In this document: in pieces, positions 1-64,000 of the stretch | Position numbering within the stretch: the stretch's first letter is position 1 | How the letters are laid out: the number at the start of each line of letters is the position of its first letter | Source: Actinomycetes bacterium | Lineage (GTDB): Bacteria; Actinomycetota; Acidimicrobiia; Acidimicrobiales; RAAP-2 | DNA length: 64,000 nt | Reading direction: 5' to 3' | NCBI GenBank assembly: GCA_021798955.1 | Contig: JAJZBK010000008.1 | Coordinates: 1 to 64,000, forward strand | The notes under the pieces: model-generated | Told to the model about the DNA's origin: nothing | The model's database searches: none | What the model saw: only the letters and a program-made list of their open reading frames with translations | Position numbers and translations under genes: made by a program

Positions 1-26
1 CTCCGCAGGTCAGTCTGCTAGTCGTG

Positions 27-109
27 TGCCTACGTTTTTCGGACTCTCCGAGCACCCGAAAGGCTCTGGCCAGGGACGATGTCTCACCGGACCCCCGAAA
101 ATGCCTACG
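27..109. repeat. 8-bp direct repeat flanking a 67-bp segment with inverted ends
   Basis: TGCCTACG occurs at 27-34 and again at 102-109. The 67 bp between the copies begin TTTTTCGG and end CCGAAAA, so the segment has short inverted ends inside an 8-bp direct repeat. This is the shape of a target duplication around a very small or internally deleted element. The ends are short enough to be chance, and the segment sits at the broken 5' side of the permease fragment. Confidence 0.25.
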
Positions 110-393
110 AACTGCGGAACCCCGGCCTGTCGGGCGCCTTGTTCCCTCTGAACGGGCTCCCGGTCTGGCTGGCCGTGATCACCCGGATCAACCCCCTCAC
201 CTACGCGGTCGACCCGCTGCGGCGCGTCGTCTTCGCCGCCCAGCACATGACACCGGCCGCCGCGGCCCGCTTCTCCACCGGTGTCGACCTGTTCGGGTTC
301 TGGTTGCCTATCGGCGCCGAGATCGGCATCGTGTGCGCGCTCGCGGTGGGCTTCCTCACCCTTGCTGTCCGCCAGTTCGGTCGACCCGAGTAG
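79..393 (+). pseudogene. ABC-2 type transporter permease, C-terminal fragment
   Basis: The 104-residue product matches the last third of ABC-2 membrane permeases of the DrrB/daunorubicin-exporter type. LSGALFPLNGLP is followed by an INPLTYAVDPLRRVVF stretch and a final hydrophobic helix (about residues 70-97). Complete family members are about 250-280 residues with six helices; here only the last part remains. An in-frame TAG lies at 19-21, so the reading frame does not continue to the window edge. The N-terminal 18 residues look unrelated to the family. I read this as a decayed or truncated gene. No ATPase partner is visible, although one could lie upstream of the window. Confidence 0.6.
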
Positions 394-406
394 GTCGGCG
401 GCTCTG

Positions 407-471
407 GGGGCCCCACCGGGCACCGCTCGGGGCCCCACCGGGCCCCACCGGGCACCGCCCTGGGCACCGCC
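407..471. repeat. GC-rich degenerate tandem repeat between gene ends
   Basis: The units GGGGCCCCACCGGGCACCG and CCTGGGCACCG recur in imperfect tandem between the permease fragment and the 3' end of the NUDIX gene. The block can fold back on itself (GGGGCCCC), so it may also act as a terminator for the convergent genes. Confidence 0.4.
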
Positions 472-480
472 CTGGTCGGC

Positions 481-999
481 TCAGCGGGTCGGCGGCCGCT
501 CCTGACCGACGCGCTGGCCGTTGCCGAGGACGGCAAGGTGGACCAGGGTGCGACGGAGCTCGGCGAACAGGTCGAGATCGGCCAGTTCGTCGCCGCGGAC
601 CCACCGGGCGTCGGCCGTCTCCCAGTTGTAGGTGACCGGCGGGTCGAACCGCTCGGGGATGTCGACCAGGTGCGTCCAGTACGACCAGCCGCCGTGGTCG
701 TCCTCGTGCACGGCGACGACGTCGAGCTCGGGAAGGTCGACGCCGATCTCCTCGGCGAACTCGCGCAGCGCCCCCTCGAGCGGGGTCTCGCCCTCGTCGA
801 GGGCACCGCCCGGCACCGCCCACGTGCCACCACGGTGGCAGTGCTCGGATCGGCGGGCGACGAAGTACCAAGGGGTCTGCTCGGCGTCGACGTAGCGGAC
901 CAGCACGCCGGCGGCGCCGAACCGGCCCCAGCGGCGCGACCCGTCGCGGAGGACGACGAAGCCGTCACCCGACCGGTGCGGCAGCCGGGGGGCGCTCAC
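481..999 (-). CDS. NUDIX hydrolase
   Basis: NUDIX enzymes hydrolyse nucleoside diphosphates linked to another group. The full Nudix box is visible as GGALDEGETPLEGAL followed by REFAEEIGV, fitting G-x5-E-x7-REUxEExGU. The product is about 172 residues from the GTG at 999, a normal length. The frame stays open upstream through a 12-bp tandem repeat, where it would encode a Pro-Ala-Ser-Leu tract, so a GTG at 1107 is a possible alternative start. I prefer 999 because the repeat-encoded tail is low complexity. The gene follows an acyl-CoA dehydrogenase on the same strand. Its substrate cannot be read from the sequence. Confidence 0.85.
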   Translation of the reverse strand: MSAPRLPHRSGDGFVVLRDGSRRWGRFGAAGVLVRYVDAEQTPWYFVARRSEHCHRGGTWAVPGGALDEGETPLEGALREFAEEIGVDLPELDVVAVHEDDHGGWSYWTHLVDIPERFDPPVTYNWETADARWVRGDELADLDLFAELRRTLVHLAVLGNGQRVGQERPPTR

Positions 1000-1006
1000 C
1001 GGCCAG

Positions 1007-1099
1007 CTCGCCGGCAGGCTCGCCGGCAGGCTCGCCGGCAGGCTCGCCGGCAGGCTCGCCGGCAGGCTCGCCGGCAGGCTCGCCGGCAGGCTCGCCGGC
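1007..1099. repeat. 12-bp tandem repeat, seven copies plus a partial
   Basis: CTCGCCGGCAGG is repeated head to tail seven times from 1007 to 1090, followed by a partial copy. The unit is a multiple of three, so the NUDIX frame reads through it as repeated LPAS. It lies 28 bp past the stop codon of the upstream acyl-CoA dehydrogenase. Confidence 0.95.
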
Positions 1100-1126
1100 G
1101 TCGGCACGAGCCGGGCGGCCTGGCGC

Positions 1127-2383
1127 TCAATTGCCGAAGTCCCACCCCTCGCCCCTCGCGTAGTTGTGGAGGACCTGCTTGGCGATGAGCACCTTGTGCA
1201 CCTCGTCGGGACCGTCGGCCAGCCGGAGGGTCCGAGCCGCCTGGTACATGGTGGCGAGGGGCAGGTCGTTGGAGACACCGGCCGCACCCCAGACCTGGAT
1301 GGCTCGGTCGACGACCCGCTCGTAGGCGGCAGGAACGAAGACCTTGATGGCCGAGATGTCGGTCCGGGCGGCCAGGTCGTTCTGATCGATCCGCTCGGCA
1401 GCGTGGATGGTCATGAGCCGGGCGGCCTGGATGTCCTGGTAGCTGTCGGCGATGAACCCCTGGACGAACTGCTTGTCCTGCAGCAGCCCACCGTGGACGT
1501 GACGAGTGGCCGCTCGCTCGACCATCAGGTCGAAGGCACGCCACATCTGGCCCACCGCGTTCATGCAGTGATAGACGCGCCCGGCCCCCAGACGGTCCTG
1601 GGCGGCCTGGTGGCCGTCGCCCACCCGTCCGAGGATGTTGTCGAGCGGTACCCGGACGTCCTCGTAGACGACCTCGCAGTGGTCCGAGCTGGGCCGTCCC
1701 CATATGCCGATCCCCCGGACGATGCGGACCCCGGGGGTGTCGGTGGGCACGATGATCTGCGCCATCTGGCCGCTGCGGCCCTCCTCGCCCGAGTCGTCCT
1801 GCACCCGGCACATGACGACGAAGAAGTCGGCACGCAACCCGTTGGAGGTGAACCACTTGTGGCCGTTCACCACCCACTGGTCTCCCTCGCGCACCGCAGT
1901 GGTGTCGAGCGAGCGCGGATCGGAGCCCGGGTTGTGCGGCTCGGTCATCGAGAAGCCGGACTCCATGGTCCCCTCCACCAGCGGCAGGAGCCACCTGCGC
2001 TTCTGCTCCTCGGTGCCGTACTTCACCAGGATCTTCTGGTTCCCCGAGTTCGGGGCCACCACCCCGAAGAGGGCGGCGGCCCCCGTGGCGTAGGCAAGGA
2101 CCTCGTTCATGTAGGCGTGGGCGAGGAAGTCGAGGCCCATCCCGCCGTACTCCATGGGAAGGTGCGGCGCCCACAGGCCGGCGGCCCGCACGCGTGCCTT
2201 GACGTGCTCACGAAGCTCGTGGGCCTCCTTGCGCTCGAGGTCGGTGGGCTCGGCCGAGACCCGGTTCGGCCACAACCTGGCCTCGTTGGGCAGGATCTCG
2301 GCGTTCACGATCTCGGCCGTACGCATGCGGATGTCGTTGATCCGCTCGTCGAGCGTCAAGACGGGCTTCACGTTCATGGCCAC
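1127..2383 (-). CDS. Acyl-CoA dehydrogenase, ACAD10/11-like
   Basis: This is a flavoprotein that oxidises an acyl-CoA to the enoyl-CoA. The family pattern is complete: N-terminal helices, a middle segment with MTEPHNPGSD and VNGHKWFTSN, and a C-terminal helical domain with QVWGAAGVSND. The usual catalytic glutamate segment near the C-terminus reads LADGPDEVH, as in the ACAD10/ACAD11 group, where Asp replaces Glu. Two starts are possible: GTG at 2383 with GGGGGAG six bases upstream, or ATG at 2377. The spacing favours GTG. The product is about 418 residues. It is divergent from a MarR regulator that is a good candidate for its control. Confidence 0.9.
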   Translation of the reverse strand: MAMNVKPVLTLDERINDIRMRTAEIVNAEILPNEARLWPNRVSAEPTDLERKEAHELREHVKARVRAAGLWAPHLPMEYGGMGLDFLAHAYMNEVLAYATGAAALFGVVAPNSGNQKILVKYGTEEQKRRWLLPLVEGTMESGFSMTEPHNPGSDPRSLDTTAVREGDQWVVNGHKWFTSNGLRADFFVVMCRVQDDSGEEGRSGQMAQIIVPTDTPGVRIVRGIGIWGRPSSDHCEVVYEDVRVPLDNILGRVGDGHQAAQDRLGAGRVYHCMNAVGQMWRAFDLMVERAATRHVHGGLLQDKQFVQGFIADSYQDIQAARLMTIHAAERIDQNDLAARTDISAIKVFVPAAYERVVDRAIQVWGAAGVSNDLPLATMYQAARTLRLADGPDEVHKVLIAKQVLHNYARGEGWDFGN

Positions 2384-2460
2384 GGGTCGCTCCCCCTTCT
2401 CCCCACCTCGCACCCTACGCGCCTCGGCGGCCAGCCGACCGGCACGCTACGGGCGCGAGC

Positions 2461-2475
2461 GGCGATAATCGCGCC
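2461..2475. promoter_or_regulatory. Candidate MarR operator
   Basis: GCGATAATCGC at 2462-2472 is a perfect inverted repeat (5-1-5). It ends four bases before the MarR start codon in the 92-bp divergent gap. Position suggests autoregulation; this is inference from symmetry and location only. Confidence 0.35.
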
Positions 2476-2967
2476 ATGGAGGCCCGGGACCCGACCGCCA
2501 TTGCGCCGAGCCGGAGCGAGGTCGTCGAAGCCGTCCTCGGCGCCAGCCGCGTCCTGGTGGCGGTGGCAGCGCGCTCCCTCGCCGAGGTGGCCGAAGACGT
2601 CACGCTCGCCCAGTACCGAGCCCTCGTGGTGCTCGCCTCCCGTGGGCCCCAGCGGGTCGCTTCCCTGGCCGAGCTACTGGCGGTGACCCCGCCGACGGCC
2701 ACCCGGATGTGCGACCGGCTCGAGCGCAAAGGCCTCATCCGGCGGCGGGCCGCCCGCCAAGACCGCCGTGAGGTGCGCGTCAGCCTGAGCGCAGCCGGCC
2801 GGCAGCTGGTCACCGAGGTGACCGCACGCCGTCGGGCCGAGATCACCCACCTCCTCGACCGGATCGCCGCCGAGGACCAGGCCCGGATGGTGGAGCTCTT
2901 CGGAGAGCTGGCCGACGCCGCCGGCGAAGTGGCAGACCGGCAGTGGGTGGAGGACTGGGAGCTCTGA
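2476..2967 (+). CDS. MarR-family transcriptional regulator
   Basis: The product is 163 residues, the usual MarR length. The winged helix is clear: a TLAQYRALVVLAS helix, SLAELLAVTPPTATRMCDRLERKGLI as the recognition helix region, then the wing with RQDRREVRVSLSAAG. The outer helices supply the dimer interface. MarR proteins usually repress neighbouring genes until a small, often phenolic or acyl, ligand binds. The divergent acyl-CoA dehydrogenase is the obvious target. The ATG at 2476 directly follows the palindrome at 2462-2472. The ligand is unknown. Confidence 0.88.
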   Translation: MEARDPTAIAPSRSEVVEAVLGASRVLVAVAARSLAEVAEDVTLAQYRALVVLASRGPQRVASLAELLAVTPPTATRMCDRLERKGLIRRRAARQDRREVRVSLSAAGRQLVTEVTARRRAEITHLLDRIAAEDQARMVELFGELADAAGEVADRQWVEDWEL

Positions 2968-3017
2968 CCGCCGGGGCGCCGACGCCCGGGTGACCACCGG
3001 GAACCGGAGCGCCCCGC

Positions 3018-5204
3018 TCACACCAATGGCTGCTCGGCGCCCACGCCACCCCGCTCGTCCACCGCTTCGCCCGCCACGAGCCGGCGGAGCGCGTCGGCGC
3101 CGTCGAGGGGAGCCACCGCGCTGACGACGTCACCGACGGCGAGCTCGGTGTCACCCACGGCGAAGGTCAGGCGCTCGTCGTGCTGGACGGTCATCACCAC
3201 GCACCCTGGAGGCCACGAGACGTCACGGATGCGCTGGCCGGCGAGGACCGAACGGGGACCGACCTGCTCCTCGACGGCCATCGAGCCGGCACCGATCTGG
3301 GCCACCCGGTCGAGGTCGCGCACGAGGGCGCGCCGATAGCCTCGCACGACCTGGCCGACGGCCAGGATGCCGACCACTCGGCGGTCGCCACCGGTCACCG
3401 GCACCCAGCCACCACCGCCGTGGACGAGGGCCTCGAGGCCCACGTCGAGTGTCTCGCCCTGGGCCACAGCCGGCGTCGTGGCGTCGACGACCGGTCCCAG
3501 CGGCGTGTCGTCCCGGCCCTCGGACTCGAGGAGCCTCAGGCGCTCGATCTCGACCGTCCCGAGGTAGGTGCCCCGTTCGTCGGTCACCGGGGCGCCGGGC
3601 ACTCCGGCCGCCTCGAGCACCCCACGGGCTTCGCCGATCGTCACGTGGTCGCCGAGGACGACCCGAGGCGCGGCGGCGACGTCGGACACCGACAGCGAGG
3701 ACGCCAGCGGGAGACCGAACTGCAGCCGCCCCGAGGCCGTGGCCGCCCGGTTCTTGAGCTGCGACGCGTAGATGCTCTTGTCGGCCCGGCTGACCATGAA
3801 CCAGGCGATGGCCACCGCCACCATGGCCGGAGCGAGCATCGACACGTTGCCGGTCATCTGCGCCACCATGACCATCACGGCGAGCGGAGCTCGGGAGATA
3901 CCACCGAAGACCGCCATCATCCCCACCACCACGAACGGCGCCGGGTCGTGGCCGAACCCGGGGGCCACCCCCTCCAGCACCCGCCAGAGGGCGTAGCCGG
4001 TGAAGGCGCCGATCACCATCCCCGGCCCGAAGACGCCCCCCGAGCCTCCGGTGCCGATCGACAGGCTGGTGGCGACGATGCGGAGGATGGGCAGGAGGAT
4101 GATGACGACCAGGGGGACGTGGGCGAGCTGGTTGTCAAGACCGCGCTGCACCCAGCCGTAACCGGTGCCCAGCACCTCGGGCACCCCGAGGGCCAGCAGG
4201 CCGACGAAGAGGGCACCGAACGCCGGGCGGAGCTTGTGGGTGAAGGGGAGCCTGGCGCTGAGCCGCACCGTTCCGTAGAAGGCTCCCGAGTAGAGCAGGC
4301 CGATGCCACCGGCGAGCAGGCCGAGGACGGCGAACCACAGCAGTTGGAGCGGGTGGTCGAACACCAGCGAGGCGGGCACCGCGAAGAGCGGGTGGTAGCC
4401 GAAGGCACCCCCGAAGATGGCGTAGGCGACGATCGAGGCGAGCACGCCCGGCAGCAGCGCCTCGTACTCGAAGTCGTCGCGGTAGACGACGTCGGCGGCC
4501 AGCACGGCACCGCCGAGCGGGGCGCTGAAGATGGCGCCGATGCCCGAACCGATACCGATGGACACCGCGATCCGGCCGTCTTCGGGCGACAGGTCGAGGA
4601 GCCGAGCCATGAGCGACCCGAACCCGGCGCTGATCTGCGCCGTCGGCCCCTCACGCCCACCGGAGCCGCCCGAGCCGATGGTCAACGCCGAGGCGACGAT
4701 CTTGACGACCACGGCCCGGAGGCGGATCCCCCGGGGATTGTGGTGGACGGCGTCGATAGCGGCGTCGGTGCCGTGCCCCTCGGCCTCGGGTGCCCAGGTG
4801 AACACCAGGAACCCGGCGAGCAGCCCCCCGAGGACCACGACGAGGGGAATGGCCCACGGTCGCGTGTAGCCGGCCGAGCCCAGCGAGAACCCCTCCCCCG
4901 CCGGGGTGGGGACGTGGTAGCCGGCGAGGTCGACCAAGAAGACGTGCGTGGCGAAGGTCAGTGCCTCGTAGAAGACGACCGCCCCCAGTCCGGCCACCAC
5001 ACCGATGGTGGCGCCGAGGATGACCCACTTGGGCAGGTAGGACATGGCGTTGACCCGTTCGCCGAGGGCGGTTCCGACCCGACGGACGTGCGGTGGGCTC
5101 GACCGCAGCCGCCGCCAACGACCGGCCGGTCGGTCAGGGGGCGGCTCGGGTCGGGTCGTCTCGGCACCCTTCGGGGCGTGGTCGCCGTCGTCGGTCGTCG
5201 CCAT
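3018..5204 (-). CDS. ClC-family chloride channel/antiporter with CBS and TrkA-C domains
   Basis: The 728-residue protein carries a ClC membrane core (about residues 55-480), then a CBS pair, then a C-terminal TrkA-C/RCK-like domain ending near residue 720. Core motifs are visible: GSGGSGGREGPTAQ with the gating glutamate, and GTGGSGGVFGPGM near the second half. The segment that often reads AAEV(L/I)Y after the selectivity region reads AADVVYRDD here, with Asp for Glu. ClC proteins move chloride, sometimes in exchange for protons. The cytosolic CBS and RCK-type domains usually sense nucleotides or ions. It is a single gene with an ATG at 5204. Whether it is a channel or an exchanger is not decided. 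Confidence 0.9.
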   Translation of the reverse strand: MATTDDGDHAPKGAETTRPEPPPDRPAGRWRRLRSSPPHVRRVGTALGERVNAMSYLPKWVILGATIGVVAGLGAVVFYEALTFATHVFLVDLAGYHVPTPAGEGFSLGSAGYTRPWAIPLVVVLGGLLAGFLVFTWAPEAEGHGTDAAIDAVHHNPRGIRLRAVVVKIVASALTIGSGGSGGREGPTAQISAGFGSLMARLLDLSPEDGRIAVSIGIGSGIGAIFSAPLGGAVLAADVVYRDDFEYEALLPGVLASIVAYAIFGGAFGYHPLFAVPASLVFDHPLQLLWFAVLGLLAGGIGLLYSGAFYGTVRLSARLPFTHKLRPAFGALFVGLLALGVPEVLGTGYGWVQRGLDNQLAHVPLVVIILLPILRIVATSLSIGTGGSGGVFGPGMVIGAFTGYALWRVLEGVAPGFGHDPAPFVVVGMMAVFGGISRAPLAVMVMVAQMTGNVSMLAPAMVAVAIAWFMVSRADKSIYASQLKNRAATASGRLQFGLPLASSLSVSDVAAAPRVVLGDHVTIGEARGVLEAAGVPGAPVTDERGTYLGTVEIERLRLLESEGRDDTPLGPVVDATTPAVAQGETLDVGLEALVHGGGGWVPVTGGDRRVVGILAVGQVVRGYRRALVRDLDRVAQIGAGSMAVEEQVGPRSVLAGQRIRDVSWPPGCVVMTVQHDERLTFAVGDTELAVGDVVSAVAPLDGADALRRLVAGEAVDERGGVGAEQPLV

Positions 5205-5385
5205 CCCTGCTCCTCGTCGGTCGTGGCCTTCGCGTGCACGCGCCGGGCGCGGCGGTCACCAGGCACTGGCGAGCATGCGGCCGGCCGGCGGGCGGGCGGC
5301 GCCCGTAGGGCGGCTCGCCCGGGAGCTGGCACACCGCGCACGCGTGTCCCCCAGACCCCGCCGAGCGGGAGCCGCGGTGACTCCG

Positions 5386-5417
5386 TGCATGGACACAGTA
5401 TTGCAGTATGCATGGAC
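5386..5417. promoter_or_regulatory. Direct repeats in a divergent promoter region
   Basis: TGCATGGAC occurs at 5386-5394 and 5409-5417, and CAGTAT occurs twice between them (5396-5401, 5404-5409). The block is less GC-rich than its surroundings. It lies in the 288-bp gap between the ClC gene and the luciferase-like gene. It could be an operator or promoter; nothing else is visible in this gap. Confidence 0.3.
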
Positions 5418-5492
5418 CCCTCGGGGGCAGGCCCGTGCCGGTCGGGCCCGCGCCGTCGGGAAGCACGGCCGGCCGTCGGAGGTTGACCAGGA

Positions 5493-6503
5493 ATGGTCCC
5501 GCTGTCCGTCCTCGACCTCGCCACCGTGACTGAGGGCGCCACTCCAGCCGAGGCCCTGGCCGACACGGTTGCGCTGGCCCGTCGGGCGGAGCAGCTCGGC
5601 TACCGGCGCATCTGGGTCGCCGAGCACCACGGCATGCCGTCGGTGGCCAGCTCAGCCCCACCCGTCCTCGTCGCCCACCTGGCCGCGTCGACGCGCACGA
5701 TCCGGGTGGGCGCTGGCGGCGTCATGCTCCCCAACCATGCCCCCATGGTCGTCGCCGAGCAGTTCGCCACGCTCGAGGCGCTCCACCCCGGCCGGATCGA
5801 CCTCGGCCTGGGGCGCGCACCGGGGACCGACCCGGCCACTGCCCGGGCCCTGCGCCGGCGGGCCGACGTCGGGGCCGACCACTTCCCCGAGGACGTGGTC
5901 GAACTCTTCGGCTATCTGGCCGACGTCGAACGGCCCGCCACGCAGCCCGCCATCACACCGGGGATCGGCTACCTACCCGAAGTCTGGCTGCTCGGGTCTT
6001 CGCTCTTCAGTGCCCAACTGGCCGGCTCGCTCGGGTTGCCGTTCTCGTTCGCCTACCACTTCGCCCCCGACCTGCTCGACCAAGCCCTCGAGCGCTACCG
6101 GACGACGTTCCGTCCGTCGTTCGTCCTCGAGCGCCCCCAGGTGATGGTCGCCGTGTCGGTCCTCTGCGCCGAGGATGCCGACGAAGCAGCGTGGCTGGCC
6201 GGACCGGCCGCCCTGTCGATCCTCCAGCTCCGCACCGGCCATCCCGCACCGCTCACCACCCCCGAGCGGGCCGCCGCCGTCACGCTCTCGCCGACCGAGC
6301 GGGCGATCATCGAGCGCGCCACTGCTTCGCACCTCGTCGGCGACCCCGAGGGCGTCGCCGAGGGCCTCCGACAGCTCGTCGAGCGCACGGGGGCCGACGA
6401 GCTGCTGGTGTCGACCCGGGCCCACTCCTTCGAGGTGCGGGCCCGCTCGCTCACGCTGGTGGCCGGAGCGACCGGGCTCGGGGCAGCACCTGCTCCCCGA
6501 TGA
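5493..6503 (+). CDS. Luciferase-like (LLM class) flavin-dependent oxidoreductase
   Basis: The 336-residue product has the bacterial-luciferase TIM-barrel pattern. An AEHHGMP motif near residue 50 is followed by [16 protein letters not shown]-type sequence and [18 protein letters not shown], typical of the MsnO8/YhbW-like branch. These enzymes use FMN or F420 to oxidise or reduce diverse substrates. Start choice: ATG at 5493 preceded by CGGAGG at a slightly long spacing. The 3' end overlaps the convergent neighbour by 53 bp, so both coding sequences share DNA on opposite strands. The substrate is unknown. Confidence 0.85.
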
Positions 6504-7398
6504 GCTCGAGGTGGTCGAGGTCGTCGAGGGTGAGGAACTGCAGGTAGACGCGCTCGGCGCCCACGGCCGCCAGACGGGTGAGGCCCTCGACCACCTCGTC
6601 GGGAGTGCCGCACAGCCCGTTGCGTCGCAGCTCATCGACCGGACGGCCGATGGCGTCTGCCCGCCGAGCCACTTCGGCGCTGTCTGCTCCGCAGCAGACC
6701 ACCTGCGCGACGGAACGGAGGAGCGTCTCGGGGTCGCGACCCACCTCCTCGCATGCTGCCCTTCCCCGGGCGAACTGGGCAGCCGAGTCGTCCAACGAGG
6801 CAAACGGCACGTTGAGCTCGGCGGCGTAACGGGCGGCGAGCGCCGGGGTCCGGCGCGGGCCGACCCCGCCCACGATGACCGGCGGGCCCGGTCGCTGGTA
6901 CGGCTTCGGGAGGGCCGGGCTGTCGACCAGGCGGTAGTGACGTCCGGTGTGCGAGAACGTCTCGCCCGGAGCCGTCGACCACAGCCCCGTCACCACGGCG
7001 AGCTGCTCCTCCAACCGCTCGAACCGCTCGGCGAGCGCCGGGAAGGGGATGCCGTAGGCAGCGTGCTCGCGCTCGTACCAGCCGGCACCGATCCCGAGCT
7101 CGACGCGCCCGGCGCTCATGGCGTCGACCTGGGCCACCGTGATGGCGAGCGGGCCCGGCAGGCGGAAGGTGGCCGAGGTGACCAGGGTGCCGAGGCGGAT
7201 TCGCGAGGTCTCGCAAGCCAGCCCGGCCAGGGTGGCCCAGGCGTCCGTCGGGCCGGGTAGCCCGTCGCCACCCATGGTGACGTAGTGGTCGCTCCGGAAG
7301 AACGCATCGAAGCCGAGGAGCTCGGCGGCTTGGGCCACCCGGCACTGCTCGGCGTAGGTGGTGCCCTGCTGGGGCTCGACGAAGATGCGCAGGTCCAT
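6451..7398 (-). CDS. LLM class F420-dependent oxidoreductase
   Basis: The 315-residue protein begins [18 protein letters not shown], a start typical of actinobacterial F420-dependent luciferase-like enzymes. A FRSDHY motif, [10 protein letters not shown] and [16 protein letters not shown] follow, all part of the barrel cofactor site. F420 use is inferred from the subfamily; it is consistent with cofD at 22.5-23.5 kb. The comF-like gene stops 10 bp upstream on the same strand, so the two are probably co-transcribed. The last 53 bp overlap the convergent gene. Confidence 0.85.
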
Positions 7399-7407
7399 CC
7401 CCCTGTT

Positions 7408-8226
7408 CTATCCGTCGAGACGCCCGGGCGCGACCGCCCGTGGGTCTCGAGCGAGGAGCGCGGGAACCTGCCAGCCCCGGCGCTCGGCCCAGTAGGTGGC
7501 CACCCAGGGCCCGACCGTGGGGTCGAGGGCGCGACCGACGGCGACGACGCCGGCAACCCGCCATCCCGCCAGGCGCAGACAGGCCACCGCGCTTTGGGCG
7601 CGCGCGCCCGTGGTCACGGTGTCGTCGACGACGAGCACCGGCCCGTCGGGCCGGAGCCCGCCCGCCACGGCGAACGCCCGGGCGTCGGCCACGAGGTGCC
7701 CCACCGGCGCCGACGCGCGCACCAGGGGCACCCGGGTTGCCCCGGCCAGGCTGGGCACCGACCGCACCAGCACGTCGACCGGCGCCCCATGGCGACCCGG
7801 GCGCGTCGACGGGACGGTGGCGACTGCCTCCCACGGGCCACCGAACCGCACGGCGAGGTCGTCGCCGGCCCAGCGCAGCCAGGCGTCGAACCGCTCCGCC
7901 AGCACGCGTGCGGTGACGGTCCGCACGGCGGGGCTCGGGTCGTCCTTGTAGGCCCGCAGCCACCGATGGGCCTGCTCGCCCACTCGGTAGGCGCACGCCG
8001 TGGCCACCGGGGCAAGCGGGCGGCCGAGCGTCCGGACCAACCGGTCGCAGCAGTAACAACGCAGCGAGCCCGGGCGCACCGGGCCGTCGCACGACAGGCA
8101 GGAGGGGGCCGGCGGCCACCGGGGACCCGGCGGGTCCCGTCCCGCCCGGTCCCGGACCGACGGGTCGTGCCCCGCCGTCTCGACCTGGCTCACTCGGTCG
8201 TCTCCACGGGTCTCGCCTGCCCCCAT
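7408..8226 (-). CDS. ComF-like phosphoribosyltransferase
   Basis: The product is about 272 residues from the ATG at 8226. A four-cysteine zinc site (CLSCDGPV then RCYCC) near residue 45 precedes a phosphoribosyltransferase domain with the PRPP loop VLVVDDTVTTGA. ComF proteins take part in DNA uptake in competent bacteria. In many actinobacteria a ComF-like gene is present without an obvious competence system, so the role here is open. A much longer upstream extension is possible but is low-complexity and unlike the family. It is the first gene of a probable two-gene unit with the F420 oxidoreductase. Confidence 0.8.
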   Translation of the reverse strand: MGAGETRGDDRVSQVETAGHDPSVRDRAGRDPPGPRWPPAPSCLSCDGPVRPGSLRCYCCDRLVRTLGRPLAPVATACAYRVGEQAHRWLRAYKDDPSPAVRTVTARVLAERFDAWLRWAGDDLAVRFGGPWEAVATVPSTRPGRHGAPVDVLVRSVPSLAGATRVPLVRASAPVGHLVADARAFAVAGGLRPDGPVLVVDDTVTTGARAQSAVACLRLAGWRVAGVVAVGRALDPTVGPWVATYWAERRGWQVPALLARDPRAVAPGRLDG

Positions 8227-8332
8227 GCTGCCTCCTCGGCCGGGCGGCATCCTCCGCCCGGTGCTGTTTCCGGGGGGCGGACGGCGCCGGGTCCGCGACG
8301 GCATGCCGGTCAGGACCCGGCGCGCCGGAAGC

Positions 8333-8794
8333 TCAGCTCGGGGGGCGTCCTCCGTCGGCCTCGGGTCGGTGCAGCAGAAAGGTGCCCGTCGCCCGGCTGA
8401 TGAGCGAACCGGCCTCGTCGCGCACCGAGGCCTCGCCGTAGGCAACCTGACGAGCCAGACGGACGACCTCCCCGCGCAGCCGGTAGGAAGCGCCGTGCTC
8501 GGCAGGCCGCATCGTCTCGATCTTCATCTCGAGCGTTGCCCGCGTCCGGGCCCGCCCGGGCAGGGCCGCGTTGATGGCGAAGTTCATGGCGGCGTCGAGG
8601 AGCAGACCGTGCACGCCGGCCTGGACGATCCCGTGCGGATTGCACGCCTCCGACGACGGGGTGAAGGTGCCGTCGACCCACCCGAGGTCTTCGCCGTCGA
8701 CCCCGTAGGCGAGGAAGGAGGCGCCGACCATGCCGATCAGGGGCATGCCCCCGTCGCCAAGCCACCGGTCCATGTCCTTCACACGTTCCGTCAC
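8333..8794 (-). CDS. PaaI-type hotdog thioesterase
   Basis: The product is 153 residues from a GTG at 8794; an ATG at 8773 would give 146. The hotdog-fold signature is visible: CNPHGIVQAGVHGLLLDAAM (helix that binds the CoA), then KIETMRPAEHGASYRLRGEVVRLARQVAYGEASV. PaaI-like enzymes hydrolyse acyl-CoA thioesters. The gene lies 411 bp from the divergent thiolase and may use the same intergenic region for its promoter. The substrate cannot be assigned. Confidence 0.82.
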   Translation of the reverse strand: MTERVKDMDRWLGDGGMPLIGMVGASFLAYGVDGEDLGWVDGTFTPSSEACNPHGIVQAGVHGLLLDAAMNFAINAALPGRARTRATLEMKIETMRPAEHGASYRLRGEVVRLARQVAYGEASVRDEAGSLISRATGTFLLHRPEADGGRPPS

Positions 8795-8959
8795 CCGGCT
8801 GACGGTACAGCGCCGCGGCGACTGCCGTCGAGGACGCGTGAGTGCCGGCGAGGACGTATGACCGCTGGCGTGCGAGCATGCCTCCGTCGAGGTCACCCTG
8901 GGGCTGCGAACCGCTCGGGCCGCTGGGCGCGGTGCCTCCGGACTGACCCGGCACCGACC
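8795..8959. other. Upstream half of a 411-bp gene-free gap
   Basis: The gap between the thioesterase and the thiolase runs from 8795 to 9205. Apart from the promoter and palindrome at 8960-9010 I see no gene, repeat or RNA. The transcribed leader of the thiolase would be about 200 nt long, and I could not recognise a riboswitch in it. Confidence 0.5.
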
Positions 8960-9010
8960 TTGACGGGGCGGGAGGACGGCGTATGCTCGTGTCTTGACCG
9001 ACTAGTCAAG
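8960..9010 (+). promoter_or_regulatory. Promoter with overlapping 18-bp palindromic operator
   Basis: A -35 box TTGACG (8960-8965) and a -10 box TATGCT (8982-8987) are separated by 16 bp. Five bases after the -10 box lies CTTGACCGACTAGTCAAG (8993-9010), an inverted repeat with 6-bp arms. A protein bound there would cover the transcription start. Nearly the same palindrome lies at 23544-23561. The length and symmetry suit a TetR-family repressor; no such gene is in the window. Confidence 0.7.
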
Positions 9011-9205
9011 TCTCTACCGGTGGCAGGCCCGGTGCTGAACAGGGCCGCGTGCCGTGGGCACCCGGCCGAGATGCCCGTGGTGCGACGCCCTCGGGCGAGC
9101 CCAACGGCACGGGCTCGGCAGGAGGAACCGGGGGACGACAGCGCACCCCGGACGACCAAGGACCCGGCCCGCACGGCGGTCGGGCCAGACCAGGAGGACA
9201 GCCGC

Positions 9206-10390
9206 ATGACCGATGCAGTGATCGTCGATGCAGTACGGACCCCCGGGGGCAAGCGCAACGGCAAGCTCCGCAACTGGCACGCTGCCGACCTGGCGTCCGA
9301 GCCGCTCAAGGCGCTCGTGGAGCGCAACGACCTCGACCCGGCCATGGTCGACGACGTCATCATGGGGTGCGTCATGCAAGTCGGTGAGCAGGCCCTGAAC
9401 GTGGGCCGCAACGCCGTGCTCGCCGCCGGCTTCCCCGAGTCGGTACCGGCTACCACCATCGACCGCCAGTGCGGATCGTCCCAGCAGGCGCTGCACTTCG
9501 CTGCCCAGGGCGTCATCGCCGGCGCCTACGACGTGGTCATCGCCGCCGGGGTCGAGGTGATGACCCGCACGCCGCTGGGATCCTCCGTGGTGCGCGACCT
9601 GGGCTTCCCCTTCGGCCCGCGGGTCATGGCCCGCTATGCCGAGCGCGGTGGCCTGGTGAGCCAGGGCGAGGGCGCCGAGCTGATCGCCGAGCAGTGGGGC
9701 ATCACCCGGACCGAGCTCGACGAGTTTGCCGTGCGGTCGCACAAGCTCGCCGCCCAGGCCACCGCCGAGGGGCGTTTCGACAACGAGCTCCTGCCGGTGC
9801 CGGTCAAGGACGATGACGGGAACGACACCGACGAGCTGTTCCGCGTCGACGAGGGGATCCGCCCCGACTCGAGCGTGGACGTCCTCGCCAAGCTGAAGCC
9901 GGCGTTCCGTCCCGAGGAGACCGGCATGGTCACGGCTGGGAACTCCTCGCAGATCACCGACGGTGCCTCGGCCGTCCTCGTCATGAGCGAAGAGCGGGCC
10001 AATGCCCTCGGGCTGACGCCACGGGCGCGGTTCCACAGCTTCGCCGTGGTCGGTGCCGACCCGATCACCATGCTGACAGGACCGATCCCCGCTACCAAGG
10101 CCGTGCTCGACCGGGCGAAGCTCACTCTCGACGACATCGACCTGGTCGAGATCAACGAGGCGTTCGCCTCGGTCGTCCTCGCCTGGCAGCGGGAGCTCGG
10201 CGCCGACCTCGAGAAGGTCAACGTGAACGGCGGGGCGATCGCCCTCGGTCATCCCCTCGGCGCCTCCGGGAGCAAGCTGATGGCCACGCTGCTCAACGAG
10301 CTCGAGCGCACCGGTGGTCGCTACGGCCTCCAGACGATGTGCGAGGGTGGCGGGCTGGCCAACGCCACCATCATCGAGCGCCTGGGCTGA
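9206..10390 (+). CDS. Acetyl-CoA C-acyltransferase (thiolase)
   Basis: The 394-residue enzyme condenses or cleaves acyl-CoA at the last step of beta-oxidation. All three catalytic positions are visible: Cys89 in DRQCGSSQQ, His349 in GHPLGASG, and Cys379 in MCEGGG. INEAFA precedes the His region, as in degradative thiolases. The ATG at 9206 has AGGAGGA eight bases upstream. The gene stands alone with its own promoter and palindromic operator at 8960-9010. This suggests regulation together with the acyl-CoA dehydrogenase at 23.7 kb. Confidence 0.93.
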   Translation: MTDAVIVDAVRTPGGKRNGKLRNWHAADLASEPLKALVERNDLDPAMVDDVIMGCVMQVGEQALNVGRNAVLAAGFPESVPATTIDRQCGSSQQALHFAAQGVIAGAYDVVIAAGVEVMTRTPLGSSVVRDLGFPFGPRVMARYAERGGLVSQGEGAELIAEQWGITRTELDEFAVRSHKLAAQATAEGRFDNELLPVPVKDDDGNDTDELFRVDEGIRPDSSVDVLAKLKPAFRPEETGMVTAGNSSQITDGASAVLVMSEERANALGLTPRARFHSFAVVGADPITMLTGPIPATKAVLDRAKLTLDDIDLVEINEAFASVVLAWQRELGADLEKVNVNGGAIALGHPLGASGSKLMATLLNELERTGGRYGLQTMCEGGGLANATIIERLG

Positions 10391-10466
10391 TCCTCTCTCG
10401 GAGCTGGGTCATCTCTGGGAGCTGGGAGGGCGCCGCGCAACGGCCGCCTGACCGGCGCCGACCCGC

Positions 10467-10500
10467 CGACCGTGCCGGCCTCGAGAGGCCGGCACGGTCG
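10467..10500. terminator. Perfect 34-bp palindrome between convergent genes
   Basis: Bases 10467-10500 form a perfect palindrome centred on CTCGAG, with arms starting CGACCGTGCCGGCCT. It lies between the thiolase stop and the crgA stop, which converge. There is no T-tract on either side, so it would be a GC-rich hairpin terminator acting in both directions, as is common in actinobacteria. Confidence 0.75.
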
Positions 10501-10599
10501 CGTTCGGGGACGGTGGCGAAGTAGGACGCCACCGACGCCTCGCCGAGGACCCGGCGCTCACCGGTCCTGGCCGGCACGGTGGCACCAGCCCGATGGCGC

Positions 10600-10962
10600 C
10601 TAGTGGTACTTGGTCGCTGCCATCAGCCCGGCGAAGACGAGCCCGATGGCGCCGACCAGCCACCAGTTGCTCACGCCACCGGGCAGCGCGTTGACGTAGT
10701 TGAGGATGATGAGCAGGACACCCAGGGTGAAGAGAGCGATGATGAGCGCGCCCATCCACGGTGGGCTCTTCTTGGCGCTCTTGGGCTGTGGCGGGGTGTA
10801 CCGCTCGCTCGTCGTCGAAGCGACGGACTGGCGCCCGCTCCGGCGACCCGTTCTGCCCTTCCCCGACGACGCCACCGTTCCCTTGGGCTGAGCGCGACCC
10901 GAGCTCGACCTCCCCTTGCGGCCGGATGCTGCGGGGGTCTTCGCGTTGGCCTTCGTCGACAT
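10600..10962 (-). CDS. crgA: Cell division protein CrgA
   Basis: The 120-residue protein has a basic N-terminus and two C-terminal membrane helices (about residues 70-88 and 97-115) separated by [10 protein letters not shown]. It ends in the family's ATKYH-type tail. CrgA is an actinobacterial divisome protein that coordinates septum formation with peptidoglycan synthesis. The N-terminal tail is longer and richer in Lys, Ser and Arg than in short mycobacterial homologues. Its neighbours (pabA, pknB, pbpA, pstP, fha genes) match the conserved actinobacterial locus, which strengthens the call. Confidence 0.9.
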
Positions 10963-11034
10963 GGTCGAAGCCTAGCGAGCACGGTGAGGCCGGCGAAGGC
11001 CACCTCTCTGCCCTGCCGGTACGCTGAGGGGACC

Positions 11035-11631
11035 ATGGGCGCCACGGTCCTCCTCGTCGACAACTACGACTCGTTCGTCTACAACCTCGTGCAGGAGCTG
11101 GGCGAGCTGGGGGCAGACCCGGTGGTCCGCCGCAACGATGCCGTCGACGTCGACGGCATCCGAGCACTCGGGTGCAACCTGGTGGTCATCTCGCCGGGCC
11201 CGGGACGTCCGGAGGGCGCCGGCATCAGCCTCGAGGCCATCACCGAGCTGGCCGGTGAGGTGCCCATCCTCGGGGTGTGCCTGGGACACCAAGCCATCGG
11301 ACAGGCGTTCGGGGCGAGCATCGTCCGTGCTCCCGTGCTCATGCACGGCAAGACGTCCGAGGTCCACCACGACGGCAGAGGCGTCTTTGCCGGGCTCCCG
11401 CAACCGTTGACCGCCACGCGCTACCACTCGCTCGTCGTCGACCCGACGACCGTCCCCGACGAGCTCGAGGTGACCGCCACTACCGACGACGGCGTCATCA
11501 TGGGGCTACGCCACCGCGACCTTCCTGTCGAGGGGGTCCAGTTCCACCCCGAGTCGGTGCTCACCTCCTCGGGACCGTCGTTGCTGGCCAACTTCCTGGC
11601 CCAGGCCACGACAGCCCGCAGCCGGCAGTAG
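11035..11631 (+). CDS. pabA: Glutamine amidotransferase, anthranilate/aminodeoxychorismate synthase component II
   Basis: The 198-residue class I amidotransferase releases ammonia from glutamine for chorismate amination. The family start [16 protein letters not shown] is present, Cys82 sits in [11 protein letters not shown], and the His-Glu pair is in VQFHPES. Sequence alone does not separate PabA (folate) from TrpG (tryptophan). No component I gene is nearby. In mycobacteria the gene at this place is annotated trpG, so position does not decide it. It is convergent with pknB. Confidence 0.85.
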
Positions 11632-11701
11632 CCCGAACGCCGGAGTCCTGAGGCCATAGCCGGACGCGACGCGAACGGGGAACGAGGCCGCGCCGGGCTG
11701 C

Positions 11702-13744
11702 TCAGGCCTTGTGGGCCTTGCCCGGGCCGGAAGGCGCGAGCGAGGCGCCCTGGCTGTTCCCCGCCCCCGGCTGCGACGTCCCCGGCTGCGATGTGCCAGT
11801 CCCCGACGGGCACACGGCGATGGTCACAGTCTGGCCCGCCTGGACGGACGTGCCGCCGACGGGGCTCTGCGACGCCACGTTGCCCGCCCCCGGCGACGAC
11901 GGGCCGGTGCAGGCCGTCGCCGGTGCCGATGTGTCGGACACCTGCAGGCCCTGGTTCTGGAGGGTCGCCGTGGCGGTCGAAGCCGACGAGCCAACCACGT
12001 TCTGGACCACCACCGTCGACGGCCCCGTCGAGACGATGACGGTGACCTGGGTCTTGAGCGGGACCGAGGTCCCCGCTGCCGGGGTCGTCCCGATCACCAG
12101 GCCGTTGCCGATCGAGCTCGACGCCTGGTTGGTGGTGCCCCCGTAGGCAAGGCCGGCGCTCGTGATGTCGGCCACGGCCTGGGTCGGGGTCTCCCCCGCG
12201 ACGTTGGGCACAGCGACCGTGCCGGGGCCCGACGAGACGACAAGGGTGACCGTGCTACCGGCGTTGACCGAAGTGCCCGGCTGTGGCGTGGCGTCGATCA
12301 CGGTTCCGGCTGCGGCGTTGTTGGTGACCGTCTTGACCTTGTAGCTGAGGCCAGTGGACGTCAGCAGGCCCTCGGCGTTCGTCTCGGTGGTGTTGGTCAC
12401 CGGCGGGACGGTCACCTGGGCGATGGCCGGCGCCGTCCGCTTGGCCACCGTCAGGGTGACCGTGTCGCCCTTCTTCACCAGGCTGCCGCGCTTCGGGTTG
12501 GTGGCGAGCACCGTGCCCGTCGGACGCGACGAGCCCTGCGGTTGAGTCTGGACCACCAGCCCGTCCCCCTGGAGGGTGCTCGTGGCCTGCGACACCGGTT
12601 CTCCCACCACGGCGGGGAGCGAGAAGGTCTTCGCCCCACCCAGGTAGCCGAGTTGCCGGGCGAGCAGCACGCCGACCACGGCGAGGAGCAGGAGCAGGAT
12701 GACGAGGACCGTGGCATACAGGCGCGTCCGGCTGCGCCGAGGCTCGGGGACCGGGTCGTCGACGGGCTGGCTGCCGTGGCGGGGGATGGCCTGGGTGGCA
12801 TCGGCGGCGACCGCACCGAGGGTCCCGACCGCCCCCACGGCCTGGGTGGCAGCCATCGCGTGCTGGAGGACCGTGGGGTCGTTGGCGGCCAGTACCGAGC
12901 GACCCTCGGTGAAGCGCAACAGGTCGGCCCGGAGGTCTTCTGCTGTCTGGTAACGGTAGGCCGGGTCCTTGGCCATCGCCTTCATGATCACGGCTTCGAA
13001 GGTGGGCGGGACCGATGGGTTGAGCTCGCGGGGTGCCGGCGGGTGCTCTCGCACGTGCTTGGAGGCAACGGCGACCGGCGTGTCCCCGAGGAACGGCGGC
13101 CGGCCGGTGACCATCTCGTAGAGCACGACGCCGAGCGAGTAGATGTCGCTGCGGGCGTCGACGCCGATCCCTTCCGCCTGCTCGGGAGAGAAGTAGGTCG
13201 CCGTCCCCATGACCGCCCCGGTCTGGGTCAGGCTCTCCTCGGTGTTGAGCGCCCGGGCGATGCCGAAGTCGGTCACTTTCACCAGGCCCTCGTCGGTGAT
13301 GAGGACGTTGCCCGGCTTGACGTCGCGATGGACGACGCCGTGGCGGTTGGCGTAGCCGAGTGCGGAGGCCACGAACGACCCGATGTCGGCGGCCCGGTCA
13401 GCCGACAACGGGCCTGCTGTCTTCAGGATGGCAGACAGGGGCCGGCCGTCGACGAACTCCATGACGATGAAGTACGTCCCCGAGTCCTCTCCCCAGTCGA
13501 AGACCGGGACGATGTTGGGGTGCGACAAGTTGGCGGCGGCCTGGGCCTCACGTCGGAACCGCTCGACGAACGACCGGTCTACCGACAGCTCGGGAAAGAG
13601 GACCTTCAGTGCCACGGGACGGTCGAGCAGCCGGTCGCGGGCGCGGTAGACGTCGGCCATGCCGCCACGTGCGATGAGGTGGTCGAGCTCGTAGCGCTGG
13701 GAGAAGACGCGCGGTGCCTGGGAGTCCACGGGGGTCGGGTCCAT
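11702..13744 (-). CDS. pknB: Serine/threonine protein kinase PknB with four PASTA domains
   Basis: This 680-residue membrane kinase controls peptidoglycan synthesis and division. The kinase domain (about 18-280) has the G-loop with GGMADVY, Lys47, HRDVKPGN with catalytic Asp141, and DFG at 159-161. A single membrane helix follows near residue 345-368. Outside the cell there are four PASTA repeats (about 375-645), which bind muropeptides or lipid II, and a Ser/Gly/Pro-rich tail. PASTA 4 contains two cysteines that could pair. The cognate phosphatase pstP and FHA readers lie upstream on the same strand. There is a 159-bp gap to pbpA. Confidence 0.95.
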   Translation of the reverse strand: MDPTPVDSQAPRVFSQRYELDHLIARGGMADVYRARDRLLDRPVALKVLFPELSVDRSFVERFRREAQAAANLSHPNIVPVFDWGEDSGTYFIVMEFVDGRPLSAILKTAGPLSADRAADIGSFVASALGYANRHGVVHRDVKPGNVLITDEGLVKVTDFGIARALNTEESLTQTGAVMGTATYFSPEQAEGIGVDARSDIYSLGVVLYEMVTGRPPFLGDTPVAVASKHVREHPPAPRELNPSVPPTFEAVIMKAMAKDPAYRYQTAEDLRADLLRFTEGRSVLAANDPTVLQHAMAATQAVGAVGTLGAVAADATQAIPRHGSQPVDDPVPEPRRSRTRLYATVLVILLLLLAVVGVLLARQLGYLGGAKTFSLPAVVGEPVSQATSTLQGDGLVVQTQPQGSSRPTGTVLATNPKRGSLVKKGDTVTLTVAKRTAPAIAQVTVPPVTNTTETNAEGLLTSTGLSYKVKTVTNNAAAGTVIDATPQPGTSVNAGSTVTLVVSSGPGTVAVPNVAGETPTQAVADITSAGLAYGGTTNQASSSIGNGLVIGTTPAAGTSVPLKTQVTVIVSTGPSTVVVQNVVGSSASTATATLQNQGLQVSDTSAPATACTGPSSPGAGNVASQSPVGGTSVQAGQTVTIAVCPSGTGTSQPGTSQPGAGNSQGASLAPSGPGKAHKA

Positions 13745-13903
13745 TCGGGTCAGAGCCTACGTCGTGGGGTCGTCACCGACGGGACCTTCCCGCCTCGGGC
13801 CAGGCCTCGGCGACCAGTGCCTTCGGTCGCGCGGAGCAGACGCGAAGGGCCCCTTCGGAGCCCACCCGGGACGACCATTCGGCGATGTGGGGGGTCGGAG
13901 GGC

Positions 13904-15385
13904 TCACGGGACGAGGGCCAGGGCTTGCGACAAGATCTTGGCGATGGCCGGACCGGCGACCGAGTTGCCGGTCTGCAGCTCTCCCTGGTCGGGGACGGCG
14001 ACGGCCACCACGACCTTCGGGTTGGTCGCCGGGGCCATGGCGACCATCCAGTCGTTGGTGGTCTGGTGGCCGGTCTGGGCCGTGCCCGTCTTGGCGGCCA
14101 CGTCCTCGCTGGCCGGGAACACCCCGTAGCCGGTGCCGGCGGGGTCGGTGACCACCCGACGCATCAGGGCCTTCACCTGGGCCGCCGTCTGGGCGGACGT
14201 TGCCCGCCGCCACGGCTTGGGCGTGTAGCGGGTGACGAGGTCGCCCTGGGCGGTGTGGACCGACTGCATGACATGTGGGGTCATGATCACTCCGCCGTTG
14301 GCGATGGCCGAGCCCACGAGGGCCATCATGAGCGGCGAGGCCTGGTCGTCGAGCTGCCCGAATGCCGAATAGGCCTGGTTGGGCTTGTCGTTGTGGAGCA
14401 CCGACAGGCCGGGGAACTGGCCCTGCGCCGCACCCCCGATGTCGAGAGGGATCGGCATGTCGAAACCGAAGGCGTGGGCCTCGTCGATCTGGTTCTGGGC
14501 CCCGAGGCTCATCCCGTACTGCCCGTAGACGGTGTCGCACGACTGAGGCAGGGCTTGTTGGATGGTCTGGCCGCAGTGCTCGGCGCCATGGCCGTAGTTG
14601 CACAGCGGCTGGTTCGACTGAGGCAGCGAGATGCACCCGACGATGGGGTAGTTGACCGAGGCCAGAGACGGCATGTGGTCGAAGACCGCCGAGGTGGTGA
14701 CGATCTTGTAGGTGGAGCCGGGGAAGTAGGTGAGCTGGTAGGCACGCGACAGCAGGGGGCTGGTCGGGCTCGAGGGGTCGAGCGCCTTCCAGGCCGCTTC
14801 CTCGGTGGCGCTGCTCACCGCGACCAGCGGGTTGGGGTCGAAGGACGGGATGCCCGCCATGGCGAGGATCGCCCCGGTGTGCGGGTTCACCACGACCGCC
14901 CCGGCGTTCGGCGGGTGCGACGGGATGGCGTCGAGGTCGGCCGTGACCTCGGCCTGGAGCGTGGTCGAGATGGTGAGGGTGACATTGTCCGTGGTGGTCC
15001 GGTTCACCAGCAGGTCGCCGAGGGTCTTCGCCGGGCGGGTGTGAGGGGTGAGGTACGTGTCGTAGGCCGCCTCGACGCCGGTTAGCCCGTAGATCGGCGA
15101 GTCGTACCCGACGACCTGCGAGAACAACGTGGCGGTGGCAGCCGGGTAGACGCGGCGGTACTTGTACGCCCCCGACGTGGCGAGGACCGACTTGGCCAGC
15201 ACCACCCCGTTCGACGACAGGATCTCGCCACGCGACTGGCTGAGCCGCGCCTCGATCACCTGGGGGTTCTGGGGCGAGGTGGCCAGGGCGTGGGCCCGCA
15301 CGATCTGGATGTTGTTCAGCTGGACGAACAACACCAGGAAGCACAGTGCGAGGAAGATGCCGGCGATCCGAATTCGTCGTTCCAT
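13904..15385 (-). CDS. pbpA: Penicillin-binding protein PbpA (class B transpeptidase)
   Basis: The 493-residue protein has an N-terminal membrane anchor (about 5-25), a dimerisation region and a transpeptidase domain. The three active-site motifs are FPGSTYK (SxxK), QSCDT (SxD in place of the common SxN, as in E. coli PBP2), and AAKTGTAQ (KTG). It crosslinks peptidoglycan in elongation, normally with a SEDS glycosyltransferase (RodA). Its ATG shares one base with the pstP stop (TGATG), so translation is coupled. No rodA lies between them, unlike the mycobacterial order. Confidence 0.93.
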   Translation of the reverse strand: MERRIRIAGIFLALCFLVLFVQLNNIQIVRAHALATSPQNPQVIEARLSQSRGEILSSNGVVLAKSVLATSGAYKYRRVYPAATATLFSQVVGYDSPIYGLTGVEAAYDTYLTPHTRPAKTLGDLLVNRTTTDNVTLTISTTLQAEVTADLDAIPSHPPNAGAVVVNPHTGAILAMAGIPSFDPNPLVAVSSATEEAAWKALDPSSPTSPLLSRAYQLTYFPGSTYKIVTTSAVFDHMPSLASVNYPIVGCISLPQSNQPLCNYGHGAEHCGQTIQQALPQSCDTVYGQYGMSLGAQNQIDEAHAFGFDMPIPLDIGGAAQGQFPGLSVLHNDKPNQAYSAFGQLDDQASPLMMALVGSAIANGGVIMTPHVMQSVHTAQGDLVTRYTPKPWRRATSAQTAAQVKALMRRVVTDPAGTGYGVFPASEDVAAKTGTAQTGHQTTNDWMVAMAPATNPKVVVAVAVPDQGELQTGNSVAGPAIAKILSQALALVP

Positions 15386-16851
15386 CAGGTCTCTCCGACG
15401 CCGGCCGGCGACGCCCGGGAACCGAGCGGGGCCAACGCCCCCGCCAGGGTAGTGGAGGTCGTCGGGGCCGCTGCAGGCACCCCCCCGGCCGAAGACCCAC
15501 CCGGGGCGACCTCGAGGTTGCGCACGTAGGTGCGGGCGGCGGCAACCGAGGGCTCCTCCACCCCGCCGCGTAGCACCGGCACGTAGGTGGGGTCGACGTC
15601 GGCGGTGGTCACCCCGGTCCGCTCCACGGCGACCGGGTGGTACCAGAGCAGGCCTCCGATACGCCCCTGGTAGATGACGAGCTCCTTCCCGTCGAGCCCG
15701 ACGAAGTAGGAGCTGGTGTCGAACCACCTGACCGCCGAGTACGCAGAAGCGAGCACGACGGCGACGAGCACGGCGAAGAGGACCGTGCGCACGGTCACCA
15801 GTCGGCGGGCACGGGCGGCGCGACGGGCCCGGCGACGAGCGGTTCGACGATCCGCCCGACTGGACGTGCCGGTCCCCTCGGTGGCCTCCCCGGCACCGGC
15901 CCGCGGACCGCTCGGCGTGGCCTCGGGAACGAGGAGCGGGGGCGGTGCCGCCCGCACGGCCGTCGCCGTCGGGGCGGCCGACCCGCCGCTCGTCGGCGCC
16001 GCAGTACTGCTGCCCTCCGGGCCGAGCCCGTCTGCCCCCGTAGCCACACCCTCGGCGCCCTGGTAGGCACGGGCGGCTTCGGCGTTCCGCAGCGTGCCGG
16101 CGGAAGCAAGCGGCTCGTCGGGCGCCTCCTCCCCGATCACCACGTCCACCACGACGACGGTGATGTTGTCACTCCCGCCGTTCGCCCGGGCCCGGGCCAC
16201 CAGCTCGTCGGCTGCCTGTTGGGGCTCAGGCTGCTCGACCAACACGGCGGCGATCTCGGCGTCCGTCACCTCGTTGCTGAGGCCGTCACTGCACAGCAGG
16301 AAGCGATCACCCCGGACCGGCACGACCCGCCAGAGATCGACGGCGACGGTCTCCGCCACGCCGAGGGCGCGGGTGAGGACGTGCCGGTGGGGATGGACAG
16401 CAGCCTCCGCCGGTGTCAGCTCTCCTGTGCGGACCATCTCCTCGGCCAGGCTGTGGTCGGCGCTGATCTGGGTGAGCGTGCCGTCGTGGAGCCGGTAGGA
16501 ACGCGAGTCCCCCACGTTGACGAGGACGAGGACGTCGCGCCCCTGCTCGTTGACGAGGGCGACGGCCGTGAGCGTGGTCCCCATCCCACGCAGCTCGGCG
16601 TGCTCGAGGCTCTGCTCCCACACCACGGCGTTGGCCGCGTCGACCGCCGACACGAGCCCGGCCCCGGTCGGAGCCCGACCGAAGGCGGTCTCGAGCGCGT
16701 CCACGGCCAGTCGCGACGCCACGTCGCCGCCAGCGTGCCCCCCCATGCCATCGGCCACCACGAACAGGCTGGCGGTAGCGAGCAGGCGGTCCTGGTTGGA
16801 CGCCCGCACCAGGCCGGTGTCGGTGGCGGACCCCGATCGGAGGACGGTCAC
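15385..16851 (-). CDS. pstP: PP2C-family serine/threonine phosphatase PstP
   Basis: The 488-residue protein begins with a PP2C domain (about 1-240): SATDTGLVRASNQD, VADGMGGHAGG, VGDSRSYR, SDGL and GGSDNITVVVV supply the metal-binding aspartates. A long Ala/Pro/Gly linker leads to a basic patch and one membrane helix (about 355-375), then an extracellular domain of about 110 residues. PstP reverses PknB phosphorylation. It starts one base after the fhaB stop and overlaps pbpA by one base, so the block is one operon. Confidence 0.93.
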   Translation of the reverse strand: MTVLRSGSATDTGLVRASNQDRLLATASLFVVADGMGGHAGGDVASRLAVDALETAFGRAPTGAGLVSAVDAANAVVWEQSLEHAELRGMGTTLTAVALVNEQGRDVLVLVNVGDSRSYRLHDGTLTQISADHSLAEEMVRTGELTPAEAAVHPHRHVLTRALGVAETVAVDLWRVVPVRGDRFLLCSDGLSNEVTDAEIAAVLVEQPEPQQAADELVARARANGGSDNITVVVVDVVIGEEAPDEPLASAGTLRNAEAARAYQGAEGVATGADGLGPEGSSTAAPTSGGSAAPTATAVRAAPPPLLVPEATPSGPRAGAGEATEGTGTSSRADRRTARRRARRAARARRLVTVRTVLFAVLVAVVLASAYSAVRWFDTSSYFVGLDGKELVIYQGRIGGLLWYHPVAVERTGVTTADVDPTYVPVLRGGVEEPSVAAARTYVRNLEVAPGGSSAGGVPAAAPTTSTTLAGALAPLGSRASPAGVGET

Positions 16852-16852
16852 G

Positions 16853-17389
16853 TCACCTCCCCACCTCGAACACCGTGCCTCCGATCTGCAACAAGTCGCC
16901 TTTTTCGAGGCGTGTCCGCTCGGTGATGCGCTCGGCGTTGACCCACGTCCCGTTGGTCGAGCGCAGGTCCTCGACCCACAGGTCGCCGTCGAGCCGGAAG
17001 AGACGAGCGTGCAGGTTGGAAGCGTAGGTGTCCGACACGATCGGGACGCCGCAGCCGGGTGCCCGACCGATCGTGACCTCCTCGCCGAGCTCGTAGGTGA
17101 CGCCGGCCTGGTCCTCGGGCCGGACCACGTGGAGGCGGAGCTGACGACTACGCCGACCCCGCGTCGCGGTGGGCAGCTCCTCGTCCTCCTCCTCGCGGCG
17201 CCGCCTTCGAGGCTTGAGCGGGCGGACCTCGACCCAGACGGCCCGGACCACCCACAGGAAGAAGAGCCACATCAGGGCGACGACGGCGTACTCGAGCGCC
17301 CTGAGCAGTGGGGTGTTGTCGACCGGTGTCGTCGTCAGCGACGCGAACGACAGGAGGGTGTGCATGATGGTGGTCCCGGAGGCCGTCAC
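16853..17389 (-). CDS. fhaB: FHA-domain protein FhaB
   Basis: The product is 178 residues. An N-terminal membrane helix (about 28-48) is followed by an acidic/basic linker and a C-terminal FHA domain with IGRAPGCG, SNLHARLF and STNGTWVN, the phosphothreonine-binding loops. It reads the phosphorylation state set by PknB. The GTG start at 17389 overlaps the fhaA stop (GTGA), which gives coupled translation and decides the start. Confidence 0.92.
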   Translation of the reverse strand: MTASGTTIMHTLLSFASLTTTPVDNTPLLRALEYAVVALMWLFFLWVVRAVWVEVRPLKPRRRRREEEDEELPTATRGRRSRQLRLHVVRPEDQAGVTYELGEEVTIGRAPGCGVPIVSDTYASNLHARLFRLDGDLWVEDLRSTNGTWVNAERITERTRLEKGDLLQIGGTVFEVGR

Positions 17390-18042
17390 GAAGTCTCGAA
17401 CACGATCACCGTCGTCCCGACCGTGATCTGGTCGCCGTCGGCGAGCGCCCGCTCATGCACGGGCACGCCGTTGACCCGGGTGCCGTTGGTCGACCCGAGG
17501 TCGACGACCACGACGTCGTTGCCCTGGCGACGGACCTCGGCATGACGCCGACTGACGTTGGGGTCGCCGACCACGATCGTGCACTCGGGGAGACGGCCGA
17601 CCGTGACCGGCTCCGGGCCGAGGACGATGCGCTCGCCGTTCGGGAGCACCAGGGAGCCCGCCGGCAAGCCGAGGGGACCCTCCCGCACGTCGGCCTCGAC
17701 GTCGAAGAGGCCCGGACGAAGGCCAGGGTCTTCGACGACCGAGACGGTGACCGGCCCGACGAACTCGTACTCCTCGACCCTGGCGTGCTCGCGGGCGGCC
17801 TCCTCGAGCTCGCGTACGAGCGCGTCGAGGAAGGGCTCGAAGCGATCGAGGTCGGAGGGAGAGAGGTGCACGACGAACGCGTTGGGCGCGAGCAGACCGT
17901 TCACGCCCACACGCCGACCGAGGTCCATCTCGCGTGTCAGCCGGCGGCCGATGGCCACCGGTTGGAGCTCGCTCCTCAACGCCTTGGAAAAGGTGCCATC
18001 GACCAGGCGCTCGAGGCGCCCTTCGAATCGTTGCAGTCCCAT
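17386..18042 (-). CDS. fhaA: DUF3662/FHA-domain protein FhaA
   Basis: The 218-residue protein has the DUF3662 domain at the N-terminus (MGLQRFEGRLERLVDGTF and following, about 1-115) and a C-terminal FHA domain with VGRLPECTIVV, SRRHAEV and STNGTRVN. Mycobacterial FhaA is about 520 residues because of a long disordered linker; here the linker is only about 25 residues. FhaA binds phosphorylated proteins and modulates cell-wall synthesis. It is the first gene of the operon, with its promoter probably in the 223-bp gap toward tRNA-Leu. Confidence 0.92.
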   Translation of the reverse strand: MGLQRFEGRLERLVDGTFSKALRSELQPVAIGRRLTREMDLGRRVGVNGLLAPNAFVVHLSPSDLDRFEPFLDALVRELEEAAREHARVEEYEFVGPVTVSVVEDPGLRPGLFDVEADVREGPLGLPAGSLVLPNGERIVLGPEPVTVGRLPECTIVVGDPNVSRRHAEVRRQGNDVVVVDLGSTNGTRVNGVPVHERALADGDQITVGTTVIVFETS

Positions 18043-18130
18043 GCTGCGGTCAGCCTACCGGCGCTCATCCGCCTGTTGGGGGGAGGGGGCACCCCTGGGG
18101 TGCCGGTGGGTCGTCCTGACCAGACGATCC

Positions 18131-18193
18131 GCTCGGGTGCTCTGTCGCTCGGGTGCTCTGTCGCTCGGGTGCTCTGTCGCTCGGGTGCTCTGC
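18131..18193. repeat. 16-bp tandem repeat, about four copies
   Basis: GCTCGGGTGCTCTGTC is repeated at 18131, 18147 and 18163, with a fourth copy from 18179 that diverges near its end. The array lies upstream of fhaA and 73 bp before the leucine tRNA, in the region where both promoters should be. Confidence 0.95.
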
Positions 18194-18265
18194 CGGAGCC
18201 GGGGGGCGGCGACTCGGGCAGCACCGGGGGCGGCGGCTCGGTCGGATAGGATGCCGCTGCTGCTC

Positions 18266-18349
18266 GGGCGAGTGGCGGAATAGGCAGACGCGCAGGATTC
18301 AGGTTCCTGTGTCCGAAAGGACGTGGGGGTTCAAGTCCCCCCTCGCCCA
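18266..18349 (+). tRNA. tRNA-Leu (anticodon CAG)
   Basis: The acceptor GGGCGAG (18266-18272) pairs with CTCGCCC (18342-18348), with A as discriminator. The anticodon stem CAGGA/TCCTG closes the loop TTCAGGT, giving anticodon CAG at 18300-18302. A variable arm GTCCGAAAGGAC, typical of class II tRNAs, and the T-arm with GTTCAAG follow. CCA is not encoded. A leucine tRNA beside fhaA is conserved in actinobacteria. Confidence 0.97.
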
Positions 18350-18792
18350 CTCCAGAGGTACTTCCGTCCACCCGCTCGTCGCACTGGCCGGCGCCGACGT
18401 TCGCCTGGCGCCTGTCGGCGCCTCCGGCAACTGCTTCCTGCCTCACCCCATCGCACACCGCCGCGATCGAGGTGGTGCGGCGGTCGGTTGCGTACGCCTG
18501 TGCTGGAGCGGTCGTGGTGCAACAGCATGCCAGTCACGTCGCCGTCGGGTTCGGTGACGACCAGCTCGAGCACCTCTTCTCGATGCTGCCGTGCGAGCTG
18601 CTCGATCCCTGTCGCTCGACGTGGCGTGAGGCAGGCCAAGGGACACCGACGCTGGCGGCGGACTCGCTGGAAGCGGGGGGACCAGTGCATGGGCCCGGTG
18701 GCGAGCGGGACGGTTCACGGTAGGGGCCGTCCAGGCGTGACGGAGCGATCGACTGAGGAGCCTGCACTGCCCCACGAGCCCTCTGACAGGCG
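18350..18792. other. Gene-free segment 3' of tRNA-Leu
   Basis: About 440 bp separate the tRNA from the operator of the XRE gene. Open frames exist on both strands, but none has family resemblance or a convincing ribosome site. I looked for a second copy of the tRNA 3' end within the next 1.8 kb, as expected for an integrated island, and did not find one. Confidence 0.55.
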
Positions 18793-18812
18793 GTATATGT
18801 AATTCCATATAC
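18793..18812. promoter_or_regulatory. Perfect inverted repeat upstream of the XRE gene
   Basis: GTATATG (18793-18799) and CATATAC (18806-18812) form perfect 7-bp arms around TAATTC. The site ends seven bases before the XRE start codon. It is strikingly AT-rich for this genome and may overlap the -10 region. It is a likely autoregulatory operator for the HTH protein. Confidence 0.6.
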
Positions 18813-18819
18813 TTGGCCC

Positions 18820-19422
18820 ATGGAGCAGTGGCAGCGAACTGCAGGAGAAGCCCTCCGCTCGGTCCGACGGTCCCGAGGACTGACCCAGCGTGCGCTCGCC
18901 ATGCTGTCCGGCGTGCCTCAACCGACGATCTCGGAGATCGAAGCAGGAAAGCGACAGCCGTCCCTCCCCCTGCTGGCTCGGATCATCGAGAGCGCCCAAG
19001 GTCCGACCGAACTGCGTCTGGGGCCCCACGAACGCCACAGCGCCGCCAGCACCGCCGAGCGCATCTCCACGGCCCTTGGCCCCGGAGGGTCCGGCGAGGA
19101 CACCGCCCTGAGAGCCGTCCTCGACCTACGCGATGCCCTGCTCGATGCCGACGGCGAGCGGCGCGATGCCCTCGCCCGGGAGGCGCCCCGCCTGACCGGT
19201 AACCGGCGCTTCGACGCCTTCGTGGCCGGCGTCGTCGAGGAGGCCTACGCCCGAGCACACCTCGATCCTCCCGGTTGGACCCAGGAGCGGACGCGGTTCG
19301 TCCGCCCCTTCTGGTACCTCTCGGGCCTGCCCGAGCTGCACTGGTGGGAGTTCACGACGGCACCGGGATCGCTCCTGCGACATGGCGTGCTGGCCGCCGA
19401 GGCCGAGCTCGCGAGCGTGTAG
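18820..19422 (+). CDS. XRE-family HTH protein, probable antitoxin/regulator
   Basis: The 200-residue protein has an XRE helix-turn-helix at residues 10-65 (RRSRGLTQRALAMLSGVPQPTISEIEAGKRQPSLPLLARI). The C-terminal part is unknown, with a Trp/Phe-rich stretch (PFWYLSGLPELHWWEF). It starts seven bases after a perfect AT-rich palindrome, and the next gene begins two bases after its stop. An HTH protein directly ahead of a nucleotidyltransferase-fold protein is the layout of several toxin-antitoxin systems. That function is inferred from context; it could also be an ordinary autoregulator. Confidence 0.75.
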   Translation: MEQWQRTAGEALRSVRRSRGLTQRALAMLSGVPQPTISEIEAGKRQPSLPLLARIIESAQGPTELRLGPHERHSAASTAERISTALGPGGSGEDTALRAVLDLRDALLDADGERRDALAREAPRLTGNRRFDAFVAGVVEEAYARAHLDPPGWTQERTRFVRPFWYLSGLPELHWWEFTTAPGSLLRHGVLAAEAELASV

Positions 19423-19424
19423 CC

Positions 19425-19985
19425 ATGACGGGGGAGGAGATGACCGCCGCACTGCATGCGCTCGGTGACGCGCTCGAGGCTGAAGGGACCACCGGTCGGA
19501 TCTTCCTCGTTGGCGGCGCTGTCATGGTCCTGGCGTTCCAGACCCGCGAGTCCTCCGACGACCTCGATGCCGCGGTGGTGCCGAACGAAGCGGTCCTCCG
19601 AGTGGCGCGAGCGGTGGGACGGCGCCGGGGGTTGCAACCTGACTGGCTCAGCGAAGCGGCCGCGATCTTCATCCCGATCGCCAAGGAGCCTGACTGGCAG
19701 CCGACCGGCACCTACGGCACGCTCGAAGTCCTTCGGGCCGACGAGGCCACGATGCTGGCCATGAAGCTGCGAGCCAGCCGGGGCCTCCGAGATCGAGGGG
19801 ACATCGAGCTCCTGGTCCAGCGCTGTGGGCTCACCACGAAGGACGAGGTGCTGGCTCTCTACGAGGAGTACTTCCCCGAGGATCCTCTTCCGGCTCGGGC
19901 CGGGCCGTTGATCAGGGCAGCTCTGGCGAAATCGGAGCCCACTGATGGAGACAGGGGCCCCAGGGACGACGGACTGTCCTCCTAG
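19425..19985 (+). CDS. Nucleotidyltransferase-fold protein (DUF6036-like), probable toxin-like partner
   Basis: The 186-residue product resembles small polymerase-beta-type nucleotidyltransferases of the DUF6036 kind. Visible features are IFLVGGAVMVLAF and SSDDLDAAV, matching the GG-...-DxD metal-binding pattern, then KLRASRGLRDRGDIELL, where the related families have a conserved K/R..D element. A second possible start is the ATG at 19440, which has GGGGAGGAG directly before it. It lies two bases after the XRE gene, so the two are co-translated. Related two-gene systems block growth by modifying RNA or protein. Activity here is inference. Confidence 0.68.
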   Translation: MTGEEMTAALHALGDALEAEGTTGRIFLVGGAVMVLAFQTRESSDDLDAAVVPNEAVLRVARAVGRRRGLQPDWLSEAAAIFIPIAKEPDWQPTGTYGTLEVLRADEATMLAMKLRASRGLRDRGDIELLVQRCGLTTKDEVLALYEEYFPEDPLPARAGPLIRAALAKSEPTDGDRGPRDDGLSS

Positions 19986-20080
19986 TCATCAGGGCGGTGG
20001 CGGGGCGGCCATGTTGGGGGCGTCGTGGCGGCGGTGCACCTCGGCTGCCTGGTGCCGGGCGCATCTGCGGAGCTACGAGG

Positions 20081-21271
20081 TCAGGGCGCGCCGGGGGACG
20101 GCGCCGCACCACTATCCCCCGAATCGGCCGACCCCGACCCACCCAACCCGCCCGGTCCGGTCCGGTCCGGTCCGGTCGATGTACCTCCAGCCGGGACCGG
20201 CCCGCCCGACGACGAGGCCGACGAGGATGCCGCTCCGTAGGTCCGGTAGTACTCCTTCCACACCAGCCGATGGACGGGGACCTTCCGAGGCAGGTCGCGG
20301 ATGCCAGGCAGGAACGGCACCAAGAGCAGGCCGAGAGAGAGGACCGTCATGATGGCGATGACCTCCACGTCGGCGTTCCTCGACGTGCGCATGGGGTCCA
20401 CCTGGTACCACATGGTGTAGAGCCACAGCCACGGCTGGCCCGGCCAAGAGCCGGTCTCGTTCATCATCCCCCACTGCGTGCCCTGCATCTTCTGGGCCGT
20501 GACGATCTTGTTCCAGTAGCTGTTCGGCTGGGCCACCGCCGAGTCGCCCAAGAAGAGGATGGGGTTCGTGTAGTTGGTGGTGTAGAAGCTGGCGTGCGCC
20601 ACCAGCTGGGCGTCGAGACCTCCGGAGCGCGCCATCGACAGGAAGCCTGCGAGCATGGTGCCGACCGGGCCGTAGTTGCCCGGCGGCACGACCATGCGGG
20701 TGTCGACCACGGTCGCCTTGGAGAGGGCTCGCCCGTAGGCGGTGTCCCACGCCATCTTGGTGGCCTCGGGGGCGCGCTCGTAGGAGTGCAGGGCGGCCGT
20801 CAGAGCGGGCTGACCGGACACCGTGCCCAGGGGATCGAGCACGAAGTCCTTCGCCGGGTCGATGGGGTCGGTGACCCCGACGGCCCGCTGGATGGACACG
20901 CCGTAGACGTACTGGACGGAGCCCGATCCGTGGTTGTACGGAGGTCCGTAGGTGGCCGACGTGCTGGTGCCGTTCAACTCGCTCAGGGCGATCTGGGTGA
21001 ACCCGATGGGCTGAGCCGACGCCCACTCCTGCAAGGTGACCGCCGGCACGTCCGGCGACGAGAAGAGGATCGCCAGCACCGCCACCAGGATGACCACGAC
21101 CACCATCGCGATCGTCCCCTCCTTGAGGATGTCGTAGCGGCGGTGCGGGCCGCGCCACGGCGCGGCCTCGGCCTGCTGGCGCGCCCGACGCCGAGCCCGG
21201 CGGCTCTGCTCGTCGGGACGACCACCATCCGGGCCCGGGGCCGTGTCGGCCAACGCGTGCACTTCGCTCAT
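20081..21271 (-). CDS. Membrane protein partner of cytochrome b
   Basis: The 396-residue protein has a basic N-terminus, one membrane helix (about 55-75), a large outside domain without cysteines, a second helix near residue 320-340 ending VPFLPGIRDLP, and a low-complexity Gly/Ser/Pro tail. It has no CxxCH heme site. Its ATG overlaps the stop of the cytochrome b gene (ATGA), so the two are made together. Position suggests it supplies the C-terminal subunit of a cytochrome b complex. I do not recognise a named family. The tail is encoded in part by a CCGGT pentanucleotide repeat (20152-20176). Confidence 0.6.
   Translation of the reverse strand: MSEVHALADTAPGPDGGRPDEQSRRARRRARQQAEAAPWRGPHRRYDILKEGTIAMVVVVILVAVLAILFSSPDVPAVTLQEWASAQPIGFTQIALSELNGTSTSATYGPPYNHGSGSVQYVYGVSIQRAVGVTDPIDPAKDFVLDPLGTVSGQPALTAALHSYERAPEATKMAWDTAYGRALSKATVVDTRMVVPPGNYGPVGTMLAGFLSMARSGGLDAQLVAHASFYTTNYTNPILFLGDSAVAQPNSYWNKIVTAQKMQGTQWGMMNETGSWPGQPWLWLYTMWYQVDPMRTSRNADVEVIAIMTVLSLGLLLVPFLPGIRDLPRKVPVHRLVWKEYYRTYGAASSSASSSGGPVPAGGTSTGPDRTGPGGLGGSGSADSGDSGAAPSPGAP
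20152..20176. repeat. CCGGT pentanucleotide repeat, five copies
   Basis: Five CCGGT units run from 20152 to 20176 inside the 3' end of the membrane protein gene. A five-base unit can shift the frame if copy number changes, which would alter the C-terminal tail and stop codon. Confidence 0.9.
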
Positions 21272-22305
21272 CGCTGGCCTCCGGTCACCACGGTCTCCTC
21301 CAGGTCTGCTGCGATGCCGAGGGGGCCCGCTTCGGGTCCGTCGTGCGTCGACTGGTGCTCGGCCGACGCGACCTCGCCCGCCGCGCCGCCGCCCGTGCCC
21401 AGGTGCTCGGGCAGTGCGTCGATGGGCGGTGCCACGCCTCGGAGCCGGACCATGACGATGTGGATGGTGACGATCACGACCAGCACCAACGGGATGAAGA
21501 CGATGTGGAGCATCAGCGCCTGGCCGAAGTTCATGGTGTTGAAGAACGCCCCGATGCCGGCTCCGTTCATGGCGTCCTTCGCCTCGAAGGCGATCCACTG
21601 GGAGTCGAAGTTGGTCTGCGACATGTACCCGGTGAACGCCTCGAAGACCGCCACCAAGAACGCCACCACACCGGTCATCCAGGTGAGCTGGCGCTTACCC
21701 CGCCACGACGCCATCCAGAACTTGCCCCAGAGGTGGATGGCCATGAAGCCCATGAAGCACTCGACGCTCCACAGGTGGAGGGAGTTGACGAACAGCCCGA
21801 CGGCACTCTCGTGCCACCAGATCGGTCCCTCCAGCGCCAGCACGCACCCCGAGGCGATGACAGCAGCCAGGGACACCATGGTGAGGACGCCGAACACGTA
21901 GATCCACGAGGCGACGTAGGCGGGCTGGCTGTCGGGGAGCATCTTGTCGGGAGGGAGGTGGCGGAGCCACACCGACCGGAGCCGTGCCGTCCACAAGGTC
22001 GGGTCCCCGGTAGGCGGCGCCGACTTCGGACCGGGCCCACCGGTCGGAGCCGCTGCGGCCGATCCCTCCTTCGACCCAGGCGACGCCGGCCCAGCCGGCG
22101 TCGTGCCCGTCGAGCTGCTGCCCCGGGGCTCGCCGTGCCGGCTGTGGACGAACGGGACGAGCAGGGCCAGCACGAAGAGCACGAGCATGGCCACGATGAC
22201 CAAGAGGTTGGCCAGCGAGATGAGGACGAACCCCCAGTGGAAGTAGTGACCGGGAGCGTTGAGGTTGACGACCGACGCGAACAACGGTCCTGTCGACGTC
22301 ACCAC
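21268..22305 (-). CDS. Cytochrome b N-terminal domain protein (bc/b6f-type, diheme)
   Basis: The 345-residue protein carries the four-helix cytochrome b core that moves electrons from quinol. Two histidine pairs are visible: His177/His191 (H-x13-H) and His267/His282 (H-x14-H). The 14-residue spacing in the second pair is that of b6f and Firmicutes-type enzymes. An extra N-terminal membrane helix (about 23-53) and a Pro/Ser/Gly linker precede the core, which is unusual. I chose the GTG at 22305, which has GGGAG nine bases upstream. The downstream membrane gene overlaps it. No Rieske protein or cytochrome c gene is in the window. Confidence 0.82.
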   Translation of the reverse strand: MVTSTGPLFASVVNLNAPGHYFHWGFVLISLANLLVIVAMLVLFVLALLVPFVHSRHGEPRGSSSTGTTPAGPASPGSKEGSAAAAPTGGPGPKSAPPTGDPTLWTARLRSVWLRHLPPDKMLPDSQPAYVASWIYVFGVLTMVSLAAVIASGCVLALEGPIWWHESAVGLFVNSLHLWSVECFMGFMAIHLWGKFWMASWRGKRQLTWMTGVVAFLVAVFEAFTGYMSQTNFDSQWIAFEAKDAMNGAGIGAFFNTMNFGQALMLHIVFIPLVLVVIVTIHIVMVRLRGVAPPIDALPEHLGTGGGAAGEVASAEHQSTHDGPEAGPLGIAADLEETVVTGGQR

Positions 22306-22461
22306 GATCCACCGCTCCCGCCGACGTCGCTTCGTGCTGCTCCCACACCTGCTCCTCTCTGCGCCGCCCCCGAGCGACGCTACCGGGCAGCAGGGCCGGG
22401 AAGCAATGCCGCGAGCTGTCGGGACGGATGCCCTTGGCACCGGCCCGGTGACGCCGGCAGG

Positions 22462-23514
22462 TCAGGTGACGAGGTCGGCGACCACCGCAGCCAACCCGTC
22501 CGGGTCGAGCAACGGTGCAGTGACGGGCCGGAGCCCGATGCTCGCCACGGCGCGCTCGTCGGCGTCACCCTCGTCGAGCACGAACGACCCGATGAGCCCG
22601 GGGAAGCGACGGGCGTAGTGCGCAGCGACACCGGCAGCGGAGTCCTCGTCGCCGGTGGCGGCGAGCACCTGTCGGCGAGCCCTGGCGTGGTGCTCGACTG
22701 GCCCAGGAGGCGGGGTCGCTGCCGTCGTCGGCGCGACCGCCACCACCCGCCGCACCCGCTCCAGGGCACCGACCACGCCGTCGAGCGCCAAGATGGTGCC
22801 GATGCTCGTCACCGGGTTGCTCGGGCCGAGCACGACGGCGTCGGCACCAGACAGGGCGGCAAGCGCCGCCGGAGCACCCGGGCCGCGGGCGACGATGACC
22901 TCGTGCACCGACGGGACGGCCCGGGCACCGACGTACCACTCCTCGAAGCCGGTGACCCGGCCGTCGGCGAGGGCCAGCAGCGTGGGCGACGGGAGGTCCG
23001 ACGCCGGCAGGACGGCGACCCCCGCAACCCCGAGGCGGCGAGCGAGCTCACCGGTCACCTCGGTCAGCGACGCCCCCGAGCGCAGGAGGTCGGTGCGGAC
23101 CAGGTGGGTGGCCAGGTCGCGGTCGCCCACACCGAACCAGCCGGGCTCGCCCAGGGCTTCGAGTGCCTCCCGCCCGTGGAAGGTCTCGCCGGCAAGCCCC
23201 CAGCCCCGCTCCCGGTCGAGCCGTCCGCTCAAGGCGTAGAGCACCGTGTCGAGGTCGGGGCAGACCCGCAGGCCGTGCCAGTCGAGGTCGTCCCCGACGT
23301 TCACCACCGTGGTCAGCCGGCCCGGTCCGAGGGCCTTGGCCAAGGCCGGTACCAGATGGGAGCCACCAAGCCCCCCGGTGAGCAGCACCGTCCCGCCCCC
23401 GCTCACCGGACCACCCGTCCCTCGCGGCGGCCCTTCTCCCTCTCCGTGGGGGTCCTCACCGAGCGAGCTCGCCCCGGCCATTGCGCCGACCGCCTGCCCG
23501 GGAGCAGTGACCAC
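22462..23514 (-). CDS. cofD: CofD/FbiA, phospholactate-type transferase of coenzyme F420 synthesis
   Basis: CofD joins the phospho-side chain precursor to the deazaflavin FO to give (dehydro-)F420-0. Family marks are visible: VLLTGGLGGSHLVPAL, VNVGDDLDWHGLRVCPDLDTVLY, FGVGDRDLATHLVRTDLL and GPSNPVTSIG. The conserved domain starts at about 23388, so the first 40 residues from the GTG at 23514 may not be translated; other GTG codons exist at 23403 and 23388. No cofE/fbiB or FO synthase gene is adjacent. The gene is divergent from an acyl-CoA dehydrogenase and shares with it the palindrome at 23544-23561. Confidence 0.9.
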   Translation of the reverse strand: MVTAPGQAVGAMAGASSLGEDPHGEGEGPPRGTGGPVSGGGTVLLTGGLGGSHLVPALAKALGPGRLTTVVNVGDDLDWHGLRVCPDLDTVLYALSGRLDRERGWGLAGETFHGREALEALGEPGWFGVGDRDLATHLVRTDLLRSGASLTEVTGELARRLGVAGVAVLPASDLPSPTLLALADGRVTGFEEWYVGARAVPSVHEVIVARGPGAPAALAALSGADAVVLGPSNPVTSIGTILALDGVVGALERVRRVVAVAPTTAATPPPGPVEHHARARRQVLAATGDEDSAAGVAAHYARRFPGLIGSFVLDEGDADERAVASIGLRPVTAPLLDPDGLAAVVADLVT

Positions 23515-23531
23515 CAGTCATCTACTCAACC

Positions 23532-23561
23532 TATACCGCGGTACTTGACTGACGAGTCAAG
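23532..23561 (+). promoter_or_regulatory. -10 box followed by 18-bp palindromic operator
   Basis: TATACC (23532-23537) is followed after six bases by CTTGACTGACGAGTCAAG (23544-23561), an inverted repeat with perfect 7-bp arms. It matches the thiolase site at 8993-9010 in 16 of 18 positions, and the distance from the -10 box is nearly the same. It lies between cofD and the acyl-CoA dehydrogenase and could control both directions. Confidence 0.7.
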
Positions 23562-23718
23562 GAGGTGCAAGGTTCGAGTTGCGCCATCGTCACGACCTCG
23601 GGCGCCCGTGCCGCACGGGGGGCTGGCAGGCCGCGACGTGCACGACGACCCGTTGTGCCGCCCGACGACGCAGCGGCCTGCTGCCGGAGCGGGCACCGGA
23701 CACGAGTGGGGGGACGAG

Positions 23719-24969
23719 ATGTACGCAGAGCTCCCGTCGGGACTTTCCGAGGAGCAGGAGGCCATCCGCACCGAGGTGCACCGGTTCGGCGCCGACGTCC
23801 TTCGGCCGACCAGCCTCCAGCTCGACCGCCTCTCACCCGACGACGTCGTCGAGGCGAGCTCCCCGCTGTGGAAGGTGTTCCGGGCGTGGTACGAACTAGG
23901 GAGCCACGCCGCGTCGCTGCCGGCCGCCTACGGCGGGCTCGAGCTCGACGCCGCCACCAGCCACGCCCTCTTCGTCGAGCTGGGCTGGGCTGCCGCCGAC
24001 CTCGCCATCAGCCTCGGGGTGGCAGCGATGCCCTTCCAGCTCGCCGCCCAGGTGGCCCTGCTGGCCGGCAACGACCGACTGGCCGACGAGGTGATCCGTC
24101 CGTTCGTCGAGGACCGTGAGGCACGCTACGTCGGCTGCTGGGCGATCACCGAGCCCGGCCACGGCTCCGACACCCTCGGTGTCGGGCGGGCCGAGTTCCA
24201 CGATCCCGCCGGTGCCGGTGCCTGCCGTGCCCGCCGGGACGGCGGTGACATCGTGGTGAGCGGGCAGAAGTCGGCGTGGGTCTCCAACGGATCGATTGCC
24301 ACCCACGCGCTCTTGTTCTGCACCATGGACGAGCAGCGGGGCATGGCCGGGGGCGCCGTGGTTATGGTCCCCCTCGACCTCCCCGGGGTCAGCCGGGGGG
24401 CACCCCTCGACAAGCATGGCCAACGCGCCCTCAACCAGGGCGAGATCTTCTTCGACGAGGTACGGGTACCGGGGTGGTGCCTGCTGGCCGACCCCGACCT
24501 CTACCCGACGGCGCTCGAGCTCACCCTCTCGCACGCCAACTCCGGCATGGGCGCCGTCTTCGCCGGGCTCGCCCGGGCCGCCTTCGAAGAAGCGCTGACA
24601 TACGCACGGGGGCGGGTCCAGGGGGGCAAGCCCATCGCCGAGCACCAGCTCGTCCAGTCGAAGCTCTTCACCATGTTCGCCCGCACGCAGCAGGCGCGTG
24701 CGCTCTCCAAGACAGCGATGGTGGGGCTCTCCGAGCTCGGCGGACTGGGCGGGCTCGCCCACGCCATCAGTTCCAAGGTCACCTGCACCGACACGGCCTT
24801 CGCCGTGGCCAGCGACGCCGTCCAGATCTACGGTGGCACGGGCATGGTCCGCGGCCTGCTCGTCGAGAAGCTCCTACGCGACGCTCGTGCCTCGCTGATC
24901 GAGGACGGCGTCAACGAGTTCCTCGGCCTCGTGGCCGCCCGGCAACTGGTGGACTCCTATGCCTGCTGA
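23719..24969 (+). CDS. Acyl-CoA dehydrogenase
   Basis: The 416-residue flavoprotein shows the family order: N-terminal helices, CWAITEPGHGSDTLG, VSGQKSAWVSNGS (flavin-contacting segment) and the C-terminal QIYGGTGMVRG. The catalytic region reads IEDGVNEF, keeping a glutamate. The ATG at 23719 has a weak GGGGGACG nearby. The leader from the operator is about 157 nt. Downstream are an acyl-CoA ligase and a thiolase-like gene on the same strand, so the four or five genes form a catabolic run. The acyl substrate is unknown. Confidence 0.88.
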   Translation: MYAELPSGLSEEQEAIRTEVHRFGADVLRPTSLQLDRLSPDDVVEASSPLWKVFRAWYELGSHAASLPAAYGGLELDAATSHALFVELGWAAADLAISLGVAAMPFQLAAQVALLAGNDRLADEVIRPFVEDREARYVGCWAITEPGHGSDTLGVGRAEFHDPAGAGACRARRDGGDIVVSGQKSAWVSNGSIATHALLFCTMDEQRGMAGGAVVMVPLDLPGVSRGAPLDKHGQRALNQGEIFFDEVRVPGWCLLADPDLYPTALELTLSHANSGMGAVFAGLARAAFEEALTYARGRVQGGKPIAEHQLVQSKLFTMFARTQQARALSKTAMVGLSELGGLGGLAHAISSKVTCTDTAFAVASDAVQIYGGTGMVRGLLVEKLLRDARASLIEDGVNEFLGLVAARQLVDSYAC

Positions 24970-25059
24970 GCTCCACGGAGCCGCTCGGACACCGTCCAAC
25001 CACCCCGGGCTCGGCCAGGACGCGCCCTGCCCGGTTCGCCCGGCCACCGGAGCAGGCGC

Positions 25060-26664
25060 GTGACCCGCGCCCAGTCCGCCGTCGAACTGCTCGTTCGCGA
25101 GCGGGCCCGCGCCCACCCCGATGCCACGTGGCTGGCCTTCGGAGACGAGACCTACACCTGGGGAGAGGTGCTCAGCTTCGCCCGGCGCGCCGCCAACGGC
25201 TGGCTCGAGCTCGGCGTGCGTCCGGCCGACCGGGTAGCCATCCTGCTCGGCAACTGCCCGGAGTTCATCTGGTCGTACCTCGGTCTGCTGTTCATGGGAG
25301 CCGGGCCGGTGCCGGTCAACACGGCACAGCGGGGCGTGACGCTCCACCACATCCTGGCCGACTCCGGGGTCCGAGCCGCCATCGTCTCCGAAGCGCTCCG
25401 CCCCGTCTTCGACGAAGCACGTGTCGGCTGCCCCGACCTCGCCCACACGGTGGTCGTCGGAGGACGGCCCGGCGGCGGCATCGACTGGGACGTCGAGCGA
25501 CTCCTCGGTGCCGCGGACACCGAGCCCGTCGTCGACCTCGCCGAGGCGCCCCCGGCTGCGGCCATGCTCTACACGTCGGGGACCACCGGGCCACCGAAGG
25601 GCGTGGTGACGAGCAGCTACGACGCCAGCCCCATCGGCATGCTCCTCGGCGCCGCCGGCGTCGGGCCCGGCGAGACCATGTACACACCGCTGCCCCTCTT
25701 CCATGGCAACGCCCTCTACGTCTCGATGATCGGCTCCATGGTCCTCGACGCCCGCTTCGCCCTGGCCGAGCGGTTCAGCGCGTCGCGCTTCTTCGACGAC
25801 TGTCGGCGCTTCGACGCCGTCGAGTTCAACGCCCTGGGCGGCATGATCTCCATCTTGTTGAAGCAACCGGTCCGTCCGGACGACGCCGACAACCCAGTGC
25901 GCACCGTCCTGTCTGCCGGCTGCCCGCCGGACCGGTGGGAAGAGTTCGAACGGCGCTTCGGCCTCCGCCTGGTCGAGTGGTTCGGGATGGTCGACGCCCC
26001 GGGCATCCTCCTCAACACCGAGGGCCGGGTGGGCTCCATGGGAAAGCCCATCGCCGGGGTCGAGTTCGCCGTCGTCGACGACGCCGGCCAACCGGTTCCC
26101 GTCGACACGACCGGCGAGCTGGTCTTCCGCCACCCGGCAGGTCAGCTCACCCACTACCACGGGCTCCCCGACGCCACCGAGGCCGCCTACCGCGGCGGGT
26201 GGTTCCACACCGGCGACCTGGCCAGCCAGGACGCCGAGGGCTTCTACTACTACAAGGGCCGGAAGAAGGAGTCCATCCGGCGGCTCGGGGAGAACATCTC
26301 GGCGTGGGAGATCGAGACCGTCGTGAACGCCCACCCGGCTGTCCAGGAGTCGGCCGCCCACGCCGTTCCCTCCGAGCTGGGTGAGGACGAGGTGAAGCTC
26401 GTCGTCGTGCCCAAGCCCGGTGCACACGTCTCGCCCGAGGCCCTCACCGAGTTCTGCGATGGCAAGGTGGCCGGCTACGCCGTGCCCCGCTACGTGGAGA
26501 TCGTCGACGAGCTGCCGAAGACGGGCACCCAGCGGGTGCGCTACGGCGTCCTGAAGGAACGGGGCATCACCCCGGCAACCTGGGACCGCCTCGGCACCGA
26601 CGACGCTGCCGGGTCCCCTGCCGGGTCCCCTGCCGGCGCAACCACGAAGGAGCAGCATGCGTGA
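25060..26664 (+). CDS. Acyl-CoA ligase (AMP-forming, CaiC/FadD-like)
   Basis: The 534-residue enzyme activates a carboxylic acid with ATP and CoA. Core motifs: MLYTSGTTGPPKGVV (phosphate loop), WFGMVDAPG, HTGDLA and YKGRKKESIRRLGENIS. The final motif that normally carries the catalytic lysine in a TGK context reads PKTGTQRVRYG, so that lysine is absent at its usual place; a lysine follows at VLKERG. The 3' end contains two copies of a 12-bp repeat that encode a GSPAGSPAG tail. The GTG start at 25060 lacks a strong ribosome site. The next gene overlaps by 8 bp. Confidence 0.88.
   Translation: MTRAQSAVELLVRERARAHPDATWLAFGDETYTWGEVLSFARRAANGWLELGVRPADRVAILLGNCPEFIWSYLGLLFMGAGPVPVNTAQRGVTLHHILADSGVRAAIVSEALRPVFDEARVGCPDLAHTVVVGGRPGGGIDWDVERLLGAADTEPVVDLAEAPPAAAMLYTSGTTGPPKGVVTSSYDASPIGMLLGAAGVGPGETMYTPLPLFHGNALYVSMIGSMVLDARFALAERFSASRFFDDCRRFDAVEFNALGGMISILLKQPVRPDDADNPVRTVLSAGCPPDRWEEFERRFGLRLVEWFGMVDAPGILLNTEGRVGSMGKPIAGVEFAVVDDAGQPVPVDTTGELVFRHPAGQLTHYHGLPDATEAAYRGGWFHTGDLASQDAEGFYYYKGRKKESIRRLGENISAWEIETVVNAHPAVQESAAHAVPSELGEDEVKLVVVPKPGAHVSPEALTEFCDGKVAGYAVPRYVEIVDELPKTGTQRVRYGVLKERGITPATWDRLGTDDAAGSPAGSPAGATTKEQHA
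26607..26636. repeat. 12-bp tandem repeat at the ligase 3' end
   Basis: TGCCGGGTCCCC is repeated at 26607 and 26619, with a half copy from 26631. It is in frame and lengthens the C-terminal tail of the acyl-CoA ligase. Confidence 0.9.
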
Positions 26665-27937
26665 CGTCATGGTCGTCGGAGCCGGGATGACCCGCTTCGG
26701 CAAGTTCTTCGACCGGAGCGTCCGGTCGCTGGCCGAGGAAGCCGTCGGCGACGCCATGGCCGATGCCGGCGTGCGTCCGGACCAGATCGAGTTCACGGCC
26801 TTCGGCAACGCGGTGGGAGGGATCCTCCAGGGCCAGGAGATGATCCGCGGCCAGTCGGCGCTCCACCACACCGGCATCCTCGGTTCGCCCATCGTCAACG
26901 TGGAGAACGCCTGCGCCTCGGCCTCCAGCGCCTTCCACCTGGCCTGGCAGGCCATCGCCTCGGGCTCGGCCGAGATCGCGCTGGCCGTCGGCGCGGAGAA
27001 GCTCACCCACGCCGACAAGATCCGGTCGTTCGCCGCCATCGGCACCGCCCTCGACCTCGAGGAGATGCCGGCCATCCGCGACCTGCTGTCCTCCGTGCTC
27101 CTCGGCTGGCCACCACCGGGGGCACCTGCCGGGGACGAGCCGGCCAGTGGTGGTGGTGGGAGCTCGTCGTCCGGGTCCGGGTCCGAGAGCGCCATGAGCA
27201 GCTCGCCGTTCATGGACGTCTACGCGGCGATGACCCGTACGTACCTGCAGCACAGCGGCGGCACCCCCGCCGACCTGGCCCAGATCTCGGTGAAGAACCA
27301 CCGGCACGCCTCCCTCAACCCGAAGGCCCAGTACCGCGACGTGGTGACCGTCGACGACGTCCTGGCCAGCCGGATGGTGTCTGACCCCCTCACCGTCCTC
27401 ATGTGCTCCCCCATCGCCGACGGCGCCGCCGCACTGGTGCTGGCCTCGGCCGACGCCATGGCCCGGCTGGGCGTGCCGGGGGTGCGGGTGCGGGCGTCGG
27501 TGCTCGCTTCCGGACGCGACCGCGACCTCGACGAGCCGAGCGTGGCCGAGCGGACCGCCCGGCGGGCGTACGAGGTGGCAGGCATCGGTCCCGACGACCT
27601 CGACGTCGTCGAGGTCCACGACGCAGCGGCCACCGCCGAGCTCCTGCTCTACGAGGAGCTGGGCCTGTGCGCACCGGGCGAGGGGCCCAAGCTCTTGGCC
27701 TCGGGGGCCACCGAACTGGGCGGCCGGGTGCCGGTCAACCCGAGCGGCGGCCTCCTGTCGCGAGGTCATCCCATCGGCGCCACCGGCTGCGGCCAGCTCG
27801 TCGAACTGGTCGACCAGCTCCGCGGCCGCTGCGGCGAGCGCCAGGTAGCAGGAGCACGGGTGGCCCTAGCCGAGAACGGCGGCGGCTTCATCGGCACGGA
27901 CGCCGCCGCCACCGTCATCACCATCCTCGGGACCTGA
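26657..27937 (+). CDS. SCP-x/lipid-transfer-type thiolase
   Basis: The 426-residue protein is of the sterol-carrier-protein-x thiolase group, which often acts on bulky or branched acyl-CoA esters such as steroid side chains. Active-site segments are VENACASASSAF (Cys), VEVHDAAATAEL and SRGHPIGATG (His); the last cysteine of classical thiolases is replaced in LAENGGGF. A Gly/Ser-only stretch (about residues 165-182) interrupts the fold where others have a short loop. ATG at 26657 follows AAGGAG. It overlaps the ligase by 8 bp, so the two are coupled. No separate OB-fold partner (DUF35/ChsH2-like) is present nearby. Confidence 0.85.
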   Translation: MRDVMVVGAGMTRFGKFFDRSVRSLAEEAVGDAMADAGVRPDQIEFTAFGNAVGGILQGQEMIRGQSALHHTGILGSPIVNVENACASASSAFHLAWQAIASGSAEIALAVGAEKLTHADKIRSFAAIGTALDLEEMPAIRDLLSSVLLGWPPPGAPAGDEPASGGGGSSSSGSGSESAMSSSPFMDVYAAMTRTYLQHSGGTPADLAQISVKNHRHASLNPKAQYRDVVTVDDVLASRMVSDPLTVLMCSPIADGAAALVLASADAMARLGVPGVRVRASVLASGRDRDLDEPSVAERTARRAYEVAGIGPDDLDVVEVHDAAATAELLLYEELGLCAPGEGPKLLASGATELGGRVPVNPSGGLLSRGHPIGATGCGQLVELVDQLRGRCGERQVAGARVALAENGGGFIGTDAAATVITILGT

Positions 27938-27943
27938 CCGGGC

Positions 27944-27983
27944 CAGCCCCGGTCGGAGCGGTTCAGCCCCGGTCGGAGCGGTT
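27944..27983. repeat. 20-bp tandem duplication just after the thiolase stop
   Basis: CAGCCCCGGTCGGAGCGGTT occurs at 27944-27963 and again at 27964-27983, six bases after the stop codon. The unit has little symmetry, so I do not read it as a terminator. Confidence 0.92.
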
Positions 27984-28068
27984 GGGCCCAAATGGGTCGG
28001 GCGGGGCACGCCCGTCGGGGCATCGCAGGACTCAGCAGGAACGACGACAGCAGCAGAAGGGGAGCACC

Positions 28069-28854
28069 ATGGAGTTCAACCGAGTGGTCGGGACGAGACG
28101 CAGCATCCGGTTCTTCAAGTCGTGGAGGCCCGTCGAGCGGGAGAAGCTGCAGGTCATGTTCGAAGCGGCCAACCGGGCGTCACGCTCGATGAACGCCGAC
28201 TACTTCCGGGCCATCGTCGTGAACCGCGACGACCTCGATGCCGAGACCCGCGATGCACTACGCAATCCGACCACCACCGCCGACCTCGACCTCGCGCCCA
28301 CGTACATCTTCTGGTACATCGACATGAACTACGTCGAGGGAGCCCAGGACCGCCTCAAGGCACTGGTCGACCAGCACGCCCTCTCCGCGGCCCACGGCTG
28401 GTCCCGCGCCTACGTCGACGACTTCCTGTGGCCCCAGGTGCTCGAGCCAATCTCCAAGGACATGAGCGCCGTGCTGTTCATGGGTGCAGTCGAGACCGGT
28501 ATCGCCATCTGCAACGCCATCAACGCCGCCGTCGACCAGGGGCTCGGCACCTGCATGCACGCCTTCACCGCCAACGAGACAGTCAAGTCGCTCCTCGGCG
28601 TGCCCGACACCTGGTTCCCGGTGTGGCTCCAGCTGGTCGGCTACCCGGCCGAGGAGCCCGAGGCCGGCGGCCAGCGCCCCCGCAACCCGATCTCCACCCT
28701 CTTCTTCGAGGGCCACACCGATCGCCCCTTCGAGGAGGATCCCGAGGTCACCGAGCGACTGAAGCGCGAGGGCATGCTGCAGGCACCCGGACCCTTCCCA
28801 TATCGGGCCCAGGAGGTCAAGATGCTCTCCCGCATGTACGGACTGCCCGAGTGA
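28069..28854 (+). CDS. Nitroreductase-family flavoprotein
   Basis: The 261-residue protein starts EFNRVVGTRRSIRFFKSWRPV, the nitroreductase FMN-binding start, and has NRASRSMNADYFRAIVV and ETGIAICNAINAAVDQGLGTC later, matching the family's dimer helix. These enzymes use FMN and NAD(P)H to reduce nitro groups, quinones or enones. In a lipid-catabolic run an enone or enoyl reduction is plausible but not shown. The stop overlaps the next gene (GTGA). The ATG at 28069 has AAGGGGAG six bases upstream. Confidence 0.85.
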   Translation: MEFNRVVGTRRSIRFFKSWRPVEREKLQVMFEAANRASRSMNADYFRAIVVNRDDLDAETRDALRNPTTTADLDLAPTYIFWYIDMNYVEGAQDRLKALVDQHALSAAHGWSRAYVDDFLWPQVLEPISKDMSAVLFMGAVETGIAICNAINAAVDQGLGTCMHAFTANETVKSLLGVPDTWFPVWLQLVGYPAEEPEAGGQRPRNPISTLFFEGHTDRPFEEDPEVTERLKREGMLQAPGPFPYRAQEVKMLSRMYGLPE

Positions 28855-29360
28855 CCGCCGTGCGCCCCTCCGAGACAACCACCCCGACCAGCGAGACGCC
28901 GGCCGGCGGACCGGGCGATCTCGACGCTCCCGAGGCCGAGCTCGGCACCGCCAGAGGTGCCGGAAGCGACTGGGACGCCGGCAGTGACCTCGCCTCGCTC
29001 GCTGCCTCTCCGGCCGTCCGGCGCTGGCTCGAGCGAGACGGCAACAAGGTGGGCGGCAACAAGGTGGGCGGCAACAAGGAGGGCGGGGCGGCGCACGAGG
29101 GAGAGCTCCGGCTCCTCGCTCGCTTCTGCGCCTCGCTCGACACGACACCTGACGAGCTCGTCGCCCAGTGCCTGCGCGCCACCAAGTCGGGGGACACTGC
29201 CATCAGCACGGCTGGACGTCGTCGGACGGACGAGGCCATCTCTGCCTTCGCCGCCGCCGAAGGGGCCGAAGGCCGCGAGGCCATCGTCCTCGGCAACACG
29301 CTGCGCGGCTTCCTCATCCACAACGGGATCTTCATGCAAGGGTCGGCCGCCATCGACTGA
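28851..29360 (+). CDS. Unknown protein with an integrase-like SAM N-domain pattern
   Basis: The 169-residue product starts at a GTG that overlaps the nitroreductase stop, so it is co-translated with it. An acidic, Thr/Pro-rich N-terminus and three in-frame copies of a 15-bp repeat (NKVGG, NKVGG, NKEGG; 29040-29084) precede a helical C-terminal half. That half (ELRLLARFCASLDTTPDEL and then LRGFLIHNGI) resembles the DNA-binding SAM-like domain of tyrosine recombinases. No catalytic domain follows. I do not recognise a named family. The resemblance is by eye and could be false. Confidence 0.55.
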   Translation: MTAVRPSETTTPTSETPAGGPGDLDAPEAELGTARGAGSDWDAGSDLASLAASPAVRRWLERDGNKVGGNKVGGNKEGGAAHEGELRLLARFCASLDTTPDELVAQCLRATKSGDTAISTAGRRRTDEAISAFAAAEGAEGREAIVLGNTLRGFLIHNGIFMQGSAAID

Positions 29361-29439
29361 CAACGGCCTCTACCGGTGCCTGGCACGGCTGGGCCCGGGC
29401 CCGCTTTGGACCTGCCCACGTCCGTGGGGCGGCCCCGGA

Positions 29440-32400
29440 CTACTCGGGTGGGTAGCGGAGGGTCGCCACCGAGCCCTGCGTCGTGCCGACGACGGAGATG
29501 CCGTTGGGAAGCGCCTGGTTGAGCTCGGCCACGTGGCTGATCACCCCGACGATGCGACCTCCGTCCTCGAGCGAGCGGAGCACCTCCACGACGCCGTCGA
29601 GCGCCTGGGGGTCGAGCGAGCCGAACCCCTCGTCGACGAAGAGCGCCCCCATCTGCCGGTTGGCACCGCTCGAGACGACGTCGGCCAGGCCCAGTGCCAA
29701 CGAGAGCGCCGCCATGAACGTCTCACCGCCTGACAGGGTCGTGGCCGGTCGGACCAGGCCGGTATTGACGTCGAAGACGGCGAGGTCGAGCCCGGACAGC
29801 CTGCGCCCGTCGGCCGGGCCGTCGTCGAGTCGCAGGGAGTAGCGACCGGCGGTCATGACGGCCAGACGGGCGTTCGCCTGGGCCAGCACCTGGCGAAGGT
29901 AGGCGGCGAGCACCCAGTGCTCGAGCGAGCGGCGGACCCCCATCCCCGTCCCGCCCTGACCAGCACACAGATGGGCGACCGTCTGGGCCTGCTCGAAGGA
30001 GCGGCGCGCTCCCTCGAGCGCCTCGAGCGCCTCCGCCAGCCGGCCGGGGGCAGCCCGGAGCGAGGCGAGCTGGCGTCGGGCCACGGCCGCCCGGCCGACC
30101 AGCTCGGCGTGGTCGGCTTCGGCCGACCGCAAGCGCTCCTCGAACGGAGACGGGTCGGGTCGCTCGGCAGGAACCCCGGCACTCTCGTAGGCGGCGACGC
30201 GTTCCAGCACCTGCCGCCGTCGGTCCGACCGCTCGCCCAGCTCGGCTTGCCGCCGGAGAAGCTCCTCGTCGGGGAGGAGGACGGTGGCGAGCTCGCCGGG
30301 ACCAGCCAGCCCTACGCGCTCGACCACCTCGGCGAGCGCACCGGCATGGGCGTCGCGTTCGGCCTCGGCCCGCTCGAGCGCACCGGCGGCGGCGGCGAGG
30401 GCACGCACCGCCTCGGCCAGGGCGCGCCGGGCCTCGGCGTCGCCTCGGGGGAAGACACCGGCTCCGAACCGAGCCTCGTGCTCGGCGCGGGCCCGGGCAT
30501 GGGCCTGGCACCGTTCGTCGTGGCGGGCGAGGTCGGTGTCGAACGTGTGGCTCTGTCGGCCGACAACCTCGTTGGCTCGGTCCAGCACATCGCCACGACG
30601 ACGAACTTCTACGGCGAGCTCTTCGTACCGGGTCTTCGACTCCTCGAGCACGGCGAGCCGACGGCCGGACGCCGCTGCGGCCTCCTCGGCCTCGGCCAGC
30701 TCGGGGCCGTCGCCGAGGGCCGCCCATGTCACCTCGGCCTCGGCCAGGGCTCGCTCGGCGGTGGCCTGGGCACGACGAGCCTCCTCGAGCTCGGACTCCG
30801 CTCGCTCGAGTGCCTCGTCATCGGGGGCGTCAGGATGCAGGGCCGCCGGTACGGGGTGATCGGAAGAACCACACGTGGGACAGGGTTCCCCGTCGACGAG
30901 ATGGGCTGCGAGACGGCCGGCCAGGCCGTCGCGCCAGGCGGCGCGCACCGCGCTGGCCGTCTCCTCGGCCCGCCCGAGCGCGCCGGCCGCCTCGGCCGCC
31001 CGTCGGCGGGCAACGACGACCTCGGCCCCGGCTTCGGCGCGACGCCGAGCAGCCTCGAGGGCTTCCTCGTCCCGTCGGTGAGCGACCCGGGCCGCTTCGA
31101 GCAGGCGGACGACACCAGCCAGGCCCGCCAGTCGTCGTCGGTCGTCGCCGAGGGCGACCCAGTCGGCACCCAGCCGGTCCCTGGCGGCGGCGAGCTCGTC
31201 ATCACGCGCCGCCAGTGTCGCGCCCTCCTCGGCCAGCTGCTCGGCCTCGGTGGTCAGACGGTCGAGTGCCGTGGCGGCGTCCTCGATCCGGTCCGCATCG
31301 GCGTCGAGCTCGGCGGCCAAGGCGCTTGACGCCACCGGCGAAGCCAGGGCAGCCCGGTCGTAGGCGTCGAGCCAGCGCTCGCCGACCGTGCGATGGCGCT
31401 CGTCGCGAGTGGCCACCAGGCGGTCGAGGTCGGCCGTGACGCGGCGCCAGCCGTCGAAGGACGACCGCAGGGGTGCCACAAAGGCTGCCCTGCGGAGAAC
31501 ATGTGCCTCGGCCTCGTCAGCCTGTTCCTCGTGGGCGAACAGGCCCATTGCCTGCCGGTCGTCCTGCCACTGCGCCCACCGTTCGAGCGCCGTCTGTGCG
31601 TCGTCGCGGGCTCGGCGCGCGGCGTCGCAGCGCGCCTTCGCCTGCTCGACCCGCTCCTCGAGACTGCCGACCACCTCCTCGGCGGTCGCCGCCAGCCCAG
31701 CCAGCTCTCGGGGCACGATCCCCCCCGATGCGACGGCCCTGCCGAGGTCATCTGGCACCAGGTCGTCGGGAACCTGGTCCACCAGGTCGCGGATAGCACG
31801 GCCGACGGCGTCGAGCTCGGCCCGCTCCCCGGACTCGGCCTCCTCGTAGGCTCGGCGCCGCTCGTCGGCGATCGCCCGCAGCGCCTCGGTCACCCGAGCG
31901 AAGACGTCGACAGGGAACAGTCGGCGCAGGAGGGCAGCGCGGTCCTTCGTGTCGGCTTTGAGCACCTCCTCGAAGCGCCCTTGGGGAATGAGGACTACCT
32001 GCTCGAACTGGTCCTTGGTCAGTCCGACGAGCTCGACGACCCGACGGTCGACCTCCGCCTTGCGGGTCAGACCACCGGCCGGGTCGTCACGACGGGCGAG
32101 CACGACGGAGCCCTTGCGTTCGATCGGTGGACCATCACCTCGCTTGCGCGGGACGAGCTGGGTGGGGGAGCGCTCGACGCGCCACACCTCGCCGTGGGCC
32201 TCGAGCTCGAGGACGACACGGGTCTCCACGCCGGGGAGCGCATAGTGGCTCCGGACGTTGCCGTCCACCCGAAAGCCGGGTAGGTCGCCGTAGAGGGCGT
32301 AGACGAGGGCGTCGAAGATCGTCGACTTGCCGGCACCAGTCGGTCCGGTGATGGCGAAGACACCGTGACGGCCCATGCGGGCGAAGTCGACCTCGAGCTC

Positions 32401-32448
32401 GCCCCCATAGGAGCCGAAGGCCGACAGGGCCAGCCGCAACGGCCTCAC
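29440..32448 (-). CDS. sbcC: SbcC, ATPase subunit of the SbcCD nuclease
   Basis: The 1002-residue protein is an SMC-like ATPase that works with SbcD to cut DNA hairpins and blocked ends. The order is complete: Walker A (GPTGAGKST) near residue 35, a long coiled coil very rich in Ala, Glu and Arg, a zinc hook CPTC in the middle, the return coiled coil, signature LSGGE, and Walker B LFVDEGFGSLD near the C-terminus. The GTG start overlaps the sbcD stop (GTGA), which settles the start. It is convergent with the unknown gene at 28851-29360. Confidence 0.95.
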   Translation of the reverse strand: MRPLRLALSAFGSYGGELEVDFARMGRHGVFAITGPTGAGKSTIFDALVYALYGDLPGFRVDGNVRSHYALPGVETRVVLELEAHGEVWRVERSPTQLVPRKRGDGPPIERKGSVVLARRDDPAGGLTRKAEVDRRVVELVGLTKDQFEQVVLIPQGRFEEVLKADTKDRAALLRRLFPVDVFARVTEALRAIADERRRAYEEAESGERAELDAVGRAIRDLVDQVPDDLVPDDLGRAVASGGIVPRELAGLAATAEEVVGSLEERVEQAKARCDAARRARDDAQTALERWAQWQDDRQAMGLFAHEEQADEAEAHVLRRAAFVAPLRSSFDGWRRVTADLDRLVATRDERHRTVGERWLDAYDRAALASPVASSALAAELDADADRIEDAATALDRLTTEAEQLAEEGATLAARDDELAAARDRLGADWVALGDDRRRLAGLAGVVRLLEAARVAHRRDEEALEAARRRAEAGAEVVVARRRAAEAAGALGRAEETASAVRAAWRDGLAGRLAAHLVDGEPCPTCGSSDHPVPAALHPDAPDDEALERAESELEEARRAQATAERALAEAEVTWAALGDGPELAEAEEAAAASGRRLAVLEESKTRYEELAVEVRRRGDVLDRANEVVGRQSHTFDTDLARHDERCQAHARARAEHEARFGAGVFPRGDAEARRALAEAVRALAAAAGALERAEAERDAHAGALAEVVERVGLAGPGELATVLLPDEELLRRQAELGERSDRRRQVLERVAAYESAGVPAERPDPSPFEERLRSAEADHAELVGRAAVARRQLASLRAAPGRLAEALEALEGARRSFEQAQTVAHLCAGQGGTGMGVRRSLEHWVLAAYLRQVLAQANARLAVMTAGRYSLRLDDGPADGRRLSGLDLAVFDVNTGLVRPATTLSGGETFMAALSLALGLADVVSSGANRQMGALFVDEGFGSLDPQALDGVVEVLRSLEDGGRIVGVISHVAELNQALPNGISVVGTTQGSVATLRYPPE

Positions 32449-33623
32449 GGCTCGCCCCCGACGGTCCGGGCGGCCACCGCCCGCGCCACGGCATCGACGA
32501 CGAGCGCCCGTTCGGGCTCACCCGGCGGTCGACCTCGCACCTCCTCGAGGAAGTCGAGCACGAGCGCATCAGGAGCGCGAGCCTCGACACGGGCGGCTTC
32601 GAACGAGGGGGTCCCAGGGGAGCCGGCCCGGCTCGGTGCGTACCGGACGTTCACGGCGTGGGGGAAGCGCCCGCGAAGTCGCTCCATGGGCTGGACCTGC
32701 ACCGTGTCGTCGGTCAGCCGGACGGCGACCCAGGCGTCGACGAACGGCTCGCAGGCCGGGTCGACAAGGAGGTCGTCGAGTCGCCCCTCCAGGGTGACGA
32801 CCGGCCGGCCCACGGGGATCGGCACGTCGGTCACGTCGGTGACGGCACCGCCGGAGACCTCGAGCAGGCGGACCGACTTTCCGTGGTCCTCGCTGAACGA
32901 GTACGGGAGCAACGACCCCGAGTAGGCGATCCGGCCGCCGGCACCGACGGTCTGAGGCCGGTGGAGGTGCCCGAGGGCGACGTAGTCGAAGCCGTCGAAT
33001 ACCGCAGCGTCGACGACGTCGGCACCCCCTACGGCGAGGAGCTTCTCCGAGTCGGAGGACATCCCGCCGGCGACGAAGGCATGTGCCACGGCGATCGAGG
33101 GAACACCTGCCAGCCCGGCCAGGCCCGCCCGCCCGGCGGCCAACGCGTCCTCGAGGACGTGCTGGTGGGTGCGAGGCCGGGGTGAGCCGTCGGCGGCTGG
33201 GGTCGGTGCCGGCGCGGTGAGCGGGTCGAGGAAGGGCACGGCGACCACGGCGACTCGCTCGGTTCCGGCTTCGAAGACCCACGGCTCGGGTTTGACCCGG
33301 GTGTCGGCGACGACGCGGACGCCTCCGAGCGCCTGACGGCCGGCGCCGAACCCCAGCCGGCGGGCGCTGTCGTGGTTGCCCGGGACGAGAAGGACGGTCG
33401 CCCCGGCCCCCACCAGGGCGTCGAGTGCGTCGTCGAGCAGCGTGACCGCTTCCTCGGCAGGAAGCGCCCGGTCGTAGACGTCGCCAGCCACCACCACGAG
33501 ATCGACACGTTCGGCGGCGACGAGGTCGACCAGCCATTCGAGCGCGCGGCGCTGGTCGGCCTCGAGTGGCTCCTGCTCGAACCGGCGGCCGAGGTGCCAG
33601 TCGCTCGTGTGGAGGATGCGCAC
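32445..33623 (-). CDS. sbcD: SbcD, nuclease subunit of SbcCD
   Basis: The 392-residue protein has the phosphoesterase motifs of Mre11/SbcD in order: HTSDWHLG at the N-terminus, VVAGDVYDRA, VPGNHDS, AHAFV and LGHLHRPQ. They bind two metal ions for endo- and exonuclease activity. The C-terminal part caps the active site and binds SbcC. The start is a GTG at 33623 giving VRILHTSDWHLG. The divergent neighbour, an old yellow enzyme, starts 107 bp away. Confidence 0.95.
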   Translation of the reverse strand: MRILHTSDWHLGRRFEQEPLEADQRRALEWLVDLVAAERVDLVVVAGDVYDRALPAEEAVTLLDDALDALVGAGATVLLVPGNHDSARRLGFGAGRQALGGVRVVADTRVKPEPWVFEAGTERVAVVAVPFLDPLTAPAPTPAADGSPRPRTHQHVLEDALAAGRAGLAGLAGVPSIAVAHAFVAGGMSSDSEKLLAVGGADVVDAAVFDGFDYVALGHLHRPQTVGAGGRIAYSGSLLPYSFSEDHGKSVRLLEVSGGAVTDVTDVPIPVGRPVVTLEGRLDDLLVDPACEPFVDAWVAVRLTDDTVQVQPMERLRGRFPHAVNVRYAPSRAGSPGTPSFEAARVEARAPDALVLDFLEEVRGRPPGEPERALVVDAVARAVAARTVGGEP

Positions 33624-33730
33624 CCCGGCAGCGTGCCACAGGGGCGCGACACCCCCTGCCGGTAGTACCGCCGTCGGCGGTCGACCAGGCTCCCGGGAAT
33701 GCAGCCGGCCTCGACGGTGTCGAACGAGCT

Positions 33731-34798
33731 ATGAGCGTCCTCTTCTCCCCGCTGACCCTGCGCGGCCTGACCGTCCGCAACCGCGTCTGGGTATCCCCCA
33801 TGTGCCAGTACTCCTCCGACAAGGGGAAGCCGACCGACTGGCACCTCGTGCACCTCGGGTCCTTCGCCCGGGGCGGTGCCGGCCTCGTGCTCACCGAGGC
33901 CACCGCCGTCAGCCCCGAGGGCCGCATCAGTCCGTGGGACGCCGGCATCTGGACGGACGAACAGGCCGATGCCTACCGGCGCATCACGTCCTTCGTCCAC
34001 GGCCAGGGTGCCGCCGCCGGCGTCCAACTGGCCCACGCCGGCCGAAAGGGCTCGACGCGACGTCCGTGGGAAGGCCACGGCTCGGTTCCGTCCAACGAGG
34101 GCGGCTGGCAGACGGTGGCGCCCTCCCCGATTGCCTTCGGCGACTTCGACGCCCCGAAGGAGCTCGCCGAGACCGAGCTCGCCGGGGTGGTCGCCGACTT
34201 TGGCGCCGCTGCAGTCCGCGCCGATGCCGCCGGGTTCGACGTGGTCGAGGTCCACGCTGCCCACGGCTACCTCCTCCACCAGTTCCTCTCCCCTCTCGCC
34301 AACCACCGGGCCGACCGTTACGGCGGGGACCTCGCCGGCCGAAGCCGGCTGCTCCTCGAGGTGGTCGAGGCCGTACGCGACGCCTGGCCGGAGGACAAGC
34401 CGCTCTTCGTGCGCCTCTCCGCCACCGACTGGGCGGAGGGCGGCTGGGGGCTCGAGGAGACGGTCGAGGTGGCCCGCCGGCTGGCCGAAGCGGGTGTCGA
34501 CCTGGTCGACGTGTCGAGCGGCGGAGCTGTGCCGTGGCAAGCGGTCGAGGTCGGCCCCGGCTACCAGGTCCCCTTCGCCCGCGCCGTGCGCGAGGGTGCC
34601 GGCGTGCCGACGGCCGCCGTCGGGCTCGTCACCGAGCCCGCCCAAGCCGAGGACATCGTGGCGAGTGGGGCGGCTGACGCCGTGCTGCTCGCTCGGGCCG
34701 TGTTGCGCGACCCGCACTGGGCGCTGCGGGCGGCCGACGAGCTCGGCGCCGGTGACGGGCTGTGGCCACGACAGTACTTGCGGGCCCGGCTGTCCTGA
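33731..34798 (+). CDS. Old yellow enzyme (NADH:flavin oxidoreductase, YqjM-like)
   Basis: The 355-residue FMN barrel reduces activated C=C bonds using NAD(P)H. Cys25 in SPMCQYSSD marks the thermophilic-like/YqjM class, where this cysteine tunes the flavin. His175 and His178 in EVHAAHGYLLHQF bind the substrate carbonyl, followed by FLSPLANHRADRYGG. The ATG at 33731 is the only start that gives the normal N-terminus; a clear Shine-Dalgarno is lacking. It lies alone, 119 bp before an acyl-CoA dehydrogenase. The natural substrate cannot be inferred. Confidence 0.9.
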   Translation: MSVLFSPLTLRGLTVRNRVWVSPMCQYSSDKGKPTDWHLVHLGSFARGGAGLVLTEATAVSPEGRISPWDAGIWTDEQADAYRRITSFVHGQGAAAGVQLAHAGRKGSTRRPWEGHGSVPSNEGGWQTVAPSPIAFGDFDAPKELAETELAGVVADFGAAAVRADAAGFDVVEVHAAHGYLLHQFLSPLANHRADRYGGDLAGRSRLLLEVVEAVRDAWPEDKPLFVRLSATDWAEGGWGLEETVEVARRLAEAGVDLVDVSSGGAVPWQAVEVGPGYQVPFARAVREGAGVPTAAVGLVTEPAQAEDIVASGAADAVLLARAVLRDPHWALRAADELGAGDGLWPRQYLRARLS

Positions 34799-34917
34799 GG
34801 GTGGTGCAAGCGCCCCTGGCCGGAGCGGCTCCACCTGCTGGCGCCCCCGCCACGAGCGTCCCCGGAGAGACATCGCCCCGTTCGACGTGACGCGCGGCCG
34901 CGGGGCAGACTGCAGCA

Positions 34918-36144
34918 ATGGTCACCGACACCGACACGTCCTCGACCGATGCCTTGGCCGCTGAGCTCGACGTCGCCATCGACCAGCTCCTCGCCGACGC
35001 TCCCCCTTCCTCGACGCCACCCGCCGCGTTCCTCGGTGAGCAGTTCGACCGGGGGCTCGCCTGGGTGCACTGGCCGGAGGGCCAAGGTGGACGGGGCTGG
35101 GCGGCTCCGCTGCAACAGCGGGTCGTGGCGCGCCTGGCGGAGGCTGGTGCCCCCAACCCCGGCTTCGTCAACGTGATCGGCTACGGCATGGTGGCGCCGA
35201 CCATCGCCACCCACGGCACGCCAGAACAACGTGCGCGCTACCTCCGGCCGCTGTTCACCTGCGAAGAGATCTGGTGCCAGCTCTTCAGCGAGCCCGGGGC
35301 CGGCTCCGACGTCGCCAGCCTCGCCACCCGGGCGGTGCGCGACGGCGACGAGTGGGTGGTGACCGGCCAGAAGGTGTGGACCACCCTCGCCCACCTAGCC
35401 AGCTTCGGCCTCCTCATCGCCCGGACCGACCCCGAGCAGCCCAAGCACAAGGGGCTCACCGCCTTCCTCCTCGACATGCACGCCCCCGGGGTGGAGGTCC
35501 GACCGCTGTACCAGATCACCGGAGAGGCCGAGTTCAACGAGGTCTTCATGACCGAGGTCCGGGTCCCCGACTCGGCCCGGCTCGGAGACGTCGGGGACGG
35601 CTGGCGCGTGGCCATCACGACCCTGATGAACGAGCGAGTGTCCATCGGCGGGGGGGTGAGCCGTCGGGGCGAGGGCGCCATCGGCGACGCCCTCCGGGTA
35701 TGGAAGGAGCGGTGGGCCGGCACCACCAGCGCCCACGCGAGCGTGCTGCGGGACCGCCTCGTCCAGACCTGGGTGCGGGCCGAGGTGACCCGGCTCACCA
35801 ACCTGCGGGCGGCCCAGAACCGCACGGCCGGCACCCCCGGCCCCGAGGGATCGGTGGCCAAGCTCGCCTTCGCCGAGGAGAACAAGCGGATCTATGAGCT
35901 CTGCGTCGACCTGCTGGGCGCCGACGGCATGCGCCACAGCTCCGACTATCCCCGCATTCGTCCCGAGCACGTCGCCCTCGGCACGACAGACGTGACCAAG
36001 GCGTTCCTCCGGGTACGGGCCAACTCGATCGAGGGCGGCACCTCCGAGGTGATGCGCAACATCTTGGCGGAGCGGGTGCTCGGGCTGCCCGGCGACCCCA
36101 AGCCCGACACCGGTCTGCCCTGGAAGGACACGCTGCGCAACTGA
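34918..36144 (+). CDS. Acyl-CoA dehydrogenase
   Basis: The 408-residue flavoprotein shows QLFSEPGAGSDVASLATRA and VTGQKVWTTLAHLA as flavin segments, and NSIEGGTSEVMRNILAERVLG with the catalytic-region glutamate and the C-terminal FAD contact. The N-terminal 35 residues are Asp/Ser/Thr-rich and poorly conserved. This group is frequent in actinobacterial steroid and aromatic catabolism, but there are no pathway neighbours to narrow the substrate. The ATG at 34918 is the usual-looking start. Confidence 0.88.
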   Translation: MVTDTDTSSTDALAAELDVAIDQLLADAPPSSTPPAAFLGEQFDRGLAWVHWPEGQGGRGWAAPLQQRVVARLAEAGAPNPGFVNVIGYGMVAPTIATHGTPEQRARYLRPLFTCEEIWCQLFSEPGAGSDVASLATRAVRDGDEWVVTGQKVWTTLAHLASFGLLIARTDPEQPKHKGLTAFLLDMHAPGVEVRPLYQITGEAEFNEVFMTEVRVPDSARLGDVGDGWRVAITTLMNERVSIGGGVSRRGEGAIGDALRVWKERWAGTTSAHASVLRDRLVQTWVRAEVTRLTNLRAAQNRTAGTPGPEGSVAKLAFAEENKRIYELCVDLLGADGMRHSSDYPRIRPEHVALGTTDVTKAFLRVRANSIEGGTSEVMRNILAERVLGLPGDPKPDTGLPWKDTLRN

Positions 36145-36333
36145 GGGAAGGGCGGCTCGGGCAGGAGGGCGGTCCGACTGAGGCCGGTGGACCAAACGGG
36201 CGAGGCAACTCGGGCACCGGCGCTGTCGAAGTCGTGCTGGTAGGGTCGCCGTCCGTGCCGGCGCGGCAGGCCCGGCGACCCAGGGACGAGCGGCCCAGGC
36301 GCTCGTCGTGACCAACGGGACGCGTTGGAAGCC

Positions 36334-38385
36334 ATGACGACTCCGAACAACATGCCGCCGCGGCCCTCGGCGGCGCGACGCGGCGCACCTGTCCCCGACG
36401 GGGGAGTCCCTCCAGCTCTCGAACCTGGCGAGACTTCCCCCGAGCGCCCGCCTCGATCGGGCCCGAGCCCGGCGCCGACGCGGGCCACCGCAGCAGGGCG
36501 TCGCCGCGTGCCGGATGACAGGGCACCGGGCAGGAACGGCGACGGGCGGCCTCGACGGTGGGACGCGGTCGTGCCAACCCGGTCGCCAACTGCCGCGACG
36601 GTGCTCGCCATCGTCGTCTACGTCGCGCTGGCCGTGGTCGTCTTCTGGCACCTGTGGACGAACAACCCGACCCAGGTCTCCCAGCCCGGTGGGGACCAGT
36701 TCTCCAACATGTGGTTCCTCGAGTGGGTGCCTTTCGCCATCTCGCACGGCTACAACCCGTTCTTCTCGAACTTCGTCAACTACCCCTTCGGCGTCAACCT
36801 CCTCACCAACACGAGCGCGCTCCTGCTCGGGCTGGCGGCGAGCCCCATCACGGTCGTCTGGGGGCCGGTCGCTTCGTTCAACGTCCTGCTCACACTGGCG
36901 CTGCCCGCCTCGGCAACCTCCGGCTACTTCCTCGCCCGCCGGTTCACGACATGGCGGCCGGCGGCCTTCGTTGCCGGGCTCCTCTACGGGTTCTCTCCCT
37001 ATGAGATCGCCCAGAGCGCCGGCCACCTCAACCTCACCTTCGTCGTCTTCCCGCCGCTCGTCCTCCTCGCGCTGCACGAGCTGGTGGTCCGCCAGGCCCG
37101 TCCGGCGCGTCGGTGGGGCATCGGGCTGGGGCTCTTGCTCACGGCCCAGTTCTTCGTCTCGAGCGAGGTTCTGGCGTCGACCATCGTCGTCGCGGCGATC
37201 TGTCTCGTGACGACTGTCGCCGTGGGGTGGAGATCGGCTCGTCCCCACCTCCGCCACGCCCTCGTCGGCGGAGCGTGGGCCGCCGGCACCGCCGTCGTCC
37301 TCCTCTCCTACCCCCTCTGGTTCGCCCTCAGGGGCCCAGGGCACATCAGCGGACCCATCCAGCTCGTACCCCAGGGCTACCGGGCCGACCTCCTCGGACC
37401 ACTCATCCCCGACTCGCTAATGCGCTTGGCTCCGGCCCACCTCGCGCACATCGCCGACAACTTCGCCAACAGCCCCACCGAGAACGGCTCCTACCTCGGC
37501 GTCACCCTCCTCGCCTTGCTCGCCATCGCCACCGTGGCGTTGTGGCGCCAGTCGAAGCCGCTACGAGTGATCGCCGTGGGCGGAGCGGCGGCATTCGTCC
37601 TCTCCCTCGGGGCGGGCCTGGTCGTGAAGAGCAACCCGCCGGGCGCCGCCAGCGGCTTCCCGCTCCCCGAGCGCATCTTCACCAAGCTCCCGGTGCTCTC
37701 CAACACCATCCCGGTTCGGTACTCGTTGTACGTCGCCCTCTTCGCCGCCCTCGAGCTCGCTCTCGTGCTCGACCACCTCCACCGGAGGCTCGCGTCCGAC
37801 GCTCCCGCTCGGGGAGGCCACCGACCGCCGCGGTGGTGGGCCCCCACCATCCCCGCCGTGCTCACCGTCGTCGCGCTCGTCCCGCTGGTCCCCGTGGCGC
37901 CCTTCACAGCCGTCGGTCCCGTCGGTACCCCGTCGTTCTTCACGACGGCCGCGCTGCGATCATCGGTCCCTGTCGGCAGCACGACTGTCCTCTACCCGTA
38001 CCCGTCGTCGAAGACACCGAACGGCCAGGCGTGGCAGGCCATCTCGGACCTCCGCTTCCGCATGCCAGGCGGGTACTTCCTCGTTCCCCAAGGCCGGTCG
38101 CAGCACATTGCCTTCAGCCCGGCGCTCGGGTACACGCGAACGACACTCACGGCAACCGTGCTCACCGATCTTGCCGCCGGCACCCCTCCGGCCCGATCGA
38201 CCGCGCTGCGCACGTCACTGCGCGCCCAGTGGCGGACATGGCACGTGCAGACGCTTGTCGCCTTCCCTACCCTGGGCGCCAATCCGACGGGCACGATCGC
38301 GTTCTTCACCTGGCTCACCGGACGCCCACCGATCGTCCAGCCCGGCGCCACGTACCTCTGGACGCACCTCGAGCCGTCCCTCTGA
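36334..38385 (+). CDS. Multi-pass membrane protein, GT-C glycosyltransferase-like
   Basis: The 683-residue protein has a disordered, Pro/Arg-rich N-terminus of about 85 residues, then 10 or more membrane helices and a C-terminal outside domain of about 180 residues. The first loop has GGDQFSNMWFLEW and FVNYPFGVNLLTNTSA, a layout seen in uncharacterised actinobacterial GT-C proteins that add sugars from polyprenyl donors. No enzyme activity is proven by the sequence. The ATG at 36334 follows GGAAGCC; one more ATG lies 9 bp upstream. It stands alone on this strand between two catabolic genes. Confidence 0.7.
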   Translation: MTTPNNMPPRPSAARRGAPVPDGGVPPALEPGETSPERPPRSGPSPAPTRATAAGRRRVPDDRAPGRNGDGRPRRWDAVVPTRSPTAATVLAIVVYVALAVVVFWHLWTNNPTQVSQPGGDQFSNMWFLEWVPFAISHGYNPFFSNFVNYPFGVNLLTNTSALLLGLAASPITVVWGPVASFNVLLTLALPASATSGYFLARRFTTWRPAAFVAGLLYGFSPYEIAQSAGHLNLTFVVFPPLVLLALHELVVRQARPARRWGIGLGLLLTAQFFVSSEVLASTIVVAAICLVTTVAVGWRSARPHLRHALVGGAWAAGTAVVLLSYPLWFALRGPGHISGPIQLVPQGYRADLLGPLIPDSLMRLAPAHLAHIADNFANSPTENGSYLGVTLLALLAIATVALWRQSKPLRVIAVGGAAAFVLSLGAGLVVKSNPPGAASGFPLPERIFTKLPVLSNTIPVRYSLYVALFAALELALVLDHLHRRLASDAPARGGHRPPRWWAPTIPAVLTVVALVPLVPVAPFTAVGPVGTPSFFTTAALRSSVPVGSTTVLYPYPSSKTPNGQAWQAISDLRFRMPGGYFLVPQGRSQHIAFSPALGYTRTTLTATVLTDLAAGTPPARSTALRTSLRAQWRTWHVQTLVAFPTLGANPTGTIAFFTWLTGRPPIVQPGATYLWTHLEPSL

Positions 38386-38393
38386 CACCGAGC

Positions 38394-38440
38394 GCCACGC
38401 CAGCCCCGCCACGCCAGCCCCGCCACGCCAGCCCCGCCAC
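38394..38440. repeat. 14-bp tandem repeat after a gene end
   Basis: GCCACGCCAGCCCC is repeated at 38394, 38408 and 38422, with a partial fourth copy. It starts eight bases after the stop codon of the membrane protein gene. Confidence 0.93.
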
Positions 38441-38555
38441 GGCGGCGGCCACCCACCGGTGGCGCACACAGTCGGGGCATCCCGTAACCTGGGGCGAGGC
38501 CAACGGGCCGCTCGAGCGAGCACGCGAACAGGCGGGTCACGGAGGGGGGAACCCG

Positions 38556-40247
38556 ATGGCACTGGACCTGGGGCGTCGCCAACTGGCACAGGCAGTGCGT
38601 CAGGCCGGCAGGCAGGGAGGCGACCTGCCGCCGGTGGTGATCGTCGGAGCGGGGCTGTCAGGGCTCGCCATGGGGGCCCAGTTGGTGCGGGCCGGCTTCG
38701 ACCGCTTCACCATCGTCGAGCAGGCAGACGAGGTCGGCGGCACGTGGCGCGACAACACGTACCCGGGGGCCGGGTGTGACGTCCCCTCCCACCTCTACTC
38801 GTTCTCCTTCTGGCCCAAGCGCGACTGGTCACGCCGCTACGCCGGGCAACCCGAGATCCTCGCCTACGCGCGGGCCTTCGCCGAACGGTTCGGCCTGCGC
38901 GACCACCTCAGGGTGTCGACCACCGTCGTCCGCGCCGACCTCGACGAGGACCGCGGCACGTGGAACGTCGACGTGCTGGGCCCCGACGGCACGCCCGGCA
39001 CCCTCGAGGCCTCGGTCGTCGTCTTCGCCTGCGGCCAGCTCAACCGCCCCCACGTCCCCCGCCTCGAGGGCCTGGAGCGCTTCTCCGGGCGGTGGTGGCA
39101 CTCGGCGCGCTGGGACCACTCGGTCGACGTCACCGGCAAGCGGGTCGCCGTCGTCGGCAGCGGGGCGAGCGCCATCCAGTTCGTCCCGCCGCTCGCCCGA
39201 CAGGCGGCCTCGGTCACCGTGTTCCAGCGGACCCCGAGCTACGTAGCGCCCAAGCGAGACCACCCCTACGAGGGCCTCAAGCGGCAGGTGCTGGCCGGGG
39301 TGCCGGCCGCCGGGCGGGCCCTGCGCTGGTGGACCTACTGGGTGATGGAGGCCCGGTGGCTCGCCTTCCGCGAGGGGAGCTGGCTGGGCCGGCGCATGGC
39401 CGCCCTGTTCGCCTCGCAGCTGCGGGCGAACGTCGTCTCGGAGTCCCTCCCCGAGCACGCCGTCGTGCCCGACTACCCGATCGGCTGCAAGCGCATCCTC
39501 ATCTCCAACGAGTGGTACCCGACGCTGCTCCGGCCCAACGTGACCGTCGTCGACGAGCCGATCGTGCGCGTCGACCCCGGGGGACCAGTCGCCGCGTCGG
39601 GCGTGCACCACGACGCAGACGTGATCGTCTTCGGGACCGGCTTCGAGACCACTGACTTCCTCGGCCACGTCCCCGTGGTCGGGCGAGGCGGCCGGACCCT
39701 CGCCGAGACGTGGTCGGGCGGCGCGCACGCCTACCTCGGCGTCGCCGTCCCCGACTTCCCCAACTGCTTCCTGCTCTACGGGCCGAACACCAACCTGGGC
39801 CACAACTCGATCCTCTTCATGGTCGAGCGCCAGGTGAACCTGGTGCTCCAGGCCGTCGCCACGCTGGTGCGCCGGCGCCCCGGCGCCCCGGCGGGCCCGG
39901 GGACGACCATCGAGGTCGGCGAGGGCCCCGACGCCCGCGACGACGACCGCGTCCAACGCCTGATGGCCCACACGGCGTGGGTGGCGGCGTGCCACAGCTG
40001 GTACAAGGACGCGTCGGGCCGGGTGACCAACAACTGGCCCACGTGGACGTTCCGCTACTGGCTCGACACCGTGATGCTCCGTCGCGGCGACTGGCTGGTC
40101 ACCAGCACCTCCGGGCCGGCAGGCTCCGGAACGGCGGGCTCAGGAACAGCGGGCTCCGGCACGGACCTCCCGTCTCCGCCCGATCGGCGTCGCAGGGACC
40201 CTCGGGAGGTGCGGCGACACCTGGGGCCAGGCACCAGTAGCCGGTAG
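38556..40247 (+). CDS. Baeyer-Villiger-type flavin monooxygenase
   Basis: The 563-residue protein inserts oxygen using FAD and NADPH. Two nucleotide-binding motifs are present (GAGLSG at 31-36 and GSGASA at 201-206). Between them lies the Baeyer-Villiger fingerprint FSGRWWHSARWD (176-187), matching FxGxxxHxxxW. The ATG at 38556 has GGAGGGGGG upstream. The C-terminal tail has three in-frame GSGTA-type repeats and is probably disordered. Substrates of this class range from cyclic ketones to fatty ketones and steroids. The oleate hydratase module lies 3.5 kb downstream, separated by two genes. Confidence 0.88.
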   Translation: MALDLGRRQLAQAVRQAGRQGGDLPPVVIVGAGLSGLAMGAQLVRAGFDRFTIVEQADEVGGTWRDNTYPGAGCDVPSHLYSFSFWPKRDWSRRYAGQPEILAYARAFAERFGLRDHLRVSTTVVRADLDEDRGTWNVDVLGPDGTPGTLEASVVVFACGQLNRPHVPRLEGLERFSGRWWHSARWDHSVDVTGKRVAVVGSGASAIQFVPPLARQAASVTVFQRTPSYVAPKRDHPYEGLKRQVLAGVPAAGRALRWWTYWVMEARWLAFREGSWLGRRMAALFASQLRANVVSESLPEHAVVPDYPIGCKRILISNEWYPTLLRPNVTVVDEPIVRVDPGGPVAASGVHHDADVIVFGTGFETTDFLGHVPVVGRGGRTLAETWSGGAHAYLGVAVPDFPNCFLLYGPNTNLGHNSILFMVERQVNLVLQAVATLVRRRPGAPAGPGTTIEVGEGPDARDDDRVQRLMAHTAWVAACHSWYKDASGRVTNNWPTWTFRYWLDTVMLRRGDWLVTSTSGPAGSGTAGSGTAGSGTDLPSPPDRRRRDPREVRRHLGPGTSSR

Positions 40248-40363
40248 CCGGTCCCCCGCCAGCCCGCACACCACTGCGCCCCCCTCCCCCCGGCTCGCTC
40301 CTCGCGCCACCCAAACGGGGCCTGATGCCACCGGAGGGGGACTCCTTGGTAGCGTCTCCGTCT

Positions 40364-42214
40364 ATGGCTCGAACCGGTCCCGGGGGGCCGTCGCTCGACC
40401 CGTCACGCGCCGGGCGGCGCGGCTCCGTGCCCAACGAAGAGGGCCTGCGCGCCCTCGGAGAGGTGATCAATGGGCGCGGCAGTCGGTCGAACGGCCGCTC
40501 CAACGGTCGGTCTAACGGCTACGAGGAAGCGCCGCGCTCGGGTTACCGCGAGCCGGGTACCGGGCCCCGAGGCCGTCCATCCGCGTCGTCCAGTCGCACC
40601 CAACGCCGTCGCGCCCGCACCCAGTCGCGCCGGCGCAAGCGCACCAAGCGGGCTGTGCTCGTCTCCGGGCTCGTCGTCCTGCTGCTCATCCTGGCCGGAG
40701 GGGGCTACGCCTACTACCTGAACAGCGAGATCCATCGCGTCGACGTGCGCGGGCTCGCCGTTTCCCCGACGTCGGGAGCGGACGCCGGCACCGAGAACAT
40801 CCTGATGGTGGGATCGACCACCCGGTGCGGTCTGGCCCATCAGAACGCGGCCTACGGCCTGTGCTCGCAGGGGGTCACCGGCGTCAACAGCGACGTCATC
40901 ATGATCCTCCACTTGAACCCGTCCACCCGTTCGCTCTCCATCCTGTCGCTCCCGCGCGACCTGTTCATCCCGAACGCCCGGGTGCGTAACCTCAGGCAGG
41001 GGATCACCTCGGCCAACAAGATCGATGCCGGCCTCTACGACGGCCCGAGCCAGCTCGTCGCCTCCATCAAAGAGGACTTCGGGATCCCGATCCAGCACTA
41101 CGTGGTGCTCAACTTCGACACCTTCGCCAGCGTGGTGAACGCCTTGGGCGGCATCAACATGTACTTCCCGATGCCCGTCTTCGACGCCTACTCCCAGCTG
41201 TACGTGCCCACCCCTGGGTGCATCCACCTCGACGGCTACCGGGCGCTCCAGGTCGTCCGGGCCCGTCACCTGCAGTACCGGCCCGCAGGGGTCACCGCTG
41301 ATCGCGCCTACTGGCCGCACGAGGTCGAGAGCGACCTGGCCCGCATCCGCCGAGACCACGAATTCCTCCGCGTGCTCGCTACTGCTGTCTCGAAGAAGGG
41401 GCTCGGCAACCCGATCACCGACGAGCAGATGGTCTCGTCGGTGGCGCCGTACCTGACGGTGGACAAGTCGTTCTCGACCACCGACATGATCCACCTCGTG
41501 CTCACCTTCCACAGCGTGAACGCGGCAAAGGCTCCTCAGTACACGTTGCCCGTGGAGCCCAGCTCGTCGCTCACCTACGCCTACAAAGGCGGCGACTACG
41601 GCAACGTCGAATTTCCGGCGACGACGCCCGACCAGCAGATCGTCGACCAGTTCCTCGGCGTGTCGGCATCCACCAACACGCTGACCGGCGAGGCCCTGCC
41701 GAGCCCCAGCTCGGTGACGGTCTCGGTGCTCAACGGAACCGGCGTCTACAACCAAGCAGCCGACACGGCGAACGCGCTCTCGGCGCTGGGCTTCCACATC
41801 GCCGGCATCGGCAACGCAACACCGACCGGCCCCATCTCCGAGACCCTCGTGGCATACGGCCAGAAGACCCCAGCGGTCGAGGCGGCAGCCCAGGCGGTGG
41901 CCCGGTCGATGAGCGGGGCGGTCATCATGGACTACAACCCCAAGCTGGTGGCCGACGGCGCCCAGGTGACGGTGGTGACTGGCTCGCAATTCAGCGTCAA
42001 CCCCCCGCCCACCTCCTCCACCGGTGGCACGTCTGGCTCCTCGTCGACGACATCGTCGGCTCCGGCGACCACCGCCCCCTCGACCTCGACCTCGAGTCCG
42101 AGCTCCACCTCCACCAGCCTCCCGCCCACGTTCTCGTCGCCGACGCCGGCTGTCACCCCGCTCAAGCCGTGGGACCCCCGGTCGTGCACACCGTCCGGAG
42201 GCGAGGGGCCCTGA
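40364..42214 (+). CDS. LytR-CpsA-Psr (LCP) family cell-wall ligase with LytR_C domain
   Basis: The 616-residue protein attaches secondary polymers such as arabinogalactan or teichoic-acid-like glycans to peptidoglycan. A basic, Ser/Asn-rich cytoplasmic tail with SNGRSNGRSNG precedes a membrane helix (about 98-118). The LCP domain follows with NILMVGS, GVNSDVIMILHLNP, SILSLPRDLFIP and an NKIDA segment, containing the usual Arg and Asp residues. A LytR_C domain (about 440-540, SVLNGTG) and a long Ser/Thr/Pro tail complete it. ATG at 40364 is preferred; one at 40325 is possible. It is a monocistronic gene. Confidence 0.9.
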   Translation: MARTGPGGPSLDPSRAGRRGSVPNEEGLRALGEVINGRGSRSNGRSNGRSNGYEEAPRSGYREPGTGPRGRPSASSSRTQRRRARTQSRRRKRTKRAVLVSGLVVLLLILAGGGYAYYLNSEIHRVDVRGLAVSPTSGADAGTENILMVGSTTRCGLAHQNAAYGLCSQGVTGVNSDVIMILHLNPSTRSLSILSLPRDLFIPNARVRNLRQGITSANKIDAGLYDGPSQLVASIKEDFGIPIQHYVVLNFDTFASVVNALGGINMYFPMPVFDAYSQLYVPTPGCIHLDGYRALQVVRARHLQYRPAGVTADRAYWPHEVESDLARIRRDHEFLRVLATAVSKKGLGNPITDEQMVSSVAPYLTVDKSFSTTDMIHLVLTFHSVNAAKAPQYTLPVEPSSSLTYAYKGGDYGNVEFPATTPDQQIVDQFLGVSASTNTLTGEALPSPSSVTVSVLNGTGVYNQAADTANALSALGFHIAGIGNATPTGPISETLVAYGQKTPAVEAAAQAVARSMSGAVIMDYNPKLVADGAQVTVVTGSQFSVNPPPTSSTGGTSGSSSTTSSAPATTAPSTSTSSPSSTSTSLPPTFSSPTPAVTPLKPWDPRSCTPSGGEGP

Positions 42215-42304
42215 CCCCGTCTTGGCACCCGAGCGGCGGAGACGTCCCTGGCCGACCCGCGTCGGTGGCACTCGACCACCCGTGGTCCGAGCCGATGGGC
42301 AGCC

Positions 42305-43270
42305 TCAGCGAGTGAGCTGTTCGGCGGGGACCTGACCGAGCCTCCCGGCCTGGTAGTCCTCGAAGGCTTGGGCTACTTCGGCTCGGGTGTTCATGACGAA
42401 GGGCCCGTAGGCGAAGACGGGCTCACGAATCGGTTGTCCACCGAGGAGGAGGACGTCGAGGACTGGGGTGCGCGACGCCCGGCGGGAGGAAGCACGCAGC
42501 ACGAGGGTGTCCCCCGACCCGTAGACGACCAACTGACCGGTGTGCACCGGGCGGCCCTCGGTACCGACCAGGCCGTCGCCACCGAGCACGTAGGCGAGCG
42601 CGTTCCACGATGACGGCCACGGGAGCGCTACCTCTGCACCGGGGCTGACGGTCGCGTGGACGAGGGTGATCGGCGTGTGCGTCACGCCGGGTCCCCGGTG
42701 GTCTCCGAGGTCGCCAGCGATGAGCCGGAGCAGCGCCCCACCGTCCGGGGTCGTGAGCAAGCGGACACGATCAGCCCGGATGTCCTGGTAGCGAGGGGTG
42801 ACCAGCTTGTCCGCCCGCGGGAGGTTCACCCACAGCTGGATGCCGTGGAACAGGCCGCCTTCGGCCACGAGCTGTTCAGGCGGGGCCTCGATGTGGAGGA
42901 TGCCCGCGCCGGCGGTCATCCACTGAGTGTCACCGTTGGTGATGAGCCCACCTCCGCCGATGGAGTCTTGGTGGCGGAAGGTGCCGTCGATCATGTAGGT
43001 GACCGTCTCGAACCCACGGTGTGGATGCCACGGGGTCCCCTTGGGCTCGCCCGGGGCGTACTCGACCTCTCCCATCTGGTCCATGTGGACAAATGGGTCG
43101 AGGGCGGCATGGTCGACCCCGGCGAACGCCCGGCGCACCGGGAACCCCTCGCCTTCGAGCCCGGGCGGTGCCGTGGTGACCGAGACGACCGGGCGCACGG
43201 TCCGCGCTACCGCCCGAGTGGCGTCCACTCGAGGCAGGCTCAGGGTGTCCTCGACGGTGACTGCAGGCAC
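42305..43270 (-). CDS. Pirin-family protein
   Basis: The product is about 321 residues, with two cupin halves as in pirins. The metal site is visible as GTPWHPHRGFETVTY with two histidines, and HIEAPP supplies a further ligand pattern. Bacterial pirins can act as quercetin dioxygenases or as redox-sensing partners of metabolic enzymes. I chose the GTG at 43270, with AGGAGG four to five bases upstream. It is transcribed away from the hydroxyacyl-CoA dehydrogenase gene, and the intergenic palindrome at 43392-43403 could control it. Confidence 0.87.
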   Translation of the reverse strand: MPAVTVEDTLSLPRVDATRAVARTVRPVVSVTTAPPGLEGEGFPVRRAFAGVDHAALDPFVHMDQMGEVEYAPGEPKGTPWHPHRGFETVTYMIDGTFRHQDSIGGGGLITNGDTQWMTAGAGILHIEAPPEQLVAEGGLFHGIQLWVNLPRADKLVTPRYQDIRADRVRLLTTPDGGALLRLIAGDLGDHRGPGVTHTPITLVHATVSPGAEVALPWPSSWNALAYVLGGDGLVGTEGRPVHTGQLVVYGSGDTLVLRASSRRASRTPVLDVLLLGGQPIREPVFAYGPFVMNTRAEVAQAFEDYQAGRLGQVPAEQLTR

Positions 43271-43742
43271 GGCTCCTCCTCGCCCGGAAGTCCGCGACAG
43301 CCGACCACCGGTTCCATGGCCCCCGGCGGATCCCCGGCGGCCGATCAACCTCGCCCAGCTAGACCGGGCACCTCATTGCGCTCAACAGTAGTTGCGTACG
43401 CAATATTTCAGGTTCGTCACGCTCCGGCCTGCCGGTTCTGGGCAGCCGTTCGCGAGCATCGCTCGAGCTCGACGTCTTCGTCGTCCTCGCTCGGCCTCAG
43501 GCCACCACACCGCGCACCAGCTCCTCGCCACCCTGGCCGGGTCCTGGTGGCGGTCCGCCGGTCGCCAGACGAGCAGCCAGCTGGCGTTGAGGACGAAGGG
43601 CCCTACCGGTGATCACCTCGAAGGAGGACCATGGACGCGTGGGACCGCTCGGCCTGGCCCCCCGTAGGGTCGGGCTACCTCCCTCGACATCACGACAGAG
43701 CTCGTCAGCAGCCACACGGCTCGCTGTCGCTATGGAGGAACC
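43271..43742. other. 472-bp divergent intergenic region
   Basis: The gap separates the pirin from the hydroxyacyl-CoA-dehydrogenase-like gene. It holds one clear signal, the palindrome at 43392-43403, and a ribosome site TGGAGGA at 43733-43739. Small open frames inside it show no family resemblance. The position suits regulation in both directions. Confidence 0.6.
43392..43403. promoter_or_regulatory. Perfect 12-bp palindrome, candidate operator
   Basis: TTGCGTACGCAA is a perfect palindrome in an AT-richer stretch (AGTAGTTGCGTACGCAATAT). It lies 122 bp from the pirin start and 340 bp from the dehydrogenase start. No regulator gene is adjacent, so the protein that binds it is unknown. Confidence 0.5.
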
Positions 43743-44600
43743 ATGACCACGATCGCCAATGTCACCGTTCTCGGAACGGGTGTGCTCGGCTCCCAGATCG
43801 CCTTTCAGACCGCCTACCGCGGGTTCGACGTCGTCGCTTACGACATCAACGACGACATCCTCGACCAGGCACGAGCACGGTTCGCCGACCTCGCCAACAT
43901 CTACACGAAGGACGTCCCCGGCGCAGCCGATGGGCCGGCCGACGCCGCCCTGGCCCGCATCGCCTACTCGTCCGATCTGGCCGAGGCTGTCGCCCAGGCC
44001 GACCTGGTCATCGAGGCCATTCCGGAACTACTCGACCTGAAGCGAGAGACGTACGCAGCCCTTGCCAAGGTGGCGCCCGCCAAGACGATCTTCGCTACCA
44101 ACTCGTCCACCCTGCTCCCGAGCGACCTGAAGGCGTCCACGGGTCGTCCAGACAGGTTCCTCGCCATGCACTTCGCCAATCAGATCTGGCGGTTCAACAC
44201 CGCCGAGATCATGGCCACCGACGACACTGACCCGGCGGTCTTCGATGCTGTCGTCGAATTCGCAACAGCTATCGGCATGGTGCCGATCCCAATTCGCAAG
44301 GAAAAGGCTGGGTACGTCCTCAACTCGCTCCTCGTACCCTTCTTGAACGCAGCAGCCGAGTTGGCAGCCGGTGGTTACGCCGAGCCAAAGGACGTCGACA
44401 ACGTGTGGCGCATTGCCACCGGTGCTCCGATGGGTCCCTTCCAGATCTACGACGTGATCGGATTGAACACACCGTACAACATCCTGTCTCATGGTACGCC
44501 GGAAGAGCAGCAACTAGCCGCGTGGTTGAAAGAAACCTATATCGACAAAGGCAAGCTTGGCATTGCGACAGGCGAAGGTTTCTACTCCTACGGGAAGTAA
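43743..44600 (+). CDS. 3-hydroxyacyl-CoA dehydrogenase-like protein
   Basis: The 285-residue NAD-dependent enzyme has the Rossmann start VTVLGTGVLGSQIAFQTA and ADLVIEAIPELLDLK. The catalytic histidine segment reads AMHFANQIWRFNTAEIM instead of the HFFNP form of classical 3-hydroxybutyryl-CoA dehydrogenase. That difference suggests another hydroxy-acid substrate. The C-terminal domain has GYVLNSLLVPFLNAA. ATG at 43743 with TGGAGGA three bases upstream is a good start. It precedes the oleate hydratase by 8 bp. The second half of the gene is lower in GC than neighbouring genes. Confidence 0.8.
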   Translation: MTTIANVTVLGTGVLGSQIAFQTAYRGFDVVAYDINDDILDQARARFADLANIYTKDVPGAADGPADAALARIAYSSDLAEAVAQADLVIEAIPELLDLKRETYAALAKVAPAKTIFATNSSTLLPSDLKASTGRPDRFLAMHFANQIWRFNTAEIMATDDTDPAVFDAVVEFATAIGMVPIPIRKEKAGYVLNSLLVPFLNAAAELAAGGYAEPKDVDNVWRIATGAPMGPFQIYDVIGLNTPYNILSHGTPEEQQLAAWLKETYIDKGKLGIATGEGFYSYGK

Positions 44601-44608
44601 GGCAGGCA

Positions 44609-46399
44609 ATGATGCGCTTTACCAGCGGGAATTATGAGGCATTTGCTCGGCCCCGTAAGCCACGAGGCATCGAGCACAAGACGGCGTGGTTCGTGGGTGC
44701 AGGACTTGCGTCCCTGTCGGGTGCAGCCTTTCTGATCCGCGATGGCCAGATGGACGGTTCAAGGATCACTATCCTGGAGCGTCTCCCCCTTCCAGGAGGT
44801 GCGCTGGACGGGATCATGAAGCCGGCAAAAGGTTTCGTGATCCGCGGTGGGAGAGAGATGGAAGACCACTTCGAATGTCTCTGGGACCTCTTCCGGACCA
44901 TTCCGTCGATCGAAGTGGAGGGGGCAAGCGTCCTCGACGAGTTCTACTGGCTCAATAAGGACGATCCCAACTACTCGCTCCAGCGGGTGACGATCAACCG
45001 GGGCGAGGACGCCCACACCGACGGGCGCTTCACGTTGAGCGAGCGTGCACAGAAGGATCTCATGAAGATGTTTCTTGCTACCCGTGAGGAGATGGAGAAC
45101 AAGCGGATCAATGAAGTTGTCGGACACGAGTTTCTTGACCGCAACTTTTGGCTGTACTGGCGTACGATGTTCGCCTTTGAGGAGTGGCATTCGGCGCTTG
45201 AGTTCAAGCTGTATCTTCATCGATTTATTCATCACATCAGTGGGATGGCAGACCTCTCAACGCTGAAGTTCACTAAGTACAACCAGTACGAATCGCTCGT
45301 ACTACCGCTCTATCGCTGGCTCCTTGGCCAGGGAGTCGTCTTCCAGTTTGGGACCGAGGTGACCGACGTCGATTTCGACATCCACAACGGACGAAAGCAA
45401 GCGACACACATCCACTGGGTACAGGGTGATCTTCCAGGCGGTGCGAACCTGACCGAAGACGACCTTCTCTTCATGACGATTGGTTCGTTGACGGAGAGCT
45501 CCGACGACGGCGATCACCACCACCCTGCTCGGCTGGACGAGGGGCCGGCTCCCGCGTGGGACCTGTGGCGGAGGCTTGCCCGGAAGGACCCGTCGTTTGG
45601 CCATCCGGACGTGTTCGGCGGGCATATCGCTCAGTCCAAGTGGGAATCTGCGACGATCACGACGCTCGATCGACGGATCCCGGCCTACATCGAGAAGATC
45701 TGCAAACGTGACCCATTCAGCGGCAAGGTCGTCACCGGCGGCATCGTCACCGCGAGGGACTCCCGTTGGCTGCTCAGCTGGACAGTGAACCGTCAACCGC
45801 ACTTCAAGCAGCAGCCCGGCGACCAGATCGTCGTGTGGCTGTACTCGCTCTTCGTCGACCGAGAGGGCGACTACGTGCACAAGGCGATGCAGGACTGCAC
45901 CGGCGAGGAGATCACACAGGAGTGGCTCTACCACCTGGGTGTCCCGGTCGACCAGATCGACGAGTTGGCAGCGACAGGGGCGACTGCGGTGCCGGTGATG
46001 ATGCCCTACGTGACGGCGTTCTTCATGCCCCGGCAAGCTGGCGACCGTCCCGACGTCGTCCCGGAAGGATCGGTGAACTTCGCGTTCATCGGGCAGTTCG
46101 CGGAGTCGAAGCAACCTGACTGCATCTTCACGACGGAGTACTCGGTGCGGACCCCGATGGAAGCCGTCTACACGCTGCTCGACATCGAGCGAGGAGTGCC
46201 CGAGGTCTTCGGTTCCACCTACGACGTCCGGATGCTGCTGGCCGCCATGCACTCCCTGCGAGATGGTCGGGAGCTCGAACTGCCAGGGCCTTCCTTCCTC
46301 CGGAGGCGGATCGTGGAACGGTTGGAGGAGACCGAGGTGGGCGTGCTGCTCGAGGAGTACGGCCTGATCGAGGCCGAGGCGTCGGCTCGCCATCGCTAA
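44609..46399 (+). CDS. ohyA: Oleate hydratase
   Basis: The 596-residue FAD protein adds water to the cis-9 double bond of oleate to give 10-hydroxystearate, and also acts on linoleate. Visible marks: FAD-binding VGAGLASLSGAAF, ERLPLPGGALDGI, and the family signature GGREMEDHFECLWDLFRTIPS. Length matches typical family members of about 570-650. The first two codons are both ATG, and no strong Shine-Dalgarno precedes them; coupling to the upstream gene is likely. The first half is clearly less GC-rich than the rest of the window and uses more A/T-ending codons, a sign of transfer. Natural roles proposed for the family are detoxification of unsaturated fatty acids and lipid remodelling. Confidence 0.92.
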   Translation: MMRFTSGNYEAFARPRKPRGIEHKTAWFVGAGLASLSGAAFLIRDGQMDGSRITILERLPLPGGALDGIMKPAKGFVIRGGREMEDHFECLWDLFRTIPSIEVEGASVLDEFYWLNKDDPNYSLQRVTINRGEDAHTDGRFTLSERAQKDLMKMFLATREEMENKRINEVVGHEFLDRNFWLYWRTMFAFEEWHSALEFKLYLHRFIHHISGMADLSTLKFTKYNQYESLVLPLYRWLLGQGVVFQFGTEVTDVDFDIHNGRKQATHIHWVQGDLPGGANLTEDDLLFMTIGSLTESSDDGDHHHPARLDEGPAPAWDLWRRLARKDPSFGHPDVFGGHIAQSKWESATITTLDRRIPAYIEKICKRDPFSGKVVTGGIVTARDSRWLLSWTVNRQPHFKQQPGDQIVVWLYSLFVDREGDYVHKAMQDCTGEEITQEWLYHLGVPVDQIDELAATGATAVPVMMPYVTAFFMPRQAGDRPDVVPEGSVNFAFIGQFAESKQPDCIFTTEYSVRTPMEAVYTLLDIERGVPEVFGSTYDVRMLLAAMHSLRDGRELELPGPSFLRRRIVERLEETEVGVLLEEYGLIEAEASARHR

Positions 46400-46686
46400 G
46401 ACCGGCGACGCAGGGCCGGCTGGTCGGTGCCGGGCCCGGGGCGTCGAAGGGTGTCGAGTCGCCGGCCCGGCCCGAGCATGCTTCGCGCCCCCCGTGTCGG
46501 ACGGCGTCCCGGTGGCGCCTGCCGGGTGACGAGGGCGTCCTGTCGGCGTACGGTGACCGTCCGTACCGCGTGAGGTCTGCTTGGGCCGGATGGTGGCCCT
46601 TGGCCAGGGGGTTGGCGCCTCAGGCGATGATCGGTGCCGCGGGCCTCCAGGTACGATCGCGGCGAGGCAAGGTCAGGAGAGACTGC

Positions 46687-47805
46687 GTGAACCGGCACCG
46701 TAGCGGCGCCACACGCCGACGAGGCGACCACGACGACGACCGTGGCCTGGTCTCCATCTCGCCAGGCGCGATCGGCCAGATCTTGCGGACGGCTCGCGAG
46801 CGCAAGGGCCTCGACCTGCTCACCGTCCACGACCAGATCGGCCGGCCCATCACGGTCCTCGAAGCCCTCGAAACAGGCGACATGGAGCGCCTCGTCGACC
46901 AGGCACAGGCGCTCGCCACGCTCCGTCGGTATGCGTCGCTGCTCGGGCTCGACGGCGATCGGCTCGTGCTGCAGTTGGTCGAGGCGTGGTCGTCGCAGCC
47001 GAGGGGCAGCCACCAGTTCGCTGGACGTGAGCTCGACCACCCCAGCATGGCTCCCTTCGTCACCACGCTCACGTCCAGCCCCGAGCACCTCCTTGCCTTC
47101 ACCGAGACAGGCCGGGTCCCCACCGTCGGGCCGGCAGCGAGCACCAGCGTCGCCGGCTTCGCCGACACCGGGTCCCAGGGCTTCGTCGGCCCACCCACCG
47201 GCATGCTCACCGTCGTCCCCAAAGAGGAGATCCGCGCCACCAACCGAGCCCGCAAACGGGCCCGGCGCCGGCGGCGAGCCCCTGTCACCTTGCGTCTGGC
47301 TACCTGGCTCGTCCTGCTGGCCGTGCTGGCTGCGACGGCCGGGCTTGCCCTCGACCGATGGCGCCCCACGCTCCTCGTTCGATGGCACATCCTCTCCCTG
47401 GCCACGCCAGGAGTGACGGGCACCGCCTCGGGATCCACCACGCCGGCGGCGAGCTCGCAGTCGTCGGCGGGGAGCTCCGGCCGCGCTACCCACAACAGCG
47501 AAGTCACCCTGGCCAGCACCGGTACCAACGGTGCCACGTACCACGTGAAGGCATCGGCGTTCACCGTGGTCCTGGCCACGTCGGCTCCGTGCTGGGTGCA
47601 GGTCTCGACCCCGGCCACGGCAAGCCCATCGTCCCAGGGTGTGCACGAACGCGGGCAAGTCACCCGTTACGCGGCAAAGCAAGGTTCGCTGGCCGTCGAG
47701 GTCGGCTCCTCGGCGGTACTGATCGGGGTGGAAGTGAACGGCAAGAACGTCTTCGTCGCCCACCCGGCGAGCGCGCCGTACACCTACACCTTCGACGGGA
47801 CCTGA
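46687..47805 (+). CDS. RodZ-like HTH membrane protein
   Basis: The 372-residue protein has an HTH_25-type helix-turn-helix near residues 25-95 (GQILRTARERKGLDLLTVHDQI), a basic patch RKRARRRRRAP and one membrane helix (about 200-220). An outside beta-rich domain follows (VKASAFTVVLATSAPCWVQV), as in RodZ-like cell-shape proteins. RodZ couples MreB to the cell-wall machinery. Many actinobacteria carry such proteins without MreB, so this one may act otherwise. GTG at 46687 is preceded by AGGAG. The gene is isolated. Confidence 0.75.
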   Translation: MNRHRSGATRRRGDHDDDRGLVSISPGAIGQILRTARERKGLDLLTVHDQIGRPITVLEALETGDMERLVDQAQALATLRRYASLLGLDGDRLVLQLVEAWSSQPRGSHQFAGRELDHPSMAPFVTTLTSSPEHLLAFTETGRVPTVGPAASTSVAGFADTGSQGFVGPPTGMLTVVPKEEIRATNRARKRARRRRRAPVTLRLATWLVLLAVLAATAGLALDRWRPTLLVRWHILSLATPGVTGTASGSTTPAASSQSSAGSSGRATHNSEVTLASTGTNGATYHVKASAFTVVLATSAPCWVQVSTPATASPSSQGVHERGQVTRYAAKQGSLAVEVGSSAVLIGVEVNGKNVFVAHPASAPYTYTFDGT

Positions 47806-47946
47806 GCGGGTGGGCGTCCCCCGGCCGACGAGCGCTTCGGCCGGGATCGAAGCGCGCGCCGTCCTCCGACAGTGCCCGCACACGCCGATGACCTGCACCA
47901 GCGTTGACGCTCGCGGCTCGCCACCTGGGTCGGGACTACTGGGGGC

Positions 47947-48405
47947 GTGGGGAATGAGCGGCTGTCCCGACCGGACTCGGGCGAAGCAGGGCAAGGCTCC
48001 GGGTCGCCGCCCGTTCTTGCCGGTCTCTGCCACGTCCGGTTCCCCGTGGCTGACCCCTGGCGGAGCCGTGACTGGTACGCCAACGTCCTCGGGTTCGTGC
48101 CATTGCTCGACGTCGAAGTGGAGACCGGACTGGTAGGCGTTGTGCTCCAGCACCGCTGCGGCTTGGTCCTCGGACTGCACCACGACCCCGTTCGCGCAAC
48201 GGCGTTGTCGGGGTTCGCGCTTGTCGGACTGGCGGTCGACGGCCGACAGGCACTGACGTGCTGGACCGAGGCGCTCGACGAACAAGGCGTCTCCCACGGA
48301 CCGGTCGAGGAAGGTCATCTCGGCTGGTACTTCGACGTGCCGGACCCCGACGGTATCGCCGTCCGGATCCACGTAGGTCTTCCTCCCTACGCCGAAGAAG
48401 GCTGA
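47947..48405 (+). CDS. VOC (glyoxalase/bleomycin-resistance) family protein
   Basis: The 152-residue protein has one paired beta-alpha-beta-beta-beta unit set: LCHVRFPVADPWRSRDWYANVLGF, VVLQHRCGLVLGLHH and GWYFDVPDPDGIAVRIH, with His/Glu-type metal positions. VOC proteins include dioxygenases, glyoxalase and fosfomycin resistance enzymes. The sequence does not select one. The GTG at 47947 is the longest sensible start. A 126-bp gap separates it from the convergent secreted protein gene. Confidence 0.75.
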   Translation: MGNERLSRPDSGEAGQGSGSPPVLAGLCHVRFPVADPWRSRDWYANVLGFVPLLDVEVETGLVGVVLQHRCGLVLGLHHDPVRATALSGFALVGLAVDGRQALTCWTEALDEQGVSHGPVEEGHLGWYFDVPDPDGIAVRIHVGLPPYAEEG

Positions 48406-48531
48406 GGACGGCGTCGGCCCGCGACACCCTCGAGCCACGTCGTGCCCGGTTGACGACGGCGACGGCGCGAGGTCGCACGGTCGTGGTGCGGCTGGTCAGC
48501 TCACGGCGTCCTCGGGTTGACTTCCAGCTCG

Positions 48532-49440
48532 TTAGATGTCCACCGACTCGATCTGGGCCACCCGCAACAACGTGCTCGCACGCGTGACAAGGTCCGGGAG
48601 CTTGCCACCCGTGCCGCCGGGGCCCGTCCACGTCACGGCCCACGTGACGGCTGCCGCCACGACATAACGCCCTGACCCGTCCGCCGGAGCACCCGGCAAC
48701 GAGGGCTGGGTGTAGACGTGGCTGCACGTCGGGGCTTGGGCACTGGCCGGCAGCGCGGGGTCGTACCGCTCGCCCGGCCCGAGGCACGTGAGCACACCGC
48801 CGTCACCGGTGGACCAGCGGACGCTCACCGGGTGCGCGACGGCTTCCGCGGTGGCGCATCCCCCGGCATTGCACGCCGTCGCCTCGGTCGACACGGTCAC
48901 CCACGAGGACGGAGCGACCGCGAGCCATTCAGGGAGGTTGACGTACCCGATGCCGGCCGGGTCGAGGAGGACCGTCGGACTCGGCAACCGCAGTCTGCTC
49001 TCCGCCTCAGCCGCGGCGAGGGACGGGGAAGGCGGTGTTGCCGCGGCCCCGGGCACCTGGCCGGCGCCGAACCACACGATGCCTGTCGCCATACCCTGCT
49101 GGGTCCCGACGGCGCACGTGTTCACGTACCAGCCACCAGGTTGGCTCGCGCCGGGGGGCGGCGGTCCACCAGTGGTCCCGAAGAAGCTCTGGTAGGTCAC
49201 GTAGTGGGGGCAGTCCGGCGGTGGGGCCTGGCCGTTCCCCGCGACGACCGGCCGGCCGCTCTCGCCCGACCCACCGGGACGACCGGGAGCACCGCCGATG
49301 CCCGACCCGCAGGTCACGGTGACCCCCGCATCCGTGCACGTGCCCGTGTTACCGCTGCCTTGCGCACCGGTTGGAGCAAGCAGCACACCAGCGGTAGCCG
49401 CGATGAGAAGCACTGCGCACACTGCAAGTCGCTTCAGCAT
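48532..49440 (-). CDS. Secreted protein of unknown function
   Basis: From the ATG at 49440 the product is 302 residues. It starts with a signal peptide (KRLAVCAVLLIAATAGVLLAPTGAQG). The mature part is rich in Gly, Pro, Thr and Cys, with repeated WxTGDGG- and TWTGPGG-like elements. I recognise the pattern of a family frequent in Streptomyces under the name 'ATP/GTP-binding protein', with no proven function. Its start overlaps the stop of the lipoprotein gene upstream by 7 bp, so both are made together. The pair is probably a cell-surface module. Confidence 0.65.
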   Translation of the reverse strand: MLKRLAVCAVLLIAATAGVLLAPTGAQGSGNTGTCTDAGVTVTCGSGIGGAPGRPGGSGESGRPVVAGNGQAPPPDCPHYVTYQSFFGTTGGPPPPGASQPGGWYVNTCAVGTQQGMATGIVWFGAGQVPGAAATPPSPSLAAAEAESRLRLPSPTVLLDPAGIGYVNLPEWLAVAPSSWVTVSTEATACNAGGCATAEAVAHPVSVRWSTGDGGVLTCLGPGERYDPALPASAQAPTCSHVYTQPSLPGAPADGSGRYVVAAAVTWAVTWTGPGGTGGKLPDLVTRASTLLRVAQIESVDI

Positions 49441-50105
49441 TTTGGAACCGACCTTGTCTCGAAACGGACGATTTTCCAGGACCCTGCATTCAGGTCCAGA
49501 ACCCACTGACCGGTGCCTCCCCCAGCGCCCCCATCAAGGTTCTCTGGCCCTGGTGCGCCGCTGGGCGTCGTTGTGCCTGTGTCGTAGATGCACCCGGTGA
49601 CCGTCGCGGTGGTCGCCGACTGCACGGTCACGACGGGGTGACCGAGGTCGTAGGAAGTCGGCCCGTGGAGCTCCTGCATGGTCATCCCGATCAGGAAGAG
49701 GCTCTCTGCCCTGAGGGCAGCCCCGGCGAAGTACTCGCCGAGCCGCGGCCAGACCACCGCGCTGGTGTCGCCGGCAACCAACGCGGCGCGAGCAGGGGCG
49801 GGTGGCTCCTGCATGTACCCGTACAGCGTCCGCTCGGCGTCCTCCCATGCCACGACGACAGCCTGTTGACGAGGGCTGAGCGTCGTGGTGCCCGTCGCCG
49901 ACGCTGAACGGGACACCGACCCCCTCTGCCGCCCTCCAGCGTGCAGGCCCGCTGTCTCCGAGCCCGGCGAACTGCAGGCCGCCAGAAGCAGGATGCACAG
50001 AGCCAGACCAGTCGCTCGAGCAAGCCTGGCCTCGACCACCGAGGTCGGACACCGGGCCTCCCGCCGTTCGCCCGGTAGCCACCAGCTGCCACGTGTCGTC
50101 GACAT
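49434..50105 (-). CDS. Putative lipoprotein
   Basis: From the ATG at 50105 the product is 223 residues. The signal sequence ends in LCILLLAAC, a lipobox, so the protein is expected to be lipid-anchored outside the membrane. The mature part contains Arg/Ser/Gly-rich sequence, then a compact domain with VVVAWEDAERTLYGYMQEP and GCIYDTGTTT. Other ATG codons upstream (50135, 50144, 50147) would give a longer N-terminus before the signal sequence; I chose the shortest. It is the first gene of a pair with the secreted protein. Function unknown. Confidence 0.7.
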   Translation of the reverse strand: MSTTRGSWWLPGERREARCPTSVVEARLARATGLALCILLLAACSSPGSETAGLHAGGRQRGSVSRSASATGTTTLSPRQQAVVVAWEDAERTLYGYMQEPPAPARAALVAGDTSAVVWPRLGEYFAGAALRAESLFLIGMTMQELHGPTSYDLGHPVVTVQSATTATVTGCIYDTGTTTPSGAPGPENLDGGAGGGTGQWVLDLNAGSWKIVRFETRSVPKC

Positions 50106-50274
50106 TTTTCGTGATGTTTCATGCTCCGCCAGCATGCCCGCCATCATATCGGTACCTCTGTATCCTGTCCGCCGCTTGTCTGTCACGGTAGCGGAGGCTC
50201 GTGCCGACTGCACCCCCCTTGCCTGACAGCCGTCCGACACAGCCTGGATCGGGCAGCAGCGACGCCTCCGGTCA

Positions 50275-50318
50275 CCGACCGGTCACGAGCACCCGACCGG
50301 TCACGAGCACCCGACCGG
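50275..50318. repeat. 18-bp tandem repeat past a gene end
   Basis: CCGACCGGTCACGAGCAC occurs at 50275-50292 and 50293-50310, followed by eight matching bases. It lies 28 bp downstream of the aidB stop. Confidence 0.93.
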
Positions 50319-50346
50319 CAACAACCTCAGGCCGGTAGGCGCCGGC

Positions 50347-52002
50347 TCACACTGCAGCGGCTGTCCACGGTGCTGCCCGCTCGACGATGGCCCGGACGTC
50401 GGTGCCACGGGGGAGCGTCCCGAAGGCGCGGCCGCGGTCCGGTCCCAGTCGCGAGGCACAGAAGGCGTCGGCGACCGCCTCGGGCGCGTGCTGGACGAGC
50501 AGGGAAGCTTCGACGACGACTGCCATCTCCTCGACCAGACGACGGGCCCGGCCTTCGAGGTCTTCGGTGTTGGCGAGCTCGTTCTGCAGGGTGCGGATAG
50601 CCCCGTCGAGACGGGCGTCACCTCCCGCTCCCCGGTTCACCTCTTCCCAGAAGGCGTCGACCGACCGGGGCGATTTCGCCATGGCGCGCAGGACGTCGAG
50701 GCAGATGACGTTCCCCGATCCCTCCCAGACCCCGTTGACGGGGCTCTGGCGGAAGAGACGTGGCATGGGCGACTCCTCGACGAACCCGTTGCCGCCCAGG
50801 CACTCGAGCGCCTCTGCGGCGTGCTGCGGAGCCCGCTTGCACGTCCAGTACTTGACCACCGGGGTCAGCACTCGCTGCAAGAGCGCCTCGTGCTCGTCCG
50901 CCTCCCGGTCGTAGGAGCGAGCGAGACGCAGCACTGCGGCAGTCGCCGCCTCGGACTCGAGGGCGAGGTCGGCAAGCACGTTCTGCATCAGTGGCTGATC
51001 GGCGAGCAGGGCGCCGAAGGCGGCACGATGGGCGGCGTGCCACGACGCCTGGGCGACACCCTGGCGCATGACAGACGCCGAGCCGATGGCGCAGTCGAGC
51101 CGGGTGTGGTTGACCATCTCGATGATGGTGCGTACGCCGCGCCCCTCCTCACCGACCCGCTGGGCCCACACCGCCGCGAGCTCGATCTCGCTGGACGCGT
51201 TGGACCGGTCACCGAGCTTGTCCTTCAGTCGTTGGATGTGGATGGGGTTCTTGGTTCCGTCGGGCTGCCAGCGCGGGACCCAGTAGCAGGTGAGCCCGCC
51301 CGGCGCCTGGGCCAGCATGAGGAACCCGTCCGACATGGGTGCCGAGCAGAACCACTTGTGCCCGGTCAAAAGGGCCGTCTCCCCGTCCCCGTCCAGCGGC
51401 GTGGCCGTCGTCGTGTTGGCACGGACGTCCGAACCGCCTTGCTTTTCGGTGAGCGCCATACCGGAGGTGGCACCAGCCTTGGCCGAAGCTGGTCCGTCCG
51501 TGGCGTCGTAGGTGGTCGAGGTGAGGCGGGGTTCCCACTCGGCTGCCACATCGGGCTGATGGCGCAGCGCGGGGACCACCGAGTAGGTCATCGACACCGG
51601 GCAGACGTGCCCGGCCTCGGCTTGGTACCAGACGAAGACCTTCGCCGCTCGGGCCACGTGGGCCCCGTCGCGGGGGTCCGACCACGGTGCAGCGTGCAAC
51701 CCGTGGGCGACTGCCGCGCCCATCAGCTCGTGGTAGGCGGGGTGGTACTCGACCACGTCGATGCGATGCCCGGTACGGTCGTGCGTGTGCAGCTCGGGTC
51801 GGTGCTCGTTGGCCTGTCGGGCGAGCTCCTGCGTCCGGGATGCCCCGGTCAACGTCCCCAGCTCGACCAGTTCGGTCCCTGCCCAGCCGGCACCTTCGCG
51901 CTCGACTGCCTCGACAAGCGCCCGGTCGGTCGAGTAGACGTCGTGTCCTTCGAGCGGAGGGCTCTGGTTGACGACCTCGTGGGTCTCGAACGGTCCAAGC
52001 AT
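50347..52002 (-). CDS. aidB: AidB-type acyl-CoA dehydrogenase
   Basis: The 551-residue protein is of the AidB branch, which keeps the flavin fold and adds a C-terminal helical domain that binds DNA in E. coli. Marks: GMALTEKQGGSDVRANTT, LTGHKWFCSAPMSDGFL, CLGGNGFVEESPMPRLFRQSPVNGVWEGSGNV. The glutamate of the WEGSGN segment is kept. The ATG at 52002 with GGGAG six bases upstream gives the usual start. In E. coli AidB protects DNA from alkylation; in actinobacteria it is often annotated as isovaleryl-CoA-like dehydrogenase. Which role applies here is not clear. Confidence 0.88.
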   Translation of the reverse strand: MLGPFETHEVVNQSPPLEGHDVYSTDRALVEAVEREGAGWAGTELVELGTLTGASRTQELARQANEHRPELHTHDRTGHRIDVVEYHPAYHELMGAAVAHGLHAAPWSDPRDGAHVARAAKVFVWYQAEAGHVCPVSMTYSVVPALRHQPDVAAEWEPRLTSTTYDATDGPASAKAGATSGMALTEKQGGSDVRANTTTATPLDGDGETALLTGHKWFCSAPMSDGFLMLAQAPGGLTCYWVPRWQPDGTKNPIHIQRLKDKLGDRSNASSEIELAAVWAQRVGEEGRGVRTIIEMVNHTRLDCAIGSASVMRQGVAQASWHAAHRAAFGALLADQPLMQNVLADLALESEAATAAVLRLARSYDREADEHEALLQRVLTPVVKYWTCKRAPQHAAEALECLGGNGFVEESPMPRLFRQSPVNGVWEGSGNVICLDVLRAMAKSPRSVDAFWEEVNRGAGGDARLDGAIRTLQNELANTEDLEGRARRLVEEMAVVVEASLLVQHAPEAVADAFCASRLGPDRGRAFGTLPRGTDVRAIVERAAPWTAAAV

Positions 52003-52196
52003 GGCCAACTCCCTTCGTTCCTGCGCACCCCACCGTTGCACGCGCCGCCATCCTGCCCCACCACGCCGACCGGTGCCCCATCGGAACGGCTCGACCCCGA
52101 CGCCTCCCTGCTTCGCCGGGCAGTCCGTCGGCGGTCACTGCCCGATCTGTGCCCAGGCGCGTCCGACACCGCTCCTCTCCCTGGTTGAGTAAGAGC

Positions 52197-52778
52197 ATGG
52201 ACTCGGAACCCGAGCGCGTCGGCCTCCGGCACGACCAGGTACAACCGGGCGGTCATGGCGAGCTCAATCGCCATGTCGCAGCCCTCGCCGCCGCGGCGGT
52301 GCTCTTCCTCATCCCGTGGATCGCCTACCTGTCCATCAGCCTCCCCCGACGGTACGACGCTCACCACTGGCGTCTCGTGTGGATCGGCTTCGACGTCTTC
52401 GAGATCCTGGCGCTCGCTCACGTCGCCCGCTCGGCATGGTCGCGGCGCCGAGTGACCTTGGTCAGCGCGTTGATCGTTGGCACCCTGCTGTTCAGTGACG
52501 CGTGGTTCGACGTCGTCACCTCGCTCGGGAACGCCGACGCATGGGTCAGCATCGCCACCGCTCTCGGTGCCGAGCTGCCGCTCTCCTTCTTCTTCTTCTG
52601 GATCGCCCGGCGCATCCTGGTCCGCACCGTCGCCGCGCTCCATGATGCGCAGGGAGCCACCGGGCCACGACCGCGCCTGCGAGACAGCAACCTGCTCACA
52701 CACTCGCTCCGGCGGCAGACCGCCGAGACCCTTCAGATGGACCTGCCCGACGACGATCAATCCGAAGACGCCGGCTAA
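52197..52778 (+). CDS. Four-helix integral membrane protein, unknown
   Basis: The 193-residue product has four predicted membrane helices (about 27-47, 62-80, 85-105, 120-140) and a polar C-terminal tail with DLPDDDQSEDAG. The loop PRRYDAHHWRLVWIGFDVFE is a recognisable element of a small actinobacterial membrane family without a known function. The ATG at 52197 lacks a strong ribosome site. It is divergent from aidB and convergent with the AIM24-like gene. Confidence 0.65.
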   Translation: MDSEPERVGLRHDQVQPGGHGELNRHVAALAAAAVLFLIPWIAYLSISLPRRYDAHHWRLVWIGFDVFEILALAHVARSAWSRRRVTLVSALIVGTLLFSDAWFDVVTSLGNADAWVSIATALGAELPLSFFFFWIARRILVRTVAALHDAQGATGPRPRLRDSNLLTHSLRRQTAETLQMDLPDDDQSEDAG

Positions 52779-52837
52779 GCGCCGGCCGGCAACGCCGGCC
52801 GTGAACGTCGTCCGCCGCACCGGGGCACCCTGGGGCG

Positions 52838-52878
52838 GTCAGACATTGCCCCCGAAGAGTCAGACACTGCCCCCGAAG
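52838..52878. repeat. 21-bp tandem duplication over a stop codon
   Basis: GTCAGACATTGCCCCCGAAG and GTCAGACACTGCCCCCGAAG lie side by side. The second copy encodes the last residues and stop of the AIM24-like gene (LFGGSV-stop on the minus strand), so the first copy is a spare coding end after the stop. Confidence 0.9.
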
Positions 52879-53633
52879 AGGTTGCCGAGCGCACCTCCGG
52901 CGAGCCCGCCGGCGAGGCCACCCGACACGGCTCCGGTGGCCGCCTGGGAACTCCCGAGGTAGGGAGCGAGCGCTCCGGCGAGGATCGGCAGCGGCATGCT
53001 CTGGAGCCACACCGTGCCCGGACCGCTGAGGGCGACAAGGTGGTAGCCGTCTCCTCCGAAGAGCTTGTTGGCGATACCGGGGACAGTCGTGACCTCGAAG
53101 GACACCGACTCGCCGAACACGCCGACGTGGCCAGGGTGCACGAGCAAGGTCTGGCCAACGGCGAGCTCGTAGGTGACGATCTCGCCGGCCAGCTCGACCC
53201 AGGCGGTCCCTTCGCCCTCGAGGCGCTCGAGCACGAACCCCTCGCCGCCCCACAGTCCGCCTGAGAACGACTGCTGGAAGCCGACCGACGGAACGACGCC
53301 GGCGGTGGCACACAACCAGCCGTGCCGGTGGACGAAGTAGCCCGAGCCGGCGGCGATCTCGACCGGGAAGATCCGCCCCGGCAACTTCGCCGCGAACGCC
53401 ACCATCCCCTGGCCCTGGGTGGCTCGGTACCGGGTGAGCAACAGCCCGCCACCGCCAGCCACCCGCTTTAGCGTCGCCCGGAGCCCGTGGGCGTTTCCTG
53501 CTCCCGTCGTCTGCGACATCTGGACGGAAGGGGTCATCCACGACAGCTCGCCGTGGGTCGATACCACCTCCTCACCGGTGTCGAGCTGGACCTCGAGCAC
53601 CGGTGCCGTCGTGCCCTTCACCTCTGCCTGCAT
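52860..53633 (-). CDS. TIGR00266/AIM24-like protein
   Basis: The 257-residue beta-rich protein resembles the AIM24 family, whose mitochondrial member affects inner membrane structure; bacterial roles are unknown. It begins MQAEVKGTTAPVLEVQLDTGE and carries GELSWMTPSVQMSQTT, GSGYFVHRHGW and WGGEGFVLERLEGEGTAWVE. The C-terminus is a Gly/Ala/Leu-rich stretch (AVSGGLAGGLAGGALG). The ATG at 53633 with GGGGGA upstream is the start that fits. A 21-bp duplication lies across its stop codon. Confidence 0.8.
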   Translation of the reverse strand: MQAEVKGTTAPVLEVQLDTGEEVVSTHGELSWMTPSVQMSQTTGAGNAHGLRATLKRVAGGGGLLLTRYRATQGQGMVAFAAKLPGRIFPVEIAAGSGYFVHRHGWLCATAGVVPSVGFQQSFSGGLWGGEGFVLERLEGEGTAWVELAGEIVTYELAVGQTLLVHPGHVGVFGESVSFEVTTVPGIANKLFGGDGYHLVALSGPGTVWLQSMPLPILAGALAPYLGSSQAATGAVSGGLAGGLAGGALGNLFGGSV

Positions 53634-53810
53634 CGGATCCCCCCATTGAGAAGCCCTCCACGGACCAACGCTCCCTGTTCGTACTCGACGGGTGGCTCGC
53701 CTGCACGCCGGAACCGGAGGTGGCCCCTTCGCCTGGCCCGGGTCCTTCCGTCGCCTACCGGTCCGCCGCGGTGCGGACCGAGCCGCAGCCGGCCCGGCGG
53801 AGCGGTCCCC

Positions 53811-53897
53811 GCCGCTCAAGCCTGGGCGATGACCTCCCCGCCGCTCAAGCCTGGGCGATGACCTCCCCGCCGCTCAAGCCTGGGCGATGACCTCCTC
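53811..53897. repeat. 29-bp tandem repeat, three copies, covering a gene 3' end
   Basis: Three 29-bp units starting GCCGCTCAAGCCTGGGCGAT run 53811-53839, 53840-53868 and 53869-53897. The last copy contains the final codons and stop of the luciferase-like gene (EEVIAQA-stop on the minus strand). The other two copies lie beyond the stop. Confidence 0.95.
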
Positions 53898-54743
53898 GCC
53901 GTAGCGGGCGAGCGACGACTCCGTGTCGGCGACAAAGCGGAAGGCGGGCACCACGACCCGGGTGACACCGAGGGCGGCCAGGGCGGCCACCTCGTCGAGG
54001 GCCCCGGGGCCGAAGCACCCGTCCCCGGCGGCGGTCAGCTCGATGGCCTCCGGATCGCGCCCGGCGCGTCGAGCGGTCTCCCGCGCCAGGGAGAACAGCG
54101 CAGCAAGCCGGTCGTGGCTGCCCTGTGCCGGGAAGAAGCCGTCCCCAAGCCGCCCGGCGCGTCGGGCGGCCACCTCGGAGTGCCCACCGATGTGCACCGG
54201 GATGGTGCCGGCAATCGGCTGTGGCCGCGAGAAGCACTCGGTGAACGACGTGAAGGGCCCGTGGTAGGTCGCCCGGTCTTGGCTCCAGAGGGCCCGCAAG
54301 GCTCCGATGTGGTCGTCGGTGCGTGCCCCCCGTTCGGCAAAGGGGACCCCGACGGCGGCGAACTCCTCCTCGAGCCACCCCACGCCGACGCCGAGAAGCA
54401 CCCGCCCCCTCGAGAGCACGTCGAGGGTGGCGAGCTCCTTCGCCACCACCACAGGCTGACGCTGGGGGAGGATCAGCACGCCCGTCCCGAGCCGGATCGT
54501 GGACGTAGCACCGGCAACGTAGGCCAGCCACACCAGCGGGTCCGGGATCGGGGCGTCGTCTCCTCCGGGCATCCGGCCGGACCGGCTGTAGGGATACGTC
54601 GAGCGGTAGCCGGCTGGCACGACGACGTGCTCGACGGTCCACAGCGACTCGAACCCCGCCGCTTCGGCGGCGCGAGCGAAGGAGACAGCAGCCTCGGGCT
54701 CGACGAAGGGGCCGGTGTTGGCGAAGGCGATGGCGAAGTCCAC
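53874..54743 (-). CDS. LLM class F420-dependent oxidoreductase
   Basis: The 289-residue luciferase-like protein has VEHVVVPAGYRSTYPYSRSGRMPGGDD and STIRLGTGVLILPQRQPVVVAKELATLD, typical of F420-dependent members of the TIGR03619 kind, and GVGVGWLEEEF in the barrel. The start is a GTG at 54743. Its 3' end lies inside a 29-bp triple repeat. It is divergent from an M20 amidohydrolase, with a 219-bp gap between them. The substrate is unknown. Confidence 0.87.
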   Translation of the reverse strand: MDFAIAFANTGPFVEPEAAVSFARAAEAAGFESLWTVEHVVVPAGYRSTYPYSRSGRMPGGDDAPIPDPLVWLAYVAGATSTIRLGTGVLILPQRQPVVVAKELATLDVLSRGRVLLGVGVGWLEEEFAAVGVPFAERGARTDDHIGALRALWSQDRATYHGPFTSFTECFSRPQPIAGTIPVHIGGHSEVAARRAGRLGDGFFPAQGSHDRLAALFSLARETARRAGRDPEAIELTAAGDGCFGPGALDEVAALAALGVTRVVVPAFRFVADTESSLARYGEEVIAQA

Positions 54744-54962
54744 AGCAGCGCTCCTCGGGTCGTTCGGGCCGCCGGTCGGCCGTGCCGGACCACCACCCGA
54801 GGGTACCCCGGAGCAGCAAACGAGAGCCGGTAGGGCTGGCGAGCGTTACGACCCAACCGTTCGGGCACCGGCTCGACCTCGGGATCGGCTCGATCGCACC
54901 CGGCACCCTCTACGCTGGTGCGGACAACTGCGAGGCCGTGCAGCCGGCAGAGGGGGGCCACG

Positions 54963-56165
54963 ATGACCGGAGCAGCAGAGGGCTTGGGCGACGAGGCTGC
55001 CGTTCTCCTCGACGACACGATCACGTTGCGTCGCGAGCTGCATCGCCACCCCGAGCTGGGGCTCGACCTCCCCCGCACCCAACAGGTCATCCTCGGTGCG
55101 CTGGAGGGACTCCCGCTCTCCGTGTCGACGGGGACGTCGACGACCTCCGTGATCGCCACACTGGAGGGCGGCGAGCCCGGCCCGACCACGTTGCTGCGTG
55201 CCGACATGGACGCGCTGCCGATGACCGAGGACACCGGTCTTCCCTTCGCCTCGGAAGTGCCCGGGGCGATGCATGCCTGCGGTCACGACGCGCACGTCGC
55301 CATGCTGGTCGGCGCGGCTCGGTTACTGAGCCGCCGGCAGTCCGCGCTGCCGGGTCGGGTCGTGCTCATGTTCCAACCAGGGGAAGAGGGCTACGCCGGT
55401 GCCTCGGCCATGCTCGACGACGGGCTTCTCGACGAAGTAGGACCGGTCGAACGTGCCTTCGCCATCCACGTCACCCCGCTCGCTCCTTCGGGGTGGGTCG
55501 CCTCCAAGCCCGGGGCCTTCATGGCGTCGGCCGATGCCTTCCGGCTGGTAGTGACCGGCCAGGGTGGGCACGCGTCGATGCCGCACGACGCCGTTGATCC
55601 CGTACCCGTCGCGTGCGAGATCGTCACTGCCCTCCAGGCCATGGTGACCCGCCGGATCGCCGTGTCAGACCCGGCGGTCCTGACCGTGGCGAGCATCCAT
55701 GCCGGGACGACCGACAACGTGATCCCCGAGTCCGCCGAACTGCTCGGCACCGTACGCGCCCTTTCCGAGGGCAGCCGAGCTGCCACCCTCGAGGGCCTCG
55801 AGCGGGTGGCCGGCCACGTCGCCGCCGCCCATCTCTGTGAGGCGACCATCACGGCGATCCCGCCCGGCTACCCGGTCACGGTCAACGACGCCGTCGCCCT
55901 CGAGGAGGTCCTCGGCATCGCCGAGGACCTACTAGGAGCGGACCATGTGGTCCGGATGCCCACAGCCGTGATGGGAGCCGAGGACTGGTCGTTCGTCCTC
56001 CAACGCGTCCCCGGCTCCATGGTCCTCCTCGGTATGGCACCCCCGGGGGTGGCCCACCCGGCCCCCAACCACTCCAACCGCATGGTGCTCGACGAGGCCG
56101 CCCTGGCAACTGGGGTCGCCCTGCACGCCGCCGTCGCTCTGCGTACCGCCGACGCCCTGGCCTGA
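54963..56165 (+). CDS. M20-family amidohydrolase
   Basis: The 400-residue enzyme belongs to the aminoacylase/hippurate-hydrolase branch of M20. Visible: LRRELHRHPELGLDLPRT at the start, LRADMDALPM, MHACGHDAHVAMLVGAA (metal-binding His and Cys), FQPGEEG with the catalytic Glu, and a GHASMPH dimer segment. The conserved cysteine of MHACGHD marks the amidohydrolase class. It cleaves N-acyl amino acids or related amides. ATG at 54963 follows AGAGGGGGG. A 20-bp direct repeat follows its stop. Confidence 0.9.
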   Translation: MTGAAEGLGDEAAVLLDDTITLRRELHRHPELGLDLPRTQQVILGALEGLPLSVSTGTSTTSVIATLEGGEPGPTTLLRADMDALPMTEDTGLPFASEVPGAMHACGHDAHVAMLVGAARLLSRRQSALPGRVVLMFQPGEEGYAGASAMLDDGLLDEVGPVERAFAIHVTPLAPSGWVASKPGAFMASADAFRLVVTGQGGHASMPHDAVDPVPVACEIVTALQAMVTRRIAVSDPAVLTVASIHAGTTDNVIPESAELLGTVRALSEGSRAATLEGLERVAGHVAAAHLCEATITAIPPGYPVTVNDAVALEEVLGIAEDLLGADHVVRMPTAVMGAEDWSFVLQRVPGSMVLLGMAPPGVAHPAPNHSNRMVLDEAALATGVALHAAVALRTADALA

Positions 56166-56220
56166 CCGCCAGCCGGTCCACGGACAGGCCGCCAGCCCGC
56201 CCGCCAGCCGGTCCACGGAC
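56166..56220. repeat. 20-bp direct repeat immediately after a stop codon
   Basis: CCGCCAGCCGGTCCACGGAC occurs at 56166-56185 and 56201-56220, separated by 15 bp that resemble part of the unit. The first copy begins at the base after the amidohydrolase stop. Confidence 0.92.
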
Positions 56221-56280
56221 GGGCCGGCCGGGTCCGTCAGGTTGTCGCTCCTCCCCACGTCCCGCTAGCGTTTCTGCATC

Positions 56281-57363
56281 GTGTCGCTCGCTCGGTACCG
56301 ACCGACGACTGCGACGAGCGCCGGCCGGCCATATCGGTTCGTGTCGGCTCTGCTCGTCTCCGGCCTCCTCGCCGTCAGTGCGGTGGTGGCGGGCCCCGCG
56401 GCGCGCGCCGGCGCCGATCCCGTCTCCTCGTTGCGCCAGCAGGCCGCCGTGCTGGCCCGGCAGCTCGTCCTCGAGCAGCTTCAGGTTGGTGTGGCCCAGC
56501 AGCAGGTGTCGGTGGCCTCCCAACGTCTGGCGCAGGACGCGGCGTCCATCGCCCACCTCGACGCCGCCTTGGCCTCCGACCGCCAACAGGTGGCGTCCGC
56601 CACGGCGGCGGTGCGGGCCCAGGCCCTCGACGACTACATGGGCGGCGGCGCGGCCTCGAGCGAGACCTTGGCGCTCGTGCTCTCCGGTGGCGGCCAGGCC
56701 CAGCAGGACTTCGCCGAGTACCAGTCGATCGCCGTCGGCAATGTCGCCGTCTCGCTCGACCGCCTCCACCTCGCCGAGACAAGCCTGGCCTCCCAGCGAG
56801 CCGCGCTCCGCAGCGTCGAAGCCAACGACCAGGCAGCACTGGACGCCCGCACCAGCGCCCTCGAGCAGGCCACGACGACCGCGTCGGCCCTCGCCGCCTC
56901 CCAGGCAGAGGTCACCGGTCGGCTCGCCGCGGCGGTAGCGCAGCAGCAGGCCGCCCAACGAGCCGCGGCCCAGATCGCCGTGCAGGCGGCGGAGCGACGC
57001 GCTGCGGCCGGGACCGCGGCCCCGACGGGCGCCGCCGCAGGTCCACCGGCTGGCCCGGCGCCCGCCGGTCCGTCAGGCCCGGCCGGGGTCAACCTCTCCG
57101 ATCCCCTGCTCAACCTCTTCCTGCAGTGCGTCGTGCGCGTCGAGTCCGGCGGCAACTACGGCGCCGTGTCGCCCAACGGGCTCTACATGGGGGCCTTCCA
57201 GTTCAGCCAGCCGACGTGGAACGCCGCCGCCTTGGCCGCCGGTCTCCCCGGCTTGGTGGGCGTCCCCCCCAACACGGCATCGAAGGCCGCCCAGGACACC
57301 CTCGCCGTCACCTTGTTCTCGCTCGACGGCCAGCAACCCTGGGTCGACGGCTGCCGTACCTGA
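56281..57363 (+). CDS. Secreted coiled-coil protein with transglycosylase-like domain
   Basis: The 360-residue product has a signal peptide (FVSALLVSGLLAVSAVVAGPA), a long coiled coil (about 50-240) rich in Gln, Ala and Ser, a Pro/Ala/Gly linker, and a C-terminal domain with VVRVESGGNYGAVSPNGLYMGAFQFSQPTW. That last segment fits a lysozyme-like transglycosylase or resuscitation-promoting-factor fold, with the Glu of VESGG as candidate catalytic residue. A coiled coil before a wall hydrolase is the architecture of division-linked hydrolases. The start is a GTG at 56281. It is a single gene. Confidence 0.8.
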   Translation: MSLARYRPTTATSAGRPYRFVSALLVSGLLAVSAVVAGPAARAGADPVSSLRQQAAVLARQLVLEQLQVGVAQQQVSVASQRLAQDAASIAHLDAALASDRQQVASATAAVRAQALDDYMGGGAASSETLALVLSGGGQAQQDFAEYQSIAVGNVAVSLDRLHLAETSLASQRAALRSVEANDQAALDARTSALEQATTTASALAASQAEVTGRLAAAVAQQQAAQRAAAQIAVQAAERRAAAGTAAPTGAAAGPPAGPAPAGPSGPAGVNLSDPLLNLFLQCVVRVESGGNYGAVSPNGLYMGAFQFSQPTWNAAALAAGLPGLVGVPPNTASKAAQDTLAVTLFSLDGQQPWVDGCRT

Positions 57364-57548
57364 GCGGCGCCAGGGCCCGGTGGAGCCAGCCTGCTGGCAG
57401 CGTGCCACCCTCTTCACCCGGATGAGCGCCCCTGGCTCAGCGGGAGGCGCCCCCGGCTGGACCAGGGGATGGGGGCGAGCGGTCACCTCCCGGGCGGTCA
57501 CCCAACGACGGCTGGCGATCGTGCTCGCCCCCGGGCGAAGCTACGGGG

Positions 57549-58829
57549 GTGCCTGACCTCGCTGCCGTCGACCCCTTCGTCGTGATGGCCAAGCCGGTCG
57601 GTGCGACGTGCAACCTCGACTGCACCTACTGCTACTACCTGCCCACCGAGGGACGCGTCCCGTCGGCACCCGGCAGGATGGCCCCCGAAGTGCTCGAGGC
57701 CTACGTCACGGCCATGGTCGCTGCCGCGCCCGGTCCGGAGATCCACTTCGTGTGGCACGGCGGCGAGCCCACGCTGGCCGGCATCGACTTCTACCGCCGG
57801 GTGGTCGACCTGCAGCGTGCCGTCACGCCGGACGGGCGCCGGTGCGTCAACAGCATCCAGACCAACGGGACGCTCCTCGACGACCGGTGGGCGGCCTTTT
57901 TGGCCGAGGAGCACTTCGCCGTCGGGCTCTCCCTCGACGGACCGGCAGTGCTGCACGACGCCACCCGTCCCGACCGACGGCGCCACCCCACCCACGAGCG
58001 CGCCCTTCGCGGCCTCGCCGCGCTCCGCACCTACGGCATCGAGCCGGACGTCCTCTGCACGGTGAACGCCACTACTGCCACCGCCCCACTTGACGTCTAC
58101 CGCTTCTTCCTCGACCAGCACGTGCGCTGGGTGCAGTTCCTGCCGGTCGTCCAGCGTGCTGCCGACGGAGGCCTGTCGCGACAGAGCGTGACCGCAGAGG
58201 CGCTTGGGACCTTCCTCACCACCATCTTCGACGAATGGGTCCGGCACGACGTCGCCTCGATCGGGGTGCAGACCTTCCTCGAGCCGATCCTCCCCCTGAA
58301 CGGTCGCCACCCGACGTTGTGCACCGTGTCCGAGACGTGCGGGCGGGCCCTTGCCCTCGAACGCGACGGGTCGCTCTACGCCTGCGACCACTTCGTCGAC
58401 CTCGACCATCGCCTGGGCGACGTGCGGACGGACGACCTCGCCGGCCTGGTCGACGGACCGACCCAGACCTCCTTCGGAGCAGCCAAGCGCGACGGGCTCA
58501 CGGCCACGTGCCAGTCCTGTCCCGTGCTCGTGCTCTGCCGCGGTGGTTGCCCGAAGGACCGCTTCGGGACGTCGTTGGAGGGTGAGGGCGGCCACAACGT
58601 CCTCTGCGCCGGGTACCTGGCCTTCTTCACCCACGCCCGTCCGCTCCTCGAACGGCTCGCCGCCTTGGCCCGCCGTGGTCGCCCCCTGGCCGGGATCGTC
58701 GACGAGCTCCGCGTCGAGGAGGCCGATGCCGAGGCCCCCTGGCGCACCAGCGGCCGCAACGACCCGTGCCCGTGCGGCAGCGGTCGGAAGTACAAGCACT
58801 GCTGCCTGGGTGCACACCGGCGGCGGTGA
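57549..58829 (+). CDS. Radical SAM maturase (anSME-like) with C-terminal SEC-C motif
   Basis: The 426-residue protein carries the radical SAM site CNLDCTYCYY near residue 20, the GGEPTLAG segment, and a SPASM region with several cysteines (ETCGRAL, CDHFVD, CQSCPVLVLCRGGCPKD), as in anaerobic sulfatase-maturating enzymes. Such enzymes convert a Cys or Ser of a sulfatase to formylglycine. The last 25 residues add a SEC-C zinc motif, NDPCPCGSGRKYKHCC, which is not part of classical maturases. No sulfatase is in the window. The GTG at 57549 is the start giving a typical N-terminus. Confidence 0.88.
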   Translation: MPDLAAVDPFVVMAKPVGATCNLDCTYCYYLPTEGRVPSAPGRMAPEVLEAYVTAMVAAAPGPEIHFVWHGGEPTLAGIDFYRRVVDLQRAVTPDGRRCVNSIQTNGTLLDDRWAAFLAEEHFAVGLSLDGPAVLHDATRPDRRRHPTHERALRGLAALRTYGIEPDVLCTVNATTATAPLDVYRFFLDQHVRWVQFLPVVQRAADGGLSRQSVTAEALGTFLTTIFDEWVRHDVASIGVQTFLEPILPLNGRHPTLCTVSETCGRALALERDGSLYACDHFVDLDHRLGDVRTDDLAGLVDGPTQTSFGAAKRDGLTATCQSCPVLVLCRGGCPKDRFGTSLEGEGGHNVLCAGYLAFFTHARPLLERLAALARRGRPLAGIVDELRVEEADAEAPWRTSGRNDPCPCGSGRKYKHCCLGAHRRR

Positions 58830-58845
58830 GCCCGCCCCTTCCGGC

Positions 58846-60093
58846 TCAGCCCGGGCCAGCCGGGAGCCCTCGGGCGAGCTGGTGACGCCCGACCAGCACG
58901 GCCCCGGCTGCGCCGAACGCCGCCGCGGTCATCACCAGCCATGCCACGTCGTAGGAGGCATGGTCGAGGACCTGCCCCACGACCACCGGCCCGAGCACAC
59001 CACCGAGCCGCCCGCCGACGTCGGTGAACCCGGTGGCCTTGGCCGGCGCGTGCAGGTGCGCGCGCACCACGGCCAGGTTGAAGCGAGCGTTCCACCCCCA
59101 ACCGGCTCCTGCCGCTGCGATGGCGGCGGCGGCGAACAACCACCGCACGTGCCCCGCCGACGCTACGGCGACGAGCAGGTAGCCGATCCCGCCAGCCGTC
59201 AACATGGCGGCCACCACCGGAAAGTGGCCCTCGTCGCGCCGGTCGGCGTGGACCCCCATGGCGATCCGCGTGACCACGGCGACTGCGCCCACCGCCGCCA
59301 CCAGGTAGCCGGCCCCCGCCCGACTGAAGCCGTCGTGCACGGCGCCGATGGCCAGAAAGGCCACGAACCCGCTCACCGCGAACATGCCGAGCGCCATGCC
59401 GACCGCCAGCGCCATGAGCGGCGCCACCCGGACCGGCTCGACGCGGCGCTCCCGACGGGCCTGACGCCGTTCGGCGATGGTGGACAGCGAGGCCGGGACG
59501 ACCACGCTCGCCACCAGTGCCAGTACGCCCGCCATGACGAACGCCCACCGCCACCCGATGGTGAGGGCGACGAAGGGCACGGCCAGGCCGCCGAGGAGCG
59601 GGGCCAGGGGGACGGCAGCCTGGTTGATGCCGAAGGCGCGGCCCTGGCTGCTGGCGGGCACACGTCGGGCCAGGAACAGGTACGTGGCCGGCATGATCGC
59701 GCCACTGGCGATCCCGGTCAGGCACAACAGGACGGCGAGCACCGACCACGACCGGGCCACCGTGGCGATGAGGACCAACAGCACGCCCTCTGCAGCAGAC
59801 GCCACCCGCATGACGCGGCCGCCGCCGACCCGTTCGGTGAGGCGGCTGAGCGGGATCGAGCTGACCGCCGCACCGAAGTAGTAGCCACCGGCGGCGATTC
59901 CGAGAGCACTGGCGCCGAAGGAGAGCGAGCGGTCGATCTCGACGGACAGTGCCCCGAGGACGTAGACAGGCAGGGACGAGCCGAGCGTGACCAGGACGGC
60001 GGCAAGGACGGCATGCCAGGTCGGCACGGACCCGACCGGGACCGCTCCCTCGGCGTCCACGTGACGCCTTGACGAGGCAGGTCGGCTGGTCAC
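58846..60093 (-). CDS. MFS transporter
   Basis: The 415-residue protein has about 12 membrane helices and the MFS loop SRLTERVGGGRVMR between helices 2 and 3, plus GRAFGINQAAVPLAPLLGGL in the fourth to fifth helix region. It moves a small solute by proton coupling. The GTG start overlaps the stop of the VOC gene (GTGA), so it is the last gene of the minus-strand operon from 64 kb down. Position suggests it transports the substrate or product of that pathway. Confidence 0.88.
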   Translation of the reverse strand: MTSRPASSRRHVDAEGAVPVGSVPTWHAVLAAVLVTLGSSLPVYVLGALSVEIDRSLSFGASALGIAAGGYYFGAAVSSIPLSRLTERVGGGRVMRVASAAEGVLLVLIATVARSWSVLAVLLCLTGIASGAIMPATYLFLARRVPASSQGRAFGINQAAVPLAPLLGGLAVPFVALTIGWRWAFVMAGVLALVASVVVPASLSTIAERRQARRERRVEPVRVAPLMALAVGMALGMFAVSGFVAFLAIGAVHDGFSRAGAGYLVAAVGAVAVVTRIAMGVHADRRDEGHFPVVAAMLTAGGIGYLLVAVASAGHVRWLFAAAAIAAAGAGWGWNARFNLAVVRAHLHAPAKATGFTDVGGRLGGVLGPVVVGQVLDHASYDVAWLVMTAAAFGAAGAVLVGRHQLARGLPAGPG

Positions 60094-60431
60094 GGACCAG
60101 CGTCCACCAGCTCCACCACCAAGCCCGGACTGAGCGACCACCACAACGGGCCGCGCTCGAGCTGGCGACAGCCCCATCGCGCCAACGCCCCACCCGCCTC
60201 GGACGGGTCGGCGACCGCGATGGCGACGTGGGCGAGCGCGCCGCCGGTCGGCGGCTCCTCGCGGCACTCGATCAGCTGGATCCCTCCCTCGAGCCATACC
60301 TGGTGCGGCTCGCCGGGCTCGTCGGCCTCCAGCGTCATCCCGAACACCTGCTCGAAGAGGGCGACGTGCCAGTCCAGCCGGCACACACAGAGCGCCACGT
60401 GGTCGACTCGGCTTGCTCGGCCCCCGCTCAC
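60090..60431 (-). CDS. VOC family protein
   Basis: The 113-residue protein has a VOC fold: DHVALCVCRLDWHVALFEQVFGM at the start and ALAHVAIAVADP in the second half, with WLEGGIQLIEC between. The short length equals a single domain that must dimerise. Possible activities include epimerase or glyoxalase-like. It overlaps its neighbours at both ends with GTGA junctions, which fixes both boundaries and shows that it is part of the operon. Confidence 0.8.
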   Translation of the reverse strand: MSGGRASRVDHVALCVCRLDWHVALFEQVFGMTLEADEPGEPHQVWLEGGIQLIECREEPPTGGALAHVAIAVADPSEAGGALARWGCRQLERGPLWWSLSPGLVVELVDAGP

Positions 60432-61384
60432 CGGGGTGCCGCCGACCCGCTCGATGCGACCCGCCTGCGGCTGACTTCGAGCCCCTGGACGCACGCCTCG
60501 AGGGTGGCGTTGACCGGAGTGGGCACGCCTGCGGCCGACCCAGTGCGGACCACCGCACCGTTGATGAAGGCGATCTCGGTGGGTGCACCTCGCTCCAACG
60601 ACTGGAGGATCGAGGTTCGAAAGTCGTCGGGAAGCCCCCGGCGTGCTTCCTGCCACACTGCCTCGGCGTCCACCTCGCCGAGGTCGACGCCGCACGCCGT
60701 CGCCACGGCGACCGCCTCGCGAACAGCGGCATGCGCGGTGCGCTGGATGCCCTCGAGTCGGTAGAGCGAGCCGTAGGTGAGGCCGGTGATGCCAGCCAGG
60801 GCGCCGGTGGCCACGTTCACCAGCAGCTTTTGCCAGATGACCGATCGAATGTCCGGGCTGACCTCGGTGTCCAGGCCGCCGCGGCCAAATGCGGCGGCCA
60901 CCGCGCCGGCGCGGTCCGAGTCCACACCGAACGGCTCGCCGACGACCGTCGGGCGGCCGTGGATGCCAGCACGGACCACCCCCGGTGCCGCCGCGTCCCC
61001 TGACACGTAGGTCCGTCCCGCCAGGACCCGATCGCGTCCCACCACTCCAGCCGCCACCTCCTCGACACCGAGCCCGTTCTGGAGCGTCAGCACCGTCGTC
61101 GCACGACCCAGCAGCGACGAGGCTGCCGACAGGGCGGCCGCCACGTCGAACGCCTTCACCACTACCACCACTACGTCGACGTCCCCGACCTCCTCGGCAT
61201 CGACGGTGGCCCGTGGCCACACCACGGTGGTGCCGTCGTCCTCGACCAGGTGCAGGCCATGGGTCGAGATCGCAGTGACCACGTCTCGTCGCCGTCCGAC
61301 CATCCACACCTCCTCGCCGCCACGCGCCAGGCACCCCCCCACGACGCTGCCCAACGAACCGGTGCCGAGGATGGCGATCCTCAC
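60428..61384 (-). CDS. Ketopantoate reductase-like (2-dehydropantoate 2-reductase family)
   Basis: The 318-residue NAD(P)H enzyme starts VRIAILGTGSLGSVVGGCLARGG and has TLQNGLGVEE, then IWQKLLVNVATGALAGITG with the family Lys and Asn. Classical members reduce ketopantoate in pantothenate synthesis. Within a catabolic acyl-CoA operon it more likely reduces or oxidises another 2-oxo or hydroxy acid. The GTG at 61384 overlaps the MaoC stop (GTGA), as elsewhere in this operon; an ATG at 61390 is an alternative. Confidence 0.85.
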   Translation of the reverse strand: MRIAILGTGSLGSVVGGCLARGGEEVWMVGRRRDVVTAISTHGLHLVEDDGTTVVWPRATVDAEEVGDVDVVVVVVKAFDVAAALSAASSLLGRATTVLTLQNGLGVEEVAAGVVGRDRVLAGRTYVSGDAAAPGVVRAGIHGRPTVVGEPFGVDSDRAGAVAAAFGRGGLDTEVSPDIRSVIWQKLLVNVATGALAGITGLTYGSLYRLEGIQRTAHAAVREAVAVATACGVDLGEVDAEAVWQEARRGLPDDFRTSILQSLERGAPTEIAFINGAVVRTGSAAGVPTPVNATLEACVQGLEVSRRRVASSGSAAPR

Positions 61385-61875
61385 AGGCATCGCCCTTCGG
61401 ACCACCCGCTGTCCGAGGTGGCACCCGGGCGCTCCACGCCTTCGGCTTCGTCGAGCTCGAAGAACTTGAGGATGTGGGTGGCCACCACGCACACCTCGCC
61501 GCGCTGGTTCACCAGCCGAACCTCGGCCTCGCTCCGGAGGGCCTCGTCGTCCACAGAGGTGACCGTGTACTCGGCCCGGAGCGTGTCGCCGATGTAGACG
61601 GGGCGCACGAACCGCAGGTGGTCGTAGCCGTACGACACGCTGGGCAGCGCGGCGGGGACCTTGGACTGCACCAGGGTGGAGGCCGTCGAGCCCAAGGCAA
61701 AGCTCAGCACGCCGTGGACGATCCGTGTGCCATAGGGCGTCGTCTGCATGAACGACTCGTCGGTGTGCATCCGGCTGAAGTCGCCAGTGATGCCGGCGAA
61801 GCCGTAGACGTCGGACTCCGAGATGGTCTTGGTGAACTCGCTGTGGTCCCCGACCTTCAGCGGAACGGTCGCCAT
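61381..61875 (-). CDS. MaoC-like hydratase/dehydratase
   Basis: The 164-residue protein has the hotdog-fold hydratase 2 pattern: TISESDVYGFAGITGDFSRMHTDESF with the Asp and His of the active site, and YGTRIVHGVLSFAL after it. It hydrates a trans-2-enoyl-CoA to the (R)-3-hydroxyacyl-CoA, or runs backward. It starts at an ATG 45 bp after the CoA-transferase stop, the largest gap in this operon. Confidence 0.88.
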   Translation of the reverse strand: MATVPLKVGDHSEFTKTISESDVYGFAGITGDFSRMHTDESFMQTTPYGTRIVHGVLSFALGSTASTLVQSKVPAALPSVSYGYDHLRFVRPVYIGDTLRAEYTVTSVDDEALRSEAEVRLVNQRGEVCVVATHILKFFELDEAEGVERPGATSDSGWSEGRCL

Positions 61876-61920
61876 GCCGGTCTCCTCTCGTTCAGCCTGC
61901 TCGTGTGCAGGTCCTGTCGG

Positions 61921-63666
61921 TCATCGGCGGGGCCCGACGTCAGCCCGACCGGTGGACCAGGTCTGTCGGAGCCCGAGGGGGGCGAGCTCGAACAGCCGGG
62001 GGTCCATCTCGGCGAGGTCCTCGGCGACAAGCGGGACGAAGCCCATGTGGGCGAAGATGTCCCGCTCCACGTCGACACCGGGAGCCACTTCGGCAAGGCA
62101 CAGGCCGTCGTCGGTGAGGCGGAAGACGGCCCGCTCGGTGACGTAGCGCACGTCGTGGCCGGAAGCCAGGGCGTCGGCCGCCGAGAAGGTGACTTCGTCG
62201 AGGTGCGCGACGAACTTCTCGATGCGCCCTTCCCGGGCGATCCTGAGCGCCCCGGCCTCGACCCGGACGTCTGCGCCACCAGCGGTGAAGGTCCCGCTGA
62301 AGACGACCTTCCGGCTGTTCTGGGCGATGTCGATAAACCCGCCGGTGCCCATGATCTTCCCGCCGAAGCGGTGCACGTTGACGTTGCCGTTCCGGTCGAC
62401 CTCTGCGAAAGACAGAAAGGCGATGTCGAGCCCGCCGCCGTCGTAGAAGTCGAACTGCGCGCCCATGTCGACGACCGCCTGGGCGTTGATGGTGGCACCG
62501 AGGTAGATGCCCTGGGCCGAGATACCCCCGATGGGCCCGAGCTCGACAGTGAGGGTGAAGGTCTCGTCGACACCCTCCTCACGGGCGACGACACCGACGC
62601 CGTCCGAGATGCCCACGCCGACGTTCCCGACGTCCCCGGGGGTGACCTCGAGCAGGGCGCGCCGGGCGACCACCTTGCGCACGTCGAGCGGGAGGGGCTC
62701 GGGGTCGGTGGTCTCCATCGTGTAGTCGCCGGAGAAGAAGCGGTCGACCGATCCGGTGTACAGCTGTGGCTGGTCGGGGCAGACGACGAGGCCGTCCACG
62801 AGGAACCCGGGAACCCGCACCGACTTGGGATGGAGCGTGCGGGCACGCACGACCCGTTGCACCTGGGCGACCACGAGCCCGCCGCTGTTGTGCGCCGCCT
62901 GGGCCAGCGCGAGGGCGTCGAGGGTCGTGACCTCGTCCTCGAAGCTCAGGTAGCCGAGCGTGTCGGCCGTGGTGGCCCGGATGAAAGCAACGTCGACGGG
63001 CAGGGCGGGATAGAACAGCCATGGCTCGCCGTCGATGTCGATGAGGCGCACCAGCTCCTCGCGGGTCACCGCGTTCAACCTGCCGCCTGTCGACCTCGGG
63101 TCGACGAACGTGCCCAGCCCGACGTGCGTGAGGATGCCGGGCTGGCCGGCTGCCGTCGCCCGGAACAACTGGGACAGCACGCCCTGGGGAAAGTTGTATG
63201 CCTCGATCTGGTCGCGTTCGGCTAGTTCGGCCAGGCGGGGCGACTGTCCCCAGTGGCCACCGATCACCCGCGAGCACAAACCGGTCTGGGCGAGCGGTGA
63301 CATGCCCCGGTCCCCCCGGTCCCCGAGCCCAGTGGAGTGGACGAAGGTGAGGCCCACGGGAGAGCCGGTCTCGCGGTGGCGACGGGCAAGGGCGTCGATC
63401 AGGGCTGTTGCCTCGTTCAACCCGCCACCGGCGCCGAGGATGCCCACGGTGTCCCCGTCGGCGATCCACGTCACTGCCTCGTCGGCGGTCACGACGGGGA
63501 CAGTCAGGTTGCCACTCGGTCGGGGTCGTCGGACCCGCTGACGCCTGCGCCGGGGTCGGATCGCTCCTCCCTGCTCGGCGCCCTCCTCGAGCCGGCCGGC
63601 ATCGTCGGCATGGCCGGCATCGGCGACCGCCGAACCGTGGGAGTCCACGACCACCGGTCCGGTCAT
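61921..63666 (-). CDS. Family I CoA-transferase, fused alpha-beta type
   Basis: The 581-residue protein combines both CoA-transferase halves, like YdiF/acetate CoA-transferases. The first half has DGDTVGILGAGGGLNEATALID and GLTFVHSTGLGDRGD; the second has TVELGPIGGISAQGIYLG, where the Glu would form the CoA thioester, and GGLDIAFLSFAEVDRNGNVN. About 65 residues of low-complexity sequence precede the domain. The ATG at 63666 overlaps the stop of the acyl-CoA dehydrogenase (ATGA). It swaps CoA between acids, so it can activate the pathway substrate. Confidence 0.88.
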   Translation of the reverse strand: MTGPVVVDSHGSAVADAGHADDAGRLEEGAEQGGAIRPRRRRQRVRRPRPSGNLTVPVVTADEAVTWIADGDTVGILGAGGGLNEATALIDALARRHRETGSPVGLTFVHSTGLGDRGDRGMSPLAQTGLCSRVIGGHWGQSPRLAELAERDQIEAYNFPQGVLSQLFRATAAGQPGILTHVGLGTFVDPRSTGGRLNAVTREELVRLIDIDGEPWLFYPALPVDVAFIRATTADTLGYLSFEDEVTTLDALALAQAAHNSGGLVVAQVQRVVRARTLHPKSVRVPGFLVDGLVVCPDQPQLYTGSVDRFFSGDYTMETTDPEPLPLDVRKVVARRALLEVTPGDVGNVGVGISDGVGVVAREEGVDETFTLTVELGPIGGISAQGIYLGATINAQAVVDMGAQFDFYDGGGLDIAFLSFAEVDRNGNVNVHRFGGKIMGTGGFIDIAQNSRKVVFSGTFTAGGADVRVEAGALRIAREGRIEKFVAHLDEVTFSAADALASGHDVRYVTERAVFRLTDDGLCLAEVAPGVDVERDIFAHMGFVPLVAEDLAEMDPRLFELAPLGLRQTWSTGRADVGPRR

Positions 63667-64000
63667 CGTGGCCCACCGTCGAGCGCGACGGTGGGCTCGA
63701 GGACCCAGCCCCCCGAGGCCATCGAGTCGAAGAGCGCGGCCCCGGACTCGAGCGCGTGGCGCGCCACCACCATCCGGTGGATCTCCGAGGCGCCGTCGTA
63801 GATGCGCGCCACCCGGGCGTCGCGGTAGTAACGCTCGATGCTCAGGTCCTTGCAGTAGCCCATCCCGCCGAACACCTGGACAGCCCGGTCGACCACCCGG
63901 CCGAGCGCCTCGGCGGCGTGGACCTTCACCATGGCGATCCAGTCGCGCGCATCGCGCCCGGCGTCCAGCTCCCACGCGGCCCTGAGGACCATGAGGCGCG
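63663..64000 (-). CDS. Acyl-CoA dehydrogenase, C-terminal part (cut by window edge)
   Basis: Only the last 112 residues or so are in the window; the gene continues past 64000. The visible part is the C-terminal helical domain with AEALGRVVDRAVQVFGGMGYCKDLSIERYYRDARVARIYDGASEIHRM. The catalytic-region residue is Asp (IYDGASE) where most members have Glu. It is the most upstream gene seen of the minus-strand operon and overlaps the CoA-transferase start. Confidence 0.9.
   Translation of the reverse strand, partial: RLMVLRAAWELDAGRDARDWIAMVKVHAAEALGRVVDRAVQVFGGMGYCKDLSIERYYRDARVARIYDGASEIHRMVVARHALESGAALFDSMASGGWVLEPTVALDGGPR

Follow-up and report, generated by a model that had tools for sequence, protein, structure and literature searches.

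In Lactobacillus, 10-hydroxy fatty acids made by hydratases are oxidised by CLA-DH, an enzyme of the short-chain dehydrogenase fold and not of the 3-hydroxyacyl-CoA dehydrogenase (3HCDH) fold. A 3HCDH-type enzyme was described from Nocardia cholesterolicum NRRL 5767 (Nc2-ADH; 861 bp, 286 aa, annotated as a 3-hydroxybutyryl-CoA dehydrogenase), where it was identified through its homology to the 10-hydroxystearate (10-HSA) dehydrogenase of Micrococcus luteus; Nc2-ADH oxidised 10-HSA and ricinoleic acid with NAD+, reduced 10-ketostearate at low pH and, when knocked out, left a strain that converted oleate solely to 10-HSA with loss of 10-ketostearate (Huang et al., PMC7101164). An engineered cascade joins oleate hydratase, the M. 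luteus ADH and a Baeyer-Villiger monooxygenase (BVMO) (reviewed in PMC8403116). A further relative, the diketoreductase of known structure (4DYD, 4E12, 4E13), has been studied as a biocatalyst for synthesis with diketo esters and aryl ketones as substrates; it reduces diketo esters and 2-chloro-1-phenylethanone, and in it Trp149 and Trp222 are implicated in substrate binding and enantiopreference (PMC4114983).

Here, we describe a natural gene pair from a window of 64,000 nucleotides (the whole stretch of DNA analysed), in which a gene for an NAD+-type secondary alcohol dehydrogenase, the proposed 10-HSA dehydrogenase (43743..44600, + strand; 285 aa), lies 8 bp before an oleate hydratase gene (ohyA; 44609..46399, + strand), with coordinates, strands and gap as given in the initial annotation. 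The hydratase start at 44609 may be too early, the alternative start at 44612 (MRFTSGNYEAF) matching the start of homologues. A GGAGG ribosome-binding-like site lies 5' of the dehydrogenase gene (43734..43738, + strand) and the spacer (44601..44608, + strand) contains a weak AGG; the two genes are presumably cotranscribed and may be translationally coupled across these 8 bp. A sigma-70 promoter scan gave no match and is uninformative for a high-GC actinobacterium, and no defence association of the gene pair was found. We consider it very likely that the pair is a horizontally acquired two-gene unit which would convert oleate to 10-HSA and then to 10-oxostearate: OhyA (FAD-dependent, non-redox) would add water to oleic acid, giving (R)-10-hydroxystearate, and the NAD+-dependent secondary alcohol dehydrogenase encoded upstream would oxidise this product to 10-oxostearate; physiologically, the unit presumably serves to dispose of free unsaturated fatty acids or to exploit them.

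The hydratase is, from its sequence matches, an unambiguous member of the OhyA/MCRA family for which oleate hydration at C10 is predicted: it matches PF06100 (698 bits) and NF010584 (864 bits, cut-off 567) at full length, solved OhyAs match it at E down to 8e-209, and it contains the FAD motif GAGLAS and the active-site RGGREME motif RGGREMEDHFECLWD (expected RGGREM(E/D)). The full-length family match, the RGGREME motif and the FAD motifs are shared with Staphylococcus aureus OhyA (7KAV) and with 4IA5, whereas the window protein belongs to an actinobacterial branch, with its nearest relative at 81% identity (G567, locus L092). With solved relatives at E < 1e-200 for the hydratase and at 67% identity for the dehydrogenase, we regard both fold assignments as certain.

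The dehydrogenase scored 411 bits with NF006143/PRK08293 (cut-off 312) and carries both 3HCDH domains (PF02737 and PF00725), matches that place it in the PRK08293/diketoreductase subfamily of the 3-hydroxyacyl-CoA dehydrogenase fold. Its closest solved structures were 4dyd (67% identity) and 6kq9 (48%); the latter, with 6kqb, may be the Micrococcus luteus enzyme. The initial annotation had drawn attention to AMHFANQIW where classical 3-hydroxybutyryl-CoA dehydrogenases have HFFNP, and had called the enzyme an unusual partner for the hydratase. The motif is indeed present (residues 141-149), but the description of the enzyme as unusual is not supported: H143, A145, N146, W149 and E155 were invariant in 114/114 aligned sequences, the window protein included, as were S122, N194 and W222 in the same alignment, and the HFFNP loop, present in 4j0e and 1f12, was absent from all 114 sequences (HFANQ in the window protein). 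The invariant H(F/Y)AN..W thus marks the subfamily and is not a peculiarity of this protein. Following the roles usually assigned in the HAD family, we take S122-H143-E155-N194 to be the catalytic set and D34, present at the end of beta-2, to be the NAD-type Asp. The Ser122-His143-Glu155-Asn194 set of the fold is thus kept, but the HFFNP loop is replaced by H(F/Y)AN..W, and Trp149 (with Trp222) probably helps to form a hydrophobic pocket for the long-chain alcohol; the loop and both tryptophans are shared with the 67% identical diketoreductase.

The Pfam 3HCDH domains, the names of the models, the catalytic residues common to human HAD and several acyl-CoA genes elsewhere in the window would suit an ordinary L-3-hydroxyacyl-CoA (3-hydroxybutyryl-CoA) dehydrogenase of beta-oxidation with no direct link to ohyA, but we find this improbable: the canonical models stayed far under their cut-offs (NF004474, 173.5 vs 408; NF006722, 164 vs 429; FadB, 142 vs 870) where NF006143 was well passed, the HFFNP loop is missing from all 114 sequences, a close relative uses free 10-HSA and ricinoleic acid as substrates for oxidation (PMC7101164), and the linkage to ohyA and to the BVMO-hydrolase fusions described below would be left unexplained. 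As a separate observation, the diketoreductase 4dyd, with 'Acinetobacter baylyi' as its stated source, is identical over 283/283 residues to a protein of Leifsonia aquatica DSM 20146 (L028:6001-6849), and no Acinetobacter was among the 80 best dehydrogenase relatives; the stated source merits a check.

The sequence link to Nc2-ADH was made by searching the primer sequences printed in PMC7101164 against the genomes, which revealed almost identical genes in three genomes that belong to a single genus; one of these (L129) had 8/8 primer sites with 0-1 mismatch each and exactly the reported length of 861 bp (286 aa), and its product was 65% identical to the window dehydrogenase with the same motif. 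The initial annotation had proposed oxidation of 10-HSA to 10-oxostearate and had left it undecided whether known hydroxystearate dehydrogenases share this fold; as L129 shows, the known hydroxystearate dehydrogenases of actinobacteria do have the fold and subfamily of the window enzyme, and this homology, together with the co-occurrence and adjacency with ohyA, supports the proposed function, which in essence is already known from the homologues. By analogy, the window dehydrogenase would have the same activity as Nc2-ADH. It resembles Nc2-ADH and the M. luteus homologue (Ml2-ADH) in subfamily, size (285 vs 286 aa), catalytic residues and HFAN..W loop, but the Nc2-ADH gene has a locus number far from both ohyA genes in N. 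cholesterolicum, whereas the window gene directly precedes ohyA on a foreign insert.

Since the subfamily is promiscuous, 10-HSA need not be the only substrate of the dehydrogenase: ricinoleic acid is a further substrate of Nc2-ADH, which at low pH can also work in reverse on 10-ketostearate (PMC7101164), and many ketones are reduced by the diketoreductase (PMC4114983). The pair might on these grounds serve other substrates, with OhyA acting on C14-C20 unsaturated acids or linoleate and the dehydrogenase as a broad mid-chain alcohol/ketone oxidoreductase, maybe in the reducing direction, which we judge unlikely, as having a hydratase for a partner speaks for oxidation. Free NAD+, moreover, usually exceeds NADH, which counts against reduction.

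The proposed route from oleate to 10-oxostearate is further supported by other genomes. Of the 80 dehydrogenase loci of the genome collection that are closest in sequence, 12/80 had ohyA in the flanking DNA covered and the other 68/80 did not. The order dehydrogenase-ohyA was seen in Rhodococcus sp. G-MC3, four Mycolicibacterium/Mycobacterium genomes and Nakamurella aerolata, and also in the alphaproteobacteria Sandaracinobacteroides and Sandaracinobacter; the order ohyA-dehydrogenase in Leifsonia sp. TF02-11, Tomitella biformata and Chitinophaga sp. Ak27; and a Gordonia locus (L054) had a partial ohyA about 3.6 kb from the dehydrogenase gene. Among 151 genomes of one actinobacterial family, 18 had OhyA and 45 had the dehydrogenase, with an overlap of 15, so that the dehydrogenase was present in 15/18 genomes with ohyA vs 30/133 without (Fisher one-sided p = 7.8e-7, ignoring relatedness); in 8/15 co-carrying genomes the two genes were <3 kb apart (G558, G696, G703, G764, G707, G735, G768 and G772). 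The OhyA matches at L095, L096, L102, L103 and others had one in-frame stop inside the matched stretch, which may reflect decay of the gene, a sequencing error or a stop that lies where the match ends.

A TetR-type gene of one sequence cluster stood immediately 5' of the dehydrogenase gene in 26/80 loci (L005-L028 and others), and a gene of the same cluster preceded ohyA in G567 (L121, with no dehydrogenase) and in G735 (L175); its occurrence before either gene is a further link between the two. This regulator might respond to oleate, 10-HSA or 10-oxostearate. A search with the TetR sequences of the relatives gave no match in the window or in the genome, the genome search being made without a positive control. 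Linked and unlinked copies were intermixed in the trees of both proteins (12 label changes each), which indicates that the linkage formed or was lost several times and is not one ancient fixed operon.

An open-access literature search, with subscription papers outside its scope, found no paper on ohyA-dehydrogenase linkage or on a natural ohyA-BVMO cluster, and we regard the co-occurrence and adjacency of the two genes, the foreign insert and the dehydrogenase-BVMO-hydrolase neighbours as new here. The enzymes are of known kinds, and what is informative is that their genes form a pair, how far this pair has spread and that it was inserted in this genome: the industrially used two-step route of hydratase and dehydrogenase would exist as a natural gene unit, and the linkage would supply a natural next enzyme for OhyA, for which detoxification is the physiological role mostly discussed. 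Databases name the dehydrogenase subfamily, which is widespread (Actinomycetota, Bacillota, Bacteroidota, Acidobacteriota and some Pseudomonadota), 3-hydroxyacyl- or 3-hydroxybutyryl-CoA dehydrogenase; taking together the H(F/Y)AN..W loop without exception in the alignment, the Nocardia enzyme of measured activity and the recurrent ohyA linkage, we argue that this name is mistaken for a large share of the subfamily at least.

In another 12/80 loci, all from Arthrobacter and Subtercola, the dehydrogenase gene was divergent from a BVMO-hydrolase fusion gene (L034, L040, L043, L044, L045, L049, L051, L055, L057, L058, L062 and L076; mostly at about 2850-5270, - strand), which encodes a protein of ~800 aa whose N-terminal half is of BVMO type (F.G...H...WP) and whose C-terminal part is an alpha/beta hydrolase. 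Such a fusion beside the dehydrogenase fits a ketone product, and these loci are possibly a natural ADH-BVMO-esterase set. The engineered cascade has the same reaction order, with the natural neighbours encoding steps 1 and 2 and, elsewhere, step 2 beside candidates for steps 3 and 4; it differs in having been built by engineers, whereas none of the genomes examined combines all steps in a single operon or cluster, and for this reason we treat a natural cleavage route as a hypothesis.

The window itself has a type-I BVMO gene (fingerprint FSGRWWHSARWD; 38556..40247, + strand) 3.5 kb upstream of the pair, with steroid and phenylacetone monooxygenase as its best PDB matches; a search of the genome gave just one other FMO-like place. 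This gene was considered as part of the imported unit and rejected: it adjoins LytR and pirin genes, is 90% identical in a same-genus genome and stays near pirin across the window's family, where OhyA was not found in the sampled members, and is thus native. A wider and rather doubtful proposal is that actinobacteria naturally run a mid-chain cleavage by OhyA, dehydrogenase, BVMO and esterase, in which oleate would be split near C9-C10, the native BVMO would receive its substrate from the imported pair, and the Arthrobacter/Subtercola fusion would perform the last two steps. The BVMO-hydrolase neighbours make such a complete natural counterpart of the industrial cascade directly testable.

The foreign origin of the pair is suggested by its distribution. 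OhyA was found in 1/296 genomes of the window's class, namely this genome, and the dehydrogenase in this genome and one other of the 296 (54% identical). The nearest dehydrogenase relatives were from Gordonia, Millisia and Nakamurella (76-77% identity), and the nearest OhyA relatives, G567 and G735 (78% for the latter), from a Rhodococcus-Mycobacterium-type family. Trees of both proteins, which the initial annotation had called for, placed the nearest kin in other lineages, supporting foreign origin, and named different nearest donors, with weak support inside the clade.

Local alignment against G798 (L221), which has 68 bp between its pirin and HTH genes, delimited an insert of ~3.2 kb (43410..46643) with no counterpart in the window's family. 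Its native flanks are a pirin gene on the left (42305..43348, - strand; PF02678 and PF05726), present in 59/61 genomes of the family, and an HTH_25 (RodZ-like) gene on the right (46570..47805, + strand; PF13413), which is next to pirin in family loci and whose true start is probably near 46690. The two flanking genes were close together in 11 family loci without dehydrogenase or ohyA between them. The empty site is based on G798 (L221) together with nine further loci of the family. The empty site on the same-genus contig L211 (G792:C206) was left out: in exactly the part that holds it, the last ~1 kb, this contig is 100% identical to G798, and before that much less so, which probably reflects an assembly chimera or recent recombination. 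The insert begins directly after a perfect 12-bp palindrome, TTGCGTACGCAA (43392-43403), which lies before pirin, is conserved in relatives and is probably an operator. No transposase, integrase, terminal repeats of note or other recognised gene was found in or at the edges of 43410-46643, nor a tRNA at the edges, the only tRNA of the window being at 18.3 kb. Judged by its absence from relatives, its kin in other lineages and the empty site, we conclude that the pair is horizontally acquired DNA. A foreign fragment falsely joined into the draft genome would also have a foreign composition and phylogeny, and the assembly is in 54 contigs, with a visibly chimeric contig (L211) in the same genus; however, both flanks are native on one 83.8-kb contig, so two false joins would be needed, and nearest relatives at 77% (dehydrogenase) and 81% (hydratase) leave no known source of the fragment, which makes such a chimera very improbable.

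The initial annotation had described the region at 44.2-45.5 kb as richer in A/T codons than the rest of the window; the dip in GC is real (0.538-0.60 in 500-bp windows at 44.0-45.75 kb, ~0.70 in the surroundings), but codon usage explains only part of it. Against a reference of 14 window ORFs with Pfam matches, GC3s was 0.773 for the dehydrogenase and 0.760 for the hydratase (reference 0.876 +/- 0.048, n=14; between-gene z of -2.1 and -2.4, respectively), and codon choice given the amino acids deviated significantly, by z of about -7 to -13 in within-gene resampling (-7.2 dehydrogenase, -10.8 hydratase). With the codon usage of the window, the expected GC would be 0.654 and 0.647, compared with 0.611 and 0.605 observed; because both proteins reach only ~0.65 GC even with native codons, amino-acid composition accounts for about half of the dip. 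GC3 was rejected as proof of foreign origin, since a native glyoxalase-like neighbour (47947-48402) has an equally low GC3s (0.764) and half of the dip is compositional, so the foreign origin rests on the distribution, the trees and the empty site. GC3 was not uniform along the pair, being near normal at the outer ends (0.85; 0.82-0.90) and, apart from a few higher windows, dropping to about 0.62-0.73 centrally (end of the dehydrogenase gene and first half of ohyA). Orthologues in several other high-GC genomes had uniformly high GC3.

Follow-up and report, generated by a model that had tools for sequence, protein, structure and literature searches.

We favour, with modest confidence, a reading in which the six-gene operon at the end of the window (the whole 64,000-nucleotide stretch analysed) forms the distal half of an island for the catabolism of a quinate- or shikimate-like ring acid, its substrate and step order being inferred. 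The larger gene cluster is horizontally scattered and probably serves to break down, via CoA thioesters, plant ring acids such as quinate or shikimate, both of them abundant in plants.

All six genes lie on the minus strand. They encode an acyl-CoA dehydrogenase (ACAD; 64892-63663; PF00441, 92.2 bits), of which the window holds only the C-terminal 111 residues (63663-64000), a fused family-I CoA-transferase of the YdiF/Pct type (CoAT; 63666-61921; PF01144, core from about 63528), a MaoC-type enoyl-CoA hydratase/dehydratase (61875-61381; PF01575, 71.7 bits), a ketopantoate-reductase-like oxidoreductase (KPR; from an ATG at 61390 or a GTG at 61384 to 60428; PF02558/PF08546, TIGR00745), a VOC-fold metalloenzyme-like protein (60431-60090) and, as the final operon gene, an MFS transporter (60093-58846; PF07690, 137.5 bits), which is conserved in loci L008 and L009. 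Each protein passes its curated Pfam cut-off, the VOC protein barely (21.1 vs. 20.6 bits). The initial annotation described tight coupling, mostly by 4-bp overlaps, and four of the five junctions are indeed of this kind: ACAD/CoAT (63663-63666), MaoC/KPR with the GTG start (61381-61384; 10 bp with the ATG start), KPR/VOC (60428-60431) and VOC/MFS (60090-60093, the MFS start being GTG); a 45-bp gap separates CoAT and MaoC. From ATG 63666, CoAT would carry an N-terminal extension of ~55 residues that relatives do not cover (their matches start at query residue 42-58), which leaves its start uncertain and the ACAD/CoAT overlap less sure. A promoter/terminator scan gave counts no higher than the shuffle level.

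The best PDB match of CoAT is E. coli YdiF (671.6 bits), and its Glu375 aligns with YdiF residue 333, which we take to be the position of the catalytic glutamate of family-I CoA-transferases. Against the FadX model it reaches 378.7 bits, below the cut-off of 750, and the NCBIfam model closest to ACAD, acryloyl-CoA reductase, is likewise matched below cut-off. Residues D32 and H37 of MaoC are invariant in 5/5 aligned sequences. An itaconate pathway was rejected, MaoC scoring 28.7 bits against the Ich/RipB hydratase model NF038241 (cut-off 340). With the MaoC profile, 2 of 398 Bacillota and 3 of 396 Actinomycetota reached at least 183 bits, the next score being 110; loci were read in the three matching genomes that lack KPR (G359, G744, G682), and in G744 and G682 relatives of the window type are found in a different gene context. 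KPR exceeds the curated subfamily cut-off of TIGR00745 (ketopantoate reductase; 212.5 vs. 141.35 bits), and none of the equivalog models listed for it reaches its own cut-off. By profile score it is a distinct subfamily: 3 of 398 Pseudomonadota and 4 of 398 Bacilli score at least 463 bits, and all others 239 or less. N105, K188, N192, S260 and E272, which we assume to be the catalytic positions of KPR, are kept in 10/10 sequences. In the VOC protein H11, Q52, H68 and E107 are invariant in 9/9 aligned sequences, and a fold search with its structural model (pLDDT 82), in which FosA and glyoxalase I are among the best matches, points to a VOC metalloenzyme and nothing narrower.

The initial annotation had called the gene set uncommon, read it as a CoA-dependent catabolic operon and proposed a search for it in other genomes; that search found the set conserved elsewhere, beyond chance. 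All seven loci at or above 463 bits with the KPR profile (Pseudomonadota, Bacilli) were read, as were 13 of the 24 plasmid homologues of KPR with at least 54% identity (474 records; next 38%) and 12 of the 30 dehydroquinase plasmid matches listed (435 records). CoA-transferase, MaoC, KPR and VOC roles are all present at 21 of the 23 KPR-subfamily loci inspected, the exceptions being Paraburkholderia fungorum and PGU19_p2. Every one of the 21 also holds a dehydroquinase (18) or a shikimate dehydrogenase (13), as do 15/15 (12 and 7, respectively) when six loci found through the dehydroquinase search are set aside; the 21 are not independent, comprising three from Acidimicrobiaceae, four from Bacilli, one from Enterococcus and 13 from Burkholderiales, Bradyrhizobium and three other Pseudomonadota. 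Comparison of the loci shows these four genes to be a mobile cassette, here called module B, whose travelling companion is dehydroquinase, shikimate dehydrogenase or both; six of the 12 catabolic-type dehydroquinase loci inspected lack module B. Roles are kept and proteins replaced, with two dissimilar versions of MaoC and CoA-transferase: Burkholderiales and Bradyrhizobium have a MaoC 22-28% identical to the window type and a CaiB-type CoA-transferase in place of the YdiF type. Gfo/Idh enzymes are present at some loci, and in Massilia the cassette has a DHS-dehydratase-like gene and a second shikimate dehydrogenase as neighbours.

KPR and VOC, singled out earlier as foreign to standard beta-oxidation, are exactly the constant members across phyla. 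The proposed order of uptake, CoA transfer, oxidation and hydration fared less well; an ACAD homologue lies near the cassette at only four of the 21 loci, in one case 35% identical and several kb distant. A branched or hydroxylated acid had been suggested as substrate; a hydroxylated acid is possible, but the dehydroquinase and/or shikimate dehydrogenase that accompany KPR and VOC argue for a ring acid of the quinate/shikimate type and not a branched fatty acid.

Contig C8 runs on past the window to 83,780 bp. Extension beyond 64000, also proposed initially, revealed the rest of ACAD (to 64892) and then further catabolic genes, so that the operon forms the distal half of a ~19-kb island (58846-77585) whose 64935-77585 part lies outside the window. 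This part encodes an ABC transporter of RbsC/RbsA type, a type II dehydroquinase (TIGR01088, 192.6 bits; cut-off 169.85), IclR, a ThDP enzyme, a Zn-alcohol dehydrogenase (Zn-ADH) and an aldehyde dehydrogenase (ALDH), and includes a divergent IclR-CaiB-citryl-CoA lyase operon. Three of 61 relatives, counting the window genome, carry the same island. The observation that no thiolase follows holds for the genes adjoining the operon on the contig and for the whole island (58846-77585), where none was recognised; other C-C cleaving enzymes past the window edge, the ThDP enzyme and the citryl-CoA lyase homologue, probably explain this. Plain beta-oxidation was rejected, since neither thiolase nor 3-hydroxyacyl-CoA dehydrogenase was recognised, though ACAD and hydratase are present; nor does the operon look like a truncated one for fatty-acid beta-oxidation.

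The lyases pass the curated citryl-CoA lyase model NF004864, the island homologue with 401.7 bits (cut-off 261). Acetolactate synthase was rejected for the ThDP enzyme, as both the island protein (389 bits) and the Bacilli protein (463.1) miss the TIGR00118 cut-off of 538.35. Its E73 and GDG...N motif, presumably catalytic, are kept in 7/7 sequences. Among structures, BbmA, acetolactate synthase and glyoxylate carboligase score above cyclohexane-1,2-dione hydrolase, which makes a carboligase or decarboxylase role possible as well.

ThDP enzyme and citryl-CoA lyase lie beside shikimate/quinate genes at 10/10 loci. The comparison shows that they form, with a putative CoA-thioester maker, a second module (A): CaiB CoA-transferase is present at seven loci (where ALDH is homologous to that of the window organism or none was found) and absent at three with an acylating-type ALDH. 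A ThDP profile matched two of 306 Actinomycetota, whose loci were read, and a plasmid search (1720 records) gave three homologues at 51.7% identity or more, all read; the next of the 20 listed had 39%. On plasmids, 159 records carry a lyase homologue (39-44% identity among the 20 listed), and the context was read for those beside a ThDP enzyme. On the Azoarcus KH32C plasmid a single gene run holds CoA transferase, citryl-CoA lyase, ThDP enzyme, shikimate dehydrogenase and type I aroD; Streptomyces, Nonomuraea and G618 share the divergent IclR-CaiB-lyase / ALDH-ThDP layout of the island, plus shikimate dehydrogenase. Modules A and B occur together in the island and in three Bacilli (ThDP enzyme 53-54%, lyase 40-42% and CoAT 65-67% identical to the island proteins), and module B has no ThDP module with it in Burkholderiales and Enterococcus raffinosus. 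Chance adjacency was rejected, given the co-conservation of each module at other loci.

In the favoured ring-acid scheme, the ABC and MFS transporters would import the acid and Zn-ADH (elsewhere shikimate dehydrogenase or other oxidoreductases) would oxidise it to the 3-keto acid, with dehydroquinase linking dehydroshikimate and dehydroquinate. Relatives' shikimate dehydrogenase, TIM-barrel dehydratase and Gfo/Idh proteins match nothing on contig C8, so the entry steps of the window organism would rest on Zn-ADH and dehydroquinase. The ThDP enzyme may cut the ring beside the keto group, and the new end would be converted to a CoA thioester. In quinate, C1 is a tertiary alcohol that bears the carboxylate and has CH2 on both sides, which would make this thioester a citryl-CoA analogue; its split by the lyase could yield acetyl-CoA and a 2-oxo acid. 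Module B may serve the same regulon as another CoA-dependent branch, in which CoA-transferase would activate the ring or a ring-derived acid, MaoC would add or remove water next to the thioester, and KPR and VOC would act as a 2-oxo/hydroxy-acid oxidoreductase and a metal-dependent isomerase, respectively. We advance more tentatively a specific version, an oxygen-independent, non-aromatising pathway via homocitryl-CoA with module B as an additional CoA-thioester branch acting on these acids too. Here quinate would be dehydrogenated to 3-dehydroquinate, shikimate entering via shikimate dehydrogenase and dehydroquinase run as a hydratase; a TIM-barrel dehydratase would remove the C4-C5 water to give a 3,4-dione, and the ThDP enzyme would hydrolyse C3-C4 to homocitrate semialdehyde. 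Homocitryl-CoA, made by acylating aldehyde dehydrogenase (Bacilli) or by ALDH plus CaiB CoA-transferase (Acidimicrobiaceae, actinomycetes, Azoarcus), would undergo a citryl-CoA-lyase-type split to acetyl-CoA and 2-oxoglutarate, which accounts for all seven quinate carbons.

It is unlikely that the six genes are instead a CoA-dependent operon in their own right, one that would act on a short unsaturated or hydroxy acid resembling lactate/acrylate or a tricarboxylate and lie beside a dehydroquinase of aromatic biosynthesis. The YdiF/Pct type of CoAT and the sub-threshold resemblance of ACAD to acryloyl-CoA reductase fit such an operon, as do the tricarballylate tcuA-tcuB pair adjoining module B in Burkholderia multivorans, the TctC-type binding proteins within Bacilli clusters and the two KPR loci without a cassette. 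The island dehydroquinase is also the only one found in the window genome (G000), where it may thus simply be the biosynthetic AroQ. However, in G008 and G020 the island copy exists alongside a separate housekeeping aroK-aroB-aroQ run, island copies lie outside the family's housekeeping clade, and the ring-acid partners accompany module B in 21/21 and 15/15 loci.

Those same partners, including type I AroD in Azoarcus, speak against a cyclitol or a sugar acid other than quinate/shikimate handled by chemistry like that of inositol breakdown (a dehydrogenase, a dehydratase and a ThDP ring hydrolase), which we consider quite unlikely despite the RbsC/RbsA-type transporter, the aldehyde dehydrogenase, the Gfo/Idh enzymes and the IolI-like TIM barrel of Bacilli (best PDB match 1i60); we know of no role for citryl-CoA lyase in inositol catabolism. 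DHS-dehydratase-like genes adjoin the modules in Massilia and Nonomuraea, and while this too counts against a cyclitol, it would suit a known quinate/shikimate-to-protocatechuate cluster with unrelated passengers, as would the Azoarcus TIM barrel (156 bits against the DHS dehydratase QuiC, below cut-off). Such a cluster is nonetheless improbable: the cassette would be superfluous, the TIM barrels of Massilia, Azoarcus and Bacilli match nothing on contig C8, and no DHS-dehydratase gene is annotated near the five-gene cassette of Enterococcus raffinosus. Intradiol dioxygenase (PF00775) gave one match in G008 and none in G000 (91.8% complete), G020 and G061 (Bacillus), so that in these three the usual ortho route via protocatechuate is not apparent.

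A CoA- and ThDP-based route that ends in acetyl-CoA and a 2-oxo acid would give plant ring acids a new entry into central metabolism, one that could run without oxygen, and functions would follow for genes publicly annotated in many genomes as ketopantoate reductase, VOC protein, MaoC, citryl-CoA lyase or acetolactate-synthase-like. In the literature covered, with most subscription journals and all preprints outside the search, we recognised nothing on this gene set, or on quinate together with homocitrate or citryl-CoA lyase.

The quinate/shikimate route described in bacteria is conversion to protocatechuate (qui/qsu clusters), whose ring cleavage consumes oxygen. The loci described here resemble these clusters in their dehydroquinase, shikimate/quinate dehydrogenase homologues, IclR or LysR regulators and, at some loci, a DHS-dehydratase-like TIM barrel, but add CoA-transferase, MaoC, KPR, VOC and the ThDP enzyme/citryl-CoA lyase. 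The myo-inositol pathway (IolG/IolE/IolD) and cyclohexane-1,2-dione hydrolase share with Bacilli and Azoarcus the combination of dehydrogenase, TIM barrel and ThDP enzyme, whereas the island ThDP enzyme is nearer acetolactate synthase and the CoA-thioester and lyase steps are extra. The lyase recalls citryl-CoA lyase and homocitrate synthase chemistry, yet sits with CaiB CoA-transferase and ring-acid genes, which makes a citryl-CoA analogue its likely substrate. Fatty-acid beta-oxidation and Staphylococcus FadX offer ACAD, a FadX-like CoA-transferase and a hydratase; here no 3-hydroxyacyl-CoA dehydrogenase or thiolase was recognised, KPR and VOC being present instead. In the E. coli ydiB-aroD-ydiF-ydiO region, quinate/shikimate dehydrogenase, a type I-sized dehydroquinase, a CoA-transferase (57% identical) and an acyl-CoA dehydrogenase are adjacent, but the stretch read shows no annotated MaoC, KPR, VOC, ThDP enzyme or lyase; ydiF and ydiO have putative annotations, and the region may gain light from the island.

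The initial annotation placed six genes in a tightly coupled operon (acyl-CoA dehydrogenase, CoA-transferase, MaoC hydratase, a ketopantoate-reductase-like enzyme {KPR}, VOC protein and MFS transporter); all were found there, on the minus strand, and the coupling was borne out by 4-bp overlaps at four of the five junctions, with a 45-bp gap between the CoA-transferase and MaoC genes. The acyl-CoA dehydrogenase gene runs on beyond the window to 64892 of the 83,780-bp contig, whose first 64,000 positions make up the window (genome size 2.52 Mb, 91.8% complete), and the operon is the distal half of an island spanning 58846-77585. The minus strand continues with genes for an IclR regulator (65732-64935), a type II dehydroquinase (66345-65899), an RbsC-like permease (67635-66574), an RbsA-like ATPase (about 68477-67632), a lipoprotein-like frame in the binding-protein position (69869-68844), a small cupin (70285-69911), a ThDP-dependent enzyme (72131-70314), a Zn-alcohol dehydrogenase (73078-72092) and an aldehyde dehydrogenase (74612-73122). 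On the plus strand are a further IclR gene (74663-75547), a CaiB-type CoA-transferase gene (about 75541-76755) and a gene for a short citrate-synthase-fold protein (76752-77585), a homologue of citryl-CoA lyase that scores 401.7 bits against the curated model for that enzyme (cut-off 261).

Beyond the lyase, a minus-strand gene (79251-77662) encodes a fused shikimate kinase/dehydroquinate synthase homologue whose AroB part is divergent (77.9 bits vs. 156.1 for the genome's second AroB). This gene accompanies the island in all three genomes that carry it, and a shikimate-kinase-like gene also lies within the clusters of three Bacilli described below. At the opposite end, a gene for a radical SAM/SPASM protein with a SEC-C motif (57549-58829) is convergent with the MFS gene; its counterpart sits beside the MFS gene in one relative (L008, 84%) and is in pieces in the other (L009).

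Of the 61 genomes searched, 3 have the full-length CoA-transferase, the genome studied here among them. In the two relatives, G008 (L008) and G020 (L009), all genes from lyase through MFS transporter are arranged as in the island, with about 65-95% protein identity. The next best relative is a Bacillus (CoA-transferase, 64%; MaoC, 65%; KPR, 48%). Horizontal spread is indicated by this patchy presence and by a Bacillus being the next best relative.

The CoA-transferase, MaoC, KPR and VOC genes form a cassette (module B) that recurs elsewhere. Profile searches delimit the KPR subfamily sharply (members at least 463 bits, next genes at most 239), and on plasmids 24 records have at least 54% identity, with the next at 38%. 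The four genes occur together at 21 of the 23 loci read, and a dehydroquinase (18) or shikimate dehydrogenase (13) gene is nearby at all 21; six of these came from a dehydroquinase-based search, and leaving them out gives 15 of 15 (12 and 7, respectively). Contexts were read within about 7-20 kb, the annotation of plasmid records is incomplete, and loci of this module and of module A (below) are concentrated in a few lineages. The two exceptions (L131, L134) have lone KPR-subfamily genes (55-56%), with VOC, MaoC of either type and CoA-transferase partners all absent from the loci as read.

Plasmid pCX012922 of Enterococcus raffinosus is annotated with CoA-transferase, MaoC, a ketopantoate reductase family protein, VOC and aroQ in this order, the genes touching or nearly so. 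Loci in Burkholderia, Paraburkholderia, Massilia, Caballeronia and Bradyrhizobium run KPR, VOC, MaoC, CoA transferase and aroE, frequently with aroQ as well, and the Massilia module is directly followed by a further shikimate dehydrogenase gene and one resembling DHS dehydratase. These five genera use a CaiB-type CoA-transferase, and their MaoC shares just 22-28% identity with the first type, so the roles of the module persist though two of its proteins were exchanged. In Burkholderia multivorans (L132, 3705-8873), tcuA and tcuB (tricarballylate dehydrogenase genes) and an MFS gene immediately precede module B; a neighboring flavin dehydrogenase may be a recurring theme. At L093 (genome G359), where KPR was not found, related MaoC (50%) and CoA-transferase (51%) genes have as neighbors a TRAP transporter gene, a shikimate-dehydrogenase-like gene and other reading frames. 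On Paraburkholderia and Rhizobium plasmids (L041, L042), adjacent CoA-transferase and MaoC genes without KPR, near shikimate-dehydrogenase-like genes, may be a third form of the module.

The rest of the island contains module A: the ThDP enzyme, the lyase homologue and a means of making a CoA thioester. In three Bacilli (G1263, G1488, G1351) module B is followed by genes for the lyase (40-42% identical to the island protein), an alcohol dehydrogenase, the ThDP enzyme (53-54%), an aldehyde dehydrogenase, a TIM barrel and a dehydroquinase; the model that fits this aldehyde dehydrogenase best describes a CoA-acylating enzyme (NF047625, 476.6 bits, below the cut-off of 600). An Azoarcus plasmid has, in annotated order, a sugar-phosphate isomerase/epimerase family protein, CoA transferase, citryl-CoA lyase, ThDP enzyme, shikimate dehydrogenase and aroD. 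Streptomyces sp. NBC_01450, Nonomuraea gerenzanensis and the genome G618 share the divergent IclR-CaiB-lyase and aldehyde dehydrogenase-ThDP arrangement of the island, plus shikimate dehydrogenase; the first two also have a PQQ-enzyme-like gene (scores below the models' cut-offs). The lyase accompanies the island-type ThDP enzyme in 10 of 10 genomes, as does a nearby dehydroquinase or shikimate dehydrogenase. CaiB is present at the seven ThDP loci where the aldehyde dehydrogenase is homologous to that of the island or none was found, and was not found at the three that have an acylating one. Such an exchange suggests that the element that counts in module A is a thioester linking CoA to the acid split by the lyase. 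Cyclohexane-1,2-dione hydrolase is a more distant match to the ThDP enzyme of the island than BbmA, acetolactate synthase and glyoxylate carboligase are, which argues against simple transfer of function.

G008 and G020 have a housekeeping dehydroquinase near aroB and aroK in addition to the island copy. The aro operon of the genome studied here (L116, contig C51, about 8515-11338), unlike that of G008, has no aroQ between aroB and a peptidase gene. Since neither a type II nor a type I dehydroquinase was found in this genome besides the island copy, that copy probably serves housekeeping and catabolism alike; in a same-genus genome (G001), type II dehydroquinase was not found at all. In a midpoint-rooted tree of 32 dehydroquinases with two long branches, the island copies are separated from the housekeeping clade of the family and placed towards the catabolic-type copies (support 96/97).

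These recurrent gene neighbors incline us, by a modest degree, to the view that the genes serve ring acids of the quinate/shikimate type. Quinate is a ring in which C(OH)(COOH) is flanked by two CH2 groups; opened at C3-C4, its C3-C2-C1(OH)(COOH) part carries the grouping found in citrate. A thioester of that part, formed after C3-C4 opening of a quinate-type acid, would be a citryl-CoA analogue that the lyase homologue could split. Dehydration before cleavage, as in inositol catabolism, would make the thioester homocitryl-CoA, to be split to acetyl-CoA and 2-oxoglutarate; this exact route from quinate is a tentative proposal that we consider less likely than not. The TIM barrel is IolI-like in the Bacilli and DHS-dehydratase-like in Azoarcus (156 bits, below cut-off), and neither type has a match on the island contig. 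Module B, whose role is the weakest point of the proposed mechanism, could provide CoA activation and hydration or dehydration through the CoA-transferase and MaoC, with KPR as a putative 2-oxo/hydroxy acid oxidoreductase. MaoC retains D32 and H37, KPR retains the positions that we take to be catalytic, and the VOC metal site (H11, Q52, H68, E107) is invariant, a residue set known from methylmalonyl-CoA epimerase.

The same combination of roles is found in the ydiB-aroD-ydiF-ydiO region of E. coli MG1655 (L115, 3790-8348), which has a quinate/shikimate dehydrogenase, a dehydroquinase, a homologous CoA-transferase (57%) and an acyl-CoA dehydrogenase. By analogy with the carnitine system, these E. 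coli genes possibly reduce a shikimate-type acid in a CoA-dependent manner.
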